This document shows, piece after piece, positions 1 to 64,000 of a DNA stretch of 64,000 nucleotides. The stretch's first letter is position 1. Every line of letters begins with the position of its first letter. The notes beneath the pieces are model-generated. The model ran no database searches. It saw only the letters and a program-made list of their open reading frames with translations, and was not told where the DNA came from. This DNA is from a virus, in the IMG/VR virus record IMGVR_UViG_3300033146_000850, positions 1-64,000 of that record. One strand, given 5' to 3'. The position numbers were made by a program, and so were the translations under genes.

Positions 1-16
1 TATTTAAAATAATTTG

Positions 17-786
17 AAAACCCACCATAACGTGCCGTTCTTACGGCACATAATTGATAGGTTTGATTTGTTGAACGAAGTGAGACAATATCAACCTTGT
101 CAATTATTAGTCAGGTACATTTGTTACAGTGGATACATTTGTTACAATGTATATATTTTAAAAACGTCCAAATTTTAATTCTAAACAATGAAAATATATT
201 AACTTATAACATAGCATTCAAAATGTATTTTTATTCAATGGTGGGCATTTATGTTCCATTTAGACATACTTTATCCAATAGAAACTATTTTAAAATGTTG
301 TTGATATATTAATTACAATTAAAAACCCACCATAGCGTGCCGTTCTTACGGCACATAATTGATAGGTTTGATTTGTTGAACGAAGTGAGACAACATCAAT
401 CTTGTCAATTATTAGTCAGGTACATTTGTTACAATGGATATATTTTAAAAACGTCCAAATTTTAATTTTAAGCAATGAAAACATATCAACATATAACATA
501 GCATTCAAAATGTATTTTTATTCAATGGTGGGCATTTATGTTCCATTTAGGCATATTTTATCCAATGGGAATGATTTTAAAATGTTGTTGATGATTATAA
601 AATGTTGTTGATATATTAATTACAATTTGAAAACCCACCATAGCGTGCCGTTCTTACGGCACATAATTGATGGGTTTGATTTGTTGAACGAAGTGAGACA
701 ACATCAACCTTGTCAATTATTAGTCGGATATAATTGTTACAATTGATATAATTGTTACCAGTGGATATTTTTAAAACCGTTCAAAA
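17..786. repeat. Tandem array of ~305-bp repeats (three copies, third truncated)
   Basis: Three direct copies begin near 17, 321 and 631. Each opens with AAAACCCACCATA and then a perfect hairpin (GTGCCGT, 4-nt loop, ACGGCAC) at 32-49, 337-354 and 645-662. This is followed by a conserved stretch containing GAACGAAGTGAGAC and, in the first two copies, an AT-rich second half. Copies 1 and 2 differ by a few substitutions and small indels. The third diverges after about 786, where an insert begins. The array may continue left of the window. I see no convincing gene here: short TTG-started reading frames inside the copies have no ribosome site. A role as origin, recombination site or transcribed structured RNA is possible but not shown. 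Confidence 0.85.
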
Positions 787-799
787 GTTTGAGCCTCCG

Positions 800-1010
800 A
801 GATTTTTTCTTTTTTTTTACTTTTTTTTTCTTTTCTTTTCTTATTCTTCACTTTTTTTTCTTTTCTTTTCTTTTATATATTTTCTTTTCTTATTCTTTTC
901 TTTTATATATTTTCTTTTCTTATTCTTTTCTTTTATATATTTTCTTTTCTTATTCTTTCTTATTCTTTTCTTTTATATAATTTTCTTTTCTTATTCTTTC
1001 TTATTCTTTG
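800..1010. repeat. Polypyrimidine tract with 30-bp tandem units
   Basis: The plus strand is almost purely T and C, broken by short TATATA steps. From 871 a 30-bp unit (TTTTATATAT followed by a T/C run) occurs three times in tandem, then degenerates to about 1008. Such mirror-like pyrimidine tracts can adopt triplex DNA. The tract is open in one frame (752-1243), but the product would be only Phe/Leu/Ser/Tyr and has no ribosome site, so I do not call it a gene. Confidence 0.8.
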
Positions 1011-1102
1011 TAAAATCGTGTATTACCAATAGTTGTTTTTTTATAAGTATAATTTTATTCCTCGCTTCGCTCGTCATAAAATCATTTTTTATAAAAAAAC
1101 AA

Positions 1103-1136
1103 GTGACACCTAACGGTGTCACGGGGGTAAACCCCC
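1103..1136. other. Two adjacent GC-rich hairpins
   Basis: GTGACACC and GGTGTCAC form an 8-bp stem with a TAAC loop (1103-1122). Immediately after it, GGGGG and CCCCC form a second stem around TAAA (1123-1136). A 12-bp palindrome, TATACCGGTATA, follows at 1145-1156. There is no U-tract, so these are not typical terminators. They lie inside the insert that splits the third repeat copy. Confidence 0.75.
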
Positions 1137-1158
1137 AGCATGAATATACCGGTATAAA

Positions 1159-1203
1159 CGTGCGTGCGTGCGTGTGTGCGTGCGGGAGCGGGCGTGCGTG
1201 CGA
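1159..1203. repeat. GC-rich (GTGC)n microsatellite
   Basis: An imperfect GTGC/GTGT tetranucleotide run with a GGGAGCGG interruption. It is strikingly GC-rich in an otherwise AT-rich genome, and sits between the twin hairpins and the resumption of the 305-bp repeat. Confidence 0.8.
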
Positions 1204-1220
1204 AGATAGGATACGATATT

Positions 1221-1356
1221 TTTTGAAAACGTCCAAATTTTAATTCTAAGCAATGAAAACATATCAACATATAACATAGCATTCAAAATGTATTTTCATT
1301 CAATGGTGGGCATTTATGTTCCATTTAGACGTATTTTATCCAATAGAAATGATTTT
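1221..1356. repeat. Second half of the 305-bp repeat, displaced
   Basis: This stretch closely matches the second half of repeat copies 1 and 2 (for example AACGTCCAAATTTTAAT, and the run from CAATGGTGGGCATTTATG to the unit end). It appears to complete the third copy, which stops near 786. About 430 bp of unrelated sequence therefore lies between the two halves, flanked by similar AAAACCGTTCAAA and AAAACGTCCAAA segments. Confidence 0.75.
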
Positions 1357-1413
1357 AAAAATAAAAATATAAATAATTAACAAAATTTTTAACTTTTTTA
1401 TTTGTGTGTGATA

Positions 1414-1421
1414 TATAAATA
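1414..1421 (+). promoter_or_regulatory. T4-type late promoter box (TATAAATA)
   Basis: Exact match to the T4 late promoter -10 consensus TATAAATA, 68 nt upstream of the gp32 start. No partner -35 is expected for this class. It would put gp32 under late as well as any earlier control. Confidence 0.5.
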
Positions 1422-1488
1422 ATGCAAGTCGGACGAACCAGTTGGTTCAAATGGATTTATTGATTTAATGATTTATGGAGAATTAATT

Positions 1489-2448
1489 ATGGCTAAATCA
1501 AGCAGAAGAAACAGAGATTACAGAGAGATTCATGGAAAAAAGTTTAAGGAAAGTTTTGACACAAAAAACAAGTACAAAGATGAACGTTTTTGGACATTAA
1601 CCAGAGATGATACTGGTGGTGGTAGTGCTATTATTCGGTTTTTACCAAATAAAAATGAAGTAGAATTACCTTACAAACAAAGTTTTAAACACGCTATTAA
1701 TATTAATGGGAAAATGTTTATTGACCATTGTCCTACTACTGTTGATGAAAATTGTCCTGTATGTGAGTGGAACAAGGAGCAAGACAGGGATTTTGTTATG
1801 GATAACAAAACATATAGAAAGAAATCTTATATATGCAATATTTTAGTTATTCAAGACAAGAAAAATAGAGACAATGAAGGTAAAGTATTTTTGTTTGAAT
1901 TTGGAAAACAAGTATATGATATTTTAGTTGAGACACTTAATCCTGATAAAGAATTAGGAATTGACCCAATGTATTATTATTGCTTGGACAATGGTGCTAA
2001 TTTTAGAGTGTTGGTTAAGAAAGATGGAAAATATCCAACTTGGACTTCTAGTAAGTTTTTACCAAAATCTCCAATTGATGGTGACCTTGAAACATTGAAT
2101 ATTGATGATGATTATATTTTTGATAATATTTACGATATTGGTGAAGTTATAAAATCAAAAAAATATAAAACTTATGATGAATTGAATGTTAAATTTAAAA
2201 AGTTTTTAAAGAGTATTGATGCTAATGGTATGATAGATGATGCTGAATATGATAACAAAGAAGAAAATGTTGTTCCTGAATTTTCAAGAAAAACTAGAAA
2301 AAGTAAGGAAATCATAGAAGAAAAAGAGAAATCTGTTGCAGTTTCAAATAGAACATCTAGAAAATCAAATAAGGTTGATGATGATATGGACAAAGTCAAC
2401 AGTGTTCAAAATTATTTCCATCAGTATGATGATGACGATGATGAATAA
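1489..2448 (+). CDS. 32: Single-stranded DNA-binding protein (T4 gp32-like)
   Basis: Coats ssDNA during replication, recombination and repair, and recruits UvsY, gp61 and other partners. The start at 1489 follows GGAG at a good distance; an upstream in-frame ATG at 1468 overlaps that site and is unlikely. The 319-residue product is close in size to T4 gp32 (301). It has a basic N-terminal cooperativity region (KSSRRNR), a zinc-binding knuckle in the core (DHCPTT followed by CPVC) and aromatic residues typical of the OB fold. A Ser/Lys/Glu-rich linker leads to a very acidic tail (DDDDDE), as expected for the protein-interaction tail. uvsY and uvsW follow, supporting the assignment. Confidence 0.92.
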   Translation: MAKSSRRNRDYREIHGKKFKESFDTKNKYKDERFWTLTRDDTGGGSAIIRFLPNKNEVELPYKQSFKHAININGKMFIDHCPTTVDENCPVCEWNKEQDRDFVMDNKTYRKKSYICNILVIQDKKNRDNEGKVFLFEFGKQVYDILVETLNPDKELGIDPMYYYCLDNGANFRVLVKKDGKYPTWTSSKFLPKSPIDGDLETLNIDDDYIFDNIYDIGEVIKSKKYKTYDELNVKFKKFLKSIDANGMIDDAEYDNKEENVVPEFSRKTRKSKEIIEEKEKSVAVSNRTSRKSNKVDDDMDKVNSVQNYFHQYDDDDDE

Positions 2449-2468
2449 ATAATAATCAATGGTAATAT

Positions 2469-2505
2469 ATAATATTGAGGGGATATCACGTTCCCTCAAT
2501 ATTAT
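2469..2505. terminator. Perfect 13-bp hairpin between gene 32 and uvsY
   Basis: TAATATTGAGGG and CCCTCAATATTA pair perfectly (13 bp with flanking A-T) around an 11-nt loop, right after gene 32. Only a weak U-rich tail follows, so it may be an attenuator or an mRNA 3'-end stabiliser for the abundant gp32 message as much as a full terminator. Confidence 0.65.
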
Positions 2506-2534
2506 TGTGAATTTAATTATTATAGGTGGTTAAT

Positions 2535-2969
2535 ATGAAGTTCTTAGGTGTAGCGTGGAGGGATGCAGATAATATCCCTGAAAAATTACAAAATATTATT
2601 GATGAGATGATAACAACAAATATTCAAGATTTAAAAAGCGATTTAGTTAAAGCTATACACGACCAATCACAAATATTAAAAATCAAATATAGGTTGAGTA
2701 TAGCATTGGTTGAAATGGAGCACCTCATTAAAGAGAAAAGATTCAATGTAACTAAATATTACATTGAAAGATATCCTAGAGAGCTGGGTTCAACTCAATT
2801 GAAATTATATGTTGAAAATGATACAGGATTATCTGAACTAATAGCTAAATATGAGATGTTGAAAATAAAATTGAAATTTTTTGAAAGTGTTTTTGATATC
2901 TTGAAAAGTAAACCTACAAATATTCGTAGTATAATTATGTGGGAAGAATATACATCTGGTAATAAATAA
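2535..2969 (+). CDS. uvsY: Recombination mediator, UvsY-like
   Basis: UvsY loads the UvsX recombinase on gp32-covered ssDNA. The start at 2535 has AGGTGG six bases upstream; a GTG at 2526 overlaps that site. The 144-residue product matches UvsY in size (137). It is mostly helical with basic clusters, and its C-terminus (FDILKSKPTNIRSI...MWEEYTSGNK) aligns by eye with the T4 UvsY end (LDAIKSRGFAIKHI...MRAFEAGK). Its place between gene 32 and uvsW matches T4-like synteny. No UvsX gene is present in this window. Sequence similarity is modest, so the call leans on both C-terminus and context. Confidence 0.68.
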   Translation: MKFLGVAWRDADNIPEKLQNIIDEMITTNIQDLKSDLVKAIHDQSQILKIKYRLSIALVEMEHLIKEKRFNVTKYYIERYPRELGSTQLKLYVENDTGLSELIAKYEMLKIKLKFFESVFDILKSKPTNIRSIIMWEEYTSGNK

Positions 2970-3027
2970 TTTATAAATTTTTCTACACTAAATAATAATT
3001 AGTTATTATATATTGTGAGAAAAAAAG

Positions 3028-5406
3028 ATGTTAATTTTTGAAAAAGTCGATGAGGTTTATTTTATAGTCAAATCAGATTCACCTGAAAATTTTACAGAGT
3101 TACAAGAATTATATTTTGCATTTATATTAGAACATCCTGATAAATATTTTATACCAGCGTATAAAAATGGTGGTTGGGATGGTAAAGTTAAATTTATAAA
3201 ATATTTAGATTCTTTTAGAGAAACAGCTCTTGCACCAATTGGGTTGTTTCATAAAATGTATAAATTTATGAAAAGTAATAATATTGAATTTGAAATTATA
3301 AATGATGATATTGGTATAAATAAAGTCGATTTGAGCGATTTTGATTCTTGGTTAAGCGAGATTGAAAAAGGTAAAACTAAAAAGATATCTAGTAGAGAAT
3401 ATCAATATAATGCTGTTAAAAATGCGTTAATTGTTAATAGAGGTATATTACAAAGTCCTACAGGTTGTCACGCTAAAGGTGATAAAGTTTTCACTAATGA
3501 TGGTGTATTGAAAAAAGTAGAAGATATTGTAGAGGGTGATTTTCTGTTTGGAATTGATGGTCAATATAAAGAAGTTTTGAGTTTATTTAATGGATATGAT
3601 GATTTATATGAAATTAAACCATTTGGAAGTGATATTGGGTTCACAGTTAATTCTGAACACGTTTTACCTTTATACTATGACAATAATATTATTGAGTTAA
3701 CAGTTCATGAGTTTTTAGCTAAGGATGATTCATTTAAAGAACATTGTCAAATATTTTATAATAAAGAAAAACTCAATTTTTCTTTACAGAATGATGAATA
3801 TATAATAGATTCCCCTTATCATATTGGTGAATATTTTGGTCAGATGTTTAATGATAACGCTATTAATGATGAAAATGATGAATATTTGTATTATTTGAAT
3901 GATATTTTATTTAAAACTAGTGTTAATTTTAGGTTGGAATTATTAGCTGGTATGTTAGATTCAGGTGGAGATTTAATTGATAACAATTCAAAGTTTTCAT
4001 TTTCATCATCCTCTAAGTCATTTATTGATAATATGCATATGATATCTATATCTTTGGGTTATATATGTTCAATAAATATAGACTATGATAATATTGATAA
4101 ACATATTATAACTATTAGTGGTAACATATCTAGTATTCCAACCAAAAATAAACAAATTAACCACGAGTATATTGACAATTATAAAAATGGTTTTGATATT
4201 ATAAAAAAAGGATATGGTGAATATTATGGTTTCACTGTTAAGGATTCATTATATTTGACTGAAAGTGGTATAATTACTAAAAATAGTGGTAAAAGTTTAA
4301 TAATATATACTTATATTTCTTGGATTTTAACACACGAGTTTAAACCTGGTGAAAAACTATTATTAGTTGTTCCATCAACATCTCTAGTTGAACAGATGAC
4401 TAATGATTTTGTGGAGTATGGGTTTAATGAAAAATATATATCTAAAATTTATTCAGGTCAAACAAAGAATTTTAATAATCCTATTATAATTTCAACGTGG
4501 CAAAGTTTATTTAGAAACGATATTGATTTTTTTGAACAATTCTCTTGTGTTATAATTGATGAAGCACATAAAGCAAAAGCAAAACAAATGATGTATATAT
4601 CTGAAAATTGCATCAATGCAAGATTTAGATTGGCTACAACTGGAACTCTTCATAAACAAAAATTTATGAAATGGTCTGTAATGGCGAACTTTGGTCCTGT
4701 ATTTAAAACTAGTACAACATCATCTCTAATTAAATCTGGATTTTTAACCGATTTCCATATACGAAACATTGTTATAAATTGGAAAAAAGTGAATTGTAAA
4801 AAAATTAAAAGGTTTGATATAGATGATTATCAAGATGAGTTTAAACATATTCTTAATAATGAAAATAGAATGGATATGGTGATTACTTTTTTGGTTAATT
4901 TATGGGACGATAGAGACATTGCAAAATCAACTTTATTAGTAATGGGTAGAAGAGTTGCGTATATTGAATTTTTATTTTCTAAAATAAAAGATAAAATTGA
5001 TGGTGATGTGTTTTTTATTCACGGTAAAGTTAAAACATCTGATAGACTTAAAATAATAGAACACGTTAAAAAATATGGTGGCATGATTATTGCAAATATA
5101 GATATTATGGGAACTGGTATTAATATTCCAAATGTTTCAACTATTGTATTTGCCAATCCAGTGAAGTCAGATATATTATTATTACAAACAATTGGAAGGT
5201 CTATTAGGTTGTCGGAAGGTAAAACTTTTGCTATGATATATGATTTAGTTGATAAGATACCTATTAAAAATAAATCTGAAAATACTGTATATAGTTGGTT
5301 AGGACGAAAAAATGAGATTTATCAAGAGCAAGGGTTTAAATATGACACTATAAATGTTGATTTGAATTGTGATTGTGAGACCAAATTTGATATTTTAAAA
5401 ATATAA
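3028..5406 (+). CDS. uvsW: UvsW-like ATP-dependent helicase, interrupted by an intein
   Basis: UvsW is a superfamily 2 helicase that unwinds branched DNA and R-loops and helps switch T4 from origin to recombination-dependent replication. The precursor is 792 aa. Removing residues 147-419 leaves 519 aa, close to T4 UvsW (503). The P-loop SPTG/SGKS is split: SPTG ends at residue 146 and SGKS starts at 420. Other helicase signatures are present: the DEAH box (IIDEAHK, 511-514), ATTGT (motif III) and QTIGRSIR (motif VI). The N-terminal part (FIPAYKNGGWDGKVKFI) matches the UvsW DNA-binding domain. Unless the intein splices, the ATPase cannot form, so activity depends on protein splicing. The ribosome site is weak (GTGAG). 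Confidence 0.9.
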   Translation: MLIFEKVDEVYFIVKSDSPENFTELQELYFAFILEHPDKYFIPAYKNGGWDGKVKFIKYLDSFRETALAPIGLFHKMYKFMKSNNIEFEIINDDIGINKVDLSDFDSWLSEIEKGKTKKISSREYQYNAVKNALIVNRGILQSPTGCHAKGDKVFTNDGVLKKVEDIVEGDFLFGIDGQYKEVLSLFNGYDDLYEIKPFGSDIGFTVNSEHVLPLYYDNNIIELTVHEFLAKDDSFKEHCQIFYNKEKLNFSLQNDEYIIDSPYHIGEYFGQMFNDNAINDENDEYLYYLNDILFKTSVNFRLELLAGMLDSGGDLIDNNSKFSFSSSSKSFIDNMHMISISLGYICSINIDYDNIDKHIITISGNISSIPTKNKQINHEYIDNYKNGFDIIKKGYGEYYGFTVKDSLYLTESGIITKNSGKSLIIYTYISWILTHEFKPGEKLLLVVPSTSLVEQMTNDFVEYGFNEKYISKIYSGQTKNFNNPIIISTWQSLFRNDIDFFEQFSCVIIDEAHKAKAKQMMYISENCINARFRLATTGTLHKQKFMKWSVMANFGPVFKTSTTSSLIKSGFLTDFHIRNIVINWKKVNCKKIKRFDIDDYQDEFKHILNNENRMDMVITFLVNLWDDRDIAKSTLLVMGRRVAYIEFLFSKIKDKIDGDVFFIHGKVKTSDRLKIIEHVKKYGGMIIANIDIMGTGINIPNVSTIVFANPVKSDILLLQTIGRSIRLSEGKTFAMIYDLVDKIPIKNKSENTVYSWLGRKNEIYQEQGFKYDTINVDLNCDCETKFDILKI
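3466..4284 (+). mobile_element. Intein in the Walker A motif of UvsW, with degenerate LAGLIDADG nuclease
   Basis: A 273-residue in-frame insert begins with Cys (CHAKGDKVFTNDG, block A) and ends with Asn (SGIITKN, blocks F/G), followed by a Ser +1 residue, as in class 1 inteins. Block B appears as VNSEHVLPL, with Asn where Thr is usual. The residue before the terminal Asn is Lys rather than His. Two LAGLIDADG-like segments can be seen, at intein residues ~119-131 (IGEYFGQMFNDNA) and ~159-170 (LLAGMLDSGGDL). In the second, the usual catalytic Asp position is Gly, so homing activity is probably lost while splicing is likely kept. Confidence 0.88.
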
Positions 5407-5454
5407 TTTCATTTTTTGTTGATATTATGATATTTAATTATGATGGAGGTTGAT

Positions 5455-5673
5455 ATGCAGTATTTTAAAATCAAATATATATCGAATGAACAAAAATTAA
5501 TTAATAATATTATTGAATTTGAAAATAAGGAAATTGAACAAGATAATAATAATAATTTATTAAATTTAATTGTGAGACAAATAGATGATATTTTTTTACC
5601 TTTGGAATTTATGGAAGTTTCTAAAAAATATAGAGACGAATTTTTAAATATTGAGGAGCATTCATGGCTTTAA
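5455..5673 (+). CDS. Small acidic protein of unknown function
   Basis: A 72-residue product starting at 5455, with GGAGG five bases upstream; two ATGs at 5440 and 5443 lie upstream of or within that site. It sits between uvsW and the primase gene and overlaps the latter by 10 bp, so it is probably translationally coupled. The sequence is rich in Asn, Ile and Glu, with no cysteines, signal or membrane segment. T4 also has a small ORF beside uvsW, but I cannot show homology. Confidence 0.65.
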   Translation: MQYFKIKYISNEQKLINNIIEFENKEIEQDNNNNLLNLIVRQIDDIFLPLEFMEVSKKYRDEFLNIEEHSWL

Positions 5674-6752
5674 GTAAAACAGATTCCAAAATATTGATTC
5701 AACAGTTAGGTTTGGAAGGTATTGAAATAAACGGTGATAATTATAATTTTAGATGTCCTATATGTGGCGATTCCAAAAAGAATAGTTCTAAAAAACGAGG
5801 ATATTTATTTTGGGATACTAAACATAATAGAGGATATAGATATAAATGTTTCAATTGTGGGGTTAGTTATACGCTTGAGTATTATTTGAAATTATATAAC
5901 CCTGATTTATATAAACAATATGTATTCGATGGGTTGAAATATAAATATACAAATAAATCAAAAATGAATATGGTAAAAGATGATTTATTAGAGAAAGTTG
6001 ATAATTCTTTGGTTAAAAAATTATTAAATGATAAAATAAAAGAAAAAATTATAATTCCAATTACTAAAATAAAAAAATATAATATTCGAGAGTATATATA
6101 TAACAGACGTATTCCTAAGCATAAATTGAAATACATATATTATATTGATAATTTTTATGAAACACTATATGAGCCTATTAAAAAATTATTAAATGATAAA
6201 AATATAAAAGATGGTTCTTTCGATACTGACCCTAGAATATTTTGGTTTATTAAAAATAGGAATAATGAAATTATAGGAATACAGGGTAGAAGTATATTAG
6301 AAGATGCAAAAATTAGATATTTGACTATAAAGATAACAGATGATGTAATGGTTGGAAATCTTGAAAACATTCAACTGAGCGAACGTGTGTACGTTACAGA
6401 GGGGTTTATTGATAGTTTATTTCTACCAAATGCTGTATCACTAAATGGAAGCTCGTTCAAATCAACATTAAACAAATTAAAACATATTGGAGTCGAGGAT
6501 ATTGTAATTATTTTTGATAATGAGCCTTATAATAAAGAAATAAGGAAAAAGGTAGTAGAAGTTGTTAATGAGAGTATTATGGTTAATGGTGTTAAATTAG
6601 GGGTTTGTTTGTTACCTGAAAGAATTAGAAATAAAGGAAAAGATGTTAATGATTATATTAAAAATGGTATTGATATTTCTAAATTGATAAATATAATTAA
6701 TGAAAATACTCATTATGGAAAAATTGCAAAAATAAAAATGTTAAGGTGGTGA
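5664..6752 (+). CDS. 61: DNA primase (T4 gp61-like)
   Basis: Makes RNA primers for lagging-strand synthesis, normally within the primosome with the gp41 helicase (not in this window). The 362-residue product is close to gp61 (342). An N-terminal zinc-binding module has C31-x2-C34 and C62-x2-C65 (CPIC...CFNC). The C-terminal half carries a Toprim domain with VYVTEGFID (E246) and the acidic pair in IIFDNEP (D285, E287). GAGGAG precedes the start. It overlaps the small upstream ORF and is followed after one base by a baseplate gene, so it is in one operon with uvsW. Confidence 0.88.
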   Translation: MALSKTDSKILIQQLGLEGIEINGDNYNFRCPICGDSKKNSSKKRGYLFWDTKHNRGYRYKCFNCGVSYTLEYYLKLYNPDLYKQYVFDGLKYKYTNKSKMNMVKDDLLEKVDNSLVKKLLNDKIKEKIIIPITKIKKYNIREYIYNRRIPKHKLKYIYYIDNFYETLYEPIKKLLNDKNIKDGSFDTDPRIFWFIKNRNNEIIGIQGRSILEDAKIRYLTIKITDDVMVGNLENIQLSERVYVTEGFIDSLFLPNAVSLNGSSFKSTLNKLKHIGVEDIVIIFDNEPYNKEIRKKVVEVVNESIMVNGVKLGVCLLPERIRNKGKDVNDYIKNGIDISKLINIINENTHYGKIAKIKMLRW

Positions 6753-6753
6753 T

Positions 6754-8625
6754 ATGAGTGGATACAAAGGACAATTAAATGACTCAAAGAGTAAATTAAA
6801 AGTCATTCGATTAGGACATATGTACTCTGATATGATAACAGAGTTAAAAAAGGCTATATCTAGAGTACCTTTAAATAATGATTATGAGGTTCATTTTAGG
6901 TTCCCTGGTAATATATTTTTTAATAGTACTAAAGATATAAATGATTCCTCAAGGTCAATTAATGAATCACCATCAACTCCAACCGCAGTTAATCCTGTAA
7001 AGGATGATTCTATTAATCAGAAATATAATACTGAAACTATAAAATATATAGAGGAACGAATACCATTTTTAACAAAAAATGTTACGGGATTCGATGAGAG
7101 TATTGATGTTAAAACTGTTAAAATTTTAAATAGGGACTGGAATTTTGCAACTAATCAGAATTTTAGTGAATTAACTATAACGTTTTATGATATGTATGTT
7201 CAAAATAAAGATGGTATATCAGAGTGGGTGTCTATTAGTGAACTATTTAAGACCTGGATGGATAATATTTTTTATAATCCTGGGGATGAATTATATAAAA
7301 CATATTCGACTGTTAGTAATTATTTTGATAGCTATGTTATACCTGAATTGGATATTTTACAATTCAGTAGAAGGTTAGAGATTACCGATATTGACCATTT
7401 AATTTTAGATAATAAGATAACAGAAGATAATAGAATGAGTCAATTAGATGTTAAAAAGAAAAAAAATTATTATAAAGAATGGTTAGAAGATGAATATGGG
7501 GATAATATATATCTTGCAGGATATCTTAATGATTTACAAAAAAGAAGAAAGACTAAAACTGGTGTTATTGGTATTATTGGGGATATAGCTACACCTATTA
7601 ATAATATGATAAATGCTGTAGCATTAACATCTGACGTAGTTTCCAATTTCTCAAAAGGTGAATCTGAAAACATTGAAAAATATAAAGATGGGTTATCCAT
7701 AGCAGGTAAGAAATTGTATGAAGATTTTTTTAATGATTTTAGTAAAATAAAAGAAGGTATTCCTAAAGAAGATATTGGTAAATTGTTTGGTCAAGAGCAT
7801 CTAAAAGGATTGCGTGATAATATATCATCAGGTGGAACAACAACATCATCACCATTCGGTGTGAAATTAGAAAAGGCATCTTATCATTTATATGCTAACT
7901 TTTATAATCATTTTAAATCTATACAAGATAAATATTCTAATAATGGAAATTCAAAACTTAATTTAGCATCTCTATTAGACAAAGAAAATTTGAAAAAATG
8001 TAGTGGTAAAGCTATTAGTAAAGCAATAAAACAAGCACAAGATGATGCTGAACCTAAATTTTTTGGGTTCGATACACCAATAGATGAGATATTGTCTGTA
8101 ATGGGGTTTTTATCGACTGCATATTCTTTATATGATTTAGCGAAAGTGTTATTGTGGAGTATAAAACCAGATAGTCCGGTTAATCCTGATTGGGTTGCTG
8201 GAGGTAACGAGTCAATATTGAAAACAGATTCTGGCTTGCTTAAACAAGGTGCATCAGCCGTGGTTGGTGATAGATTTTTAACTACTGATTTTATAGATAA
8301 CTCCGTTAGTGCTATACTTGATTATTTAAAAAATAATGAAAATATACTTGATAAAAAGTATGAAAATCTTTTCGAGTTCCCTATAAATTGGGATAATTAT
8401 AGTTTTTTAAAAGATGATGAACGATATTCTAATGCTGGTATACTTAGTAAAAATAATGAAAGTAATTTGGAAGATGATTATATATATATAAACCCAATAA
8501 AAACTTTTAGGTTTTATGACCTTTATCCTGTGGGTGTGTTTTATAATAATCTGAGTTATGATAGTGAGAATGAATTAACAACATTTGATGTTAAATTCAA
8601 ATATACTCATTTTGAACAAAAATAA
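6754..8625 (+). CDS. Baseplate tail-tube cap/initiator-like protein (gp48/gp54 type)
   Basis: The last ~45 residues (TFRFYDLYPVGVFYNNLSYD, then SENELTTFDVKFKYT) match the end of the T4 tail-tube fold (KGLWPTNVGELQLDWDSNNE, then IQTFEVTLALDYW in gp19). A second tube-like strand set occurs near residues 110-150 (TVKILNRDWNFATNQNF...LTITFYDMYV). In T4, gp48 and gp54 use this fold to cap the baseplate hub and start the tube. This protein is 623 aa, much longer than gp48 (364) or gp54 (320). The extra ~350 residues in the middle include a helical region and a hydrophobic stretch (GVIGIIGDIATPINNMINAV). AGGTGG precedes the start and only one base separates it from the primase stop. Confidence 0.6.
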   Translation: MSGYKGQLNDSKSKLKVIRLGHMYSDMITELKKAISRVPLNNDYEVHFRFPGNIFFNSTKDINDSSRSINESPSTPTAVNPVKDDSINQKYNTETIKYIEERIPFLTKNVTGFDESIDVKTVKILNRDWNFATNQNFSELTITFYDMYVQNKDGISEWVSISELFKTWMDNIFYNPGDELYKTYSTVSNYFDSYVIPELDILQFSRRLEITDIDHLILDNKITEDNRMSQLDVKKKKNYYKEWLEDEYGDNIYLAGYLNDLQKRRKTKTGVIGIIGDIATPINNMINAVALTSDVVSNFSKGESENIEKYKDGLSIAGKKLYEDFFNDFSKIKEGIPKEDIGKLFGQEHLKGLRDNISSGGTTTSSPFGVKLEKASYHLYANFYNHFKSIQDKYSNNGNSKLNLASLLDKENLKKCSGKAISKAIKQAQDDAEPKFFGFDTPIDEILSVMGFLSTAYSLYDLAKVLLWSIKPDSPVNPDWVAGGNESILKTDSGLLKQGASAVVGDRFLTTDFIDNSVSAILDYLKNNENILDKKYENLFEFPINWDNYSFLKDDERYSNAGILSKNNESNLEDDYIYINPIKTFRFYDLYPVGVFYNNLSYDSENELTTFDVKFKYTHFEQK

Positions 8626-8684
8626 ATTTTTTAAAAATGAATAGTAATAAATAGATATGTGTTAATATAATATGGAGTAATATT

Positions 8685-9419
8685 ATGATAGATTTAAAGA
8701 GTATTAGTGATTCATTGAATGATTTTAATTTTTCTACGATTATACCTTCAACAGGTGAAGTTATAAATGGTAGACCTTATACGGTAAAAGATGAGTTTAA
8801 ACTTACACAACTACAAACAATAGATGATAAAAAAATAATATTAGATACATTGTTTAATATAGTCAAAGATAAATATTATTCATTAACAGAGAATCAAATA
8901 TCCCAGTTAACATTGGTTGATGTTCAATATCTATTAGCTCAATTGAAGAAAAATAGTGACGATGGAGAAATTCCAATAATCGTTACTTGTACAAAATGTG
9001 AAAAAGAATTTGAACATTCTTTAAATTTGACAAAAATAGATATTAATAATAATAATTTCAAAAAAAATATTAAAATAACTAGTGATAAATTACAACACGA
9101 TTTAACTATCACTATGAATACTATGAGATATATTGATGTTAGTGAAAAATATTTAAAAAATTCAAATAATACCGGAGATATTGAAAATATTTTAATAGAT
9201 TGTATTGAGAGTATTTCTTTTGGTGATGAAATGTCAACTGAATTTACAACTGAGGAATTGAAAATGTTATTAAGTAATATTCCTCATAAGTATTATAGTG
9301 AATTTACCACATTTTTATCTGAAACTCCTGAATTAATATATAAAGATAATGTTCAGTGTACGCACTGCGGTGAGAAGAACACCATTGGTATTGATGATTT
9401 TTTTTATTTAATTTTTTAA
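8685..9419 (+). CDS. 26: Baseplate hub/assembly protein, gp26-like (short, zero-frame product)
   Basis: The 244-residue zero-frame product has the layout of the T4 gp26 baseplate family. There is an N-terminal segment with GRPYTVKDEFKL, then LTLVDVQYLLAQLKKNS, then a CTKC pair (CxxC), and a second CxxC near the C-terminus (CTHCGEKNTIGIDDFF). GGAG lies upstream of ATG 8685. The frame ends at TAA 9417-9419, but the next 180 nt stay open in the -1 frame and encode what looks like the missing C-terminal part of the family. A longer 304-residue frameshift product is therefore likely (see the next entry). Confidence 0.75.
   Translation: MIDLKSISDSLNDFNFSTIIPSTGEVINGRPYTVKDEFKLTQLQTIDDKKIILDTLFNIVKDKYYSLTENQISQLTLVDVQYLLAQLKKNSDDGEIPIIVTCTKCEKEFEHSLNLTKIDINNNNFKKNIKITSDKLQHDLTITMNTMRYIDVSEKYLKNSNNTGDIENILIDCIESISFGDEMSTEFTTEELKMLLSNIPHKYYSEFTTFLSETPELIYKDNVQCTHCGEKNTIGIDDFFYLIF
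9398..9404 (+). promoter_or_regulatory. Putative -1 frameshift slippery heptamer (T_TTT_TTT)
   Basis: In the zero frame the codons are GAT TTT TTT TAT, giving the canonical X_XXY_YYZ heptamer. The window where a -1 shift can work is only about 20 nt, from the -1 frame TGA at 9395-9397 to the zero-frame TAA at 9417-9419, and the heptamer lies inside it. A second T6 run at 9412-9417 next to the stop is a less canonical alternative. Confidence 0.68.
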
Positions 9420-9598
9420 TATTCGGGAATGATATCCATTCATTATATCGAGAATTTTTTTATTTTGTATATTTCACCAAATGGTCTATTGAAAGCGTTA
9501 TGAAATTATATCCATTTGAAAAGGATATTTTTTATCAATTATATAATGAACAAATTGAATATGAAAACTCTGAAATAGAGAAAAATAACAAGAAGTGA
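9404..9598 (+). CDS. -1 frame extension of the gp26-like gene
   Basis: From the slippery run at 9398-9404 the -1 frame reads LFNFLIFGNDIHSLYREF and on through WSIESVMKLYPFEKDIFY to a TGA at 9596-9598, with no start codon of its own near its beginning. The pattern 'IxxxYREFF.. W/SI..V..LYPFEKDIFY..' is what I would expect after the second CxxC in longer relatives of gp26, so it appears to be real coding sequence. Shifting at the heptamer gives 240 + 64 = 304 aa. A one-base sequencing error in the T-run would look identical, but then the gene would simply be 304 aa long. Confidence 0.72.
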   Translation, partial: LFNFLIFGNDIHSLYREFFYFVYFTKWSIESVMKLYPFEKDIFYQLYNEQIEYENSEIEKNNKK

Positions 9599-9610
9599 TT
9601 ATTGCTTTAA

Positions 9611-9618
9611 TATAAATA
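9611..9618 (+). promoter_or_regulatory. T4-type late promoter box (TATAAATA)
   Basis: Exact TATAAATA, 46 nt upstream of the large fibre gene at 9664 and just after the baseplate gene. It is the natural start of late transcription into the fibre array. Confidence 0.6.
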
Positions 9619-9663
9619 ATAAATAAGATTATAATTAATAAAATCTATAATGAGGTTTTCAAT

Positions 9664-12600
9664 ATGTCTATTACAATAAATAATACAATAATTATCGACC
9701 AACCATCTCAATTTTTAAAACGAACACAGATGGAAATATTAAATTTTAAACATATACCTGATGTTCCTAGTGATACTGTTCAATGGAAAATATTAAAAGC
9801 TCCCATTAGTAATAATGATGCAAATTATGTTGAAAATTGGGGTATAAGCCACTCTAGTAATAGTGTTAATACCAATGAGATATTAGTGTTAAATTTATCA
9901 GGGACTTATAAAATAGAAATAGAAGAGACTATAAATGGTGTTAATAGAAAATATGTGCTAGCCATTCAATGTGAATCACTTAAAGAATCTATTTCGACAC
10001 CATTTCCAGGTGAAACAATTGAAGTAAATGATGTTGATGGTTGGGCAAGAAAGGTAGAGGATTCAATACAATCATTAGCTCAAAATGAGGGTTGTTTTAG
10101 TGTTATTGGGTCTAATAATTCACAATCTTATGTTGTTGGTGACCTTGTCGTGGTCGATTCTATTAATAATAAAATAGTGTCTGGGTTTATATATGGTTTA
10201 AATTCGTTAAATGATGCTTACAGTGTGGTCGGATATAATTCTACAATAGGTATAGTTGTGGATGTTATTGATGATTCTGGAGATGTTGTATATTCTGCTG
10301 GTCGTCCTTTTTATAGAGTGTTGATGGAGGGTGCTTATAAATTAAATAGTTCTATACCACCATTTAATTCAACATCTTGTAGTATTTTTTATGATACTGT
10401 AAATCACGAGTTGAGTTCTGATTATACTAAGGGTTATTATGTTGGTAAATATTTTTATAATAGTGGTGATGGTGCATTCATCATAATTGAAAATCAGATT
10501 TTAATGGATTATGAGAATGAGGTATCCCCTTTTGGTTTCTTTTATAATACTAAAAATTTTGAGGTTGCAAGTTGGATATCTGATTCAGGTATTATTAAAA
10601 TAGATTTTATACATAATTTAAATTCATCCAATATTATAGTAGAAATATGGAACGAATCTAATTCGGCTGATATATTTAGAGTTAATCCATTAAAAGTATT
10701 AAAAATAGATAATAATAATATTTCAATACATATGAATCCAGGTCAAGAGTTTGATGGTAGAATTAACATAATTAGAATCGATTCGGATACAGCTGTTCCT
10801 GTTAGTAATATTATCGATGTCCAATTAGATGGTATTAGCTCATCACAAAAGGATTCTCTTAATTTTATCACTGGAGATAATGTTTCATTGGTTATTACTG
10901 ATAATAATATAAACGGAAGAGCAGATATAACTATTAATGCTGAACAACCATTGAGATTAGAAGCTAATCACGATATTAGTCATAGTATGCAAGGTAGCAT
11001 TACATTTACATCATATGCACTGGGTACATTTGATAATCCATTTTATGTTAACGGTGAATATATTTACACCGCTAGTAGAGATATTAATGGTGGAACTCAC
11101 TTAATAATAAATAATATGACAATTGACCCTCCATATATTGGATTTATAAATCAATTGAATAGCCATAATAATACATATGATTTTGATTACTTCATAGGTT
11201 CGACTATTCATAATATATATGCTAAAGACGGCTATGTTTTTGTTACTAGTGATACTAGTAACTCTGATACTACACCAATTATTAGAGTGTATGATGAGTT
11301 GAGTAATAAACACATTATGAATATTCAAATTTTTAATTTGGGAGATTTTGTTAAAGATATGTTCTTATATGATGATTCATTATTCATATTAAAAACAAAC
11401 GGAACAGAGTCTTTAATTCGAAATTATAATTTAACAACTCAAAATTATACGGATATTGTTACATCTATATCCAATAATGCTTTTGGTCTAAAATGTGATG
11501 ACGGGATTATGTATCTTGGATATGATGATAGCATTGCTAATGATAGATATATAGTTGAAGAATATGATATGCTATCATCAGGTTTAGTCAATACTTATAA
11601 TTTACCAATACCATCAGGTTATATTATTTATAATTATCCTGATTTTGATGTATATAATGGAAATATATATATTGGATATTCTGAGGTGTCAAGCGATGAT
11701 TTTATTATTAGTGTTTTTAATATTTTAAGTTCGAATGTTGTTATTTTAAATACTAATGTGAGTTGTAAAACATACACTGGTCTATTTCAGGTTATAGATG
11801 ACACTACTATACAATTGTTAAATGATGAAAATAAGGTGGATGAATGGACTTATGATTTAACAACACCTACAATGACCATTAATATTGAGCGACCTTTAAA
11901 GTTTATAGAATCTATTCATTTATCTATGTTAGAGTATAATCAAGTATTATCATTAATTGCTAATGGTGAGTTGTTTATGACGGATTCTAATACAATATTT
12001 ACTTCTACCTCACATGTTGAAAAATCTTTTATAGTTGGCTCATATCAAATGGATAATGTTGCGAATCCATCGTGTTATAATCGAATGTTTTATGATAAAA
12101 CAAACGGTTCTTTTAGAGTTGGGAGAGCAATTTCAACCCAGTGGGATGATAGAGGTGATTATAGCTTCGTTGCAGGTAGAAATTGCTTATCTTCCGGTGA
12201 TTTTAATTTTGTCGGTGGGGACGAATCAAGTGTACATTCGAGTTCTAATTATAACTCCGTGTGGGGTGAGCGTTGTGATGTTACAGACTCCAGTTATAAT
12301 AGCATTGTTGGAACTACTCATAATGTGGATACATCAGCTTTTAATATTATAATTGGAGGTAGTATCCATCTTGAAGATTCTAATTATAGTAATATTACTG
12401 GTTTCAATATTAACCTACAGTGTTCTGCTTATAATAATATTACTGGAATAAGTAATAATATTATAGGTTTGGATGGGTTTAATTTAGCTAGGTATAATAA
12501 TGTTATAGGTCATGGAAATATAGTCAATACCTCTAGTTATAATATTATTAATGGGGAGGATAACAACGTTGATGATTCTGATTATAACATTGTTAGTGGT

Positions 12601-13713
12601 GATGGTCACGATGTTGTTGGTTCTATTGGTAACAGTATTAGTGGGTCTAATCATAATACTGATGATACTCATCGTAACGGTATTAGTGGGAATGGTCACA
12701 ATATTGATGGTTCCAATAATAACAGTATTAGTGGGGATGGTCACATAATTAATAATTCTATTGATAACAGTATTAGTGGGAAGGATAACAACGTTAATGG
12801 TTCCAATTATAACATTATTAGTGGGGTTAGTCACATAATTAATAATTCTACTGATAACAGTATTATTGGGTATAGTCACACTATTGATGATTCCTCTCAT
12901 AATAGTATTAGTGGGTATGGTCACGATATTGATGATTCCTATAATAACAGTATAAGTGGTGATACTCACGATATTGATGATTCCTCTCATAATAGTATTA
13001 GTGGGTATGGTCACGATATTGATGATTCCTCTCATAATAGTATTAGTGGGTATGGTAACGATATTGATGATTCCGATTCTAACAGTATAAGTGGAGATAT
13101 TCACAGTATTAATAATTCTAGTAATAATAGTATTAGTGGGTATGGTCACGATATTGATAATTCTGATTATAACATTATTAGTGGGTTTAATAATAAATGT
13201 AACGATTTTAATTCAAGTTTAATTGTTGGTAGTTATGGACTTATTACTAGTAATAATTCTATAACATTAAGTAATCAACTAGAAACTATTACTGGTGAGT
13301 ATGGATTGTCTCAAAATGTCAATATCGTTATGTCTAAAATAACAAATAATATGACCGAGCAACCTATGGAAATAAATGGATTGGATTATATATATATACC
13401 TGACAATGTTGCGTTTATTGTTGAAATATATGCTGTTGGGCAAACAACGACACCAGGGTCTAGTATACTTCCAGTTTCTACACATATGATTGCCAGTGGA
13501 TATACTGCACCTATAAACAATAGCGATGGTGGTAGTAATGGATTAGTTGCAACTTCTATTTCTGGGACTACAAGTGAATTTGATGTTAGAATGACAGCTA
13601 TGCATCAATTACAGATATTTGTTTCAGCACCACATAATATGGAGACTTATAGATGGTCTGCTAATGTTAATATAACTATGATTGGAGGGGTTAATGCCCA
13701 TATATCATCATAA
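9664..13713 (+). CDS. Large tail-fibre/adhesin with YadA-like beta-roll repeats
   Basis: A 1349-residue virion protein with GAGG upstream of ATG 9664. Residues ~1-450 are beta-rich with no motif I recognise. Residues ~450-780 look like a beta-propeller-like region (repeated DGxMYLGYDDS / VYNGNIYIGYSE type strands). Residues ~830-1175 consist of roughly two dozen short repeats of the form N-x-I-x-G-x-x-x-x-I-x-x-S-x-x, resembling the left-handed beta-roll head of trimeric autotransporter adhesins such as YadA. The last ~170 residues are a distinct beta domain, perhaps the trimerising or receptor-binding tip. No signal peptide, as expected for a phage structural protein. It probably forms a trimeric fibre. 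Confidence 0.7.
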   Translation: MSITINNTIIIDQPSQFLKRTQMEILNFKHIPDVPSDTVQWKILKAPISNNDANYVENWGISHSSNSVNTNEILVLNLSGTYKIEIEETINGVNRKYVLAIQCESLKESISTPFPGETIEVNDVDGWARKVEDSIQSLAQNEGCFSVIGSNNSQSYVVGDLVVVDSINNKIVSGFIYGLNSLNDAYSVVGYNSTIGIVVDVIDDSGDVVYSAGRPFYRVLMEGAYKLNSSIPPFNSTSCSIFYDTVNHELSSDYTKGYYVGKYFYNSGDGAFIIIENQILMDYENEVSPFGFFYNTKNFEVASWISDSGIIKIDFIHNLNSSNIIVEIWNESNSADIFRVNPLKVLKIDNNNISIHMNPGQEFDGRINIIRIDSDTAVPVSNIIDVQLDGISSSQKDSLNFITGDNVSLVITDNNINGRADITINAEQPLRLEANHDISHSMQGSITFTSYALGTFDNPFYVNGEYIYTASRDINGGTHLIINNMTIDPPYIGFINQLNSHNNTYDFDYFIGSTIHNIYAKDGYVFVTSDTSNSDTTPIIRVYDELSNKHIMNIQIFNLGDFVKDMFLYDDSLFILKTNGTESLIRNYNLTTQNYTDIVTSISNNAFGLKCDDGIMYLGYDDSIANDRYIVEEYDMLSSGLVNTYNLPIPSGYIIYNYPDFDVYNGNIYIGYSEVSSDDFIISVFNILSSNVVILNTNVSCKTYTGLFQVIDDTTIQLLNDENKVDEWTYDLTTPTMTINIERPLKFIESIHLSMLEYNQVLSLIANGELFMTDSNTIFTSTSHVEKSFIVGSYQMDNVANPSCYNRMFYDKTNGSFRVGRAISTQWDDRGDYSFVAGRNCLSSGDFNFVGGDESSVHSSSNYNSVWGERCDVTDSSYNSIVGTTHNVDTSAFNIIIGGSIHLEDSNYSNITGFNINLQCSAYNNITGISNNIIGLDGFNLARYNNVIGHGNIVNTSSYNIINGEDNNVDDSDYNIVSGDGHDVVGSIGNSISGSNHNTDDTHRNGISGNGHNIDGSNNNSISGDGHIINNSIDNSISGKDNNVNGSNYNIISGVSHIINNSTDNSIIGYSHTIDDSSHNSISGYGHDIDDSYNNSISGDTHDIDDSSHNSISGYGHDIDDSSHNSISGYGNDIDDSDSNSISGDIHSINNSSNNSISGYGHDIDNSDYNIISGFNNKCNDFNSSLIVGSYGLITSNNSITLSNQLETITGEYGLSQNVNIVMSKITNNMTEQPMEINGLDYIYIPDNVAFIVEIYAVGQTTTPGSSILPVSTHMIASGYTAPINNSDGGSNGLVATSISGTTSEFDVRMTAMHQLQIFVSAPHNMETYRWSANVNITMIGGVNAHISS
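12151..13191 (+). repeat. ~45-bp coding repeats (beta-roll units) in the fibre gene
   Basis: Each unit is 15 codons (about 14-16 in the earlier, more diverged ones). Near-identical units occur around 12901, 12991 and 13036 (AATAGTATTAGTGGGTATGG start), showing recent duplication. Units toward the 5' end are older and more diverged. Unit number could vary by slippage or recombination and change fibre length. Confidence 0.8.
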
Positions 13714-13728
13714 GGATATAGTGTTATT

Positions 13729-14733
13729 ATGAAAAAAACCGAAGAATTAATAACAATAACAGCTGGTGGTGAACCAGGCACCGAAGAAATACGTAATGCT
13801 TATAGTGTTAATGTTGATGGGGATGTATGGTACGTATTTGTAGTTGGTGATGATATTTACACTAGGAGAAAAATATCAGGTACTTTGGAGACAACTAATT
13901 ATCGTATTTGTCAGGGTGATAATCCTATTTTAATGTATAATACCCCAAATTTATATTTATTTTTTGTCAGAGATGGTAAAGTTTTTAAAAAAACTTGGGA
14001 TAAAAATGTTGATATTACAACTTTGAGTGAATCTGAAAAACAAGATGATTATTTATCATCCCCTAAACAAAAACATGATTTTGATGCAAGTGCTTATTCG
14101 GTTGGTGAGAGACACGTGGATGAATATTCATCAACTTATTTTACAAATTATGGTTTTAGTGTTAGTGCTGATTATATATATACTAGATTATTACACGACT
14201 CCGTTGATTTAATTATTAGAATAAATAGTTTTAATAACAGTCCTTTTAATGGTGATACGATATATGGTATGATGTACGTTCGAACAGGTGATTCTTGGAC
14301 CCAGTTGTGGGGTGAAAAAAAACAGTATAAAATAGATATGTATATATATAAGAATATGAAAAGACGTATATATGGTATAAAATGGTTTAGTAGTATAGGT
14401 GAGGAAACTGGAATTATTACAATATATGTCCCTGTGTCTCAAGATTTAAATAATGTTTTAGATTATACTAAATATAGTGTAGGTGATTATAATGCTAGTC
14501 GTAATAATGGATATATAACTGCTAGTTATAGCCATATCAAGAGAGATTTTAAAGATTATACAATCAATGATGCTAAATATAGCGTTGGTGATTATGATAT
14601 TGGTCGTAATAATGGATATATAACTGCTAGTTATAGCCATATCAAGAGAGATTTTAAAGACTATACAATCAATGATGCTAAATATAGCGTTGGTGATTAT
14701 GATGTTGGTCGTAATAATTGTTATTTTGTATGA
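13729..14733 (+). CDS. Virion-associated protein with C-terminal 35-residue repeats
   Basis: A 334-residue product of unknown function. The first ~240 residues are beta-rich (VDGDVWYVFVVGDDIYTRRK, TIYGMMYVRTGDSWTQLWG). The C-terminus has two full copies and one truncated copy of a 35-residue unit beginning KYSVGDY and containing RNNGYITASYSHIKRDFKDY. The third copy breaks off after RNN and ends CYFV. An earlier relative, AYSVGERHVDEY, lies near residue 122, so the motif may be older than the tandem copies. It sits between two fibre genes in the same direction and is probably a virion component. AAGGATA is the likely ribosome site. Confidence 0.6.
   Translation: MKKTEELITITAGGEPGTEEIRNAYSVNVDGDVWYVFVVGDDIYTRRKISGTLETTNYRICQGDNPILMYNTPNLYLFFVRDGKVFKKTWDKNVDITTLSESEKQDDYLSSPKQKHDFDASAYSVGERHVDEYSSTYFTNYGFSVSADYIYTRLLHDSVDLIIRINSFNNSPFNGDTIYGMMYVRTGDSWTQLWGEKKQYKIDMYIYKNMKRRIYGIKWFSSIGEETGIITIYVPVSQDLNNVLDYTKYSVGDYNASRNNGYITASYSHIKRDFKDYTINDAKYSVGDYDIGRNNGYITASYSHIKRDFKDYTINDAKYSVGDYDVGRNNCYFV
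14470..14730 (+). repeat. 105-bp tandem repeats at the 3' end of the gene
   Basis: Units at 14470-14574 and 14575-14679 are nearly identical at the DNA level, followed by a partial unit at 14680-14730. The period is a multiple of three, so the frame is kept. The near-identity points to recent duplication. Confidence 0.85.
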
Positions 14734-14745
14734 TAGGAGATATTG

Positions 14746-15294
14746 ATGATAAATAATACTGGTAAAATGATAACTGCTAAAGGTGTTGTCAGCCTTTCTG
14801 TTATTGGTGATGATGGTGATATTAAACAAGAGGTTGATAGACATAATACTTGGTCAAAACACGCAGATTGGGATTTTTTTCTTAATAAACATGACCTTCT
14901 ATCGGTTGCATTATTTGATGGTGGGGATGTTCAAAGACCATTTGCATCTAGTGATAGTGACAAATGGGTGTATGGGTTGAATTTTGCTAGTATGGGTTCG
15001 TTATGTATAATAGAAGATGGTAAATATGTATCCTCAGGTCATACCACCATTACTTTGAGTGGTACAGCTGGACCTAGTTCTATTGTTGCTGGTGAATATG
15101 ATGGTATAACTTTGATGTCATCTTTTAATTCCAGTTCATTTTGTAAAGATACAACTTCCAATAAAAATATTAATTCCTCGTATAATGATAATAAAATTTG
15201 GTCTATTATTAGATTCCCATCGAAATTAGCCATAACATCATCTGATTCGTTGATATGGACATATACAATATATTATAGTTTTGGTGGAATTTAA
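14746..15294 (+). CDS. Putative virion protein, unknown
   Basis: A 182-residue product. AGGAGA lies six bases before ATG 14746; a TTG at 14743 is too close to it. The end of the protein (IWSIIRFPSKLAITSSDSLI, then WTYTIYYSF) has the look of a small beta domain often seen in phage tail-associated proteins. It lies between two large fibre-like genes and stops 10 nt before the next start. No membrane segment or signal peptide. Function unknown. Confidence 0.55.
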   Translation: MINNTGKMITAKGVVSLSVIGDDGDIKQEVDRHNTWSKHADWDFFLNKHDLLSVALFDGGDVQRPFASSDSDKWVYGLNFASMGSLCIIEDGKYVSSGHTTITLSGTAGPSSIVAGEYDGITLMSSFNSSSFCKDTTSNKNINSSYNDNKIWSIIRFPSKLAITSSDSLIWTYTIYYSFGGI

Positions 15295-15304
15295 GGAGGA
15301 AATA

Positions 15305-18300
15305 ATGGGGTTAATTAAACAAAAAGCGTATAGATGTTCTACTTATTTAAATGGTTCGGCATTTTTTAGACATAGCAGGATATATGCAACACACGTAGAT
15401 GCTAGTAATCTGTATTCCCTAGATGATTATATGGGTTATTATAGACGATTTAGTAGTGGTACTCAGGAAATGAGTGATAATTCTGTTTACCGTGGTTATC
15501 CATTTAGAGTTCGGGCTTATGAAAATGTATCACATACTTCTAATTATTCAGGAATAGTTCGGTCAATGTATGTTCCAGAATTATCAACAACTAAAGCTAT
15601 GAGTAATGGTTATAAATCATTTGGTAGATTTGAGGTTAAAACTCCCAATCACGATAGTGAATATTTCTATGATTCTAATAATCAAGGGTCAAGCGAGGGT
15701 AAAGTTATTTTATCCGAGACTGATTCAGGTTGGAATATTGATAAAAACAGTGGATTGTATGAATATGGAATGAAAGTTAAAATTTCTACAGGTGGAGATG
15801 AAACATCTGCATCATACAGTATAATGAAATCACATCATAATGATGGTATGCATTTAAGAATGTTCCAAATGCGTTTTAATACAGGTGGAGATGTTACAGA
15901 TAGAATACAAGTCATACTTAATAATAAACATAAAATAGAAGTTCATACAAATTTAAATGTTAATAATTCTAACTTTAGATTGAATTTTGTAACTATGCCA
16001 TATTTGACACATATTATTGATTATGATATTACTGAATTAGGCTCACCAACCGGTATTTTTGTGGATGCATATGAAATGGGTGATTATTATATATTATTTT
16101 TTACTGGTAGTATAGTTAAAATAGACAAAAACACATTAGAGCCAATAATAAGGGTTGATTATCCCGCAACTTACACGGTAAAAACTAATTCAACAGGGGA
16201 TGTTGGATATAAAGGTATATGTGAAGAAAAAGACGGAAATGCTTATTTTTCATTAATAATTTCCCCATCTGATTCTCAATATATTTTTAAATTTGATAGC
16301 TCCACGAATATTATCACACAAATATCAGGGGATTCTTGTTTACCACATGGACATCAATTAGTTGATTATGATGACACTTATAGTGATAACACTACAAGAA
16401 CTCAAAATGCCGCAAGGAAAGCTCATTTTATAGGTGATAAATTAGTCGTTAAAGAAACTGGGATTTTTTCTTACTATGATACATCTATCCCTTCCGTTAG
16501 TAAAGTCACACTAACCAATTCTGGAATATCTGGATATGTATTTCAAAATACTTATCGAAATGGGGTTAATTGGATTGGTAATGAATGTTTTTGTACTGGA
16601 TATAACGGACACACATATATGGATGTATATCGTATAACTATAGATGTTACATCAAATACTGCTACTCAACTAAATAACTATCATGTTCCTATTAAATGGA
16701 GTACTGGTAGCAATATAGGTCATCTCTTCAATGTTAGCGGAGGGTTGATGTTAATAATCAAGAGTTCTGAATATAATACAAATACTTTTGTAAAATTGAA
16801 TGGTTCCTCTAACGAATTAATAACATATTTCTATAATAGTGCAACTAATGTTTTTGTTCCGTGGAGGGCTGATGATAATTCATCTAACAATCTAGCAATA
16901 AATCGTATAAATTATGCATTTGGTTCATCACATACTAGATATGTTGATAATGTAGGTGTTCCACTAGCATTAAAACGAGAAAGTGGGAATTCTAACGATT
17001 CCAGGAATAGAGATTATGCAATTATAGTATCACCTGTTTATTACGGGTGGGATAATGACAATAAACGATGGCAACCTTGGTTATGGAATGGTTCAGCTGG
17101 CAATGATTATACTTGTATTGGTAGAATAATGGGTAAACAGGAAGGTTCAGTTGAAATAACAGGATATGATACAAATACGGATTATGAAATTAATATATGG
17201 GGTGTAAATTATACATCTGGAACAACACATAATAACATATCTGATGTTATTCAATTATTAATGGAGGATATCCATACAGGTATTAGGTCTGGGGTTATTT
17301 CTGATAGGTTAATTGCAACTGAAAATTCGAGTAGTATAATTTTAACAGCTATAGAAGGTGGTATTGATTATTATGTATCTGGGTCTCATGATATATTAAC
17401 AAGTGTTGTTGGTGGTAGTGGTACTATTGGGTCATTTGTTTTATCTGCATCAAGGGTTGCTGGTGGAAAACACTCTATTATTATTAATGAAACCAGTGGT
17501 GTACACGATGATGGATTAATGCTCGAATTTGAAAATAATGGTGTAGGTACCCAATTTGTTGCTAATGAAAGTATAGGTGCGGTTTTAGCGTATGAGGCTA
17601 TGGTTGTTGATAACTCTCAATCGTGGCGTATTAATAATTATTGGTATACTAAAGGTGCTAGATATTTTTATAATTTTTACACAACACCATATTTTGGGGT
17701 TGATAGGAGTGTTGGAACGGACCTCGAATCTATTGGTGGATTTAGAGAGGTTTTAAGCGATGACTGGTCTAATATTTCAGAGTTATATAGAAATAGAGAG
17801 ATTCCTTTGCTATACACATATATTGGGGATTATCCATTAGGTAATTATGATGAAGATTCTCATGGAATAGCTCCATCATATTCCCCAGCTCCTGGTTCAG
17901 ACTTGAAAAAGTGGGCTGTTGGGTATAAATCAATGGATATTGAAATGTTATTTATGAATCCTTCTTACAATGTTGTTCTACCTTTCGTTCCTGTAACTAC
18001 TAATATGGTTGGTATACATTATGTATTTGGTGGTGATGAATATTCAGAAATCGATGATGGGGTTGGTGGTTTTAATAATGTGAACGGACATATTGATAGT
18101 AGTTCTATTGATTATACTACAGGTATAATCAGTGTAACTTTTAATATATCTTTAAATGAGTTACCAAATATTAACTATTTTCCAGTTGCTAGAAAAAGTC
18201 CAAAAGAAAATGGATTATATAGTTCTATTACTAGAAATTTATTTAGTATTGGTTGGTATTTGAATGATTATATTGGAACTATGGATAGTGGAAGTATTGT

Positions 18301-20269
18301 TGATGATAGGTCACCATTTAGTCCTCATATTTTCGTTCCTGATTTTTATGCTACTCATTTTAAGGGGGCTATTAGTTTCAATAGAGTAGAAGATTTGGAG
18401 GGTAGATTTGATTCTAAAGATGGTTCAGAAATAACAGCTAGAGCCAGGTTGAGTTCAAGTCCGTATCCGTATGGGCAAACTAGGGGATTTTATAACGGTT
18501 GTAAAATTAGAATTGTTGATGCTTTACATGATAAACATTCATCTATTAAAATAAACCAAATACCATATAGAAATGAAATTCTTTCACAACTGTCAAGTGT
18601 TGTACCAAATGGTTATATGGAATATAGAGTTTTTTCAGGCTCATCCTCATTTTCTTCTGTTGATTCTGGTGATTTACTTCGAGCTATATCTTTACCGATT
18701 CAAAAAGATATATGGGATTTTCAACCTGTTAATAATACTGGAGGAACAAATTCATATTATACAGCTGGATTATCTAAAATATTTCACACCGAATTAAATA
18801 CTATACGTGCGTATCCAGGACATCTCCATTGGGAAACTTATTATAATGAAAATGGGGGTGCTATTTCCCAATATACTAGTGATTACCCCAATATGGTTAT
18901 TTATGATAAAGATAGTACTAATGAATTGATTCAATATGCTGGAGAGGAGTTATTGGTTAAAGATTATTATTGTGATAATAGAATATTAAGATTAGACCCT
19001 AATACCGATAATTGGGATTTTACAGGTAATAATGCTCAAAAAGTTAAAAACTCTAGACGTGATAATTATGAAAAAGGTAATATTTTAGAGCGTAAATTAG
19101 AGTGTTCAAATGTTACTGGTAGTTTTGTTGTTGGTGAGGATGTTACAGGTGTGCCATCTGGGGCTGTAGGAACTATATTATCGGTAGATTCTGATAATAT
19201 AGTGATAACCCTAGTATCAGGTGTTTTCACAACGTCTGATGTAATTTCAGCAACATCTTTGACTAGTGCTGAAATTGATAATATATATCAAGACCCTATT
19301 GAGATGGATGGTATTGATATATGGAGGTCATCAGATTTAAAAGGTATTGTTTTTACATTAGAGCAAAAAGATGGAAATGACGGTAGACCTGATGTACCTG
19401 AATCTATCACAAATAACTATGAGTGGAGATATAATGACTTATTAATGATAATGGATGACACCAGCACTTTTTCAGTAGGTGATTCAATAACAGGGGATAC
19501 ATCATCGGATACTGGTATTGTGAGTAGGATTGTAAATTCGACTAATATGTATATTAAAGATTTTTCGGGTAATTTTGAATCTGGAGGTGAATCAATAAAC
19601 ACATCACAGGCAAACATGATTTCGAGACATACTTCTGGTGCAATCGTTGGTCATTTTACATCATTTGAAAGTAATGTTTCGAGCCGTGGTTCTGGGTTTA
19701 GAGGTACTGGAATTTGGGGTAGCAGAAGTGTTAATAGATATGCTGGTAAATTATTAGTTGTAACTAGCGGAGTAGCCAAAGGTCAATGTTATATGCTTCA
19801 AAACACCACTGATAATTATATCAGGGTCAGACCTGATTTTGGTGCTATTGGAACTGGACCAGAAGTCGATGATGGATATAGAATAATAGATGCTATGCCT
19901 GTAATTTTTAGAATTGATGATATTGGTAAAACTCAAATTTTAGAATATACTATGAATCAAACGGTGGATAGTTCCATAGAAAATACAACAACAGGTTATT
20001 TGGTAGATATTAACCTATCAAAAAACGTTTTTAATAATATTATTGGGTGTTCCACTGCTAATTGGGTTGTAGATTCATTAATTGATTGTTATGTTGTGAT
20101 TACAGATGGTGTTAAAAAAGGGGAAGCTCAAAAAATCATATCTAATACTACTAATACTATAACTATTGAGAATGTCTGGAATACATCTTTAAGTAATTCT
20201 AATTATTTCAAAATATTAGATTCAGATACAACTATAATATCAATAAATAGACAAACCAACTTCTTTTAA
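15305..20269 (+). CDS. Giant virion protein (1654 aa), probable tail fibre or adhesin
   Basis: The largest gene of the window. A strong AAGGAGGA precedes ATG 15305; a GTG at 15281 overlaps the upstream gene and is less likely. The N-terminal half is beta-rich with stretches like a beta-propeller (KAHFIGDKLVVKETGIFSYY, GVNWIGNECFCTGYNGHTY). Around residues 1270-1320 and 1390-1440 there are two copies of a domain common in phage structural proteins (GSFVVGEDVTGVPSGAVGTI and SFSVGDSITGDTSSDTGIVS). The C-terminus has a third related motif (LLVVTSGVAKGQCYML, and VVITDGVKKGEAQKI). No enzyme motif is evident. Position in the fibre array and modular beta repeats support a virion role; the exact location on the particle is unknown. 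Confidence 0.6.
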   Translation: MGLIKQKAYRCSTYLNGSAFFRHSRIYATHVDASNLYSLDDYMGYYRRFSSGTQEMSDNSVYRGYPFRVRAYENVSHTSNYSGIVRSMYVPELSTTKAMSNGYKSFGRFEVKTPNHDSEYFYDSNNQGSSEGKVILSETDSGWNIDKNSGLYEYGMKVKISTGGDETSASYSIMKSHHNDGMHLRMFQMRFNTGGDVTDRIQVILNNKHKIEVHTNLNVNNSNFRLNFVTMPYLTHIIDYDITELGSPTGIFVDAYEMGDYYILFFTGSIVKIDKNTLEPIIRVDYPATYTVKTNSTGDVGYKGICEEKDGNAYFSLIISPSDSQYIFKFDSSTNIITQISGDSCLPHGHQLVDYDDTYSDNTTRTQNAARKAHFIGDKLVVKETGIFSYYDTSIPSVSKVTLTNSGISGYVFQNTYRNGVNWIGNECFCTGYNGHTYMDVYRITIDVTSNTATQLNNYHVPIKWSTGSNIGHLFNVSGGLMLIIKSSEYNTNTFVKLNGSSNELITYFYNSATNVFVPWRADDNSSNNLAINRINYAFGSSHTRYVDNVGVPLALKRESGNSNDSRNRDYAIIVSPVYYGWDNDNKRWQPWLWNGSAGNDYTCIGRIMGKQEGSVEITGYDTNTDYEINIWGVNYTSGTTHNNISDVIQLLMEDIHTGIRSGVISDRLIATENSSSIILTAIEGGIDYYVSGSHDILTSVVGGSGTIGSFVLSASRVAGGKHSIIINETSGVHDDGLMLEFENNGVGTQFVANESIGAVLAYEAMVVDNSQSWRINNYWYTKGARYFYNFYTTPYFGVDRSVGTDLESIGGFREVLSDDWSNISELYRNREIPLLYTYIGDYPLGNYDEDSHGIAPSYSPAPGSDLKKWAVGYKSMDIEMLFMNPSYNVVLPFVPVTTNMVGIHYVFGGDEYSEIDDGVGGFNNVNGHIDSSSIDYTTGIISVTFNISLNELPNINYFPVARKSPKENGLYSSITRNLFSIGWYLNDYIGTMDSGSIVDDRSPFSPHIFVPDFYATHFKGAISFNRVEDLEGRFDSKDGSEITARARLSSSPYPYGQTRGFYNGCKIRIVDALHDKHSSIKINQIPYRNEILSQLSSVVPNGYMEYRVFSGSSSFSSVDSGDLLRAISLPIQKDIWDFQPVNNTGGTNSYYTAGLSKIFHTELNTIRAYPGHLHWETYYNENGGAISQYTSDYPNMVIYDKDSTNELIQYAGEELLVKDYYCDNRILRLDPNTDNWDFTGNNAQKVKNSRRDNYEKGNILERKLECSNVTGSFVVGEDVTGVPSGAVGTILSVDSDNIVITLVSGVFTTSDVISATSLTSAEIDNIYQDPIEMDGIDIWRSSDLKGIVFTLEQKDGNDGRPDVPESITNNYEWRYNDLLMIMDDTSTFSVGDSITGDTSSDTGIVSRIVNSTNMYIKDFSGNFESGGESINTSQANMISRHTSGAIVGHFTSFESNVSSRGSGFRGTGIWGSRSVNRYAGKLLVVTSGVAKGQCYMLQNTTDNYIRVRPDFGAIGTGPEVDDGYRIIDAMPVIFRIDDIGKTQILEYTMNQTVDSSIENTTTGYLVDINLSKNVFNNIIGCSTANWVVDSLIDCYVVITDGVKKGEAQKIISNTTNTITIENVWNTSLSNSNYFKILDSDTTIISINRQTNFF

Positions 20270-20277
20270 TTCTAAAT

Positions 20278-20285
20278 TATAAATA
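20278..20285 (+). promoter_or_regulatory. T4-type late promoter box (TATAAATA)
   Basis: Exact TATAAATA 82 nt upstream of the gene at 20367. The leader between them holds imperfect direct repeats of TATTTTTTATTATGAGT. Together with the strong terminator after the gene, this makes 20367-21428 look like its own late transcription unit. Confidence 0.6.
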
Positions 20286-20366
20286 TATTACATAGCTTAT
20301 TTTTATTATGAGTATTTTTTATTATGAGTGTATTTTTATTATTTAATACCTTTATAGGAGGGTATC

Positions 20367-21428
20367 ATGGCTACAAGATTATTCAAAGAAATGTATCTAA
20401 GAGGTACAATCGAAGGACCAGAAGATTTTCCAAAATTTGAGAACAGAGTTGATGGACACGTTTACAAATTAGAACTTTCAGCAGACACTAGCGACCCTGA
20501 ATCTGGAGCATTAGTATCTCCAGTTTTAGCAACAGGAGATGTTGTTGTTAAGGATAGTGTTAATCATTTTGACCCATTACACGCTGACTATTGTGTTATA
20601 GATGGCTCTTTGGGTGTTGCTACTGATTTAACAACAGATGCTATTTTTGTTGGTTCACAGGTTATTATTGATGGTGATGTTAGATATATCAAATCAATTA
20701 CATCTGCCACAGAATTCACAATCAATTACCCACTTTCAGTTGACAACACAGCTGTAACAACTGCTACTACTTTTAATGTTATTAAGTCTAATGACAATGC
20801 TGTTGTTGGTGCTTATGTTGAACCATCACATAAAGAAAAAAGAGCACCTAAATATGGTGAAATCACAGGTGTTGGAACTTTATTTACTACTGAATTTATG
20901 GTTGGTGATGTTGTTGAAATTAATGGAGAAAAAAGAGCTATAAAGTCAATTGCTAGTGATACAGTAATGGTTTTAGAATCAGCACTCAATTCAGATGTTA
21001 CTATTGCTTCTTCTACTCCAATATATCTTGTTAAAGATGGTGGATTCAATGTTGAAGTTAAAACAGGAACAGTTGAAACTGAGACAGTAACTTATGCTAT
21101 TCATAGCACATATGTTAACACTGATTATAAAGTTGTTAAAGCTAATGTTGGAAGTGGAACAGGATTTATTACCGATTTAACACTTCAAGAGGGTGATAAG
21201 GTTATATTTTTTAAAGATTTTACTGCATATGAGCGGGTTATTATATCTTTAACTGAAACTGTTATGACACTCGATAGACCAATTTCTGGTAATATTGATA
21301 GTATTGACACACCAGCAGAGGCTATTTCTTTATTTAAATCATCTACAGGACAAGTATTTGCAGATAATTCTCCAGCGTTTATTATGTGGTTAAACGGTGA
21401 ATGGGTTAAATTTGGAGATATTGCATAG
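20367..21428 (+). CDS. Structural protein with three repeated beta domains, probably abundant
   Basis: A 353-residue product. GGAGGG lies upstream of ATG 20367. Three related segments follow the scheme 'G.GT.F...F..GD.V.I.G...I.SI.S.T': near residues 85-120 (FVGSQVIIDGDVRYIKSITS), 165-200 (GVGTLFTTEFMVGDVVEING) and 265-305 (GSGTGFITDLTLQEGDKVIF). This is a common scheme in phage decoration, head-fibre and tail proteins. It has its own late promoter and a strong intrinsic terminator, and its codon use looks less extremely A/T-biased than its neighbours, consistent with high expression. The C-terminus (PAFIMWLNGEWVKFGDIA) is conserved-looking. I cannot say which particle component it is. Confidence 0.6.
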   Translation: MATRLFKEMYLRGTIEGPEDFPKFENRVDGHVYKLELSADTSDPESGALVSPVLATGDVVVKDSVNHFDPLHADYCVIDGSLGVATDLTTDAIFVGSQVIIDGDVRYIKSITSATEFTINYPLSVDNTAVTTATTFNVIKSNDNAVVGAYVEPSHKEKRAPKYGEITGVGTLFTTEFMVGDVVEINGEKRAIKSIASDTVMVLESALNSDVTIASSTPIYLVKDGGFNVEVKTGTVETETVTYAIHSTYVNTDYKVVKANVGSGTGFITDLTLQEGDKVIFFKDFTAYERVIISLTETVMTLDRPISGNIDSIDTPAEAISLFKSSTGQVFADNSPAFIMWLNGEWVKFGDIA

Positions 21429-21449
21429 GTTATAATCTATGTCAACTAT

Positions 21450-21480
21450 AAATGCCCCTTTTATTGGGGCATTTATTTTT
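21450..21480 (+). terminator. Strong rho-independent terminator
   Basis: AAATGCCCC pairs with GGGGCATTT (9 bp, 7-nt loop) and is followed by ATTTTT. It lies 22 nt after the stop of the 20367 gene. Confidence 0.9.
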
Positions 21481-21531
21481 AATTCAACAAAATAATAAAT
21501 AAAAATAGAAATAAATATAGAGGGTTTTTAC

Positions 21532-23076
21532 ATGGGATGGCAAACACATATATATTGCGGTGATACAATCACACCACCTGTAATTGACTATTTATCTCAT
21601 TTTAATACATCCGATGGAACGAATAATTGTAATGTATCCAATGTATCAACATCTAACAGATATGTTTCAAACCCTGGCACATTTGATATAGGGGATTGGT
21701 CACCAAATACTATACATCCAACAACTAGAACTGATAATTTAGTATTTGATACCGGTAATAATTGTTCTATATTAAATAATTCCACAACAACCTTAAATGT
21801 AAATGTTATTGGTGCTGATGGAACAACAATATTATCAAATAATATTGTAACAATAACAGGTAATATTGATGATACTTCTAATAATATTAGAATATTAATA
21901 ACTGGGTTTACGGCTGATTCTGATAAATTTTCAGCTAGAATAAGAGTATATATTAACATTGATAATATTATTAATGATAGTGGTCGTTTTAGTATTAATA
22001 TTACACACAACGATGGTGCAGATGGAACATATACTAAAAATCAATCTAATATTTTTTATGATGTAGAATCATTAGATGCTGATATTAATGGGGTATCAAT
22101 ATCCGAAACACCTAATAATGTAGTAACTACTCATATTTCTGGACTAGAATATTATACACTGGGGAGTCAATTTACTATTAATATTAATGATATTGATTAT
22201 TTAAATGGAGACTCGTATCCAAATATTCAAGTAAATATTAATGGAATAGAATATGCTTTACCTGATTTAAATTTATCAGGTAGTGATGGTGATATTACAG
22301 ATTGGACTTTTGATTGGGATGATGACAATGACTCTTATGAGAATACAGTGTGGACTGTTAGCATACCTAATATTACAACAATTTCAACAACAGCAAATGT
22401 ATCTGCTAGACCTATAGATTGGGTGTCAGGAGATTGGGAAAGGTCTCCTAATAGTTCAATATTAGTTGAAACACATACCAACGCATCAACGAGATTGATT
22501 GAGTATTTTTATGATGAAAATTGGAGATGTCATAGTACCGCTGATTTCAACTCACCTAACGCTAAATCGTGGGATTCAACATCATTTCTGTTAAGTAATG
22601 AGGCTTGTTATATTAATGGTGGGTGTGAGCATAATATTACAGATTTTACAACATATTTACCAAATGACACCAGTTCATTAAATGCATCTCAAACAATACA
22701 ACCAGATTATTCATCACAAGATGTTATAGTTGAATTATATAGAGAATTTAACCACGATGGTTCAGCTAGTTCAGGATTCACATTATATATAAATGGAACT
22801 TGGAATTCAATAGAATGGAAACTTGGAAAAGCATATGATGGAACTCCTAGTGGGGGGACTGATTGGATAAATGCTGAATTACCTTATAATAGTGGGACTT
22901 GGAATAATGGTTCTCCATCTAATGGTGGGGGTCAAATTGGTGTTAATACTGCTAATGAGATACATAATACATTTGGGACAAATAATGCTATAAATATTAC
23001 TAATGGAACATTATATTTAAAAATAACATTTACTGCTGGACAAAGAATTGATTTATTAAGAATAGAATATGATTAA
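21532..23076 (+). CDS. Tail-fibre-like protein, paralogue of the 24086 gene's middle and C-terminal parts
   Basis: A 514-residue beta-rich protein, Asn/Thr/Ser-rich, without recognisable enzyme motifs. From residue ~170 it runs parallel to the protein at 24086: IFYDVESLD / IFYDTDVGA, then HISGLEYYTLGS / HISGISYYNTGT, then the YDENWR..WDSTSFLL / VDENYR..WDSTDSLL block, then a carbohydrate-binding-like C-terminal sandwich (VIVELYREF...KLGKAYDG). GAGGG precedes ATG 21532. It is the first gene after the terminator. Likely a fibre or adhesin subunit; the shared blocks suggest both assemble or bind in a similar way. Confidence 0.6.
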   Translation: MGWQTHIYCGDTITPPVIDYLSHFNTSDGTNNCNVSNVSTSNRYVSNPGTFDIGDWSPNTIHPTTRTDNLVFDTGNNCSILNNSTTTLNVNVIGADGTTILSNNIVTITGNIDDTSNNIRILITGFTADSDKFSARIRVYINIDNIINDSGRFSINITHNDGADGTYTKNQSNIFYDVESLDADINGVSISETPNNVVTTHISGLEYYTLGSQFTININDIDYLNGDSYPNIQVNINGIEYALPDLNLSGSDGDITDWTFDWDDDNDSYENTVWTVSIPNITTISTTANVSARPIDWVSGDWERSPNSSILVETHTNASTRLIEYFYDENWRCHSTADFNSPNAKSWDSTSFLLSNEACYINGGCEHNITDFTTYLPNDTSSLNASQTIQPDYSSQDVIVELYREFNHDGSASSGFTLYINGTWNSIEWKLGKAYDGTPSGGTDWINAELPYNSGTWNNGSPSNGGGQIGVNTANEIHNTFGTNNAINITNGTLYLKITFTAGQRIDLLRIEYD

Positions 23077-23088
23077 AGGAGATATTGT

Positions 23089-23253
23089 ATGAAGGTGTTT
23101 ACTAAGGATATAGAATTAAAAGAGTTAAAAAATGGTGATTTTACAGTATCTATGGCTATTAATGACTCATCTTTGGTTATAAAAACTATTAAAAAGAAAG
23201 ATATTAGAAAAATATATTTCTTATTGAAATCTATATTTGATAATGAGGGTTAA
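23089..23253 (+). CDS. Small basic protein (54 aa), unknown
   Basis: ATG 23089 follows AAAGGAGAT; the product begins MKVFTKDIELKELKNGD and ends SIFDNEG. The next gene starts two bases after its stop. It is Lys-rich with one predicted beta-beta-alpha run and no cysteines. It may be a relative of the 101-residue protein at 26561, since both are short and sit right after a fibre gene, but I cannot show homology. Confidence 0.6.
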   Translation: MKVFTKDIELKELKNGDFTVSMAINDSSLVIKTIKKKDIRKIYFLLKSIFDNEG

Positions 23254-23254
23254 T

Positions 23255-24025
23255 ATGATAAAATTTAAAGATTTCTTATTAGAAACAAATAATGAAGAAT
23301 TAACCCTGAAAAGGTATCTATCATTATCTAAAGATGAACATATTAAATATTTAATTTATGATTTTGAGTATATGTTACAAGATTTTATAGACGATGTTGG
23401 TTTAGATATTGATGATTTAGATGTCAATGATTTAGATGTTGATGATTTAGATGATGATGTTAAAGATGATTTTTCAAAATGGATTTATTCAAAAATTGAG
23501 AATAACGAGGATATTCCAAATGCTGACATACCATCTTGGGTGTTTTTTGATGACAACCCAAAGATTCTAAAACCACAATGGTTGTTACATTTTTCAGATA
23601 ATGCATATTCTATTTCTAAAGATGGTTTTAAATATGGAATATCCGAGATGAGTAAATTAGGATTGACCACTCAACAATCTGAATATGATAAAAAATGGGG
23701 AGGTTATAATTTTGCATATCTCGTAGATGATTCTAATAAATATAGTAATAACCGTGACGGTTATAAATATGGAAAAGAGGCTATTTTATTCATTTCATCT
23801 GGTGTGTTGACTTATCATTATTCTGATGAAGAACCGCAAGTGATTTTTTGGGGTGAATTTGCTAGAAATATTATTTATATTGAAAAAATAAATTATGGTT
23901 ATGGGATTGCTAGTTTAAAAGATGGAAATATTATTTTTGAGGCTGACACAATAGAGGAAGTTGCTTATTGGGCTATTAATAATTTTAATCAATATAGAAA
24001 ATCTATAGTTTCAAAAGAAAAATAA
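23255..24025 (+). CDS. Conserved-looking phage protein, possible ADP-ribosyltransferase-like fold
   Basis: A 256-residue product starting at ATG 23255 (GAGGG five to six bases upstream; a TTG at 23237 overlaps the previous gene). It opens MIKFKDFLLE, a start typical of myovirus accessory proteins. There is a tandem acidic stretch at ~50-75 (DIDDLDVNDLDVDDLDDD). The core reads LLHFSDNAYSISKDGFKYG, then KLGLTT, GGYNFAYLVDD and YHYSDEEPQVIFWG. The H-[FS] start, the G-F after a helix and the later strands recall ART/Tpt1-like NAD-using folds, but I cannot identify a catalytic triad, so the enzyme call is tentative. It lies within the fibre array but does not look structural. Confidence 0.5.
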   Translation: MIKFKDFLLETNNEELTLKRYLSLSKDEHIKYLIYDFEYMLQDFIDDVGLDIDDLDVNDLDVDDLDDDVKDDFSKWIYSKIENNEDIPNADIPSWVFFDDNPKILKPQWLLHFSDNAYSISKDGFKYGISEMSKLGLTTQQSEYDKKWGGYNFAYLVDDSNKYSNNRDGYKYGKEAILFISSGVLTYHYSDEEPQVIFWGEFARNIIYIEKINYGYGIASLKDGNIIFEADTIEEVAYWAINNFNQYRKSIVSKEK

Positions 24026-24085
24026 TCCCATCTTATCAAAAAACTAAATAATAATATTAATGTTAAATAATAGGATAATAATATC

Positions 24086-26551
24086 ATGCCTTTTTCACAA
24101 AATGAGAAATTAGCTATTGCTGAGAAATTAGCATTACAAATAACTAGTACTACAGATGATAAATTTTGGTATAATGAGTTATTTGGTAATTTACCCTTAG
24201 TTAATCCTAAAAATATACTTACAGATATATCTTTAATACCAGGGGCAAGTTCTTTAGCACAGGCACAAACTAATGTAATTAATAATCCAACGTTAATCGA
24301 AGAGATTAAAATTAGACTAACTGTAGATTTAACCAGTAACTATAGTGCATATATATCTACAGTTACGTATAATGATTTTACAAATTTATATGATAATTTC
24401 ATTAGTCCTGCTTTAATTAGATATTCTGGCTCACCATCGTATGGATATGGTGTTAGACTATATGACGGAGACCCTGATTCAGGAGGAACCGAATTATACA
24501 CATCATATCTTGCTGGATTGGGAGGGGAACCGAGCTGGTCGTTTAGTTATTCTAGTGGTATTCTATTTGTATCTTCGGATGTAGCATCTACTTTTCAAGG
24601 AATATATGATACAAACGGATTATATATTAAAGTATTCCATTATATTGGTGCTACTGGTGGAGGTGGTGGAGCATCAACAACATTAGTAGTTAAAGAAAAT
24701 GATAACATTCCAACAGGGTCTAATATAGATACTATATCTTTCAATGGAGATGTTGGTGTTGGGGGAGAAAGGGTTATGATTATAGGTAACACCGCATATA
24801 TAAACCCTCCACCACCTCCAGTACCATTAGGTGGTGATTTAATATTAAATGGAACTGTATTATATACTGGTCGTGAATCACAAAACAATATTAATTATGA
24901 GGGTGTTGCTGGTGACTCACATGATTATTTAACTACAGATGCAACATTTACCCTTTCGTGTGCAGAATTCAATAATGCTAGTATTGATAATTTAACAATA
25001 TATATTAATGGGACTGTTGTTGCTGATTTAGACCTTTTAGCTAATTTTAATGAATTAAATAGGAATGGTAGCCAAAACATATCCGATTATGATAATCAAG
25101 GGACCGGTGACACACCTATTAACGGAAATATAGCTTTTACTGGGGGTGATTTACAAATAGATTCTGTTAATTGGTTTAATAATATGTCAATTGATACTTA
25201 TCAGGCGGGTGCATTCACAATAAATATTACACCATCAGCATTAAGACAAGGGTATAACACTATTCACGCTGAACATAATGGGAATTCTACTAACATTTTT
25301 AAGATATTTTATGATACAGATGTTGGGGCTAATCCGAGTATTAACAATTTTGATTTAGATGTTGGCACCCCAGTTATTAAACATATATCTGGTATATCTT
25401 ATTATAACACAGGAACGGTTATTGATATTGATTTAGATGTTATGCGAGCGTTTGATAACGTATATCATCAATCTAACGCACCAGTTGTATTGTCAAACTT
25501 TCCAAATATATCTAATCAATATATTTCATATACCGATACTTGTGTTACAAATGTATCAACTCCTCCTGCTTTATTAGAAACAATGAATATTACTGATTAT
25601 CATATTACAGTGGTTAGTGGTACGGAAATTGACGATTTAATTTTGACTGCTACACCTAGAGACCCATATGGGTCATATACAACGGTTAATACTCCTAGTC
25701 ACGGTATAAGTATAATGAGTATTCCAGATTTATCAAATAATACAACTGAAAGATTTGTCGATGAAAATTATAGATTTCCAATAACCTCAAATTTTAATAT
25801 TGTACCGACATCAAAAACAGGTAATTGGGATTCAACAGATTCGTTATTGGTATTAAATGATGAATTACAAGTATATGATGAAAACAACACACAACCTAGA
25901 TGTTTAGCATTTCCTAGTTTTGATTATTCTATTAATAGAATGCCAGTCAGTTTAAATTATACATCACTAGCATCAGGTAATGATTATAAATATGTAAGAG
26001 TGTTTATTGGAACAATTGATAATTCTAATGGTATATTACAAGTCCCTGGGCTTAGTGATACAGATATATCCTCTGGAAATGTTAAAATAGAAATAAAAGT
26101 TCCTAGTAAAACAGATTGGTTGCTATTAAATAATGATTATAATATGGGGACATTTGAAGATAATGTGAAATATGTGAATAATACTTGGGTAGCATCCAAC
26201 AATTATAATTCAGGTGATTGGGTTATTCCTAATACATCAAATGGATATAAATATAAATGTACAACTGATAATGGTAATTCAGGTGCAAGTGAACCTGTTT
26301 GGGGAACTGTTGTTGGTGGAACAACTATCGATAATGGTTTAATTTGGACTTGTTATTTGATAGATAATGGTGAAGGGTGTAAAATTAATCCAACATCACA
26401 TTCACCTAATATAGATGGTTCTTTAGAATTCACATTGGGAACATATTCGAGTGATGCTAGTGTTGATAGATGTATATTCATCAGGGTTACATATGCCTCA
26501 AATATACAAAGTGGATTATTAATATCAGGTTTTGGGATTTCAAACTGGTAG
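24086..26551 (+). CDS. Tail-fibre protein with shared N-terminal anchor domain
   Basis: An 821-residue product. Residues ~1-75 resemble the start of the protein at 28018 (WYNELFGN..NILTDISLIPG..NVINNPTLIEE against YYEELYSWR..DIFTDIVPNA..NVINNPTILEK), suggesting a common attachment domain. A Gly-rich hinge (GATGGGGGAS) follows near residue 190. The middle shares HISGISYY and VDENYR..WDST blocks with the protein at 21532. Near residues 690-755 there is a W..NNYNSGDWVIP..GYKYKC...P.W.T..G motif, a carbohydrate-binding-like module frequent in phage fibres. No clear Shine-Dalgarno beyond TAGGATAA. Likely a fibre that docks through its N-terminus and binds its receptor with the C-terminus. Confidence 0.65.
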   Translation: MPFSQNEKLAIAEKLALQITSTTDDKFWYNELFGNLPLVNPKNILTDISLIPGASSLAQAQTNVINNPTLIEEIKIRLTVDLTSNYSAYISTVTYNDFTNLYDNFISPALIRYSGSPSYGYGVRLYDGDPDSGGTELYTSYLAGLGGEPSWSFSYSSGILFVSSDVASTFQGIYDTNGLYIKVFHYIGATGGGGGASTTLVVKENDNIPTGSNIDTISFNGDVGVGGERVMIIGNTAYINPPPPPVPLGGDLILNGTVLYTGRESQNNINYEGVAGDSHDYLTTDATFTLSCAEFNNASIDNLTIYINGTVVADLDLLANFNELNRNGSQNISDYDNQGTGDTPINGNIAFTGGDLQIDSVNWFNNMSIDTYQAGAFTINITPSALRQGYNTIHAEHNGNSTNIFKIFYDTDVGANPSINNFDLDVGTPVIKHISGISYYNTGTVIDIDLDVMRAFDNVYHQSNAPVVLSNFPNISNQYISYTDTCVTNVSTPPALLETMNITDYHITVVSGTEIDDLILTATPRDPYGSYTTVNTPSHGISIMSIPDLSNNTTERFVDENYRFPITSNFNIVPTSKTGNWDSTDSLLVLNDELQVYDENNTQPRCLAFPSFDYSINRMPVSLNYTSLASGNDYKYVRVFIGTIDNSNGILQVPGLSDTDISSGNVKIEIKVPSKTDWLLLNNDYNMGTFEDNVKYVNNTWVASNNYNSGDWVIPNTSNGYKYKCTTDNGNSGASEPVWGTVVGGTTIDNGLIWTCYLIDNGEGCKINPTSHSPNIDGSLEFTLGTYSSDASVDRCIFIRVTYASNIQSGLLISGFGISNW

Positions 26552-26560
26552 GGGGTATAT

Positions 26561-26866
26561 ATGGAAATAAAAATAATAACACATAATGATAAAATTGGTA
26601 TAATTTTCTTAAATAACGATAGTGATATTTTATATTTAAATAGATTAGAGGCAAAAATACTCGTAAAACAAGCAGAATTGGCTCTAGAGCAACAAAAAAG
26701 TGAAACTAGTGTGTTTGGTAAGGACGGGTTGTTTTCGTTCATTAAACAGGATAATAACAATTATTTGTTATCAATATATATAAACGAGAGATATTCTACA
26801 GGTAAAATATTAACATTTCAAAACGTTAAAGAAATTATATTTTTAGTAAATAACGAATTAATTTAA
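26561..26866 (+). CDS. Small protein of unknown function (101 aa)
   Basis: Starts 9 nt after the upstream fibre gene with a GGGGG-type ribosome site. Begins MEIKIITHNDKIGIIFLNND, contains a helical middle rich in Glu/Gln (KQAELALEQQKSE) and ends in a strand and helix (VKEIIFLVNNELI). No cysteines, signal or membrane segment. Being next to a fibre it could be a chaperone or accessory factor; this is inference from position only. Confidence 0.55.
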   Translation: MEIKIITHNDKIGIIFLNNDSDILYLNRLEAKILVKQAELALEQQKSETSVFGKDGLFSFIKQDNNNYLLSIYINERYSTGKILTFQNVKEIIFLVNNELI

Positions 26867-26878
26867 AGAGGTGATTAT

Positions 26879-27970
26879 ATGAAATTGTTAGATTATAATA
26901 TTAATGATTCTGAATTAATTGAGGAGTTTGATAATGTTGATGATGCATTATTTATAAATAGTGTAATAGTTGATGATTTTGATAATATTATATATTATTG
27001 TAAATTTAAAGACGGTGTATTATCAATATTAACAGAAGCTTCAAATATAACTTTAAGTTTCAAAGAATCATTAATATCATCAATTTTAGAACAAGGTATT
27101 GAAATGCCTGATTATATACGTTTTGGTGAAAAAGTTATCAATGCCCCAAAACGGTTAATGGCAAACACACGTATAAATTTGTCAAAGAATGAAATTATTA
27201 AAAAATTATATAAATCAAAACAAAAATTTGAATTGGAACAGGGGATGTCCCCTGATTTAGTGTCTATTATGACGGAAGAAACCCAAAAAGGAAACCCTAA
27301 GGCATTATTAAATAACCAATGGTGTAGAAATTTATATGGTAAATTAAATGAAAAAATTCAAAATGTTAAAAATGATTTAGATTATGATTATGATTTTTCA
27401 AGTGTAGGGAGTTTACCATATAGTGCTATAGAAATATTAGAATTAAATGCTGAATATACCGATATTATGCATATAATATTGGTTGAGGTATTTTATGACC
27501 CTGATGGTATTGATGATAACAATGAATGGTTGGTTATGTATAACCCAACTAATGATGATATTGATATTACAGGATATACTATTGAAGTTGCAGGTGTATA
27601 TTTTAAACCTCAATGTGAGCTTCCTAAATTTATAATTCCACCAAATGAATATTTTATTATTGGAGGGAGTAACGTTATGAATGTTGACTATACTTACAAT
27701 CTATCTATGCAAAATGGTGGGAAGGAGACTGATGGTGTTAGAATATTAAATAGTAATGGAATGGTTTTAGATACTATATTATATAATTTAAATAATACCA
27801 ATTCATTACCCGATGATTTAAGAACACCATCTATTAGTTTTGCCCCTGATGTTAATGCTGGAGAATCCCTTATTCGTAGGAAAATCAATGATAAATATTT
27901 AGATACCAATTCATCAGCTAAAGATTTTGAGGTTAATTTAAATCCTGATTTGTCAATTTATAAAAAATAA
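26879..27970 (+). CDS. Protein with C-terminal lamin-tail-like domain
   Basis: A 363-residue product; AGAGGTG precedes ATG 26879. The N-terminal half is helical and acidic, with a middle part PKRLMANTRINLSKNEIIKK and WCRNLYGKLNEKIQNVKND. From residue ~200 it has the signature of a lamin tail domain: ILVEVFYDPDGIDDNNEWLV, MYNPTNDDIDITGYTIE, then FIIPPNEYFIIGG, DGVRILNSNGMVLDTILYN. Such Ig-fold domains occur in secreted bacterial and some phage proteins and mediate binding. It lies in the fibre array and is probably a virion protein or an accessory that binds one. The N-terminal half is unrecognised. Confidence 0.6.
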   Translation: MKLLDYNINDSELIEEFDNVDDALFINSVIVDDFDNIIYYCKFKDGVLSILTEASNITLSFKESLISSILEQGIEMPDYIRFGEKVINAPKRLMANTRINLSKNEIIKKLYKSKQKFELEQGMSPDLVSIMTEETQKGNPKALLNNQWCRNLYGKLNEKIQNVKNDLDYDYDFSSVGSLPYSAIEILELNAEYTDIMHIILVEVFYDPDGIDDNNEWLVMYNPTNDDIDITGYTIEVAGVYFKPQCELPKFIIPPNEYFIIGGSNVMNVDYTYNLSMQNGGKETDGVRILNSNGMVLDTILYNLNNTNSLPDDLRTPSISFAPDVNAGESLIRRKINDKYLDTNSSAKDFEVNLNPDLSIYKK

Positions 27971-28017
27971 AACTGGTTTTATTAAAAAACTAAATAAAAT
28001 TGTGAAATTCAACAAAT

Positions 28018-31000
28018 GTGAGTAAAAAAATGGCTAAATTATCAAACAATACAGTATTAGATGTTGTAGGGAAACAGGGACTTGGTGTATCTTCTACTAA
28101 TAATGATAAAAATTATTATGAAGAGTTATATAGTTGGAGACCCCAGCTTACTGGTGATGATATTTTTACAGATATTGTTCCTAATGCTGATAACCCATCT
28201 GAGGCAGATGATAATGTTATTAATAATCCAACCATTTTAGAAAAATTAACAGATTATACATTAACAGAGCTACCATCATCAAATGGTCAAGGATATGGTA
28301 TATTTACAACACCTGGAGATACATCGTCTGATAGATTATATGATTTTTTAACCCCACAAAAATTTGGAAATGGATATGCTTGTATATTGAAAAATAATAC
28401 AACAATTATTCCATTGTCAGCAGGTCAATTTACAGTTGATTACGCTAATGGTATTATTAGATTTGATGTTGCTAGTACTCCATCATTTATGGGGTGGAGT
28501 AATTTGAATATTACCATATATAGATATATTGGTGAGACTGGTGGAGGTACTTCTGGAGGTGAGGGTTTTAATATGACTTTTACCAATAGTAACCTTGTTA
28601 ATGGTGTATTATCAGTTCCACACGGATTGGGAGCTATATATAATGTTATACATATAGCAATTAGGGATAATTTGAATGATAATATATATCCTGATGGTGT
28701 TAATTTTATAGATAATGATAATGCATCTTTAGATTTTAGTTCATTTAGTCCAATATCTGGAACTTGGGCGTTAACTGTTGGTATTGGCGGTGGAAGTGGT
28801 GGGACACCACCTATTATTGACCCTTTACAGATAGATGGTGAAACAAAAACACCATTATCTGGTAGTTTTCAATGGTTGAATAACACTATATCTGGTTTAC
28901 CAACATCTCACGATATAGAAATTGGTGAAAAGGTTGTTGCTGGTTACACTCTACCGTCTGTATTGTGGGTAAACACTGAATTATCAGAAAATGGAGGTGT
29001 AGAGTTTATATTAATACCAGAAACTGGAAATATTACTGATTATATAGTGACTGGACAAGAATTTATTGTGACTGGTTCAACGGCTAATGGTAATATATAT
29101 TCTATAGGTTCAGGTATATATTTAAATGGTAGTGCGATTGCAAATTATCACGTTGCAGAGATAGTTTTTGTATCTGGAACACCTGTTTCGTTACCAACAT
29201 ATCCAACAATTGAGGTTCCAACATCTGTGGATAGGGTTGGTGGTGCACAGAATGTTGAAATAGAATGTTTAGTTGAAAGTGTAATGCCAACATCGATTGA
29301 TATTGATGAGTCAACTCAAACAACTATAAATATAACATCTATTAATATATATTGTAAACACTATATTAAACACGGTAATTTTGGGATAGGTAAAGATAAC
29401 CCTGATTATTTATTGGATGTTGATGGAACATGTAAATTAAAAAATATAATATCTGATAATATTATTGTTGAATTTCCTGAAAGTGAACCTATAGATAATG
29501 GTGAGCTTGTGTTTTTTGGTTCAGATAAAGATAAAAATTTAATAACTAGTAAAGATTATTACAAGGGATTTGATGAAACATCCTTAAATTTTGATGATTT
29601 ATCAACAAATAGTGTATTAACAGGTGGAACCGTCCTTTACGGTTCAGATATTGTTGTTGAGTTTTTACAGTATCCATCCGCTGTAGATTCATTAAGGGCT
29701 TATACGATAGATATTGATGGTACTAATCTAGGAACACCTTTTGAGATAGGAAATTCTACTGGGGCAAAAGTATTCCCCTTACGATACAATTCAAATGATG
29801 ATAACCGAACTATAGAGGATGGTGACAAAGAATTTGGTGTGGTAAATGTGATGAGTGCGAGTAGTGGTCAATTATATTTAGGATATTATAGATGTAATAC
29901 AGACTTAACAATAACACAATTGAAAATATATGATTATTCTATAAGTCTAGGTGCAAACTGGGAATTACAGACTGTTATACCGATAACACATAAAATATTA
30001 ACTAATACAACAATAAGATATTTTGTTATAGTTGTTAAAGACCCATCAAACAATTCTTGGATTAAATTTTGTAGTTACGACCCAGCAACAGATACAGAAA
30101 TAATAGGTGATAATATAGATATAGGCATTCAATATGACCCTAATAACAATATATTTGCACATTATAGGGTTAGTCCAAACACCTTTAGACTTATGTTTCA
30201 AACATCTTCGGGTATAATGTTGATGAATATAGATATTAACCCAACAACTTATAATATGATTAATCCACCTGTAATTGAATACGTATTTGGACAACCTACT
30301 GGAAAATTAATGTATGTTGATTTTGACGATACTTATATTGGAACTGATTCTTTTGATATTATTGCTGTGCAGTATAATGTTGGAAGTGTGTCTATATTTG
30401 ATATTCATTGGAAGGGTGGTTTAGTATCAGCTTTGGAATATAATATGTTGGATAAAAGTTGTTATTATCACGGTGTTAATTATTTTAATTGCAGACGAAT
30501 GGGTTTAACTAATAAAATAGTGTTATATGGACATCACACAGATAGAGCGGTTGGTATTGTTGATGTTAAAGATAAGACTTATAAAGTAGTTGGATTATTT
30601 GGCAACTGGGATTATATGAATGAGACAGAATCTCAAAATTGTGTAAGGGTATTGTCAGATAAAATTTTATATATTGAGTCATATGATAGTTATAAATTTG
30701 TGAAATTTTATGATAATGCAGTGGGTCTTTGTGTGAGCAATATTAATAATCAAATACAAGTCATATTTGGGGGAAAATATACATCGACAACCCCAAGGTA
30801 TGATGTTGGGTCTAATATCTCATTAGGACCAGTTCCTTTGTTAGGAATGGGTGGCTCAACATTAGGGTTCTCAAATAAATATAGTTGTGGGATAAATTTA
30901 GCAACCCCAATATCATCAACCGAGATATTATTTAATCCTAGTATTAATACAATATCTAGTTCAAATACTCTTAAATTGGATAAACATTCAACATTTAGAG

Positions 31001-31422
31001 AACAACAATCTTCTGGTGTTGATGGTGGTACTTTTACATCAGGGTCTTGGGTAACAAGAACTCTGAATAATATGGATTCAAATATTGGGGCTGTATTATC
31101 TGGCAATCAATTTACACTACCTAAAGGTAAATATTCAATTAATGCATCCGCACCTGCATATATGGTTGATAAACATCAAATACAATTATTTAATGTAGAT
31201 TCTGGTGTAGTTAGTATATTGGGAACAACTGAAACATCTGTAAATGGTGCATATGCTCAAAATAGAAGTTTTATAAGTGGTGTTATTGACATTATTAACC
31301 CAACTACATTTGAGATACAACATAGATGTGAAACCACAGTTGCTAATAATGGATTGGGTATTGGTGTTTCGTGGGGTGATAATGTTTTTACAATTGTTGA
31401 AATTGAAAGGTTAGGAGATTAA
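28018..31422 (+). CDS. Long tail fibre with C1q-like receptor-binding tip
   Basis: A 1134-residue product. The start is uncertain: GTG 28018 or ATG 28030, neither with a good ribosome site. N-terminal anchor domain shared with the protein at 24086 (residues ~20-90), then a Gly-rich hinge (GETGGGTSGGEG). Next is the 'NSNLVNGVLSVPHGLG...IYPDG...GTWALTV' module, also seen at 33779. A GIGKDNPDYLLDVDGTCKL motif typical of fibre shafts lies near residue 460, then a beta-propeller-like region. The last ~140 residues (SGVDGGTFTSGSWVTRTLN, ASAPAYMVDKHQIQLFN, IGVSWGDNVFTIVEIERLGD) resemble the C1q/TNF-like C-terminal domain of many phage fibres, which trimerises and binds the host surface. Confidence 0.72.
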   Translation: MSKKMAKLSNNTVLDVVGKQGLGVSSTNNDKNYYEELYSWRPQLTGDDIFTDIVPNADNPSEADDNVINNPTILEKLTDYTLTELPSSNGQGYGIFTTPGDTSSDRLYDFLTPQKFGNGYACILKNNTTIIPLSAGQFTVDYANGIIRFDVASTPSFMGWSNLNITIYRYIGETGGGTSGGEGFNMTFTNSNLVNGVLSVPHGLGAIYNVIHIAIRDNLNDNIYPDGVNFIDNDNASLDFSSFSPISGTWALTVGIGGGSGGTPPIIDPLQIDGETKTPLSGSFQWLNNTISGLPTSHDIEIGEKVVAGYTLPSVLWVNTELSENGGVEFILIPETGNITDYIVTGQEFIVTGSTANGNIYSIGSGIYLNGSAIANYHVAEIVFVSGTPVSLPTYPTIEVPTSVDRVGGAQNVEIECLVESVMPTSIDIDESTQTTINITSINIYCKHYIKHGNFGIGKDNPDYLLDVDGTCKLKNIISDNIIVEFPESEPIDNGELVFFGSDKDKNLITSKDYYKGFDETSLNFDDLSTNSVLTGGTVLYGSDIVVEFLQYPSAVDSLRAYTIDIDGTNLGTPFEIGNSTGAKVFPLRYNSNDDNRTIEDGDKEFGVVNVMSASSGQLYLGYYRCNTDLTITQLKIYDYSISLGANWELQTVIPITHKILTNTTIRYFVIVVKDPSNNSWIKFCSYDPATDTEIIGDNIDIGIQYDPNNNIFAHYRVSPNTFRLMFQTSSGIMLMNIDINPTTYNMINPPVIEYVFGQPTGKLMYVDFDDTYIGTDSFDIIAVQYNVGSVSIFDIHWKGGLVSALEYNMLDKSCYYHGVNYFNCRRMGLTNKIVLYGHHTDRAVGIVDVKDKTYKVVGLFGNWDYMNETESQNCVRVLSDKILYIESYDSYKFVKFYDNAVGLCVSNINNQIQVIFGGKYTSTTPRYDVGSNISLGPVPLLGMGGSTLGFSNKYSCGINLATPISSTEILFNPSINTISSSNTLKLDKHSTFREQQSSGVDGGTFTSGSWVTRTLNNMDSNIGAVLSGNQFTLPKGKYSINASAPAYMVDKHQIQLFNVDSGVVSILGTTETSVNGAYAQNRSFISGVIDIINPTTFEIQHRCETTVANNGLGIGVSWGDNVFTIVEIERLGD

Positions 31423-31425
31423 TAT

Positions 31426-33774
31426 ATGAAAAGCGGTGTTATTGATTTAAAAAATACACAGAGTGATAATTCCCCAGATATAGGATATGTTAGAATTAGA
31501 GCTACTGACTCTGGTGTTGTTCAACTAATATTGGATGATGGAACTATAAAAAATATTTCTTCACCGTGGGAATTACCAGTTGAAAACAATACAGTAACTG
31601 ACCCTTCGGCATTATCACCATCACTATGGAATAGATATATTGTGGCTGAGGATGCTATAGGTGATTGGACAGGTCAAGATGATAATATTGCACAATGGAA
31701 TGGTGCTGGTTGGGAGTTTATAACCCCTGAACACGGTTGGATTGTGTATGTTAAAAGTGATAATCTATTATGGAGTTTTGATGGTGTTGATTGGGTTATT
31801 TCTAGTGGTGGTGGAAGTACTGGTGGGGTATATACCGAGGAATTTATTATTGGTGGTAGTAATCCAACATATACTGTTAATCACGAATTAGAAAGTAAAA
31901 ATTTAAACATTACTGCATATGAGGTTCCATCTTATAATAAAATATCTTTAGAATCAACTAATGACTCAATGAATACCACTACATTTTATGGAGATGGTGA
32001 GGCATTATTAGTTAGAGTTATTTTGGATGTTGGTGGAGGGTCAATGGAAGGAATAACTCCATTTGATGCTATAGAAGTTACATATTCAGACTTAACAACC
32101 ATTATAGGTAATATGGCTTTAAAAATAGGAAATTATTATAAAATAACAGATTTTAGAACTGTAAATGATGCTGGATTAGGAATGGTTAATACCGCACAAA
32201 TTGAAGAAATAATAGTTCAAGCTATTTCTGAAAACGTACTTGACCAACGAGCTTATTCAGCTGAGTTTATGTATGAGATTTTATATTATAATATTAATAA
32301 TACTGGTGAATCTACCCACGGGGTCATTACATATAGAGAAAATTTAGAACAAAATATAAAAACAGTGTTTGACTTTCGAGGTTGTCAATTTGCTAGGGTG
32401 AAATTAGACCCGTCAAGTCTTGTTAGTTGGAGTTCAGGGACAACATATACAACCTCTGATATTGTATTATATAATGATACATTGTGGAAGCCGATTCATA
32501 ACACTGGAAACGTAACAACAGAGGCTCCAGGAACTAATAGATATTGGGTTAAATTATTTGAAGAGGTATCACATAATTATACTTTATTTGAAACTACAAG
32601 TGGCTGGGCTAGTAGTTTAACTTTAGATGTTGGGAGTTATAAATTATTCCCAGTATTTGGGCAACCAAATATATCTGGGGAAACTTCGACTTTTAATATT
32701 AATCAATTTACAAATATTACTTGTAATTCAAATAATGTTATATTTATGTCAACATCAGGGACACACGATAATATCACGGTGGAAAGATATTGTGATGGTT
32801 TAACAATAGCCTCTAAGAATATTAGCAAGGCATATTTTGGGAGTGGGTCTAATAATACATCTACATCATATAGTGGATATATTTACAACGGTATTTTTAG
32901 TGATGGGATTAAAAATAGCTCTATTGATAAGATAGATGGTGTTAATATTAGAAAAGCTAGAAATTCAGTATTAGGGTCAGTATTTTCATCTGACCTTGAT
33001 GATATAAATACCTGTTATCTACAAAATATAAATAGATGTCAGTTTGGAGCATTTACTAGACAATTTTATGGAGGGGATATCTCTAATACAATAGTAGGAA
33101 TTGAATCATATAACAATGAAGTTGTATATTCTAGCTACAATACATTTGGAATGCGTTTTGAAAATAATAAAATCGAGACTGTTGAATTTAGAAATAATGT
33201 TATGGGGAATTATTTTAGGAGATTTATAATTCCTGAAACGATATCCTTTTTTAGTAATACTTTTGGTAATGAGGTAGGACATCATAGTATTGATTTTATT
33301 GTTAATTCACACTGGTATAGAAATAAGTTTGGAGATATGTGTTTTAGTCATGGTGGTTCATCAATAGGTGGTATGTGCACATACGTAACGGTGGGAAGCA
33401 ATCTTTACAATTTAAATGTAGGTGGTGATTTCCAAAACTCTAGTTTTGGTTCTGGTTGTAGAGATATTAATGTTACAAATGGGATAAATGGTGTTAATAT
33501 TGGAAGTAGTTGTGGACTCTTCAATTTAGGTGGACATTTTAGTCGATGTAATATTGCAGATGGTTGTTTAAATATTACAGTGCCAAGTGGGGTAAATCTA
33601 AATATGGTTGATTTTGGTGTTGGGTCAACTAATATAGATTTCACAGGAGCAACATCATCTTCACACATTGCTCAAAGTTACAATAAAGAGATTATAACTA
33701 GGGTTGATACATCCAAAGTTCTAAGATATACCGATAACTTAAACACTTTAATTTATGATTCAATTATAGGATAA
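31426..33774 (+). CDS. Tail fibre with DUF2793-like N-terminus, carbohydrate-binding module and beta-helix
   Basis: A 782-residue product starting three bases after the upstream stop, with GGAG inside the end of that gene. Residues ~40-125 match the DUF2793-type domain (NRYIVAEDAIGDWTGQDDNI..WEFITPEHGWIVYV), also at the start of the 36054 protein. Residues ~275-320 hold the YEILYYNINNTGES...ITYRENLEQNI block frequent in phage fibres. A chitin-binding-like module follows (WSSGTTYTTSDIVLYNDTLW). From ~400 on, repeated Asn-rich strands (NTFGMRFENNKIE, FRNNVMGNYF, FFSNTFGNEVG) indicate a right-handed parallel beta-helix, as in tailspikes. No depolymerase active site can be assigned. Confidence 0.7.
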   Translation: MKSGVIDLKNTQSDNSPDIGYVRIRATDSGVVQLILDDGTIKNISSPWELPVENNTVTDPSALSPSLWNRYIVAEDAIGDWTGQDDNIAQWNGAGWEFITPEHGWIVYVKSDNLLWSFDGVDWVISSGGGSTGGVYTEEFIIGGSNPTYTVNHELESKNLNITAYEVPSYNKISLESTNDSMNTTTFYGDGEALLVRVILDVGGGSMEGITPFDAIEVTYSDLTTIIGNMALKIGNYYKITDFRTVNDAGLGMVNTAQIEEIIVQAISENVLDQRAYSAEFMYEILYYNINNTGESTHGVITYRENLEQNIKTVFDFRGCQFARVKLDPSSLVSWSSGTTYTTSDIVLYNDTLWKPIHNTGNVTTEAPGTNRYWVKLFEEVSHNYTLFETTSGWASSLTLDVGSYKLFPVFGQPNISGETSTFNINQFTNITCNSNNVIFMSTSGTHDNITVERYCDGLTIASKNISKAYFGSGSNNTSTSYSGYIYNGIFSDGIKNSSIDKIDGVNIRKARNSVLGSVFSSDLDDINTCYLQNINRCQFGAFTRQFYGGDISNTIVGIESYNNEVVYSSYNTFGMRFENNKIETVEFRNNVMGNYFRRFIIPETISFFSNTFGNEVGHHSIDFIVNSHWYRNKFGDMCFSHGGSSIGGMCTYVTVGSNLYNLNVGGDFQNSSFGSGCRDINVTNGINGVNIGSSCGLFNLGGHFSRCNIADGCLNITVPSGVNLNMVDFGVGSTNIDFTGATSSSHIAQSYNKEIITRVDTSKVLRYTDNLNTLIYDSIIG

Positions 33775-33778
33775 TAAT

Positions 33779-34285
33779 ATGAAAATTAAAAATCAGATAA
33801 AACCATTACATAATTTACCACCGATACAATATCAAATATTACCTAGTATTATTAGTAGGGATTCAATACCTAATAGTGTTAGACATCTAGGTATGATTTG
33901 TTATGTAATCAGTGAAAATACAACTTATAGATTAGTTGGGGGGTTGACCAACTCTGATTGGGAGGAAGTTAAAACAGGTGGTGGAGGATATACTACTACA
34001 TTTGTTGATTCTGATTTGACAAGTGGATATATTGTATTTGAACATAATCTAAATGCGGAGAATAGTGTATGTAATGTTACTATTAGAAATAATATAAATA
34101 GACATATTATACCGGATGATATTATAGAGGTTGATTCTAACCATATAAGGGTTGATTTATCTATGATGCAACCCTTAATTGGTGAGTGGGCTGTTATAAT
34201 TAACTGTGTTGAATATGATGATATAGTAGTTAATAAAGAGCGATTAATAAATAGTTTTATAATAAATGATAATAATTTAGGTTAA
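33779..34285 (+). CDS. Short fibre-module protein (168 aa)
   Basis: Two recognisable pieces: RHLGMICYVISENTTYRLVG followed by GLTNSDWEEV, a module usually found near the N-terminus of large phage fibres; and VDSDLTSGYIVFEHNL...IIPDDI...GEWAVII, the same module as in the 28018 protein. Together they make a complete small protein rather than part of a long fibre. It starts two bases after the previous stop and could be a fibre connector or a remnant produced by recombination among fibre genes. Confidence 0.6.
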   Translation: MKIKNQIKPLHNLPPIQYQILPSIISRDSIPNSVRHLGMICYVISENTTYRLVGGLTNSDWEEVKTGGGGYTTTFVDSDLTSGYIVFEHNLNAENSVCNVTIRNNINRHIIPDDIIEVDSNHIRVDLSMMQPLIGEWAVIINCVEYDDIVVNKERLINSFIINDNNLG

Positions 34286-34297
34286 GGAGAATTTAAT

Positions 34298-35848
34298 ATG
34301 TCTATTGTTTTACAAAATAAATCAAAATCGAGGTTAGCTGTTGATATCAATAGTTCGGCAATGTCTTTGACCGTTGATAGTGGAACAGGTGATAATTTTG
34401 CAACTTGTGATTCGGAATCACATATGTGGATTACTATAATTGACCAGACAACATATGGTGGTGAGTCTGAAATACTAGAAATTGTAAAAGTTTCACCTAG
34501 AAGTGGAGACACTTTTACAATAGTTGAACGTGGTGCAGAGGGAACCACTGCTAGAGCCTTTGTTATTGGGGACATTGTAGAGCAAAGAATTACAGCACAA
34601 ACATTATTTGATTTGGGTGTATCAACAAATAAAAATCGAAAGTATGTAGATGAAATATATATTACTTTGAAACGACATGAGGAATTTTCAAATTCATTTG
34701 AAATGGAAAGATTTAATGATAAATATGCACCTCAACTAATTAGTAATTGGGATTCATATTGGGGTTCACGTTTAAAAGTTCAAGTTGAGGATATTACCAC
34801 ACACGTGATATATGATAATTTGAGTTTTGACACCACTGATGATATGTATAATTGGGGTTCGGCACATTGTACTCTTGATGCATTGTCTACATATAATGAG
34901 ACATTGATTGCTAGACCTTACGAGGTTATTGATTCATCTATTCCAACACCTAGTAAAATATATGGATTGAATAGATTTTATTCCTCCATCAAAGGTAGAA
35001 AAAATTATAATAATAATTTGATATGCACTGCTAATAATTCAAATCTGTTATCCGCTTGTACTACTATTTTTAATTCAGTATGGGGTACTAGTTTAACTGA
35101 TATGGATATGGATATTCATAGCATATGGTTAGGCAGACCTAAAAAAAATAAATATTCTAACCCACCATTTTTAAAAGATGGTCAATATGTTGTAAATTTT
35201 GATACGGCTAATGCCCCAACAAGACGTGAATATAATATTAATGATGGTGTTTTTTATGATAACTCGTTTGACCAATATAGTAATGTTAGTAGCACCGTTA
35301 GATATGCTTTTATTGAAACTGGTAATTATAATGTTAATATTACTGGGGTTGATGAATGGACTAGTATCAATTCTAGTATCAAGGATAGTGGTTCATCATA
35401 TATAATAGCTTGTGGTGTTCAAAATAATAATGCAAATGAACGAAAAGCAGTTGTGATTAAACCATTAGGAATAGACCAGGTTGTAATGATGATGCCAGAC
35501 TTTGAAATATATGATTTTGAGATTGTATTTTATAATAATGATATGCAAAATCATATATATGTAAAATCTTTTACCGATGATACAGATTTTATAGATACAT
35601 TTATTGATATTGACGGTGGTAAAATGTTAATGAATAGCTCCGAGTGGTTATCTGTAGATATTAATAGTCAGACTTATGTTTCACATAATTCTACTGGATA
35701 TAATGATTTACCTTGGTCAACTGTTAGGTTTAGGTTGAGGAATAAAATTACTAAAGAAATTTCAGAATTAAGTGAATCAGGTATAGTAACGGAGAAAAAA
35801 CATAACCTAAAACAATTACAAATGAAAATAAAATCTTTTAATTCCTAA
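34298..35848 (+). CDS. Virion protein, tail-associated, unknown
   Basis: A 516-residue product; AAGGAG precedes ATG 34298. Residues ~1-100 follow a scheme common in phage tail proteins: NKSKSRLAVDINSSAMSLTV, then GESEILEIVKVSPRSGDTFT, then IVERGAEGTTARAFVIGD. The rest is not recognised; it is beta-rich with YHR/W-rich patches. No enzyme motif. It ends the first fibre sub-array and is followed by the 35871-35997 repeat element. Confidence 0.55.
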   Translation: MSIVLQNKSKSRLAVDINSSAMSLTVDSGTGDNFATCDSESHMWITIIDQTTYGGESEILEIVKVSPRSGDTFTIVERGAEGTTARAFVIGDIVEQRITAQTLFDLGVSTNKNRKYVDEIYITLKRHEEFSNSFEMERFNDKYAPQLISNWDSYWGSRLKVQVEDITTHVIYDNLSFDTTDDMYNWGSAHCTLDALSTYNETLIARPYEVIDSSIPTPSKIYGLNRFYSSIKGRKNYNNNLICTANNSNLLSACTTIFNSVWGTSLTDMDMDIHSIWLGRPKKNKYSNPPFLKDGQYVVNFDTANAPTRREYNINDGVFYDNSFDQYSNVSSTVRYAFIETGNYNVNITGVDEWTSINSSIKDSGSSYIIACGVQNNNANERKAVVIKPLGIDQVVMMMPDFEIYDFEIVFYNNDMQNHIYVKSFTDDTDFIDTFIDIDGGKMLMNSSEWLSVDINSQTYVSHNSTGYNDLPWSTVRFRLRNKITKEISELSESGIVTEKKHNLKQLQMKIKSFNS

Positions 35849-35870
35849 ATTAAAATAATAAATATAATAA

Positions 35871-35997
35871 AATAATGAATGGGAATGTTTAAAATACCCT
35901 TGTTCAGTAAAGAGGTCCGATTAAAATCCCTTTGTTCAGTAAGGTGGTCCGTTTAAAATCCCCTTGTTCAGTAAGGTGTTATTTTCCATTCATTATT
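35871..35997. repeat. Inverted-repeat-bounded element with three 32-bp tandem repeats
   Basis: AATAATGAATGGGAA (35871-35885) and TTCCATTCATTATT (35984-35997) are near-perfect inverted repeats. Between them lie three tandem units at 35889-35920, 35921-35952 and 35953-35978 (last one short). Each contains TTAAAAT-CCC-TTGTTCAGTAA, and units 1 and 2 end in GGTCCG. Within units 2 and 3, CCTT and AAGG can pair around the GTTCAGT loop. The gap of 205 nt contains no ORF with a ribosome site. Also in this gap, TATAAATC (36007) and CATAAATA (36013) are 7/8 matches to the late promoter box for the next gene. Confidence 0.8.
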
Positions 35998-36053
35998 TTT
36001 CTTTAAATATAAATCATAAATATAATTAAAAGATATAAAACTTAGAGGGTATT

Positions 36054-38603
36054 ATGGGTAAACATTCTAGTGTTGATATTTATAAAAGTAATAATTCATT
36101 TGCACCTGAATCCGATTTTATAAGGATTAAAGGTGGTAGAGATAATAAAATATATTTCATTTTGGATAATGGGGATGAATATTTCATAAGTAGTCCGTGG
36201 GAGTTACCTGTGATATCTCAAACGGTAATTGACCCGTCAACGATAACCCCTGTAATAAATGACAAATATATAATACCTATAAACGCAACAGGCGATTGGG
36301 TAGGTCAGGATTCAAATATTGCTAATTGGAATGGTACTGTTTGGGAATTTATCACACCCGAAAAAAGTTGGGTGACGTATATTCAAGATACTAATTTATT
36401 AGCTGGATTTGATGGTAATGAATGGAAATTAATGTCCGTTCCAACTGATGAGATGACATTAGAGGTTTTGAATGATGAGATTACAATATTAGGTATTGAT
36501 ACTATTATAAACAGTAACGGTGTGAGTTTAGACCCCTCACACACACCAATGTCAAACCCAGATGCCGAATTAGTGACAAGAGGTTTTGTTGATTCTATCT
36601 CTACATCTGTTGATTATGCAACTATTGATTTAATACCAGCATTACCTAAAATGGGTGTTTGTAATTCAGAGAGAGATTTATATCATGAGGCTTGGAACCC
36701 TAAAATATTCACTAATATGACTGGGGTTGGTATGCACGATGACCCATTAAACGGTGTTGTATATATTCCTAAAAATATGACTACTTTATTGTATTGCTAT
36801 ACCTCTCCACCATCTCCTGTGCCAGCGGTTGATAATACACCAATATTAGACCCTGGAACATATCGGTTATATTCAAATATAGATTTAGTTCCATATGGTT
36901 TGAATATGACCGAGAATGTGTTATATTCAGGAGCAAGAAGTATAAATTTCACATCTAGATTTGAACAAGGAAGATGGCTACACGAGGCAGTTGTACCGTG
37001 GTCTGATTTTAGACTAAGTAGAGTATTAGTTAATACAGGACATCCAATGTTCTTTTATCAATTAATTTTATACGATGGATACCCTGGGACAAATACTGAT
37101 ATAACTATTACTGGAATTGATAGGATAATTAATGCTGATAAATGGAGTGTTGATGGGTTTATAACTAAAGCTATTCCTGAAAATGCCAATAATGAACTTG
37201 CTACTAGAAAATATATCGACAATACTAAAAACAATCCTGACAATATAACATTAGAGGTTAATACTGATAATAATATAATATGTTCTAATGAAAATGATAT
37301 ACAACTTGTATTAAATGATGCTTATGGACACAATATAGCCACTCACGGGTATCATTGGGTAACAACTACACCTGGGGTACCTACTCTTACAAATGGCACC
37401 TTAGAACTAAATTTACCAGATGATGGAAGTGGATTTTGTCAAGCATATCAGGGACAGGTGTTTATTGGTGATTCTAATAATGCTGGTATAAACGAGGAAA
37501 CTTGGAATGCATATGTTCATACAAATATGGATGTTAGAATTGATGGTATAAATTTTTGGTTATATACTAATAATTATGAGTTGGAGGTTGATGAAGTAAT
37601 TGAACTTAGTGATGGTAGTTTTTTACTTAGGTCAATGGTTCCAAAAGGAGAGTATAAGGAAATACTTGGATGTTGGGCAAGAATTGAAAGTAGCACCGTT
37701 AATATTACTAATCAACCGTGGTATCGTTTTGTTGATTGTAACCACTACCCTCCAAAGCAAATTATAAAGGTTAAAGAAATTGACCTTATAATTGACGATG
37801 ACGATGAATCGATTGATGGTTCAGATACACCAATGTCAGATGCTCATCATGAGCTTGTCACTAGAGCAAAAGTCGAAAGTCTTGTAAATAATAATACACA
37901 CTGGAACAAATCTGGCACAGAATTAAATCCGTCTGATGCTTTAGTGGATGTAATAAATCTGGAAATGACCCAGAATGGGTATACACAGATAAAAATTCGT
38001 AATAATAATGACACTGGAAATGGAGCAGGAGCTTTATTGGAGCTGAAAGGTTCTGGAGCAGATTATACAAATAATGCTTACTTCGGAATTTATAGTCCAG
38101 CCTTCTGGCTTTCACAATTAGCTGGAAAAGCCGTATTAATGTCAGATAGAGATGTTGTAATTGGAACAGTTGACTCAACAGGAGATATTAACTTTCTTAT
38201 TGGAAATTCTTACAGCTCACCAGTTGTAGTTGGACATCTAAATCAAGACGGATTCCATTTAGATGCACTTCAAACAACATCTGTGCATCCAGCAAGCTAT
38301 TATAACCTTTTTGTTGATGCAAGTACTGGTTTAATATATGCCAGTAACACAGGAGCAACTGGTAATACTCCAGCCACGGAAACTTTCACAATAGATGCTA
38401 CTATTGTTACAAATGGATATATAGACCTTTCAAACGCACCTAATCCAGACAATCATAATAGTGTTAACTGGAATGGTACGATATTATTTGAAGGAGCTAC
38501 CGAAGATTATACAATTACAGGAAATAGAGTGACTTTTCATACTAGTAATGGTGGAGTAGAACTCATTACTGGAATGAAAATACAAATTAAATATAAATAT
38601 TAG
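36054..38603 (+). CDS. Tail fibre, DUF2793-like N-terminus, mosaic C-terminus
   Basis: An 849-residue product; GAGGG precedes ATG 36054. The first ~130 residues are paralogous to the 31426 protein (SSPWELPV, NATGDWVGQDSNIANWNGTV, WEFITPEKSW). Two copies of a short hinge follow: TPMSNPDAELVTRGFVDS (~res 165) and TPMSDAHHELVTRAKVES (~res 600), typical connectors between fibre domains. From about 37,900 the DNA looks less AT-rich and the protein changes style (GNGAGALLELKGSGADYTN, YYNLFVDASTGLIYAS), like a newly joined tip domain. It ends in a small beta domain (TFTIDATIVTNGYIDLSNAP). Confidence 0.65.
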   Translation: MGKHSSVDIYKSNNSFAPESDFIRIKGGRDNKIYFILDNGDEYFISSPWELPVISQTVIDPSTITPVINDKYIIPINATGDWVGQDSNIANWNGTVWEFITPEKSWVTYIQDTNLLAGFDGNEWKLMSVPTDEMTLEVLNDEITILGIDTIINSNGVSLDPSHTPMSNPDAELVTRGFVDSISTSVDYATIDLIPALPKMGVCNSERDLYHEAWNPKIFTNMTGVGMHDDPLNGVVYIPKNMTTLLYCYTSPPSPVPAVDNTPILDPGTYRLYSNIDLVPYGLNMTENVLYSGARSINFTSRFEQGRWLHEAVVPWSDFRLSRVLVNTGHPMFFYQLILYDGYPGTNTDITITGIDRIINADKWSVDGFITKAIPENANNELATRKYIDNTKNNPDNITLEVNTDNNIICSNENDIQLVLNDAYGHNIATHGYHWVTTTPGVPTLTNGTLELNLPDDGSGFCQAYQGQVFIGDSNNAGINEETWNAYVHTNMDVRIDGINFWLYTNNYELEVDEVIELSDGSFLLRSMVPKGEYKEILGCWARIESSTVNITNQPWYRFVDCNHYPPKQIIKVKEIDLIIDDDDESIDGSDTPMSDAHHELVTRAKVESLVNNNTHWNKSGTELNPSDALVDVINLEMTQNGYTQIKIRNNNDTGNGAGALLELKGSGADYTNNAYFGIYSPAFWLSQLAGKAVLMSDRDVVIGTVDSTGDINFLIGNSYSSPVVVGHLNQDGFHLDALQTTSVHPASYYNLFVDASTGLIYASNTGATGNTPATETFTIDATIVTNGYIDLSNAPNPDNHNSVNWNGTILFEGATEDYTITGNRVTFHTSNGGVELITGMKIQIKYKY

Positions 38604-38618
38604 AGGTTGTTAGTTATT

Positions 38619-38840
38619 ATGATTATTGATACAGATGAGCGAGAAATTAAAATTAAAGATTTGAGTTTAGCAGCATTTATAAGGATGAAAAATAATATAC
38701 TTATAGATGTTAGGGATGGTTTTTTTATATTCCATTCTAAATTAACAGAGCGAGAGTGGAAAATAGAATTTTTAAAAAGTGAGAGTAGTAAGTTTGATAG
38801 GGAGGTTAGAGATTTAAGATGGTGTATAAAAAATAATTAA
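38619..38840 (+). CDS. Small DUF5659-like protein (73 aa)
   Basis: The product starting at ATG 38619 begins MIIDTDEREIKIKDLSLAAF and ends RDLRWCIKNN. The pattern 'KDLSLAAFI.MKNNILIDVRDGFFIFHS' resembles DUF5659, a small domain of unknown function found in phages and low-GC bacteria. A TTG at 38607 touches the GAGG ribosome site and is unlikely. The next gene starts 11 nt downstream with AAAGGAGG. Confidence 0.55.
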   Translation: MIIDTDEREIKIKDLSLAAFIRMKNNILIDVRDGFFIFHSKLTEREWKIEFLKSESSKFDREVRDLRWCIKNN

Positions 38841-38851
38841 AGGAGGTCAAA

Positions 38852-40024
38852 ATGGCTTTATTAAGAGGTTCTTCACAAATTTTAGATTTAAGTATCCCGA
38901 TTGGTAAACTAGAATCTGATTTTTTAAATGGTGTAAATTGGGACATTACAGACGGAAACAACAATGCTACTATTACAGGGCTACAAGCAGGAACTAGTGC
39001 TAATGATGCTGTGAATTATCAACAGCTTATGGATTTAATTAACGGTCAGAGAGTCAGAGAAGTAAGAGTTTTCGCAACATCTAACGTTACTCTAAATGGT
39101 GCACACACGGAAGACGGCATAGCACTTAATACTGGAGACAGAATTGCGTGTTTTAATCAGACTACTTCTACCGAGGACGGTATTTATGTCGTTGACACAA
39201 CAGGAGCTTGGGCAAGAGCTACTAATTTTGATACTAATTTTGAAGCAAGAAGTTGTAAAATTCTTGTTTCAGAAGGAACTGCAAGGGAAAACACTCAATG
39301 GTTTATTACTAATGACAAAGGAAACGATGTTGTAGGAACAGCTGATTTAGTAGCTGTACAAACTGGTAGTTCAGGAATGATGACTGCTGATAATGGTTTA
39401 ACAATGACTGGAAGCAATATTCAGTTAGGTGGAGCATTAAATCAGAATACTACCATCACGACTGCGACTAATTCCTTTACTTTTTCTGGTACAGGGGTAG
39501 GCGGTACTTTTAATGTTCATGCAAATGATGCTGTAACCATTTGGGGAAACCAGGCTCAAATTATATTCAACAATCATTTAGATTTAGATGCCAATTTGAC
39601 TATCCGTTTTAATGACGATGAAATTAAATCATCATCAGTTCTGAGTGCAATTCCATTTTCAATGACAGCAACGACTGATTATGGTAATGGTAATGGTACA
39701 TCAGCAGGAGATGTTATTGACCAATTCAGAGCCGATTTTACAGATGATGCTATTGTTAATGCTTTAGTTGAGCTTAAAGCTATAGTTGATAATCCAGAAG
39801 TGATAATAGAGGAAAGTATTACTGTAGCCAACGGAACATCAATCACTCTTACAAATGGAACTACTACATCTGTAATTAAAGATGTATTTCTTAATGGTAA
39901 TAGACTTGTTCCAACAACCGAATTTACAGTCGGAGATAATGGAACATACAGAACAATCACAGAAGTAATCGCAAATCAGGATTTTACAGATGGCGATGTT
40001 GTTACAGTTAAGTATGTAGCTTAA
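38852..40024 (+). CDS. Tail-fibre protein (390 aa)
   Basis: A strong AAAGGAGG precedes ATG 38852. Residues ~65-160 carry the fibre module 'NVTLNGAHTEDGIALNTGDR...TEDGIYVV..GAWARA..F', frequent in short phage fibres. The end (SVIKDVFLNGNRLVPTTEFT, GDVVTVKYVA) is a small C-terminal beta domain. The coding sequence looks less AT-biased than the flanking fibre genes and is followed by a strong terminator, so it may be abundant or recently acquired. Confidence 0.65.
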   Translation: MALLRGSSQILDLSIPIGKLESDFLNGVNWDITDGNNNATITGLQAGTSANDAVNYQQLMDLINGQRVREVRVFATSNVTLNGAHTEDGIALNTGDRIACFNQTTSTEDGIYVVDTTGAWARATNFDTNFEARSCKILVSEGTARENTQWFITNDKGNDVVGTADLVAVQTGSSGMMTADNGLTMTGSNIQLGGALNQNTTITTATNSFTFSGTGVGGTFNVHANDAVTIWGNQAQIIFNNHLDLDANLTIRFNDDEIKSSSVLSAIPFSMTATTDYGNGNGTSAGDVIDQFRADFTDDAIVNALVELKAIVDNPEVIIEESITVANGTSITLTNGTTTSVIKDVFLNGNRLVPTTEFTVGDNGTYRTITEVIANQDFTDGDVVTVKYVA

Positions 40025-40038
40025 TGTTTAATAGGTTT

Positions 40039-40064
40039 AGCTCCTACCTAAAAGGAGCTTTTTT
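40039..40064 (+). terminator. Rho-independent terminator
   Basis: AGCTCC pairs with GGAGCT and is followed by a T6 run, 14 nt after the previous stop and 16 nt before the next start. Confidence 0.88.
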
Positions 40065-40079
40065 ATATAGGAGGATATA

Positions 40080-41483
40080 GTGGGACAAATAAGAAATTCA
40101 CAAATTATAAATAATGACCTAACAGGGGCTAGTATCAATAGAAACTTTAGGTTTTTTGATGAAAGAGAAATACCTATCAGTGCAGGTGAAATTAGATTTT
40201 GGCAAGGTGTGTTCTGGAGGGTTATATCAGATATAACTATAACTGAAACTGGAGGCTCAATTCCTAAAGAGGGTGATATGACATATTCCCCTGATTCTCA
40301 ACCTATTTATTGGCAAAAAATACCTAATTATGGGGTTGATAGGATTGTTTTTGAAAGTATGGATATACCTGGATATAATATAACAACTAACATCTTGAAT
40401 GGTGATTGTATTCAACCAATGGCTAGTAGAATGCATAATAATTGGGAAGTATATGGTGAAAATTTATTATTTGATGTTACTGATGAAGGTGGTAATTCGT
40501 GGTATGGTTTAACTTTTCCAACTATTACAGATTATATCACGTGGCATAATAGTCAAACATTTATATCTATGGTTCACGTTGAAATATATGGGTTGTTAAA
40601 TAGTAAAAAAAATAATTATCATAAGATTTATGGTAGAAATGAGGGTTTATCTATAATTAAGGGGTGTGATATTAACGGTAGAAGTAATTATCATAAAAAT
40701 ATATGTTTATTTCAATCGAATTGGGATGAAAGAAGCACATTTGCAATGGATATATTAAATAGATTAACAGGAACAACACCATCCAGTTCGACCGATGCCC
40801 AAAGATGCATACATTCACCAGGAAATCAATCAATTTATACATTATACCAAACACTAAACACACCTAATACTATACATTTTAATGGTGGATTAAATTCAAA
40901 TAAAAGATGTTATAATCCATCAACTTTAGGGTTTAACTCTATTAATTCGGGGGATGTTTTTCTACCAATGCTTGGTGGTAATGGATTTTATGCTATTACA
41001 CAAAATACAGGTGGGTGGTCATTTATAGGTGTTCAAAATCTTGTTGATAATAGATATATTGACAGTGTAAGTCTTGTTAAAGTATATGGATTTCAAAGAA
41101 ATGACGGTTGTGTTATTGCTATAGTTAAACCAGTAGGTCAAGATTCATGGAGAATATCTTGGAAAGAACCTGTAAATAATAAAAAAATAATAATAGGATT
41201 TTATAATAGGGATGATAAAATGATATTAAAAGATGTTACATCTTTAGTTGATTCGTTTTCCAATGGTGGAACATCATTTTTAATACCTAAAAGTGTATTG
41301 AGTGCTGGTAATAAATCATCAACTAATTATAATTTATCAAAAATGACCGTTAGGAATATGGAAATTTTTATATCTGATGGTGATGGATTTATTTCAAAAG
41401 TACCACATTCTATAGATTGGATATTGAAAGCAAATGGTGCAAAGGCATATTTATTACTCAATAATAATCATTCATATAATTAA
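40080..41483 (+). CDS. Putative virion/fibre protein (467 aa), GTG start
   Basis: GTG 40080 follows GGAGG. The protein opens GQIRNSQIINNDLTGASINR and has beta-rich, Trp/Tyr/Asn-rich sequence throughout (GEIRFWQGVFWRVISD, YWQKIPNYGVDRI). It has scattered cysteines and no membrane segment. I recognise no family. Position after a terminator and before another fibre gene suggests a separate late unit of the fibre array. Confidence 0.5.
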   Translation: MGQIRNSQIINNDLTGASINRNFRFFDEREIPISAGEIRFWQGVFWRVISDITITETGGSIPKEGDMTYSPDSQPIYWQKIPNYGVDRIVFESMDIPGYNITTNILNGDCIQPMASRMHNNWEVYGENLLFDVTDEGGNSWYGLTFPTITDYITWHNSQTFISMVHVEIYGLLNSKKNNYHKIYGRNEGLSIIKGCDINGRSNYHKNICLFQSNWDERSTFAMDILNRLTGTTPSSSTDAQRCIHSPGNQSIYTLYQTLNTPNTIHFNGGLNSNKRCYNPSTLGFNSINSGDVFLPMLGGNGFYAITQNTGGWSFIGVQNLVDNRYIDSVSLVKVYGFQRNDGCVIAIVKPVGQDSWRISWKEPVNNKKIIIGFYNRDDKMILKDVTSLVDSFSNGGTSFLIPKSVLSAGNKSSTNYNLSKMTVRNMEIFISDGDGFISKVPHSIDWILKANGAKAYLLLNNNHSYN

Positions 41484-41501
41484 AAACATAAATAATATTG
41501 A

Positions 41502-41587
41502 TTAGGGTTGTAATACTAAGATACCCTAACTATAAAGGTATGATACTAAAAAACCTTAACTAAAAGGATTTAATACTAAAAAATCCT
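41502..41587 (+). other. Three tandem hairpins with conserved loop and covarying stems
   Basis: Hairpin 1 (41502-41529) pairs TTAGGGT with ACCCTAA. Hairpin 2 (41535-41557) pairs AAGGT with ACCTT. Hairpin 3 (41565-41587) pairs AGGATT with AATCCT. The loops share a core (TAATACTAAGA, TGATACTAAAA, TAATACTAAAA). The stems change in a compensatory way while the loop is kept, as expected of a structured RNA in the leader of the 41628 gene. Reading them as simple repeats would not explain the paired changes. A 7/8 late-promoter match (CATAAATA) lies just upstream near 41487. Confidence 0.72.
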
Positions 41588-41627
41588 AACTAATTTTTAT
41601 TTAAATATTAAAAGGGGGTGACCACAT

Positions 41628-43658
41628 ATGATAACGTATAAACTTTGGAGTGAGGTTGACGCTGTAACATCAGGTGATATTGTAGTATATGGTAATGAAT
41701 TATGGGAGGCTACTTCTAATATTTCACCTGCTTATTATGGAGATAAAAGTAATACTCCAACATTCAGTCCAAATTGGAAAAAATCAAATAATACTCAATA
41801 TATTAATGTAAAATATATTAATCATTTTATAGAAGTTAAAATTGACACATCTGTTGATGATGTTACATTCATATTACCTGACCCATCTCTTAATAATAGA
41901 AAAGATATACACGTAGCTTTAAATACATCTGGCAATACATTGACAATTGAGACAAATACACCAACTGTCAAGATTAATAATAGTATAACTAGTATGGATT
42001 TTAATGTATCCGCTGATAGTATAGTACTTCATCCATCTAGTGATATAAATTATCAAATACGCTCGGAGGTTGCCGATAAACCACCTTTAGTTTTTTGTTG
42101 TAGACCAGGGTCAACGCAATCTTTTACAACTACATTAACCAATATTAATTATGATACAATATTATTAGATAAAGGTTCATTTGCTCATCTATCATCTGGG
42201 GAAATATATTTCGATATAGGTGGTATTTATAATATATCTGTATCATATGGTGGAAGAGTTACAAATAATAGTAGAACAGAGGTTAATGGATATTTACAAA
42301 TAAATAAAGGTAGTGGTTTTGTAAATGTTCCTGATTTACAACTTAATGCGTATCATAGACATATTAGTCAAGGTGCTGATGGTGACAGTCAAACAATATC
42401 ATTAGAAATAGAAGCTGGTGATATTATTCGTGTTCAAGTTGTTGGTGATGGTGGTTCTATTGAGACTATCCCTGCTAGTTGTACTATAAATATCACGGTA
42501 TCTAAAGGGTTGCGAGGTGAAAAAGGGGAAAAAGGTGAGCAAGGTTTTGATGGAGCAGATGGTGACATTACCTGGGAAGGTGGTTGGACAGCTGGAACAT
42601 ATCAAGAAAATATGGCAGTTGAATATAATGGGTCATCTTTTGTTTGTATTCAAAATGGAACGAATATTAATCCTGGCACACCAGACACCCCAAATTCTGG
42701 GTGGGAATTGCTTGCAAAAAAGGGGTCTGATGGTTCAGGGGCTACCATTAACGTATCCGAAGATGGAACTATGGCTACCAATACCCCACACGGAACTCTT
42801 AATTTCAAAAAAGGAGTTATTATTAGTGATGCTGGCGGAGGCGTTGCTGATATAAATATAGTGAATGTTCAACCTTATATTGGTAATAATGATGATGTTT
42901 TATTATTTATAAATGTAACTGGGGATATTTTTATCGCTGGGGATAATTTTGATAATAATATGTCTGTTGATTTAGGAAGTGATGTTACTGTAAATTATAT
43001 TGAGGCGTTGACACCAAATAATTTAAAAATTAACTATACTACAAGTTCAAGCATTCAATCCGCTGTTAATATTGAATTTACAAGAAACGGTATTCCATCA
43101 TTTGGTCACACTATTACTTGTACGGTCACTGATGTTATAATTGGAAATGGTGTTGCTGGAACGTGGGTTGAAAATTTCAACACATCATCCTGGAGTACAC
43201 CAAGATGGAATGTTGTAGAAGGTAGTAGTTTAACTAATTTTTTCCATACAGGAGTATCTACACCATCAGGTAATACTGGAGCAACTAGTGCATATGATGG
43301 TAATTTCTTATACGGTGAGAGGTCTAACCCTAATAATGGAGTTGGTAGCTCATACAATGCATATGCAGAAACTTCTGATTTTCATGATTTGACACAAGTT
43401 AGCTTTATGCTTCATAAATGGTCAAGTACACCATCAAATATGGGTGACCTAGTAATATATTCACAAAATTCTAATAACACGTGGACGGAAAGATGGAGAC
43501 ATACTGGAAATGAACAGACAGCACAAGGTGACGCTTTTGTTCAAATTACTCTTAATGCAATTCCCTGGGATTGTAAAGGAATTAGAATAATGTTCGAGGC
43601 GGTTTCTAGTTATATGTCTGATATTTGTATCGATGATGTCGAAATTATTTCAATTTAA
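41628..43658 (+). CDS. Modular adhesin: chitin-binding-like, collagen-like and MAM-like domains
   Basis: A 676-residue product; GGGGGTGA lies nine bases before ATG 41628. Domains in order: a chitin-binding-like module at ~5-50 (LWSEVDAVTSGDIVVYGNEL); a beta domain to ~290 ending in a TNF/C1q-like block (GGIYNISVSYGGRV); a short collagen-like stretch at ~295-312 (GLRGEKGEKGEQGFDGADGD); a second carbohydrate-binding-like module (WTAGTYQENMAVEYNGSSFV); an IPT-like segment; and a C-terminal ~150 residues resembling a MAM domain (ATSAYDGNFLYGERS, MGDLVIYSQNSNNTWTERW, DICIDDVEI). A receptor- or glycan-binding virion protein is likely. Confidence 0.65.
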   Translation: MITYKLWSEVDAVTSGDIVVYGNELWEATSNISPAYYGDKSNTPTFSPNWKKSNNTQYINVKYINHFIEVKIDTSVDDVTFILPDPSLNNRKDIHVALNTSGNTLTIETNTPTVKINNSITSMDFNVSADSIVLHPSSDINYQIRSEVADKPPLVFCCRPGSTQSFTTTLTNINYDTILLDKGSFAHLSSGEIYFDIGGIYNISVSYGGRVTNNSRTEVNGYLQINKGSGFVNVPDLQLNAYHRHISQGADGDSQTISLEIEAGDIIRVQVVGDGGSIETIPASCTINITVSKGLRGEKGEKGEQGFDGADGDITWEGGWTAGTYQENMAVEYNGSSFVCIQNGTNINPGTPDTPNSGWELLAKKGSDGSGATINVSEDGTMATNTPHGTLNFKKGVIISDAGGGVADINIVNVQPYIGNNDDVLLFINVTGDIFIAGDNFDNNMSVDLGSDVTVNYIEALTPNNLKINYTTSSSIQSAVNIEFTRNGIPSFGHTITCTVTDVIIGNGVAGTWVENFNTSSWSTPRWNVVEGSSLTNFFHTGVSTPSGNTGATSAYDGNFLYGERSNPNNGVGSSYNAYAETSDFHDLTQVSFMLHKWSSTPSNMGDLVIYSQNSNNTWTERWRHTGNEQTAQGDAFVQITLNAIPWDCKGIRIMFEAVSSYMSDICIDDVEIISI

Positions 43659-43660
43659 AC

Positions 43661-43689
43661 TTGACAAATCATAAATTATAATGTAATAT
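43661..43689 (+). promoter_or_regulatory. Sigma70-type promoter before the radical SAM gene
   Basis: TTGACA (43661-43666), 17-bp spacer, TAATAT (43684-43689), 33 nt upstream of ATG 43723. It marks the change from late fibre genes to early/middle genes. Confidence 0.7.
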
Positions 43690-43722
43690 GTTTTTGTTGT
43701 TATTTATTTTAGAGGTTTAATT

Positions 43723-44706
43723 ATGAAGTTAGAAAATATTGGATTCTATAGTTTATATGATGAACGTGTTAAAAATGTTAGTCCAAAATCTCAAATGAAA
43801 AGATGTGAAATGATTATTACTGAATATTGTAATTTCAAATGTCCATATTGTAGAGGTTTGGATAATGGGATATATGGTGATAGGAAAAAGAAAGAATTAT
43901 CTTTTGATGAAATTAAAAGAAATATTGATTTGTGGTGTTTAAATGAACCTCTTGAAAATATTAGATTTTCAGGTGGTGAGCCAACTTTACATTCAGACAT
44001 AGTCAACATTGTTAAATATGCTAAATCTAAAAAAATTAAAAGAATAGCAATATCAACTAATGGGTCTAATAACATTGATTTATATAAAGAACTTATTGAT
44101 GCTGGTGTTAATGATTTTTCTATATCTTTGGATGCTAATTGTTCATCAGATGGCGATATGCTGGCTGGTTACATTGAGGGTTCTTGGAATATAGTTGTTG
44201 AAAATATTAAAATATTATCAAAATTGACATATGTAACGGTTGGTGTGGTGTTATCACCTGATAATATATCCAACACTGTATCAACCATTAATTTTGCACA
44301 CGACTTAGGAGTTGATGATATTAGAATTATATCATCCGCACAATGGAATAAACCTATTCCTGGATTAAAAAAGGTTAGTAAAGAGGTTCGGGATGCTCAT
44401 CCAATCTTAAATTATAGAATAGAACATTTTGCAAATGGTAGAAATGTTAGAGGAATAAAAGCAACTGATTCTAATAAATGTTCATTGGTTTTAGATGATA
44501 GTGTTATTGCTGGTGATTATCATTTTCCTTGTGTAATATATATGAGAGAGAAGGGTGCTCCTATTGGTAAAATAAATACTAATATGAGAAATGATAGAGT
44601 TAAATGGTTTGAAACCCATAACACTTATTTAGATGATATTTGTAGAAATAATTGTTTAGACGTTTGTATAGACTATAATAACAAATATAATTGTTATAAA
44701 CATTAA
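43723..44706 (+). CDS. Radical SAM enzyme with C-terminal cysteine cluster
   Basis: A 327-residue product with the radical SAM iron-sulphur motif C36-x3-C40-x2-C43 (CNFKCPYC), followed by the SAM-binding FSGGEPTLH and a TIM-barrel-like series of strands (IKRIAISTNGS, DFSISLDAN, VTVGVVLSPDN). The C-terminus holds C307, C311, C315 and C324, and earlier single cysteines (KCSLV, FPCVIY), arranged like a SPASM/Twitch extension binding an auxiliary cluster. Such enzymes modify peptides, tRNA or small molecules; the substrate here is unknown and no obvious precursor peptide lies beside it. GAGG precedes ATG 43723. It converges with the minus-strand gene and the two stops touch. Confidence 0.85.
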   Translation: MKLENIGFYSLYDERVKNVSPKSQMKRCEMIITEYCNFKCPYCRGLDNGIYGDRKKKELSFDEIKRNIDLWCLNEPLENIRFSGGEPTLHSDIVNIVKYAKSKKIKRIAISTNGSNNIDLYKELIDAGVNDFSISLDANCSSDGDMLAGYIEGSWNIVVENIKILSKLTYVTVGVVLSPDNISNTVSTINFAHDLGVDDIRIISSAQWNKPIPGLKKVSKEVRDAHPILNYRIEHFANGRNVRGIKATDSNKCSLVLDDSVIAGDYHFPCVIYMREKGAPIGKINTNMRNDRVKWFETHNTYLDDICRNNCLDVCIDYNNKYNCYKH

Positions 44707-45174
44707 TTAATCAGTGATAATAATATCACATAGAGAATCCATTGTTTTTTGATTTATAGTTTCAGGAAAATTTTCAATTTTTATCTTGTAAATATCAATA
44801 TCAACCTCTTCTTCCATAAAATTAGAATACTCTGTCGATTCCTGTTCATATTTTTCAATTACATTTTTATATCTTTCTTTTAATTCTTCAAAATCAGAGT
44901 TTAATTGTTCCATATCTTTAATTTTAGGGGTTTGGGTTTGCACATTCTCCCAATCAATACTCCCATCTTCATTTTTAACTGCATTTTTAACAAGCATTTC
45001 AACTCTTTCTTTTTCATAAGCCTCATCTATTTTTGGTTTATGCTCTTCAACCATTTTAAGCTCTTCTAGTATTATCTTCTTATTTCTAGATATTGCATAT
45101 GCAAATTTCACTGGATACACACCTGTTAATCCATTAAGTGTCGAATAAATGTTAGCTAAATCATTTCTGTTCAT
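44707..45174 (-). CDS. Coiled-coil protein of unknown function (155 aa)
   Basis: Starts after AAGAGGT. Begins MNRNDLANIYSTLNGLTGVY and continues with a long charged helical region (KKIILEELKMVEEHKPKIDE, then DFEELKERYKNVIEKYEQES), so it is probably a coiled coil. It resembles the small helical proteins (DUF1617-like) of tailed phages in its N-terminal 'KFAYAISRNKKIILEELK' pattern. It lies 17 nt after phoH on the same strand and is probably in its operon. Confidence 0.6.
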   Translation of the reverse strand: MNRNDLANIYSTLNGLTGVYPVKFAYAISRNKKIILEELKMVEEHKPKIDEAYEKERVEMLVKNAVKNEDGSIDWENVQTQTPKIKDMEQLNSDFEELKERYKNVIEKYEQESTEYSNFMEEEVDIDIYKIKIENFPETINQKTMDSLCDIIITD

Positions 45175-45191
45175 TGTCTTACCTCTTTTTA

Positions 45192-46559
45192 TTATAATTG
45201 TTTAACTGCTAAGTCCGCAAGTTCAGACCGTTCACCTTTTTCCAATACTATATGTCCTGTTAATGGGGAATTCTTCAATCTATCCATTGTATAAATTAAT
45301 CCATTATTTTCTTTTGTTAAATATGGATTATCTATTTGATATGGGTCACCGGTTAAAATTATTTTTGTACCCTCCCCAGCTCTTGAAATAATAGTTTTAA
45401 TTTCAAACGCATTTAAATTTTGTGATTCATCTATAATTATAAATTGATTGGGTATGCTTCTACCTCTAATATATGTTAAAGCCTCTACTTGTAAAAATTC
45501 ACTTTCTAACAGCTCGGATACATTTTTAAAATCATATTTTCCAACCCCTGATAAATAATTATTGTTTTCAACCAATATATATTCAAGATTATCAATAATT
45601 GGTTGTGTCCAAGGTGTTAATTTTTCTTCAATAGTACCTGGTAAATATCCTATATCATTACCCATTGGAAAAATTGGTCTAGCCACTGTTAATTTATTAT
45701 ATTTACCATCTTCAATAACCTCTCTTATTCCTGATGCGATTGCCAATAATGTTTTACCAGTACCAGCGGCACCTATTAAACTGACTAATTGGATTGAAGG
45801 GTTTAATAACATATCTACAGCAATAGTTTGTTCTATATTTCTAGCATTAATACCAGCAACTTTATTTTTTTTACCTTTATATTCTTTTATTCTAACAAAA
45901 GTAGGTTGTTGATTTTTAGGTTCTGAGTATCTAACAATAACCTGATTTTGATTATCCCCTTTATTTTTAAATAGAAAATATTCATTGGGATATTTATCCT
46001 CAAGGTCTTCGATTCTATCGATATCAACGTATCCATTATTATAAATTTCAGAAATAATATCTCCATTTACTAACAATGTTCTAAATCCTTTAGATAAATT
46101 AGAAAAATTAACAGAATCTGTAGTATACGTTTCAGTATTCAATCCCATTATATCCCCTTTTATCCTAACATTAACATCCCTACTCACAAGAGTGACATTA
46201 TTTGTGCTATTATTTTCATCATCTCTTATTTTGCAAGCTGTAGCTAGTATTATGTTATCATTTATAGATAAATCTAATTCATAACACATTAATTGTTTAG
46301 TCTTAAATTGTACGATTTGTATAATACCACCATTCTCGGTTGCCACACCATCTATAAGACTACCTTTTGTTCTTAATTTATCAATTTCTCTGGAAAAGTT
46401 TCGTGCGGAATACCCTAATTGACCTGTATCTTTTTTAAATTTGTCAATTTCTTCAATTACAACCATTGGAATAATGACAATATTGTCTTGAAAATTCAAT
46501 AAAGCCTTTGGTTCCGATAGAATCACGTTTGTGTCTAAGATAAATATTTTCTTATCCAT
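45192..46559 (-). CDS. phoH: PhoH-family ATPase with N-terminal PIN domain
   Basis: A 455-residue product starting at 46559, with AGGTGG upstream (an in-frame TTG 18 nt further up overlaps this site). Residues ~1-140 form a PIN nuclease domain: FILDTNVIL (D9), VVIEEIDKF (E36/E37) and LSINDNIILATA (D101). Residues ~235-455 are the PhoH ATPase, with Walker A GAAGTGKT (263-270), Walker B IIIDESQN (374-381) and LTGDPYQID. This PIN-PhoH layout is the YlaK/PhoH2 type, thought to be an RNA-unwinding and cleaving enzyme. PhoH genes are common in large phages; the role here is not known. Confidence 0.9.
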   Translation of the reverse strand: MDKKIFILDTNVILSEPKALLNFQDNIVIIPMVVIEEIDKFKKDTGQLGYSARNFSREIDKLRTKGSLIDGVATENGGIIQIVQFKTKQLMCYELDLSINDNIILATACKIRDDENNSTNNVTLVSRDVNVRIKGDIMGLNTETYTTDSVNFSNLSKGFRTLLVNGDIISEIYNNGYVDIDRIEDLEDKYPNEYFLFKNKGDNQNQVIVRYSEPKNQQPTFVRIKEYKGKKNKVAGINARNIEQTIAVDMLLNPSIQLVSLIGAAGTGKTLLAIASGIREVIEDGKYNKLTVARPIFPMGNDIGYLPGTIEEKLTPWTQPIIDNLEYILVENNNYLSGVGKYDFKNVSELLESEFLQVEALTYIRGRSIPNQFIIIDESQNLNAFEIKTIISRAGEGTKIILTGDPYQIDNPYLTKENNGLIYTMDRLKNSPLTGHIVLEKGERSELADLAVKQL

Positions 46560-46597
46560 ATTACCACCTAAAATCAAGTTAATAACGTCTCATATCT

Positions 46598-46605
46598 TAT
46601 TTATA
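46598..46605 (-). promoter_or_regulatory. T4-type late promoter box on the minus strand (phoH)
   Basis: TATAAATA on the minus strand, 39 nt before the phoH start, giving phoH a late promoter in addition to the sigma70-type one just upstream. Confidence 0.5.
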
Positions 46606-46624
46606 TCTATAAGATTTAAAAGAA

Positions 46625-46653
46625 AATTTAAAATTTATTTTGTTTATGGTCAA
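46625..46653 (-). promoter_or_regulatory. Sigma70-type promoter (minus strand) for phoH
   Basis: On the minus strand TTGACC (46653-46648), 17-bp spacer, TAAATT (46630-46625). On the plus strand of the same gap a GATAAATA (about 46657) is a 7/8 late-box match for the divergent gene at 46700. Confidence 0.5.
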
Positions 46654-46699
46654 TATTATGATAAATAATATAGTGGAATGATTATTATTGAGGATTATT

Positions 46700-47005
46700 A
46701 TGAAAATAGATGTAACTTATGCTTTTATATCTGGAGCATTATTTGTTTATACTGATTCTACAGCTGAAAATAGTATTGAAAAACAATTAGTTAAAAATTT
46801 TGGTGATGCAGTTCAGTTTATGATTAGAGATAAGTTAAAAGGTTTGGATACTGATGATGGCAATTTTTTAGGTATTAATTTTAATGAGGAAAAACAAAAA
46901 AATGTTGAAATTATAATAAAAAGAGTTGTTAATACAGTATCTATTGAGTTTAAATGTCCTTTTAAATTAAATATCAAATATGTGAGGGATGAATATGACA
47001 AATAA
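46700..47005 (+). CDS. Small protein of unknown function (101 aa)
   Basis: ATG 46700 follows GAGG; a TTG at 46688 overlaps it. Begins MKIDVTYAFISGALFVYTDS and has mixed helix/strand sequence without cysteine clusters, signal or membrane segment. It is the first gene of a divergent unit and overlaps the HAD-phosphatase gene by 11 bp, so the two are translationally coupled. Confidence 0.55.
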   Translation: MKIDVTYAFISGALFVYTDSTAENSIEKQLVKNFGDAVQFMIRDKLKGLDTDDGNFLGINFNEEKQKNVEIIIKRVVNTVSIEFKCPFKLNIKYVRDEYDK

Positions 47006-47630
47006 ATTTACAATCATTAGTGATATAGATGATGTTGTCCGTGATTTAAAAAATAAAATAAAGGAATCAATGAATCTTTTTTATAAAACTGATAAATGGG
47101 GTGATTATTTTTTAAAAAATGAAAAAATAACGGATTTATTCAACTGGTACAGGGTTCAACCCTTTTATCATAATCTTTTTAAAAATTGCGATATGAATGA
47201 TGATTTAATTATTAGATATATTGAAATATGTAAGAAATATGGCTGTGAATTACATTTTTTATCATCAAATGATAATGAAAAAGCTATAAACAACACTAAA
47301 AATGAGTTTTTATTGAATTATGGGATTAAATTTGACAATATGCATTTTGTTAATAACTGGTTTGAAAAATTAGACAAAGTTATTAATAATCCTGATATTT
47401 TTGGTGGTGATTTGACTAAAATTATATATATCGATGATAGGGCTGACACTTGTCAATTATTTATCGATAATGGAATCACTTCTTTTTGGTTTACAGGTTA
47501 TGGTGATGATAATAATAGAGATAATTGGATTCGATTGGATGAAAAATATGAAAATTTGAATTATGGTGGAAATGATGAATTATTATTATTTATTGAAAAT
47601 ATAATCCATCATAAATATAGTAGTATGTAG
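46995..47630 (+). CDS. HAD-superfamily hydrolase, nucleotidase-like
   Basis: A 211-residue product starting at ATG 46995 (GAGGG six bases upstream). Motif I is IISDIDDVVRD (nucleophile Asp followed by D+2). Motif II Ser/Thr is in LHFLSSND. Motif IV is IIYIDDRADTC. The central cap (WYRVQPFYHNLFKN) resembles 5'-deoxynucleotidases of the NT5C type. Possible roles are nucleotide-pool adjustment or polynucleotide 3'-phosphatase-like activity. It precedes groEL by 21 nt. Confidence 0.75.
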   Translation: MTNKFTIISDIDDVVRDLKNKIKESMNLFYKTDKWGDYFLKNEKITDLFNWYRVQPFYHNLFKNCDMNDDLIIRYIEICKKYGCELHFLSSNDNEKAINNTKNEFLLNYGIKFDNMHFVNNWFEKLDKVINNPDIFGGDLTKIIYIDDRADTCQLFIDNGITSFWFTGYGDDNNRDNWIRLDEKYENLNYGGNDELLLFIENIIHHKYSSM

Positions 47631-47651
47631 TAACTTTTTAGGAGTAATAAG

Positions 47652-49277
47652 ATGTCAAAAACTATTTTATTAGGTGATGAGGGGAAAACAAAGATTATGA
47701 ACGGTGTTAACACGTTAGCTAATGCTGTAAAAATAACACTAGGACCGAGTGGGCGTAATGTTATCATTGGTAGAGGTTATGGTGGGGCACACGTAACAAA
47801 GGATGGGGTAACGGTAGCTACAAATATTGAATTAGAGGATACTGTAGAGAATGAAGGTGCTAAATTTATTAGAGAAGTAGCATCTAGAACTAATGATGTT
47901 GCTGGTGATGGAACAACAACAGCCACAGTTTTAGCACAGAGCATACTTAGTAATGGATATTCTCTTTCTCGTGATAAAAATTATAATTATATTGGTATTA
48001 AAAGAGGTATAGACTTCGCTATTGATACGGTTATCTCAAAAATAAATAAAATGGCTAGAAAAATCGAAACATCTAAAGAAATTGAAAATATTGGAACAAT
48101 ATCTGCAAATAATGATAGAGAAATTGGTAAAATTTTAGCAGATGCAATGGATGAGGTTGGTAGAGATGGTGTTATAACCATAGAAAGTGGAACTGGTATG
48201 GACACATCATTAGAAATAGTTGAGGGTATGCAATTTGATAGAGGATATGTGTCACCATATTTCTCAACAAATGAAGATTTGAGTTGTACATTAGAGAATC
48301 CATATATACTAATATATGATAAACCTATTAGTAATTTGAAAGATATCGTTCCAATTCTTGATATTATCATTAAAGAGAGTCGTCCATTATTAATAATATC
48401 TGATGGTGTTACTGCGGATGCATTGCAAGGTCTCATTATTAATAAAATGAATAATATTTTAAAGGTATGTGCAGTCAATGCCCCTGAATTTGGGAAAGCA
48501 AAGTATGATGCACTTCAAGATATTTCTATCTTGACTGGTGGAACATTCATATCAGATGAATTAGGTATTAAATTACCAAATGTGAATATTGATATGTTGG
48601 GAAAAGCCAAGAAAGTTGTTGTCACTGCAAATAATACTATGATTATTGATGGATTAGGCTCGGATGATGAAATCGAGAAACGAGCTAGAAATATAAAAAC
48701 ACTTATTGATAATACTAATATAGATAGTGAAAAAGAACAACACCAAAGAAGATTAGCTAAACTTATTGGTGGTGTTGCAATTGTTAAAATTGGAGCAACA
48801 ACTGAAACAGAAATGAAAGAAAAGAAGGATAGAGCAATTGATGCTCTAAACGCCACAAAATCAGCCGTAGAAGAAGGAATCGTAGCTGGGGGTGGCGTAG
48901 CATTAGTTAAGGCACAAAAGAGCTTAGAAGCGATTATTGACAACAATAAAGATTTAGATGATTCTGAATTATTGGGAGTGTCTATTGTTAAAATGGCGAT
49001 AGAGTCACCTTTCAATCAAATTTTAAGTAATTTAGGATATTCTAGTGAAAAAATATCAGATATTAAGAGATATATTGATTCGACCCATATTAATTATGGA
49101 TACGATGCAAAAAATGAAAAATTTGTTGATATGATTGAGAGCGGAATAATTGACCCAGCTAAAGTAACTAAAAATGCGTTAAAAAATGCGGGGTCTATTG
49201 CTGGTACAGTATTAACAACGGAAGTTGTAATAGTTGAAAATTTAGAACCTGGTGTAGATATGCATTTACCAAAATAA
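47652..49277 (+). CDS. groL: GroEL-type chaperonin (60 kDa)
   Basis: A 541-residue product, full length compared with bacterial GroEL (~548). Characteristic blocks are present: VKITLGPSGRNVII, KDGVTVA, NDVAGDGTTTATVLAQ (ATP site), DRGYVSPYF, and EEGIVAGGGVALVKA near the C-terminus. The C-terminal Gly-Gly-Met tail is missing; it ends PGVDMHLPK. The apical domain is diverged, which may reflect special phage substrates. TAGGAG precedes ATG 47652. No GroES or gp31-like co-chaperonin is seen in this window, so it may use the host's, or one encoded elsewhere. T4 itself encodes only gp31 and uses host GroEL. Confidence 0.95.
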   Translation: MSKTILLGDEGKTKIMNGVNTLANAVKITLGPSGRNVIIGRGYGGAHVTKDGVTVATNIELEDTVENEGAKFIREVASRTNDVAGDGTTTATVLAQSILSNGYSLSRDKNYNYIGIKRGIDFAIDTVISKINKMARKIETSKEIENIGTISANNDREIGKILADAMDEVGRDGVITIESGTGMDTSLEIVEGMQFDRGYVSPYFSTNEDLSCTLENPYILIYDKPISNLKDIVPILDIIIKESRPLLIISDGVTADALQGLIINKMNNILKVCAVNAPEFGKAKYDALQDISILTGGTFISDELGIKLPNVNIDMLGKAKKVVVTANNTMIIDGLGSDDEIEKRARNIKTLIDNTNIDSEKEQHQRRLAKLIGGVAIVKIGATTETEMKEKKDRAIDALNATKSAVEEGIVAGGGVALVKAQKSLEAIIDNNKDLDDSELLGVSIVKMAIESPFNQILSNLGYSSEKISDIKRYIDSTHINYGYDAKNEKFVDMIESGIIDPAKVTKNALKNAGSIAGTVLTTEVVIVENLEPGVDMHLPK

Positions 49278-49290
49278 AATTAAAAATTTG

Positions 49291-49331
49291 ACTTAGTCAT
49301 CAATTTGTGATATTATTATTGATGACTAAGT
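49291..49331. terminator. Bidirectional terminator hairpin (13-bp stem) overlapping a promoter-like motif
   Basis: ACTTAGTCATCAA pairs perfectly with TTGATGACTAAGT (15-nt loop) between the convergent groL and 49336 genes, with a T-rich tail on the right and an A-rich one on the left. The same bases form TTGACT-17-TATTAT (49288-49316), a fair sigma70 match on the plus strand; I favour termination as the main role. Confidence 0.75.
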
Positions 49332-49335
49332 TATT

Positions 49336-49614
49336 TTATAATGATAATTTTATTTTAACAGGTCGTTTTGAGAAACTTTTAAAATCGGGTCTAGATTTGA
49401 TATCTTTGATTGCTTCGGATGCGTTTTTGGCAAACGAATACACGGTCATACTAGCACCACCGTGTATGGTGTAAATATCCGCAATGAATGCTGGTTGTGA
49501 TTTAGTTTTTTGTTTCTTCATTAAGCCAGATATTGTTTTTTTAACTTCTCTATCTGCACGCTCTTGTTCGATTGATTTTTTAGTTTCTGTTATTAATAGG
49601 TCTTTAAAATTCAT
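49336..49614 (-). CDS. Small basic protein of unknown function (92 aa)
   Basis: Begins MNFKDLLITETKKSIEQE, an N-terminus typical of small myovirus proteins. GGAG lies six bases before the start at 49614. Lys-rich (KKTISGLMKKQKTK), ending KSFSKRPVKIKLSL. The middle part (IADIYTIHGGASMTVYSFAK) resembles small phage head or tail accessory proteins, but no family can be named. It is the only minus-strand gene between groL and the gene at 49675. Confidence 0.55.
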   Translation of the reverse strand: MNFKDLLITETKKSIEQERADREVKKTISGLMKKQKTKSQPAFIADIYTIHGGASMTVYSFAKNASEAIKDIKSRPDFKSFSKRPVKIKLSL

Positions 49615-49674
49615 AATACGCTCCATTAAATAATATTGGGGTTTATTTTATTTATTATTTTATTGAGGGATTAT

Positions 49675-49956
49675 ATGACAAATAAATATGATAAAGTTAT
49701 TAAACAAGCTACTTATTGTTTAGATAGTTTGGAGAATGGTAAACATTCTAATCAAATTATGGAAATGTCTTTTATTATAAGGGGGATATTATCCCATTTT
49801 AAACGTAAAAAAACATTGTCTGATAGACAGATAGACACTGTTTATAAATTTAATAGTATGCTAATAACAGATAGATACAATAACAAAGTTATTGAATTAT
49901 ATAATGAATATCAAAAAGAAATTCATAATTATTGGGAGAATATTCAAGAATTATAG
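49675..49956 (+). CDS. Small helical protein of unknown function (93 aa)
   Basis: ATG 49675 follows GAGGG; an upstream in-frame start at 49636 has no ribosome site. Begins MTNKYDKVIKQATYCLDSLE and is all-helical and charged. It stops 9 nt before the HSP20-like gene, which suggests it is part of the chaperone cluster's transcript. Confidence 0.55.
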   Translation: MTNKYDKVIKQATYCLDSLENGKHSNQIMEMSFIIRGILSHFKRKKTLSDRQIDTVYKFNSMLITDRYNNKVIELYNEYQKEIHNYWENIQEL

Positions 49957-49965
49957 GAGGTTGGT

Positions 49966-50376
49966 ATGAATAATAATGAGTTTTTAAATGTTTTTGATGG
50001 AATATTTAATAATAAGAATAACAAATATCAAAATGATTATGATTACCAAGATGATGAAAAACCAACAGCTTTAAAAACTAATATATATAAAGATAAAGTG
50101 TCTAATAGATATATTGTAATTGCTGAAATAAAAGATTGTAAAAAAACAGATATATGTATTTCTTATGATTCAAATGAACGCATATTATCAATTAAAGCAA
50201 AAATAGGAAAACATTTAAATTTTCCACTTACAAATATATCAACTCTTAATGAACAAATAAAATACGAAGAGCGTGAAACTACTATTCATTTTAAATATGC
50301 AAACATATTATTTGATGAAATATATCAAAACATTGAAAATTCATATTTATATTTATATATTCCAACAATAAAATAA
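49966..50376 (+). CDS. HSP20-like small heat-shock protein (alpha-crystallin-type)
   Basis: A 136-residue product with a strong AGGAGG ribosome site. After an Asn/Asp-rich N-terminus (residues 1-35), the strands follow the alpha-crystallin scheme: TNIYKDKVSNRYIVIAEI, CKKTDICISYDSNERILSIK, TIHFKYANILFDEIYQNIEN, then SYLYLYIPTIK. The end corresponds to the 'nGvL.I.iPk' strand of HSP20 proteins. A few T4-like cyanophages also carry HSP20 genes. It lies in a run with GroEL and ClpX, supporting a holdase role. The N-terminal region is short. Confidence 0.65.
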   Translation: MNNNEFLNVFDGIFNNKNNKYQNDYDYQDDEKPTALKTNIYKDKVSNRYIVIAEIKDCKKTDICISYDSNERILSIKAKIGKHLNFPLTNISTLNEQIKYEERETTIHFKYANILFDEIYQNIENSYLYLYIPTIK

Positions 50377-50390
50377 AAATCAAAATAAAC

Positions 50391-50419
50391 TTGACAAACA
50401 TATTTTTATGTGATATATT
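50391..50419 (+). promoter_or_regulatory. Sigma70-type promoter between the two HSP20-like genes
   Basis: TTGACA (50391-50396), 17-bp spacer, TATATT (50414-50419), 35 nt before ATG 50455. It drives the second HSP20-like gene and clpX. Confidence 0.75.
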
Positions 50420-50454
50420 ACATTTGACTATTTTTTACTTTTAAGGAGATTGAC

Positions 50455-51066
50455 ATGACAAAAAATGCAAACAATGAGTTTAGTTTGAATGATTTATTAA
50501 TGAGTATGTTTAACCCATCGGAATATATGTCTGATAGTATTCTAAATGGATTGGATGAAGAAGTTGATATGTTTAAAAAAACTAAAGACGGATATTCCAT
50601 AGAGGATATCCTTGTAGAATTATCCAATAAGATGGTAGAAAGAAAAAAACCAACAAAAACAAGACCTAAAAGAACAAACACAAATAAAGAGTATGATAAT
50701 CAATCCAATGATTTAAAGTTTAAAATTACTAGAGGAATTGATTCTAACAAAAAAGAAATGATATATGTTACATTAGAATTAGTTAAAGCTATTTGTAACG
50801 ATATATATGTTGAGTTTATATCTAGTATGAATATTATAGAGGTGCAATGGAGTGATTCAATTAGAGCATCCAAAAAAGATGAAGAGGTTTTATATTATAA
50901 CACAGATAAAAAAACTAATAATAAAACAATTGCGTTAGATATTCCTGATAATTATATTGTTGATAAACATAACATTACAGTAAATCAAAAACAGGATTGC
51001 GTAATACTATATTTACCAATTGAACCAAAAGTTAAAAGTGAAGAAAACTTTAGTATAAAATTATAA
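50455..51066 (+). CDS. Second HSP20-like protein (203 aa)
   Basis: AAGGAG precedes ATG 50455. The N-terminal ~85 residues are helical with a basic linker (KKPTKTRPKRTNTNK). The C-terminal ~110 residues follow the alpha-crystallin strand order: KEMIYVTLELVKAICNDIYV, then KTIALDIPDNYIVDKHNITV, then KQDCVILYLPIEPK, where 'ALDIPDNYIVDKHNI...CVILYLP' corresponds to 'LP..vd...I.A...dGvL.I.lP' of HSP20. It is directly upstream of clpX, and could present substrates to it. Similarity to HSP20 is structural in pattern rather than strong in sequence. Confidence 0.55.
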   Translation: MTKNANNEFSLNDLLMSMFNPSEYMSDSILNGLDEEVDMFKKTKDGYSIEDILVELSNKMVERKKPTKTRPKRTNTNKEYDNQSNDLKFKITRGIDSNKKEMIYVTLELVKAICNDIYVEFISSMNIIEVQWSDSIRASKKDEEVLYYNTDKKTNNKTIALDIPDNYIVDKHNITVNQKQDCVILYLPIEPKVKSEENFSIKL

Positions 51067-51078
51067 AAGAGGTTAGCT

Positions 51079-52140
51079 ATGAATCCAATAGAAATATATA
51101 ACGAATTATGTGAACACGTTGTGGAGCAGGATATTGCAAAAAAGAAATTATCAGTATCCATATATAACCATTATAAAAGAATAAATCATGTAGACCAAAC
51201 GGATGATGTCGTCATTAAAAAATCTAATATTCTATTATTAGGTAAAACAGGAACTGGGAAAACTCTATTAGCTGAAACATTAGCAAATATATTAGATATC
51301 CCTTTTACAATAGCTAATGCTGTTGAATTTTCTGAAAGCGGATATGTTGGTTCTGATGTTGATGATATAATTAGAGGGTTGATTCACAGTGCACAAGGCG
51401 ATATTGAACTTGCACAATATGGAATAGTATATATTGATGAAGTTGATAAAATAGCATCTTTAGGGTCTAATTTTTCAACTGGTGCGGATGTTGGTCACGA
51501 GGGTGTTCAACAAGCACTATTAAAAATGGTAGAGGGTACGGACATAAATGTTCAAATAGTTGGTGGACGAAAAAACCCATCAAACCAAACCTTACATTTT
51601 AATACTAATAAGGTTTTATTTATTGCTGGAGGTGCGTTTGTTGGGATAGAAGATATTATTACTAAACGGATTAATGGTAAATCTAATGGTAATATTATTG
51701 GTTTTGGTGATACTGGTGGTAATAGTTCATCTGATGAAAATAATGAAATATATAATGAAGTTATTAGTGATGATATAATAGAATATGGTTTAATTCCTGA
51801 GTTTGTAGGTAGATTTCCAGTAGTTGCACCATTACACGAGTTAAGTGATTCATCAATGTTAAAAATTTTAACAGAACCTAAAAATTCTTTAATAAAACAA
51901 TATCAAAAACTTTTTAAATTAGATAACGTCAAATTATCTTTTACAAAAAAAGGATTAGAAGCAATTGTTAAAAAAACAAAAAATGAAAATTTAGGGGCAA
52001 GAGGTCTTCGTAAAATATTAGAGGATGTTATGCTAGATATTATGTTTAATTATCCATCTAGTAATATTAAATCAATTAAGATAACAGAAAATGTTGTAAA
52101 TAATGGGTTTGATTTAAAAATATTTAAAAAATCAGCATAA
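51079..52140 (+). CDS. clpX: ClpX-type AAA+ unfoldase lacking the N-terminal zinc domain
   Basis: A 353-residue product that starts at the AAA+ boundary (compare E. coli ClpX from about residue 65), so the zinc-binding dimer domain that binds adaptors is absent. Walker A is GKTGTGKT (55-62), Walker B IVYIDEVDK (116-124), pore-1 loop GYVG (88-91), arginine finger in EFVGRFP (R245), and sensor 2 GARGLR (306-311). The ClpP-docking IGF tripeptide is kept (207-209, in NIIGFGD). The RKH pore-entrance loop reads RKN (164-166). These point to a working unfoldase able to dock on ClpP, presumably the host's, but with altered substrate selection. AGAGGT precedes ATG 51079. Confidence 0.93.
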   Translation: MNPIEIYNELCEHVVEQDIAKKKLSVSIYNHYKRINHVDQTDDVVIKKSNILLLGKTGTGKTLLAETLANILDIPFTIANAVEFSESGYVGSDVDDIIRGLIHSAQGDIELAQYGIVYIDEVDKIASLGSNFSTGADVGHEGVQQALLKMVEGTDINVQIVGGRKNPSNQTLHFNTNKVLFIAGGAFVGIEDIITKRINGKSNGNIIGFGDTGGNSSSDENNEIYNEVISDDIIEYGLIPEFVGRFPVVAPLHELSDSSMLKILTEPKNSLIKQYQKLFKLDNVKLSFTKKGLEAIVKKTKNENLGARGLRKILEDVMLDIMFNYPSSNIKSIKITENVVNNGFDLKIFKKSA

Positions 52141-52197
52141 TTTTAAAATCATTTAATGATAAAAAATTAAATGTTGTTGACCTTTTAGGAGATTGTA

Positions 52198-52767
52198 ATG
52201 GTAACTAAAAAAATAGATGAACAAACATTATTTAACGGTGTTGTTTTTGATGTTGTAAAAAAGAAATATGATGATGATGGTGAGATTTTTACTAGAGAAA
52301 TTGTAAAAACACCGGATGTTGTTCACATATTACCATTCGATAAAAATGGTAATATTTATGCAATTAGGGAGTTTAGAGGTGCAATAGATGATATGATTAT
52401 AGGTTTCCCAGCTGGTAAAATTGAGAATGGTGAATTACCTGAACTATCTGCATCAAGAGAAGTCGAGGAAGAAATTGGAATGCGTGTTGTTGATTTATAT
52501 AGTGTAAGTCCATCAATTATAACATCATCTGGGGTAATTACAGAAAAAGGGTATTATTATTTTGCATTAGTTGAGGATATAAAAGATGAAGATAGGGAAC
52601 ATTTTCCTGATGTTGATGAGAAAATAGAGGTATTAAAAATGTCAGATTATGAATTTGGAGAGTTAATACACGAAAAAATTAAAAATCAGGAATCTATTGA
52701 GTTAAAAACTATGTTTTTATGGACGGTATATATTGTAAAACAACAAAATAATAATCTTACTAAATAA
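52198..52767 (+). CDS. Nudix hydrolase, ADP-ribose pyrophosphatase-like
   Basis: A 189-residue product; AGGAG precedes ATG 52198. A complete Nudix box spans G73-M95 (G-x5-E79-x7-R87-E-V-E-E-E-I-G-M), with the preceding FPAGKIENGE typical of ADP-ribose/NAD-type Nudix enzymes (NudF). T4 carries NudE-type enzymes, and other phages use Nudix hydrolases for ADP-ribose, ppGpp or capped RNA. Substrate cannot be decided from the sequence. It is followed after 12 nt by a cyclotransferase-like gene. Confidence 0.88.
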   Translation: MVTKKIDEQTLFNGVVFDVVKKKYDDDGEIFTREIVKTPDVVHILPFDKNGNIYAIREFRGAIDDMIIGFPAGKIENGELPELSASREVEEEIGMRVVDLYSVSPSIITSSGVITEKGYYYFALVEDIKDEDREHFPDVDEKIEVLKMSDYEFGELIHEKIKNQESIELKTMFLWTVYIVKQQNNNLTK

Positions 52768-52779
52768 GGAGGTATTAAG

Positions 52780-53286
52780 TTGAAGAAACATACTATATTT
52801 ATATATGGGAATTGTTTGAGAGGGATGGATAATAATGTTATGTTAGGTGAAACATCTAAATATCTTGGTAATGACATTATAATAGGATGGGGATTAATTG
52901 ATATTCAGAATTATCCTTTAGCCATAGAGGCTAGATTTCCTAGACATAAAACGCATATTAGGGTTGAAACATATGAGATTGATTCAAAAGTGTTAAAAAA
53001 ATTAGAAAAATATTTCAATTTTCCTAAAATGTATGATAAAAAAATTGTTGTTAGTAAGAAGAATATTAAAGGGTTGATTTTTTATGGGAATGATAGGAAA
53101 TCAACATTACAAGGTACAGGGATACCAGTTCCTGATGGTGATTGGAGAACGTACTCGAAAGTTAAAAATAATAGGCTTGAATTGAAGGAAAAAAGAAAGA
53201 AAAGAAGACAGGATACAGATGAAAATGAGCAACAAGCTCAAAATAATAATAATATAATTAATGGAGAAAAAAATGAAAAACGGTAA
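52780..53286 (+). CDS. Gamma-glutamylcyclotransferase-like protein
   Basis: TTG start at 52780, with GGAGG seven bases upstream. The 168-residue product opens with FIYGNCLRGMDNN, corresponding to the 'YGtLr.G..N' substrate loop of the GGCT/AIG2-like fold. RVETYEIDSKVLKKLEKYF then matches 'veVYeVd...l..LD..Eg', but the usual catalytic Glu is not evident. The last ~40 residues are a basic/Gln-Asn tail (KEKRKKRRQDTDENEQQ). Its 3' end overlaps the next gene by 14 nt. Similar proteins occur in many T4-like phages with unknown roles. Confidence 0.6.
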   Translation: MKKHTIFIYGNCLRGMDNNVMLGETSKYLGNDIIIGWGLIDIQNYPLAIEARFPRHKTHIRVETYEIDSKVLKKLEKYFNFPKMYDKKIVVSKKNIKGLIFYGNDRKSTLQGTGIPVPDGDWRTYSKVKNNRLELKEKRKKRRQDTDENEQQAQNNNNIINGEKNEKR

Positions 53287-53671
53287 AATTTACATTGGAA
53301 CTACTTTGAATGCTAATTACATTGGAGTTTATAACTCTAAAAATAAAAGTTTAGATGAAGTATGGAGTATTAATACTAAGGGGCATCAAATTCAAATCGC
53401 ACCAGGTAACCATCCAGTATTTCTACAAAAAAAATTCGAGGATACTCTAATTGATATTTCTATTAAAGTTGATAGTTTTTTATACACAACCGACCCTGAT
53501 AAACTAAAATTAGGTGATGAATTTATTAAAATATATAAAGAAGCTAAGACTGGATTATTACTAACTAATCCAGACGAATCACTTGAAAATAAAGAATTAG
53601 CCGACAAACTTAGGAAGAAAATAGAAAAAGCTGAAAATAATTCAAAATCAAAATTAATAATTCAAAACTAG
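53273..53671 (+). CDS. Unknown protein (132 aa)
   Basis: ATG 53273 follows GGAG seven bases upstream, both inside the end of the previous gene, so translation is coupled. Begins MKNGKIYIGTTLNANYIGVY, has a mixed beta N-terminal half and a helical, Lys/Glu-rich C-terminus (ELADKLRKKIEKAENNSKSK). No family recognised. It precedes the clamp-loader gene by 18 nt. Confidence 0.55.
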   Translation: MKNGKIYIGTTLNANYIGVYNSKNKSLDEVWSINTKGHQIQIAPGNHPVFLQKKFEDTLIDISIKVDSFLYTTDPDKLKLGDEFIKIYKEAKTGLLLTNPDESLENKELADKLRKKIEKAENNSKSKLIIQN

Positions 53672-53689
53672 AAAAACGGAGTTTAAAAA

Positions 53690-54634
53690 ATGTCAGAATT
53701 TAATTTTAATCACGAATTTAAAGGTGTATGGGCTGAAAAATATAGACCTGATAGTATATCTGAAACTATTTTACCAAATAGATTAAAGAGACAATTTCAG
53801 AAATATATTGATGATGGCTCAATTCCAAATTTGTTATTAATATCACCATCCCCAGGGACTGGAAAAACAACTATTGCAAAAATAATTATAAAAGAATTAA
53901 ATGCTTGCGAATTAGGTTTAAATGGTTCTCAAGATAATGGTATCGATATTGTTAGAGGTCCTATAACTAGATTTGTACGAAATGATTCTATGACAGGTAG
54001 TAAAATTGTTTTTATAGATGAAGCCGATGGATTAACACTCAAGGCTCAACAATCATTAAAATCATTTATTGAGGATAATATTGAGAGAGTTAGATTTATA
54101 ATGACTGCAAATGATGAGTATGAATTTATCGATGCGATAATGTCTAGATTTCAAAAAATACACTTCAATATTGATAATGATGAATATCAAGAAATGGTTA
54201 ATTTATTTACGAACCGAGTTTTAAATATATTAAAAAAAGAAAGTATTAAACACGACCCCAAAGCAGTATTTCAAACTGTGAAAAATTCATTTCCTGATTA
54301 TAGAGAAGTTTGGCAAAACCTTGAATCGACATATAATTCATATGGAGAAATAACCAAAGGTAATACTGTATCTAAAAAGGCAATTTTAAAAATGATAGAA
54401 GCTATAAACACCAAAGATTTGTCAAAAATTAGAAGTGCTATGACCACAACCAAGAATATCAACTATAATAATATATATAGTAAATTATTAGAGCACGTTG
54501 ATTCATTTGACGGATATAGTATGGATAATATTCTATTTACAATTGCTGATTGGAATTATAAAAATAAATTTGTTGCTGATAAATTTTTAAATTTTTTAGG
54601 AATGTGTGCTGATATGATACAGCATTCTGATTGA
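53690..54634 (+). CDS. 44: Sliding-clamp loader large subunit (T4 gp44-like)
   Basis: A 314-residue AAA+ protein of the RFC small-subunit type, matching gp44 in length (319). It opens with the family hallmark VWAEKYRPDSISETILP. Walker A is SPGTGKT (54-60), Walker B IVFIDEADGL, and an SRF motif (IMSRFQ) replaces the common SRC. Four copies with one gp62 load the gp45 clamp onto DNA. The next genes are gp62-like and regA, the T4 order 44-62-regA. The clamp itself (gene 45) and the polymerase (43) are not in this window. Confidence 0.9.
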   Translation: MSEFNFNHEFKGVWAEKYRPDSISETILPNRLKRQFQKYIDDGSIPNLLLISPSPGTGKTTIAKIIIKELNACELGLNGSQDNGIDIVRGPITRFVRNDSMTGSKIVFIDEADGLTLKAQQSLKSFIEDNIERVRFIMTANDEYEFIDAIMSRFQKIHFNIDNDEYQEMVNLFTNRVLNILKKESIKHDPKAVFQTVKNSFPDYREVWQNLESTYNSYGEITKGNTVSKKAILKMIEAINTKDLSKIRSAMTTTKNINYNNIYSKLLEHVDSFDGYSMDNILFTIADWNYKNKFVADKFLNFLGMCADMIQHSD

Positions 54635-54644
54635 GGAGAATAAA

Positions 54645-55151
54645 TTGTTTAATATTGATGATAATGGAAAAATTATTATTTCAGATAATAATAATGATGA
54701 CAAAAATGAAATAGATGATGTATCCGATGTGAAACCAAAAATGAATTTATTTACAGATATCCTAAATAATATCTCTAATGGTGAAAGTAAATTATCCTGG
54801 GATGAAATGGAAAAATCATATAATCCATATGTTATTAATAGATGTCTAGTTCGTAATGATGCCTTTGTTAATATTGCGTGTAAGTTAAATATATTTGCAT
54901 CTAAAATTGAGGATAAGCAACATTATGATATTTTGTTTGATTATATCAAACCAAAAAAATATAGATATTTAAAATATTTATCACAAAATGAATTTGAGAA
55001 AGATATTGTTAAAATATCTAAATTTTTTAAAATTAATAAATATCATATTGAAGAGTATTTAAAGCTTATGGATAAAAATGATATTAAGGGTATTATAAAA
55101 AAAATTGATAGTTTAACTAAATCCCCTACTAAAAAAATCCTAAAGCGATAA
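54645..55151 (+). CDS. 62: Sliding-clamp loader small subunit (T4 gp62-like)
   Basis: TTG start at 54645 with GAGGAG upstream. The 168-residue product has an acidic N-terminus (DNNNDDKNEIDDVSD), then a helical body (NLFTDILNNIS, NPYVINRCLVRNDAFVNIAC, YFD-type helices, KPKKYRYLKYLSQ) typical of the gp62 family. In T4, gp62 is 187 aa. The call depends mainly on position between gp44 and RegA and on the 'NPYVINRCLV...KPKKYRYLKY' pattern. Confidence 0.72.
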   Translation: MFNIDDNGKIIISDNNNDDKNEIDDVSDVKPKMNLFTDILNNISNGESKLSWDEMEKSYNPYVINRCLVRNDAFVNIACKLNIFASKIEDKQHYDILFDYIKPKKYRYLKYLSQNEFEKDIVKISKFFKINKYHIEEYLKLMDKNDIKGIIKKIDSLTKSPTKKILKR

Positions 55152-55184
55152 ATAATTATATATTATTAGTTTAAGGGGATTATT

Positions 55185-55616
55185 ATGGACGATTCACACA
55201 GTAAATTTTTTAAAACTATACCAGCTCATATGTTAAAAGAATTAATATATGAATTTATTGAGGTCGATTTGAAATTATCATTTAATATAATTCGGGAAAC
55301 TTTGGCTAGAATTGGTGATGTTGAAGGTGATACACTATATCAATTATCTCATATTTTATTTAAAAAAAACAAATATTATATAGTTCATTATAAACAGTTG
55401 TATAAGTTAGATGGTCAAGATATTAATATCGAAACATCGGATATTAATAAGCTATATAAAATTGTTTCATTACTATATAAATGGGGATTTATAGATATTA
55501 AAAACGATAGAGATTTATTAAATGCAAATAAAAATGAATCAATATATGTCAATATAGCAAAGATGTCTAACGTTAAAAATGGTTCAATCAAACTTCAAAA
55601 AAAATATAATTTATAA
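55185..55616 (+). CDS. regA: Translational repressor RegA
   Basis: A 143-residue product; AGGGG precedes ATG 55185. Residues 25-110 align with T4 RegA: LSFNIIRETLARIGDVEGD against DFLKVKETLTRMGIANNKD, YQLSHILFKKNKYYIVHYKQ against YQSCHILQKKGLYYIVHFKE, LYKLDGQDI against MLRMDGRQV, and LLYKWGFIDI against LLEDWGLIEI. RegA binds ribosome sites of early mRNAs and blocks their translation. About 20 extra residues lie at the N-terminus. It directly follows the clamp-loader genes, as in T4. The target motif is not visible from sequence alone. Confidence 0.93.
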   Translation: MDDSHSKFFKTIPAHMLKELIYEFIEVDLKLSFNIIRETLARIGDVEGDTLYQLSHILFKKNKYYIVHYKQLYKLDGQDINIETSDINKLYKIVSLLYKWGFIDIKNDRDLLNANKNESIYVNIAKMSNVKNGSIKLQKKYNL

Positions 55617-55623
55617 AAAAAAC

Positions 55624-55651
55624 TTGATTTTTAAATAAAAATAGCTATAAT
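55624..55651 (+). promoter_or_regulatory. Sigma70-type promoter
   Basis: TTGATT (55624-55629), 16-bp spacer, TATAAT (55646-55651), 33 nt upstream of ATG 55685. Confidence 0.75.
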
Positions 55652-55684
55652 TAAACTGATTGATAATTGAACTGGGGTTTTATT

Positions 55685-56098
55685 ATGAAGAGAAGTCGAT
55701 ATGGAGTTTATAAAGTGTTTAATTATAAAAACACTTTAAATAAAAACTTTTACAAAAAAGATACCAAAAATGGAACTCATCCTTGGTTTTTTGAGCCAGA
55801 TAATTATAAGAAAAAAGAACCGTGTTCATATGGATATGCAACAATTGATGATGCATTACAAGAGGCTAACGTTTGGGAATGTGAGTTCCTATTAAAATAT
55901 AATAGATTAAAATTAAAAAAAACATTATCGATGTATGATGAGATACGTAGAAAAGATAAAGATAAACTTATAAGTAAAGATTCGTTATATGATAGAGAAA
56001 TGTTGAATAATTTCTATATAACATTATCTCAATTGATAAAATTCTATGATGAGAAAATTATAGAATTACTAGAATGGAAAGATACATTAGAATGTTAA
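55685..56098 (+). CDS. Unknown basic helical protein (137 aa)
   Basis: ATG 55685 follows GGGG; an upstream in-frame codon at 55667 lacks a ribosome site. Begins MKRSRYGVYKVFNYKN and contains EPDNYKKKEPCSYGYATIDD, a pattern like short phage proteins that join an N-terminal beta hairpin to a long helical coil (FLLKYNRLKLKKTLSMYDEI). Function unknown. It is the first gene of the unit driven by the promoter at 55624. Confidence 0.55.
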   Translation: MKRSRYGVYKVFNYKNTLNKNFYKKDTKNGTHPWFFEPDNYKKKEPCSYGYATIDDALQEANVWECEFLLKYNRLKLKKTLSMYDEIRRKDKDKLISKDSLYDREMLNNFYITLSQLIKFYDEKIIELLEWKDTLEC

Positions 56099-56163
56099 TT
56101 ATGAAGTTTAAATATAATCCTACTAAATATATATGTGATATTATATATTTAATGGAGAATTTA

Positions 56164-56742
56164 ATGAGTTATAATTACATTGTTAGTATAGATGCTAGTA
56201 TTCAATCAAGCGGTGTTAGTATATACAACACTAAAACTAAAACTACTATATTATACACGTATAGTAATAAAGTAAAAGAAGATTTTGAATTTGAAGTTGC
56301 GGAGTTTAAATTAATAGCCGAGGCACAACCTAAAAAGTTTAAGACTTTGGATTATTTTATTAGGTATACTAAGATAGCAGATAGAATATATGAGTTTATA
56401 AGCAACAATATAGACGATAGTGCGATTTTTTTTATGGAGGGGTATGCATTTGCTGCTAAAGGTAAAATGTTTAATATAGGCGAATTTGGAGGGTTAATTA
56501 AACGTCATATATATGATGATAATTATCCATTAAAAGAGATTGCTCCATCCGAGTGGAAAAAACGTATTATAGGGTCAGGGTCAGCAAAAAAAGAGGTGAT
56601 TTATAATTCAATGTTAAGGGAGAGTGTTGGTGAGGTACTTGCTGAATTGGTAGCTAGAGGTTATCCGTGGAAAAAACATAGTTGGGTTGAAGATATTGCT
56701 GATGTATATGCAATTCAAAAATGTGCAATGTTTTTAACTTGA
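56164..56742 (+). CDS. RuvC-like Holliday junction resolvase
   Basis: A 192-residue product starting at ATG 56164 (GGAG upstream); a longer frame from 56074 overlaps the previous gene and is unlikely. The RNase H/RuvC fold is supported by the order of acidic residues: D10 in IVSIDASIQSSGVSIYN, E92 in FFMEGYAFAAKGKMFNIGEF, E176/D177 and D180 in WVEDIADVYAIQK. The pattern (AAKGKMFNIGEFGG...PSEWKK) is that of phage and poxvirus-type RuvC relatives. T4 uses the unrelated endonuclease VII (gp49), so this is a different solution in a T4-like background. Confidence 0.82.
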   Translation: MSYNYIVSIDASIQSSGVSIYNTKTKTTILYTYSNKVKEDFEFEVAEFKLIAEAQPKKFKTLDYFIRYTKIADRIYEFISNNIDDSAIFFMEGYAFAAKGKMFNIGEFGGLIKRHIYDDNYPLKEIAPSEWKKRIIGSGSAKKEVIYNSMLRESVGEVLAELVARGYPWKKHSWVEDIADVYAIQKCAMFLT

Positions 56743-56791
56743 TGATTGTTCATATTATAAAGTTTTATTGATTACTTACTGGAGGGTTATT

Positions 56792-56893
56792 ATGTCAGAT
56801 GTTAAATGTGTCGATTGTAGTTTTTTTGTTGGTTCGGTATGTATAGCCAGCAGTTGTCCGTATGGTAAATTTATAAAAAAAAGAGGTGAATGA
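56792..56893 (+). CDS. Tiny cysteine-rich protein (33 aa), zinc-ribbon-like
   Basis: GGAGGG lies nine bases before ATG 56792; the product begins MSDVKCVDCSFFVGSVCIAS and ends KFIKKRGE. Four cysteines (C6, C9, C17, C22; pattern C-x2-C-x7-C-x4-C) could bind one metal ion. The stop codon is immediately followed by the sigma-factor ATG, so the two genes are tightly coupled and AGAGGTG near its 3' end serves the next gene. Confidence 0.6.
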   Translation: MSDVKCVDCSFFVGSVCIASSCPYGKFIKKRGE

Positions 56894-57784
56894 ATGACAA
56901 AATTGAATAATCATGAACGTAAATTATTGAATGATAATATGCACATTATTAAAATTTTCATAAATACAAACTATAAAAAAATACCACGAGAATTTAAGAC
57001 TGAACTATATTCACAAGGGTATCTAGAGGTATGCTCTAAGATACATAGCTATGACCCTGAAAAAAGTGCATTTAACACCTTTGTATACGCAATATTAACT
57101 CCAGCAATTAGAAATTATTATAATAGAGTATTATTGGGGTCAGTTTCAACGACAAGAGTAGATAAGATGACTGATGAGCAATTGGAAAATAAAAAGAAAA
57201 AAGAACAATTATATGCTGAACAATATTCTAAATATTTAAGTGATTTGAACAAATGGGAATCTGATAAAAACAATCAAAAAAATAATGATAAACCTACACC
57301 ACCAAAAAAACAATCATATAATATAACATTTATACCTAATAATGTTGAGTATAATGATGAATATTTATCTAAAACAAACAATATCAACCCTCAAGATTAC
57401 ATTAAGAGTGATATGTTAAATTCTATAAATAATATCATTAATACTTATAATCCAGTAAAAAAAATATTCTGTAAAAAGGTATTACTTCAAGGTGAAAGTT
57501 CAGGACAAGTTACTACAATGATAAATAATAAGATACAAAAAATAGCATCAACAATTGAACATACTTTAAAAATTATAGATTCTATTGACGTTGATAGAGA
57601 GTATATTGTAAAAAAATATGCAAATTCTAATTGTGAAATAACTAAAGAGTTTTGTCGTAGGATTGCATCTGATAAAAATAAAACAATACAATCTGTAAAA
57701 CAAGAATTACACGCTAGAGTTGGAAAATATTATAAAGATATAATTATTAACGATATTAAATTTAAATTACGTGAAAAAAAATAA
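56894..57784 (+). CDS. Divergent sigma factor (sigma70 family), candidate late sigma
   Basis: A 296-residue product starting directly after the previous stop. Residues ~5-80 match sigma region 2: LLNDNMHIIKIFINTNYKKI, ELYSQGYLEVCSKIHSYDPE, SAFNTFVYAILTPAIRNYYN (core-binding and -10 recognition). A long hydrophilic Lys/Asn/Gln/Pro linker (~95-150) follows, then a helical C-terminal domain in place of a clear region 4. It is longer than T4 gp55 (185 aa), the late sigma that recognises TATAAATA. With exact TATAAATA boxes in this window, this protein is the obvious candidate to read them. The co-activator gp33 is not seen here. Confidence 0.8.
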   Translation: MTKLNNHERKLLNDNMHIIKIFINTNYKKIPREFKTELYSQGYLEVCSKIHSYDPEKSAFNTFVYAILTPAIRNYYNRVLLGSVSTTRVDKMTDEQLENKKKKEQLYAEQYSKYLSDLNKWESDKNNQKNNDKPTPPKKQSYNITFIPNNVEYNDEYLSKTNNINPQDYIKSDMLNSINNIINTYNPVKKIFCKKVLLQGESSGQVTTMINNKIQKIASTIEHTLKIIDSIDVDREYIVKKYANSNCEITKEFCRRIASDKNKTIQSVKQELHARVGKYYKDIIINDIKFKLREKK

Positions 57785-57794
57785 AATTATTTTT

Positions 57795-58301
57795 TTATAT
57801 TAAAGACTCGGTAGCAATTATATCACCATCAGTAGCAATTACATCAACATCAGTAGCAATTACATCGCTATCAGTAACCACAGCATCAACATCAGTAATT
57901 ACTGCATCACTATCTGTAACTACTGCATCACTATCTGTAACTACGGCATCACTATCTGTAACTACGGCATCACTATCAGTAACCACAGCATCAACATCAG
58001 TAATTACTGCATCACTATCAGTAACCACTGCATCACTATCAGTAACTATAACATCACCGTCAGTAACTATAGCATCACCATCAGTAACCACAGCATCAAT
58101 ATCAGTAACCACGGCATCACCATCGGTAGCCATAACATCACCGTCAGTAACTATAACATCACCATCGGTAACCACAGCATCACCATCGGTAGCCATAACA
58201 TCACAATCACATTTTTTGGAAACATCACTATTTTTTTTAATGCAACCAATAATAGCAAATTGAATAATCATAACGAATAACATTGTTTTAAAAATTTTCA
58301 T
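57795..58301 (-). CDS. Putative lipoprotein of 19 Asp-rich heptapeptide repeats
   Basis: A 168-residue product starting at 58301 with GAGG upstream. It opens with a basic residue pair and a hydrophobic stretch (MLFVMIIQFAIIGC) ending in a lipobox, so Cys20 should be lipidated after export. Residues 32-164 are 19 tandem heptapeptides D-x-D-[AV]-[VIM]-[VAI]-T (for example DSDAVVT, DGDVIVT), followed by ESLI. The regular Asp pairs every seven residues could bind calcium or stack as a solenoid. It is probably anchored in the host envelope facing outward or to the periplasm, where superinfection exclusion or membrane protection are possible roles. It overlaps no other gene and has its own late box. 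Confidence 0.72.
   Translation of the reverse strand: MKIFKTMLFVMIIQFAIIGCIKKNSDVSKKCDCDVMATDGDAVVTDGDVIVTDGDVMATDGDAVVTDIDAVVTDGDAIVTDGDVIVTDSDAVVTDSDAVITDVDAVVTDSDAVVTDSDAVVTDSDAVVTDSDAVITDVDAVVTDSDVIATDVDVIATDGDIIATESLI
57810..58208 (-). repeat. 21-bp coding repeats (19 copies)
   Basis: The repeat part of the lipoprotein gene. Codons vary at synonymous positions in some copies but several adjacent units are identical, so slippage or unequal recombination has acted recently. Unit number is likely variable among relatives. Confidence 0.88.
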
Positions 58302-58335
58302 AATCAACCTCTTATAATTTTATTAATAACAAATA

Positions 58336-58343
58336 TATTTATA
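58336..58343 (-). promoter_or_regulatory. T4-type late promoter box on the minus strand
   Basis: TATAAATA on the minus strand, 35 nt upstream of the lipoprotein start at 58301. It suggests late expression separate from the RNase H transcript. Confidence 0.6.
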
Positions 58344-58396
58344 ACTTTATAAATTATATGAAAAATATGATATGTTTTGATGATAGATATGATAGT

Positions 58397-58588
58397 TTAA
58401 AAAATAATATATTTTCCTAAACTTGTTCTGAATAACATTTTATATTCTTTATTAAATTTTTCTGGATTAAATTTTAATCTAGTTTGATTACAACAATATC
58501 TTCTAGCCTCATTGATATCATCAAATTCTTTAATTAATCTAATCTTCATAATCTTATTATCCCAATATTTTTTAACAACGTAAAACAT
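58397..58588 (-). CDS. Small basic protein (63 aa), unknown
   Basis: Starts at 58588 with AGGTAATT upstream, four bases after the RNase H stop. Begins MFYVVKKYWDNKIMKIRLIK and contains INEARRYCCNQTRLKFNPEK, a strand-helix pattern of small phage proteins. Likely cotranscribed with RNase H. No family recognised. Confidence 0.6.
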   Translation of the reverse strand: MFYVVKKYWDNKIMKIRLIKEFDDINEARRYCCNQTRLKFNPEKFNKEYKMLFRTSLGKYIIF

Positions 58589-58592
58589 ATAA

Positions 58593-59600
58593 TTACCTAT
58601 TTTTTAAAAAACTCATAATTCCACCATCTTCAATATTATCATCAAATTTGAAAAATTTATTGAAGTCCTCAATCCTACTAGTTAATGTTCTCATATCTCT
58701 ACTTATAAAGTATTGTAATAATTGTAATTCCCCCTTTTTAGATATTTCTTTTCTATTACGTTCATATAATTCTAAAATATCTACTTTAATTTGTTTGGGT
58801 GTTTTACGTAAATCGACTAGTTGTCTATTTCTATCAAAATTTTTAAGTAAATCTTCTTTTGATATTACTAAATCCATTTTTTTAGTTTCTTTATTTTTAC
58901 GATATAAATCTACTAATAACTCATCTTTAACACTATTATTAGTGATATGCTCCCATATTTTATCACTTCTCCACATTGTTATTTGTTTCTTGTCTGGGTT
59001 AATAAAGGTATCTAAATCAGTAGTTTTAACATTTAATACATCATCCCCATCATCACCTTTGAGTATTAGCCACATTAATTCATTTTTATAATTCAATGTT
59101 TTTATTTCTTTTTTATCTTTATGATTATACAATTTAACACGGCTATCAAACTGTAATTGTTTAAAGTCTTTATCATTGGATGCTATTATAATATCTTCAT
59201 TTGGTCTAGTTCTATAAAAATAATACGTTAATGTCCCAATAACATCATCACCCTCGGCTCTATCTATTTTGATAAAATTAAATGGGAATAAATCCATCAA
59301 CTCTTTTTCAAATTCATCCATATATCCCCAAAATTCATTCCACGGAAATCCATCATCCTTCCTACGCAATTTACGTCTAGCTTTATAATAGGGGTGAATA
59401 TCTTTTCTCCAATTATTTTTAGAATCAGCACATAATATAATTTCACGATGTTTTTTATATTTTTTTGCAACGAATAATATATGTGTTAATATTCTATGTT
59501 TTAAAAAATTAATATTTTTATCTATACCATCTTTTATAATATCTTGTTTTAGTGTATAGATATTATTATGTATTATTTGTGAAAAATCAAATAGTATCAT
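58593..59600 (-). CDS. rnh: RNase H / 5' nuclease (T4 Rnh-like, FEN-1 family)
   Basis: A 335-residue product close to T4 RNase H (305 aa), which removes RNA primers and trims lagging-strand 5' ends. The acidic metal-binding residues of the FEN family are visible: MILFDFSQIIH, ILCADSKNNWRK, IDRAEGDDVIGT, IASNDKDFKQ, KGDDGDDVLNV. A conserved DNA-binding loop (YYKARRKLRRKD) follows the second acidic block. AGAGGT precedes the start. It is in an operon with the GHKL ATPase gene upstream. Confidence 0.9.
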   Translation of the reverse strand: MILFDFSQIIHNNIYTLKQDIIKDGIDKNINFLKHRILTHILFVAKKYKKHREIILCADSKNNWRKDIHPYYKARRKLRRKDDGFPWNEFWGYMDEFEKELMDLFPFNFIKIDRAEGDDVIGTLTYYFYRTRPNEDIIIASNDKDFKQLQFDSRVKLYNHKDKKEIKTLNYKNELMWLILKGDDGDDVLNVKTTDLDTFINPDKKQITMWRSDKIWEHITNNSVKDELLVDLYRKNKETKKMDLVISKEDLLKNFDRNRQLVDLRKTPKQIKVDILELYERNRKEISKKGELQLLQYFISRDMRTLTSRIEDFNKFFKFDDNIEDGGIMSFLKNR

Positions 59601-59615
59601 TATTACCTCTTTTAT

Positions 59616-60770
59616 TTAAATTAATCGTTCATCTATCCAATTATGAGATTTTGTGATTAAATCCTCAAATTTTTCAATTAAAAGTTGAGGAAACAAACTA
59701 CGATGCTCCTTTAAAAATGATTCAAGAATATTAACAGGTAATAATTCTAGTTTCTTATCAATCATTGTTTCATAATGCTCTTGATATTTATTAGATTTTG
59801 AAAGTATTGAAAATAAATGCTCATCATTAATAAAAACTTGATTTGATGCATCCATATCATATAAAATGACCTTTGGTGTATTAGAAGACACTGGTATGCT
59901 ATCTTTACCGTATTGGTCTTTAAATATATCATAAACTTTATTATATATGTGTGTACCATTAACCGTAGAATTATTTTCATAATACCTAAAATCATTAATT
60001 TTATTATATATACCATTAGATATTATTTCATGATATTCTTCGATATCATCAAAACAATTTGATGCATTATTCCACATTTTCCCAGCAACCCATTGTAAAT
60101 CAAACGTTTTAACTGACCGTCTATCCCTATCTAATGCTATTTCACTGGGGATTATATTATATCCATATTGAAAATTGTTTTTGGACTCATCCGATACAAA
60201 TAACCCATTAATATATATTTTACTCTTATATTTTTCATCTAATAAAATTTCACCATATATAGTCTTATAACTATTCTTATCAGTATCACTTATATATCTA
60301 TCTTGGAATATTGCATATTCTTGTTCTGTAATTCCTTCTATAACAAATTGTAAATCATTATTCATAGGTTCTTTATAATTATCAATATCTATAACTAATA
60401 TATCACAACCATATTTTTTTGATTTTTTTATTCTTGGAATCCATTGCTCTGAATTATTAATTATAGTAACTTTTTTACCGAGTCTAGTCAATATTAATAA
60501 TGATAACTTATATCCCTCTCCATATTGACCTATTAAATTTTCATCATTAGCCTTACTTGTTTCACCTAATAATAACGTTTTTATTGGTAGAGTAGTGTTC
60601 ATATTTCCAATATATAAAATACCATCTTCATATTTGTGAATTATTTTATATTTTTGACTATCCTCCTGACATCTATCTATTACATTTTGTTGTAACTCTC
60701 GTAATGCTTCCCATACCCCCCAAGTTGGAACATAACTTGGGGACATTGTAATTTCAAATTCCCTACTCAT
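59616..60770 (-). CDS. GHKL/HSP90-like ATPase-domain protein
   Basis: A 384-residue product with the ATP-lid fold of GHKL proteins: the N-box ALRELQQNVIDR (E25, N29), then a strand YEDGILYIGNMN corresponding to the 'DxGxG' region but lacking the usual Asp-x-Gly, and the G2 box IGQYGEGYKLSL (81-90). No histidine-kinase or gyrase domain is present. T4 rIIA also contains a GHKL domain but is longer (725 aa), and the two are not clearly similar. AAGGAGAG within the preceding tiny ORF serves as ribosome site. Function is not known. Confidence 0.7.
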   Translation of the reverse strand: MSREFEITMSPSYVPTWGVWEALRELQQNVIDRCQEDSQKYKIIHKYEDGILYIGNMNTTLPIKTLLLGETSKANDENLIGQYGEGYKLSLLILTRLGKKVTIINNSEQWIPRIKKSKKYGCDILVIDIDNYKEPMNNDLQFVIEGITEQEYAIFQDRYISDTDKNSYKTIYGEILLDEKYKSKIYINGLFVSDESKNNFQYGYNIIPSEIALDRDRRSVKTFDLQWVAGKMWNNASNCFDDIEEYHEIISNGIYNKINDFRYYENNSTVNGTHIYNKVYDIFKDQYGKDSIPVSSNTPKVILYDMDASNQVFINDEHLFSILSKSNKYQEHYETMIDKKLELLPVNILESFLKEHRSLFPQLLIEKFEDLITKSHNWIDERLI

Positions 60771-60773
60771 AAC

Positions 60774-60821
60774 TTACTCTCCTTTTTTATTTGTTGAGTT
60801 ACCTTTAATTTCAAAACTCAT
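60774..60821 (-). CDS. 15-residue leader ORF
   Basis: On the minus strand GGAGG lies five bases before ATG 60821; the frame encodes MSFEIKGNSTNKKGE and ends in TAA three bases before the ATG of the GHKL gene. The gene's own Shine-Dalgarno (AAGGAGAG) lies inside this ORF, so translating the leader could expose or block it. A regulatory peptide or coupled leader is likelier than an independently active protein. Confidence 0.45.
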   Translation of the reverse strand: MSFEIKGNSTNKKGE

Positions 60822-60854
60822 AATATCCTCCAAACATAAACATCTAACGAAAAC

Positions 60855-60883
60855 ATAATATCATAATTAAACATATATGTCAA
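60855..60883 (-). promoter_or_regulatory. Sigma70-type promoter (minus strand)
   Basis: TTGACA (60883-60878), 17-bp spacer, TATTAT (60860-60855) on the minus strand, 34 nt before the leader ORF. It would drive the leader, GHKL ATPase, RNase H and the 63-residue gene. Confidence 0.8.
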
Positions 60884-60896
60884 GTTTTATTTAATT

Positions 60897-62585
60897 TTAT
60901 TTAGAACGAACATATTGCTTGAACTCATTTTTCCATAAATTATGTTTAGATTTAAACAGTCGTTTTAAATTGCCATCTAATAAAAATGTATCACACCAAT
61001 CATCTTCATTTCTCACCGCACGTCCAACACCTTGTATCAATTTATACACGGTTGTTTTTTCATATATTTCAGGGTAATTATTTATGATATACTTATTTCT
61101 AGTATCCCCTAATGATGGGTATGGTGCTTTGAAAAATATAATATATCTAGCAAGGTCATCGTCTAGGGATACCCCCTCAAATATACTAGGACTAATTAAT
61201 ACACTGGGATTTTTATATTTTTGAAATTCTTGTAAAACATTATTTAATCCTTTTCTTTTTTGTTGTGCAAATATTTTGACTCCAATATTATTCACAGAAA
61301 TATAATCATTAAGATGTTTCTCCACAAATTCCAATTGAGCAAAACTGGTGACTAATATCAACCCTTTACAATCATTATATTCATCGACAATATCATTAAC
61401 AACATCACCTATATCATTCATAAAATCTGTATTTTGCATTTTAGTATAATTAAAACCCTCTAAACTACAATCTATTATTTTTTTATTATCAGGGTCAAAA
61501 ATACTCCCACCATTAACAAACCCAATAGATTCCAAATTTAATGTTTCGTGAATTAATTCCTCATCTATAGTTGCTGACATAAATAAATTATATTCAGAAT
61601 TATTAACCCTATCAAATAAATCATGCATAAAAATTGGAGATATTGTAATTGAATCATATTTAAAATCAATAACGTGTTCATATCCAAGTTCAAAAAAATC
61701 ATCAATCTTTTGTTTTAAATTTTTAAATTTTTTATATATTTTACTACATCTTTTAAATTCTGGAAAATTTTCATCTGCACGCTCAATATCAGCTTTATTC
61801 ATCATATCACTGCTAATAATACCATATATCTCACATAAATCTTCAAGATAATCCATATAATTATCATTATCTATTTCTTTATTTTTTATTTTTTCAATAA
61901 TTGGGGGAAATTTATCAGCAACGGTTAATTGTTCAGATTTACATTCGTCATAATATTTATTCAATAGTTTAACATTAATCTCAATCTTTAAAAAATTAAC
62001 ATATATATCATTTTTACCGTGAGCTTCATCCCATATAGTAATCAATCTCTCGTTTAAATGATTAGAATATAAATTAGATGTATATATATAAGCATAGTTA
62101 CTTATAACGTGATTAGATGTGTTTATTAATTTTTTCATATTATAATATTTACAACTAGGACAATATTTCTTCATTTTGTCAGTGAGGTCACCTTTAATAT
62201 TAACACATTCCTCTGCTGTTGCACTATACGATTTAGATGATAATAATTTACATTCATAATTAACAGCCCCATTTACTTTTAACATATTAAATTTGTCAGA
62301 ATATGAATCTTCATATTGTTGTAATAGAGTATTTGTATGAGCAACTATAAATGAAGTTTTTCTATTGTTTTTTGTATTTTCATTTGTTAGATTATATAGT
62401 AATTCTGATGTTAATATTGCAATTAAACTTTTACCAATACCTGTAGATGCAGACAAAACAACATTCTTCTTTTTCTCATCAATAAAAAGTGTTAATATAT
62501 CATTAATAATATCCACCTGTCTTTCTCTAGGTGTTAAATTATAATAATCAAAAATATCCTCAATGTTTTGTCTGTAATCACTCAT
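60897..62585 (-). CDS. XPD/DinG-like superfamily 2 helicase with iron-sulphur cluster
   Basis: A 562-residue product; GGAGG precedes the start at 62585. Walker A is SASTGIGKS (45-53) and the DEAH box IWDEAHG (186-189), with motif VI QGVGRAVRNEDD near the C-terminus. Four cysteines between motifs I and II (C112, C127, C142, C145; YCPSC) match the 4Fe-4S insertion of XPD/Rad3 and DinG helicases, which move 5'-3' and open D-loops or R-loops. T4's Dda is a different family. It may complement UvsW in branch processing. Transcribed from the minus-strand promoter with the 14-bp repeats. Confidence 0.87.
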   Translation of the reverse strand: MSDYRQNIEDIFDYYNLTPRERQVDIINDILTLFIDEKKKNVVLSASTGIGKSLIAILTSELLYNLTNENTKNNRKTSFIVAHTNTLLQQYEDSYSDKFNMLKVNGAVNYECKLLSSKSYSATAEECVNIKGDLTDKMKKYCPSCKYYNMKKLINTSNHVISNYAYIYTSNLYSNHLNERLITIWDEAHGKNDIYVNFLKIEINVKLLNKYYDECKSEQLTVADKFPPIIEKIKNKEIDNDNYMDYLEDLCEIYGIISSDMMNKADIERADENFPEFKRCSKIYKKFKNLKQKIDDFFELGYEHVIDFKYDSITISPIFMHDLFDRVNNSEYNLFMSATIDEELIHETLNLESIGFVNGGSIFDPDNKKIIDCSLEGFNYTKMQNTDFMNDIGDVVNDIVDEYNDCKGLILVTSFAQLEFVEKHLNDYISVNNIGVKIFAQQKRKGLNNVLQEFQKYKNPSVLISPSIFEGVSLDDDLARYIIFFKAPYPSLGDTRNKYIINNYPEIYEKTTVYKLIQGVGRAVRNEDDWCDTFLLDGNLKRLFKSKHNLWKNEFKQYVRSK

Positions 62586-62610
62586 TTATTCCTCCAATAA
62601 ATCCAACAAC

Positions 62611-62665
62611 ATAATAATTATATCATAATAATTATAACATAGTAATTATATCACAATATAATATC
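62611..62665. repeat. 14-bp tandem repeats over the helicase promoter (candidate operator)
   Basis: ATAATAATTATATC, ATAATAATTATAAC and ATAGTAATTATATC are consecutive 14-bp units (62611-62652), with a weaker fourth unit ACAATATAATATC (62653-62665). The third unit contains the -10 box of the minus-strand promoter and the first two cover the start-site region, so binding here would affect helicase transcription. Confidence 0.7.
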
Positions 62666-62674
62666 AAAGTCAAA
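62646..62674 (-). promoter_or_regulatory. Sigma70-type promoter (minus strand) for the helicase
   Basis: TTGACT (62674-62669), 17-bp spacer, TATAAT (62651-62646) on the minus strand. The -10 box lies within the third 14-bp repeat unit. Its transcript would start about 50 nt before the helicase ATG. Confidence 0.8.
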
Positions 62675-62720
62675 TAAATAAATAAATAAACATATGTATT
62701 ATATAATAGGAGAAATAATT

Positions 62721-63581
62721 ATGAAAAAACAACACATTAAAGAGACTTTACTTTCAGATTTGGAAAAGGCTATGGAAGAACCCAAAAAAAATATTCCAGC
62801 TGATGATGTTGAAGAGCTTACAATTAAGCCTGGTTCAAATACTGATTATGATTTATATGTAAAAAAACTTATGGATGATGAATATTGCTTCAAAAAAGAT
62901 AATATATCTAATTTGAAACAAGGTAATAGACGTGATGCAATTAAAGAGCTTGGAGATGATATATCTAATGAGCAATCACCTGGAAACCCCAATGTAAATC
63001 GAATGTATCGGTTTAGAAATAATGATAATACACCTACAAAAATCGATATTAAAAACAATATATTACAAGGTGATGAGATTAGCAATAATCCTGTTGAATT
63101 ACAAGCTGGCAAGTATCGTTTTAAAAATAATGATATGTCAGGTAATTGGAATGTTGGTGATGAGATTACTATTCCACAAAGATTATCATTTAAAAAAAAT
63201 ATACTTGGTAAATTAGTTTTTGAAATAGATGTTAATGATACAAAAGCATATATAACTAAAGATTTCTTAGAGAAAATAGAAAATATAACAGAAGACGAAG
63301 GTGGTGGAGGAGATGTTGGTGGTGGTGAATCAACTGATGGTGGAATAATGACCTCAACAAATAATATTTCAACATATGCAACACCTTTTACTAAAAATTC
63401 AGTTCAAAAAAGAAAAAATCCTAATATGTTTTTAACAGATGACGAAGAAGTTGTTGAAGAAGATGGTAGTGATTTTTCCTGGACTTGGAGCAAAGTTAAA
63501 AATCCACAGACAAAACATGAACAACCCGCTATTGATGATGATTTAATAAAAAAATTAAAAATTCATACACATAACAGTTAA
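62721..63581 (+). CDS. Putative virion or assembly protein (286 aa)
   Basis: ATG 62721 follows AGGAG; a longer in-frame start at 62694 has no ribosome site. Two related segments, MYRFRNNDNTPTKIDIKNNI and KYRFKNNDMSGNWNVGDEIT, suggest an internal duplication. A Gly-rich hinge (DEGGGGDVGGGESTDGG) is followed by a tail ending WTWSKVKNPQTKHEQP. Just upstream is a run of four AAAT repeats. It is the first gene of the plus-strand late region that continues into gene 6. Function not recognised. Confidence 0.55.
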   Translation: MKKQHIKETLLSDLEKAMEEPKKNIPADDVEELTIKPGSNTDYDLYVKKLMDDEYCFKKDNISNLKQGNRRDAIKELGDDISNEQSPGNPNVNRMYRFRNNDNTPTKIDIKNNILQGDEISNNPVELQAGKYRFKNNDMSGNWNVGDEITIPQRLSFKKNILGKLVFEIDVNDTKAYITKDFLEKIENITEDEGGGGDVGGGESTDGGIMTSTNNISTYATPFTKNSVQKRKNPNMFLTDDEEVVEEDGSDFSWTWSKVKNPQTKHEQPAIDDDLIKKLKIHTHNS

Positions 63582-63655
63582 AACAATAGAAATCAAGTTA
63601 TATTAATATTTAAATCATAAATATTAATATAAATTGAACCTAAAGAGGGATTAAA

Positions 63656-64000
63656 ATGTCAAATATAAATTTAATTGCAACAAATTTTGAAGATATTAAA
63701 AAGACAATTATAAATAAATATAAAAATGACCCAGATAGTCCATTTTTAGACTATGATTTTCAAGGTAGTGCTTTAAATTATCTAATAGATATACTATCTT
63801 ATGCTACAATGTATAATAACTATTATAGTTCAGTTGCTATTAATGAATTATATTTACCATATGCTCAAAAAAATAAAAACATATACGCACTTGCAAACTC
63901 TTTGGGTTATTTACCTAGAAGACCATCAAGTTCAATCGCATATATTAGACCAGAATTACCAGAAATATATAATCCTGATTTAACTAAAGATATTGTTATA
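63656..64000 (+). CDS. 6: Baseplate wedge protein gp6, 5' part (runs off the window)
   Basis: ATG 63656 follows AGAGGG. The 115 residues seen match the T4 gp6 N-terminus by pattern: DPDSPFLDYDFQGSALNYLI against GQNEFLDYDFEGSRLNVLCD, DILSYATMYNNYYSSVAINE against DLLAYNTLYIQQFGNAAVYE, and ANSLGYLPRRPSSS against AQDNGYLPTSKSAA. gp6 forms the inner ring joining the six wedges of the baseplate. No stop occurs before base 64000, so the gene is incomplete here. A CATAAATA (7/8 late box) lies about 40 nt upstream. Confidence 0.85.
   Translation, partial: MSNINLIATNFEDIKKTIINKYKNDPDSPFLDYDFQGSALNYLIDILSYATMYNNYYSSVAINELYLPYAQKNKNIYALANSLGYLPRRPSSSIAYIRPELPEIYNPDLTKDIVI

What the first reader, a model, noticed from the sequence alone, without database searches (positions are those of the whole stretch)
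9395..9598. Probable programmed -1 frameshift in a gp26-like baseplate gene
The zero frame ends at 9417-9419 right after the second CxxC region, but the -1 frame continues for 60 codons with a coherent C-terminal segment (YREFF..., LYPFEKDIFY). A canonical T_TTT_TTT heptamer at 9398-9404 lies inside the only 20-nt window where the shift can occur (-1 TGA at 9395, zero-frame TAA at 9417). This recalls lambda G/GT-type tail assembly genes, where two product lengths are made at a set ratio. No such event is generally described for the T4 gp26 family.
Basis: partly seen in the sequence, partly recalled or inferred. Interest (0 to 1): 0.75.

Follow-up and report, generated by a model that had tools for sequence, protein, structure and literature searches.

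The report
Frameshifted tail-assembly chaperone gene (gp26/gp51)
A T4-like phage appears to make a short and a long version of a tail-assembly helper protein from one gene by having some ribosomes slip back one base; the finding is real, but the same slip site is found throughout this phage group and has been described before.

Summary
The zero frame (8685-9419, 244 aa) is a gp26-family protein. The -1 frame, open 9398-9598, is not an anonymous tail: it matches the gp51 family ("baseplate hub assembly catalyst"). T_TTT_TTT at 9398-9404 is in register between the -1 TGA (9395) and the zero-frame TAA (9417). Slipping there gives a 304-aa gp26-gp51 fusion.

The layout is conserved. In two surveys, started from gp26 or from gp51, every evaluable split-gene locus (83 of 83 and 74 of 74 unique; at least six contigs shared) has gp51 in the -1 frame and an in-register T_TTT_TTN. 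Synonymous codon use at the site is fixed, and the -1 extension evolves as coding sequence. A sequencing error is therefore very unlikely.

Best reading: gp26 is the short tail-assembly chaperone (TAC-N) and the fusion is the long one (TAC-NC), as in lambda G/GT. This was proposed for T4-like phages by Vladimirov, Gautam and Davidson (Virology 2022), seen here only through citing papers.

Local peculiarities are minor: no upstream Shine-Dalgarno-like element, no downstream hairpin, and an adhesin-like gene directly downstream. New member of a known kind.

The parts
8685..9419 (+). gp26-like gene, zero frame, 244 aa: short tail-assembly chaperone (TAC-N)
   Evidence: PF12322 T4_baseplate E=6.4e-28 over residues 15-240; phrog_150 baseplate hub E=1.3e-26; AlphaFold2 model pLDDT 88 with close Foldseek matches to gp26-type baseplate hub proteins
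9395..9397 (+). TGA in the -1 frame: 5' limit of the region in which a -1 shift can act
9398..9404 (+). slippery heptamer T_TTT_TTT (first 7 bases of an 8-T run 9398-9405)
   Evidence: in register; in-register T_TTT_TTN in 83/83 and 74/74 unique split-gene loci
9417..9419 (+). zero-frame stop TAA of the short product; 3' limit of the shift region
9404..9598 (+). -1 frame extension, 64 codons after the slip plus TGA stop: gp51 homologue, C-terminal domain of the long product (TAC-C); the fusion 8685-9404 + 9404-9598 is 304 aa
   Evidence: phrog_634 E=2.2e-10 and phrog_23772 E=3.3e-4; aligned with relatives; coding-type substitutions in relatives
9412..9417 (+). second T run (6 T) ending in the first base of the stop codon; a possible secondary slip point, not conserved in relatives
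   Evidence: relatives have the site at the DFF codons

Best explanation
[quoted passage not shown] Most ribosomes read the zero frame and make the 244-aa gp26-like TAC-N. A fraction, whose two Phe-tRNAs re-pair one base back on T_TTT_TTT at 9398-9404, skip the TAA and continue in -1, adding the gp51 domain (TAC-C) to give a 304-aa TAC-NC. By analogy with lambda gpG/gpGT, the short form would coat the tape-measure protein and the long form would recruit tail-tube subunits, the ratio being set by slip efficiency. Shown here: sequence layout, conservation, homology, selection on both frames. Inferred: that slipping occurs in vivo, its efficiency, and the chaperone role.
For: Extension = gp51 family. 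All four nearest named relatives have the same two-frame layout. 83/83 unique loci fetched from the gp26 side have gp51 in -1 with in-register T_TTT_TTC (39), T_TTT_TTT (38) or T_TTT_TTA (6); 74/74 fetched from the gp51 side likewise; four further named phages, including Agrobacterium and Pseudomonas phages, likewise. In the 83 loci the codon before the site always ends in T (about 74% elsewhere) and the first Phe codon is always TTT (70% elsewhere). In relatives the -1 extension changes mostly at codon position 3 (181/73/617 at positions 1/2/3 in 51 independent pairs). There is no conserved start codon for a separate gp51. A Tevenvirinae phage has gp26 alone plus a gp51 whose N-terminus is gp26-like and whose C-terminus matches the extension, i.e. 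short and long forms as two genes.
Against: No expression data. In this window no Shine-Dalgarno-like sequence upstream and no 3' structure beyond shuffles (z 0.1 to 1.0) is found, so efficiency may be low or the heptamer acts alone. The next gene is an adhesin-like repeat protein rather than a tape measure. The similarity of the gp26 model to the HK97 tail assembly chaperone 2OB9 is not significant (E about 2, prob about 0.2), so the chaperone role rests on the gene layout and the literature.
Confidence: 0.93

Rival explanations
1. Sequencing or assembly error: one T too many or too few in the T runs splits what is really one continuous frame.
For: The site lies in homopolymer runs (8 T and 6 T), the typical place of indel errors; the record is an uncultured virus contig.
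Against: The same break at the same residue is seen in independently sequenced isolates and contigs: 83/83 and 74/74 unique loci and 4 further named phages, with fixed codon choice at the site.
Confidence: 0.02
2. gp26 and gp51 are two separate proteins; gp51 starts at its own internal start codon (as public records annotate it) and the heptamer is incidental.
For: Public records annotate short separate gp51 genes of about 30-57 aa from an internal start; the T4 group has a separate gene 51.
Against: In the window the first ATG/GTG/TTG of the -1 frame is at 9500, after half of the conserved domain. Across relatives the first start codon has no conserved position (-18 to +31 codons from the stop, one locus with none), while the residues before it are conserved and coding. 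The separate gp51 in the Klebsiella phage has a gp26-like N-terminal part, i.e. it is a long form.
Confidence: 0.04
3. The shift occurs, but in this phage mainly at the second T run (9412-9417), where a ribosome waiting at the TAA slips its P-site Phe-tRNA from TTT 9414-9416 to TTT 9413-9415.
For: The sequence allows it: a 6-T run abuts the stop codon, and the window has a longer slip-to-stop distance (19 nt) than nearly all relatives (7 or 10 nt in 76 of 83).
Against: Relatives share the heptamer at the DFF codons, which the window keeps intact.
Confidence: 0.06

Closest known systems
[quoted passage not shown] paper itself not in the library, known here from PMC10885494 and PMC12846349)
   Same: gp26-type TAC-N, gp51-type extension, poly-T -1 slippery site; some T4-like groups use two separate genes instead
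   Different: Nothing categorical. This phage is divergent (gp26 21-28% identical to all relatives aligned), and its zero frame runs 4 codons past FF (YLIF) before the stop
Lambda G/GT and the conserved frameshifted tail genes of dsDNA phages (Xu et al. 2004, cited in PMC10885494)
   Same: Short and long products sharing the N-terminus, made by -1 frameshift in a short overlap
   Different: Different protein family at sequence level; lambda uses G_GGA_AAG (from memory), here T_TTT_TTT; in this window the gene directly downstream is not a tape measure
Vandenendeviridae/Andersonviridae TAC locus (phage Adele, PMC12846349)
   Same: -1 frameshift at the end of TAC-N with a poly-T signal; downstream part misannotated as a separate gene
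   Different: Different phage families; reported motif GTTTTT
T4/Tevenvirinae genes 26 and 51
   Same: Homologous short (gp26) and long (gp51 = gp26-like N-terminus + gp51 domain) proteins (tested on a Klebsiella Jiaodavirus)
   Different: Two separate genes, no frameshift

Membership tests
gp26 family (PF12322 T4_baseplate / phrog_150) | Profile match above curated cut-off over most of the protein | tested here: met
   98.4 bits against cut-off 24.5, profile 3-218 of 219; phrog_150 E=1.3e-26
gp51 family (phrog_634) | Profile match of the -1 extension | tested here: met
   E=2.2e-10, profile 55-117 of 121
Frameshifted tail assembly chaperone (G/GT type) of T4-like phages | In-register -1 slippery heptamer between the -1 stop and the zero-frame stop | tested here: met
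   9398-9404 between 9395 and 9417; conserved in all evaluable split-gene loci
Frameshifted tail assembly chaperone (G/GT type) of T4-like phages | Extension under protein-level selection in the -1 frame, with no usable start of its own | tested here: met
   Codon-position bias in relatives, family match of the window's extension, no ATG/GTG/TTG before 9500
Frameshifted tail assembly chaperone (G/GT type) of T4-like phages | Two products made at a set ratio in vivo | not testable with these tools
   Needs expression data
Frameshifted tail assembly chaperone (G/GT type) of T4-like phages | Chaperone activity: binds the tape measure, needed for tail assembly, absent from the virion | not testable with these tools
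   No solved relative found by sequence; model resembles HK97 chaperone 2OB9 only weakly
T4-type two-gene arrangement (separate genes 26 and 51) | Separate long gene with gp26-like N-terminus | tested here: not met
   One gp26-like match in the whole 126-kb record; gp51 found only as the -1 extension. The record may be incomplete

The most novel reading that the evidence does not exclude
In this deep-branching T4-like lineage the chaperone frameshift runs on the heptamer and T runs alone (no Shine-Dalgarno-like stimulator, no 3' hairpin), with two possible slip points, and the gene has been separated from its tape-measure gene, so the short:long ratio is tuned differently from relatives.
Probability: 0.2. 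Interest if true: 0.35.

Novelty: new member of a known kind. Interest (0 to 1): 0.27.

Why it matters
It extends a frameshift arrangement proposed for T4-like phages to a very divergent member, with the T_TTT_TTN site kept in every split-gene locus examined. Practically, public records annotate gp51 as a separate short gene from an internal start or omit it: none of the twelve annotated frameshift-type records opened here has a joined gene. The annotation of a widespread phage gene is thus systematically wrong. The lineage-specific stimulators (a hairpin in the P-HM2 group, Shine-Dalgarno-like sequences in many others, neither here) make a natural series for reporter tests of frameshift tuning.

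Tried and rejected
Sequencing error: rejected by conservation. Separate gp51 start: rejected, no conserved start codon. 3' stimulatory structure in the window: tested, none; hairpins exist only in some relatives. Shine-Dalgarno-like stimulator: enriched in relatives against synonymous shuffles (mean -6.6 against -5.4 kcal/mol, z about -8, loci not independent) but absent in the window. A second candidate shift at an open frame ending 1243: rejected, the frame is a CTTTT-rich simple-sequence artefact. Scan with the full gp51 alignment was impossible, not conserved enough. Scan with the Desulfovibrio phage gp26 found nothing. Solved-structure searches by sequence and by fold gave nothing significant. 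The Vladimirov et al. paper is not held. The tape-measure gene was not identified in the rest of the record.

Full report
What is there. The zero frame runs from ATG 8685 to TAA 9417-9419 (244 aa). The -1 frame is closed by TGA 9395-9397 and then open from 9398 to TGA 9596-9598. T_TTT_TTT at 9398-9404 is in register. A slip there joins 240 zero-frame codons to 64 codons of the -1 frame, 304 aa. The window is the first half of a 126,063-base uncultured virus record.

Identity. The zero-frame protein is a full-length gp26-family protein (PF12322, E = 6.4e-28; phrog_150, E = 1.3e-26). The -1 extension matches phrog_634, baseplate hub assembly catalyst, i.e. gp51 (E = 2.2e-10, profile 55-117 of 121). 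In T4-like phages gp51 is the partner of gp26, so the two-frame layout is a gp26-gp51 fusion by frameshift, not a gp26 with an anonymous tail.

Conservation. All four named relatives found first (Synechococcus phage DSL-LC02, Aeromonas phage Ahp1_CNU-2021, Prochlorococcus phage P-HM2, phage C48C1) have the same layout: gp26 ends in ...DFF(x)stop, and gp51 lies in -1 with its open frame reaching back over the gp26 stop. A scan of IMG/VR with the gp26 alignment, blind to gp51, gave 80 loci. With the window and the named phages, every locus that holds both parts (83 unique after leaving out duplicates and contigs that end too early; the fused Klebsiella phage set apart) has gp51 in -1 and an in-register T_TTT_TTN: C 39, T 38, A 6. 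A scan from the gp51 side gave 74 of 74 unique loci of the same kind; at least six contigs occur in both sets. Four more named phages, including Agrobacterium phage Atu_ph04 and Pseudomonas phage pf16, agree.

Selection on the site. In the 83 loci the codon before the heptamer always ends in T (about 74% for comparable codons elsewhere in the same genes) and the first Phe codon is always TTT (70% elsewhere). In 51 independent pairs of related loci the -1 extension has 181, 73 and 617 substitutions at codon positions 1, 2 and 3, so it is translated in that frame. Start codons in the -1 frame occur at no conserved position. These facts exclude a sequencing error for the family and make a separately initiated gp51 very unlikely. 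The loci are related, so the percentages are not independent trials.

Stimulators. Relatives of the P-HM2 group have a GCCCTC/GAGGGC hairpin 5 nt after the heptamer (two folded examples z -3.9 and -4.5), and a few others have a longer hairpin of another sequence. Upstream sequence in relatives resembles a Shine-Dalgarno more than synonymous shuffles do. The window has neither (z 0.1, 0.5 and 1.0). Either the heptamer suffices, or an element not searched for (for instance a pseudoknot) acts. A second T run abuts the stop (9412-9417) and could allow a minor second slip point; it is not conserved.

The T4 group. Klebsiella phage vB_Kpn529046-KEN25_1 (Tevenvirinae) has a separate gp26 on the other strand that aligns along its whole length with the gp26 profile (E = 2.3e-13), and a single-frame gp51 whose N-terminal 200 residues align with the gp26 profile (E = 3.4e-7) and whose C-terminus aligns with the extension (E = 2.3e-9). 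So the same short and long proteins are there encoded by two genes.

Mechanism. Short product: zero frame to TAA. Long product: tandem slip of the two Phe-tRNAs from TTT_TTT (9399-9404) to 9398-9403, next codon TTA 9404-9406, then the gp51 domain. By analogy with lambda gpG/gpGT the short form coats the tape measure and the long form brings tube subunits; this is inferred. An AlphaFold2 model of gp26 (pLDDT 88) matches other gp26-type viral models. Against solved structures no match is significant, though the HK97 tail assembly chaperone 2OB9 is in the list with a partial fit (prob 0.21-0.23, target TM 0.45-0.47, E about 2). That is a hint, not a test.

Prior knowledge. PMC10885494 states, citing Vladimirov, Gautam and Davidson 2022 (Virology 566:9-15, doi 10.1016/j.virol.2021.11.003), that some T4-like phages carry one short gene and one longer fusion gene instead of frameshifting. 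PMC12846349 cites the same paper for poly-T -1 slippery signals in TAC-N genes of T4-like phages. The paper itself is not in the library. From memory, its abstract names T4 genes 26 and 51 and says that frameshifting appears conserved in several T4-like groups. The finding is therefore a new, divergent member of a described kind. None of the twelve annotated frameshift-type records opened here has a joined gene: gp51 is called from an internal start or left out.

Remaining doubts. No expression evidence exists for this phage or, in what I could read, for its relatives. The gene directly downstream (9664-13713) is a repeat-rich adhesin-like protein without PHROG match, and no tape measure was recognised in the record, which may be incomplete.

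Noticed in passing
window 3028-5406: UvsW-like helicase gene whose match to the helicase profile is interrupted by a long insert with intein-like ends (GCHAKGDKVFTNDGV... to ...SGIITKNSGKS), apparently an in-frame intein at the Walker A motif.
   Followed up: no
window about 790-1020: Array of CTTTT/TTCTT simple-sequence repeats in a non-coding region; it creates a spurious 163-aa open frame (752-1243).
   Followed up: partly
window 6754-8625: 623-aa protein directly upstream of gp26; only its C-terminal 54 residues match phrog_45 (tail tube). In relatives a shorter tail-tube or gp54-like gene sits in this place, so this one seems much enlarged.
   Followed up: no
window 9664-13713: 1349-aa protein with many NSISGDGHDIDDS-type repeats (adhesin or fibre-like) directly downstream of the chaperone gene, where relatives have peptidase or tape-measure-like genes.
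   Followed up: partly
L094 12975-16952 (record 116975-120952): 1325-aa protein that looks like a tail sheath (starts MSVRTSPGVYITEID), much larger than usual for T4-like sheaths.
   Followed up: no
P-HM2-like loci, e.g. L004 3669-3686: Near-invariant GCCCTC/GAGGGC hairpin 5 nt after the heptamer in this cyanophage group, a likely frameshift stimulator absent from most other groups.
   Followed up: partly

What the first reader, a model, noticed from the sequence alone, without database searches (positions are those of the whole stretch)
47652..52140. Phage chaperone/unfoldase set: GroEL, two HSP20-like proteins and ClpX
A full GroEL, two alpha-crystallin-like proteins and a ClpX lie within 4.5 kb, interrupted only by two small genes. 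T4 itself carries none of these. Together they form a potential holdase-foldase-unfoldase set made by the phage. With 34 kb of large fibre and adhesin genes nearby, they may ensure folding of these proteins, or control host proteins.
Basis: partly seen in the sequence, partly recalled or inferred. Interest (0 to 1): 0.7.

Follow-up and report, generated by a model that had tools for sequence, protein, structure and literature searches.

The report
Phage chaperonin and ClpX gene cluster
A T4-like virus of bacteria carries its own protein-folding chamber (GroEL, with a GroES lid 47 kb away) and its own protein-unfolding motor (ClpX) in one gene cluster that its nearest known relatives lack, but these are probably two separately expressed tools rather than one machine, and the two claimed small heat-shock proteins between them are only partly supported.

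Summary
GroEL (47652-49277) and ClpX (51079-52140) are real, intact genes. The two "HSP20-like" genes match no HSP20 profile. One (50455-51066) gives a low-confidence model whose nearest solved structures are almost all small heat-shock proteins. The other (49966-50376) gives no fold.

They do not form one four-gene unit. A minus-strand gene separates GroEL from the rest. The 203-aa gene plus ClpX have their own promoter-like site, of a class that recurs through this phage. GroEL's partner GroES lies 47 kb away, beside gp47-like and late-sigma genes. No ClpP is in the 126-kb record. ClpX lacks the zinc-binding N-domain (ZBD) but keeps the IGF docking loop, so hijack of host ClpP is likely.

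In other phages GroEL and ClpX usually occur apart: of 16 GroEL-selected records one had ClpX; of 28 ClpX/HSP20-selected records none had a full GroEL. One other IMG/VR lineage clusters them, as ClpX-bS21-GroES-GroEL-HSP20-ClpS. The nearest large relative (134 kb, 48 shared genes) lacks GroEL, GroES and ClpX, so this looks like an accessory island.

Each part is known in phages. The arrangement, and a ZBD-less ClpX paired with an orphan alpha-crystallin-like protein, is a new variant.

The parts
47652..49277 (+). GroEL chaperonin (541 aa); keeps GDGTTT (from residue 85) and the EEGIVAGGG region; lacks the GGM-type C-terminal tail
49336..49626 (-). 96-aa orphan on the opposite strand; N-terminus ..MNFKDLLITE.. 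resembles a motif repeated in this phage
49288..49316 (+). promoter-like site TTGACT-N17-(TGn)-TATTAT just after the GroEL stop; same class as recurrent intergenic sites
49636..49956 (+). 106-aa orphan (an ATG start would give about 93 aa)
49966..50376 (+).
50391..50419 (+). strong promoter-like site TTGACA-N17-(TGn)-TATATT, 36 bp upstream of the 203-aa gene
50455..51066 (+). 203-aa orphan: predicted helical N-terminus plus a beta-sandwich (residues about 85-198) like the alpha-crystallin/CS fold; ends in ..SIKL
51079..52140 (+). ClpX AAA+ unfoldase (353 aa) without N-terminal zinc-binding domain; Walker A/B, GYVG pore loop, GGRKN loop, IGFG ClpP-docking loop and sensor-2 region conserved
46688..47630 (+). 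105-aa ORF and HAD-like ORF that precede GroEL in the same direction (overlapping ends; probable transcription unit with GroEL)
52198..54634 (+). NUDIX, GGACT, 136-aa ORF and clamp-loader (T4 gp44-like) genes downstream of ClpX; the block from GGACT on is conserved in a relative

Best explanation
This is an accessory proteostasis island of a T4-like phage made of two tools that work separately. GroEL, with the phage's own GroES encoded 47 kb away next to gp47-like and late-sigma genes, makes a chaperonin that probably folds late virion proteins, as the T4 gp31-host GroEL pair does for the capsid protein. ClpX, made with the 203-aa alpha-crystallin-like protein from a separate host-type promoter, probably docks on host ClpP by its conserved IGF loop. 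Because it lacks the zinc-binding domain it would ignore host adaptors that bind there, and the 203-aa protein may hold or deliver its substrates. Shown: gene identities, conserved motifs, missing domain, layout, promoter-like class, absence from relatives. Inferred: timing, partners, substrates and any adaptor role.
For: GroEL and ClpX pass curated cut-offs with catalytic motifs in place. GroES sits in the same record beside gp47-like and gp55-like genes. No ClpP profile hit in the record, and IIGFG aligns with the E. coli IGFG loop. The TIGR00382 match starts at position 58 of 414, so the N-domain is absent. The TTGA-N16-TG-N-TANNNT class occurs 20 times against 4.4 expected; 12 of the 20 are intergenic although only about 5% of the record is, and one lies 36 bp before the 203-aa gene. 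Relatives with the same downstream genes lack the cluster. In other phages GroEL lies between sheath and tube genes, and ClpX lies near the major capsid gene.
Against: No expression or interaction data. One other phage lineage does keep ClpX, GroES, GroEL, HSP20 and ClpS together, which argues that foldase and unfoldase can belong together. The record is a 126-kb fragment of unknown completeness, so ClpP may be encoded elsewhere. The alpha-crystallin call for the 203-aa protein rests on a low-confidence model, and VIA-align Z below 8 can mean only a common arrangement. T4-type late sites (TATAAATA) are no more frequent than chance in the window, so GroEL timing is unknown.
Confidence: 0.5

Rival explanations
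1. One coordinated holdase-foldase-unfoldase set: both orphan proteins are divergent small heat-shock proteins that capture aggregating phage proteins and pass them to GroEL or ClpX.
For: Physical clustering within 4.5 kb; the related layout ClpX-bS21-GroES-GroEL-HSP20-ClpS in other phages; fold resemblance of the 203-aa protein.
Against: Opposite-strand gene and separate promoter-like site inside the cluster; no fold or sequence support for the 136-aa protein; GroEL and ClpX mostly in different phages; GroES is outside the cluster.
Confidence: 0.2
2. Independent accessory genes that happened to land in the same variable site between the fibre block and the clamp-loader operon; no functional link at all.
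For: Synteny breaks here: fibre-block and clamp-loader genes lie apart in the 134-kb relative, which lacks GroEL, GroES and ClpX; PhoH, NUDIX and other common accessory genes share the site.
Against: The 203-aa gene and ClpX are 12 bp apart behind one promoter-like site; similar gene mixes recur in unrelated phages.
Confidence: 0.25
3. ClpX works without ClpP, as an unfoldase or assembly remodeler of phage complexes (replication or virion).
For: No phage ClpP in the record; ClpX lies directly upstream of the NUDIX to clamp-loader genes; a review suggests translocase or assembly roles for phage ClpX (PMC7824862).
Against: The ClpP-docking IGF loop is intact; of 98 ClpX sequences aligned, 92 keep it.
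Confidence: 0.2

Closest known systems
Phage-encoded GroEL/GroES (e.g. Flavobacterium phage immuto, Vibrio phages Va1 and 144E46.1, Bacteroides phage DAC16)
   Same: Full-length GroEL with a GroES in the same phage; in several of them GroEL and GroES are far apart, as here.
   Different: Identity below 50% to any phage record; very long branch, no GGM tail; ClpX nearby.
ClpX-bS21-(GroES-GroEL)-HSP20-ClpS cassette of large phages (IMG/VR contigs; without GroEL also Pseudomonas phage PA5oct)
   Same: Phage ClpX, GroEL and a heat-shock protein clustered.
   Different: Window has no bS21, ClpS or recognisable HSP20, opposite gene order, ZBD-less ClpX and GroES elsewhere.
Bacillus phage G ClpP-ClpX pair (gp257-gp258)
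   Same: Phage ClpX, 46.8% identical.
   Different: Phage G pairs it with its own ClpP and keeps the zinc-binding domain.
Cyanophage small heat-shock proteins (S-ShM2 Hsp20, PDB 7ck4)
   Same: Phage-borne alpha-crystallin domain; the 203-aa model aligns with 7ck4 at Z 6.4, rmsd 3.5 over 72 residues.
   Different: No sequence similarity detected to any HSP20 profile.
T4 gp31 co-chaperonin
   Same: Phage GroES-type protein that serves late capsid folding (own knowledge); here GroES lies beside gp47- and gp55-like genes.
   Different: T4 uses host GroEL; this phage has its own.

Membership tests
GroEL (TIGR02348) | Score over the equivalog cut-off, full length, ATPase motifs | tested here: met
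   658.7 vs 582.1 bits, residues 2-530; alignment with GDGTTT and EEGIVAGGG
GroEL (TIGR02348) | GroES partner available | tested here: met
   Cpn10 60.2 bits at record 96803-97075; PHROG co-chaperonin GroES 8.4e-18
GroEL (TIGR02348) | GGM-rich C-terminal tail (common, not essential) | tested here: not met
   Tail ..LEPGVDMHLPK; a simple test finds a GGM-type tail in 53 of 76 viral and 72 of 80 bacterial GroELs
ClpX (TIGR00382) | AAA+ module over the equivalog cut-off with Walker, pore and sensor-2 motifs | tested here: met
   419.4 vs 370.75 bits; alignment to E. coli ClpX
ClpX (TIGR00382) | N-terminal zinc-binding domain | tested here: not met
   Match starts at profile position 58 of 414; no CxxC pair. 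Filed as a ClpX without N-domain
ClpX (TIGR00382) | IGF loop for ClpP docking | tested here: met
   IIGFG aligned to IGFG
HSP20 (PF00011), 203-aa protein | Sequence profile match | tested here: not met
   No hit at E<=10; hhalign none
HSP20 (PF00011), 203-aa protein | Alpha-crystallin beta-sandwich fold | tested here: inconclusive
   Foldseek top rows nearly all small heat-shock proteins, E 3.5e-3, prob 1.00, but model pLDDT 48.6 and VIA Z 6-7
HSP20 (PF00011), 136-aa protein | Sequence profile match | tested here: not met
HSP20 (PF00011), 136-aa protein | Alpha-crystallin fold | tested here: inconclusive
   Model pLDDT 33.6, no useful match
ClpX-bS21-GroES-GroEL-HSP20-ClpS phage cassette | bS21, ClpS and HSP20 neighbours in that order | tested here: not met
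   No bS21, ClpS or HSP20 HMM hit of note among record ORFs; order differs
All of the above | Biochemical activity | not testable with these tools
   needs purified proteins

The most novel reading that the evidence does not exclude
The 203-aa protein is a new kind of adaptor: an alpha-crystallin-fold protein, co-expressed with a ClpX that has lost its own adaptor-binding domain, that captures chosen host or phage proteins and feeds them to the phage ClpX on host ClpP, reprogramming host proteolysis early in infection.
Probability: 0.15. Interest if true: 0.7.

Novelty: new variant of a known kind. Interest (0 to 1): 0.4.

Why it matters
Phages are usually thought to borrow host chaperones and proteases. 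This record adds a phage with its own chaperonin pair and its own stripped-down ClpX, and suggests that such genes come and go as accessory islands. It gives a simple testable pair (203-aa protein plus ZBD-less ClpX) for how a phage could redirect host ClpP, and a comparison case for the more widespread ClpX-bS21-HSP20-ClpS cassette.

Tried and rejected
Sequence relatives of the 136- and 203-aa proteins: none in phage records or IMG/VR, none in PDB. HSP20 by PF00011, NCBIfam, PHROGs, a phage HSP20 HMM and hhalign: none. Similarity between the two proteins: none. Structure search with the 136-aa model: no useful match. T4 late promoter motif: at chance level, dropped. The general sigma-70 scan was at chance (68 against 67.8); only the extended -10 subset is enriched. 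ClpP, ClpS, bS21 and IF3 in the record: none. A recent host origin of GroEL was rejected: the window GroEL sits on a long branch (0.97, median tip 0.097), nearest to a viral sequence with modest support. Search for relatives of the clamp loader to reach the syntenic locus found none; the major head protein did. The Paride paper does not mention Clp or chaperones.
Full report
What is there. The record that holds the window is a 126,063-base IMG/VR virus fragment. It has T4-type head genes: a major head protein (PHROG 138, 4.6e-108) and a portal (PHROG 213, 8.6e-146). GroEL at 47652-49277 and ClpX at 51079-52140 are intact and pass the curated cut-offs of their families. The ClpX aligns with E. 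coli ClpX over residues 3-342, including Walker A and B, the GYVG pore loop, the GGRK loop (here GGRKN), the IGFG loop and the GARGLR region. It lacks the zinc-binding N-domain: the profile match starts at position 58 of 414. Of 98 ClpX sequences aligned here, 88 show the zinc-finger pattern by a simple text rule and 92 keep an IGF-type loop; the rule is rough, and some sequences it counts as negative are truncated or have unusual spacing.

The two claimed HSP20 proteins. Neither the 136-aa protein (49966-50376) nor the 203-aa protein (50455-51066) has any relative in the phage collection or IMG/VR, any hit in PDB sequences, or an HSP20 hit in Pfam, NCBIfam or PHROGs. A whole-record search with PF00011 at E<=10 found nothing, while the control genomes rang. 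An HMM from 80 phage HSP20s and hhalign comparisons gave nothing above background. Single-sequence AlphaFold models are weak. For the 203-aa protein (pLDDT 48.6) the Foldseek list is nonetheless almost purely small heat-shock proteins in its first 34 rows, best E 3.5e-3 and probability 1.00. VIA-align gives Z 6-7 to small heat-shock and CS domains over residues 84-198, mixed with unrelated beta-sandwich proteins. I take the alpha-crystallin/CS fold as likely for this one, not proven. For the 136-aa protein the model (pLDDT 33.6) is of no use. By eye its last residues (FKYANILFDEIYQNIENSYLYLYIP) resemble the C-terminal pattern of the domain, but that is an impression, not a test.

Layout and transcription. 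GroEL follows a 105-aa ORF and a HAD-like ORF with overlapping ends. After GroEL comes a 96-aa gene on the opposite strand, then the 106-aa, 136-aa and 203-aa genes and ClpX, followed by NUDIX, GGACT, a 136-aa ORF and the clamp loader. A general promoter scan was at chance. The subset with an extended -10 (TTGA-N16-TG-N-TANNNT) occurs 20 times in the record against 4.4 in simulated sequence (largest of 20 simulations: 10); 12 of the 20 are intergenic although only about 5% of the record is intergenic. Two of these sites fall in the cluster: one directly after the GroEL stop (49288-49316) and a near-perfect one 36 bp before the 203-aa gene (50391-50419). Other genes with such a site include a DNA ligase and a helicase. 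The 203-aa gene and ClpX therefore probably form a unit with its own host-type promoter, separate from GroEL. That it is early is an inference from T4 practice.

Missing and remote partners. GroES is encoded at record 96719-97087 on the minus strand, directly after a gp47-like nuclease gene and a gp55-like late sigma gene. No ClpP, ClpS, bS21 or IF3 was found in the record. The record may be incomplete.

Comparison with other phages. GroEL is found in 253 phage records, all below 60% identity, and ClpX in 88; some short, unannotated records in those lists may be host contamination. In 44 other large records the picture was clear. All 16 chosen for GroEL have it, 15 of these also have GroES, 4 have HSP20 and only one has ClpX over the cut-off. 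Of 28 chosen for ClpX or HSP20, none has a full GroEL; two have weak, split Cpn60-like matches. So the genes usually travel apart. In one lineage they do cluster: 13 of 80 GroEL loci carry ClpX upstream, usually with bS21 and GroES between and HSP20 and ClpS after. Of 80 loci chosen for that HSP20, 79 have ClpX and 79 have ClpS close by; these loci are related to each other, so this is not 80 independent events. Pfam confirms HSP20, ClpS, bS21 and IF3 in examples. Pseudomonas phage PA5oct carries ClpX, bS21, Hsp20 and ClpS in close succession. The literature already counts Hsp20 (127) and Clp proteases (50 and 47) among neighbours of phage bS21 (PMC9723584). It lists ClpX, ClpS, HSP20 and HSP60 in jumbo phages, noting that HSP60 and HSP10 fall in different phages (PMC7824862), and it describes seven Clp-like proteins in Atu_ph07 (PMC6102473).

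Nearest relatives. The major head protein finds three fragments at 69-77% identity and a 134,396-base record at 56%. The 134-kb record shares 48 of 116 ORFs with this phage and keeps the 136-aa ORF-clamp-loader block, but has no GroEL, GroES or ClpX by tblastn or HMM. A 45.7-kb fragment (69%) keeps GGACT-ORF-clamp loader, with unrelated small ORFs where NUDIX and ClpX would be. The fibre block and the clamp-loader block, which flank the cluster here, lie apart in the 134-kb relative. The cluster therefore sits at a synteny break, as an accessory island would. The relatives are also possibly incomplete, so absence is shown for the syntenic place and for the bases held, not for the whole virus.

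How it most likely works. GroEL with the phage GroES probably folds virion proteins; in another phage GroEL lies between sheath and tube genes. ClpX probably uses host ClpP, given the intact docking loop and no phage ClpP found, and without the zinc-binding domain it should escape host adaptors that bind there (own knowledge of SspB and similar). The 203-aa protein may hold or deliver its substrates. A pure coincidence of accessory genes remains a serious rival.

Verdict. The identity of GroEL and ClpX is settled. The HSP20 claim has fold-level support for one gene and none for the other. The set is partly supported. Each part is known; the combination is a new variant.

Noticed in passing
L024:5836-10526, L036:6290-10558, L029:5734-10096 and relatives: A phage cassette ClpX-(bS21)-(GroES-GroEL)-HSP20-ClpS, sometimes with ClpP nearby; 79 of 80 loci chosen for this HSP20 have ClpX and 79 have ClpS.
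   Followed up: partly
L006:7800-10953; L197:2827-4649; L203:2824-4670: Phage translation initiation factor IF-3 directly after ClpX, in an IMG/VR contig (then bS21, HSP20, ClpS) and in phages Atu_ph07 and Phosso.
   Followed up: partly
H108 (OR805295, phage Paride) and L198 (PA5oct): Phage Paride, reported to kill dormant P. aeruginosa, matches the window ClpX at the same identity and coverage as PA5oct, which carries ClpX-bS21-Hsp20-ClpS; the Paride paper does not mention Clp or chaperones.
   Followed up: no
23237-24025, 49336-49626 (window); record 93134-93790, 103520-104431, 105286-105645, 115958-116380: Six proteins share an N-terminal motif like MxFKDFLxE, against about one expected; it recalls capsid-targeting sequences of T4 internal proteins.
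   Followed up: partly
97-1286 (window) and record 99121-99793: Low-complexity open frames with nearly the same translated sequence near the start of the window and again at about 99 kb of the record; possible repeated non-coding element.
   Followed up: no
record-wide, e.g. 50391-50419, 60855-60883, 62645-62673 (window): Recurrent extended -10 promoter-like class (TTGA-N16-TG-N-TANNNT), 20 sites against 4.4 expected, 12 of them intergenic.
   Followed up: yes
L008:5142-9065: ClpX two genes downstream of a T4-type major head protein in IMG/VR contigs L008 and L011.
   Followed up: no
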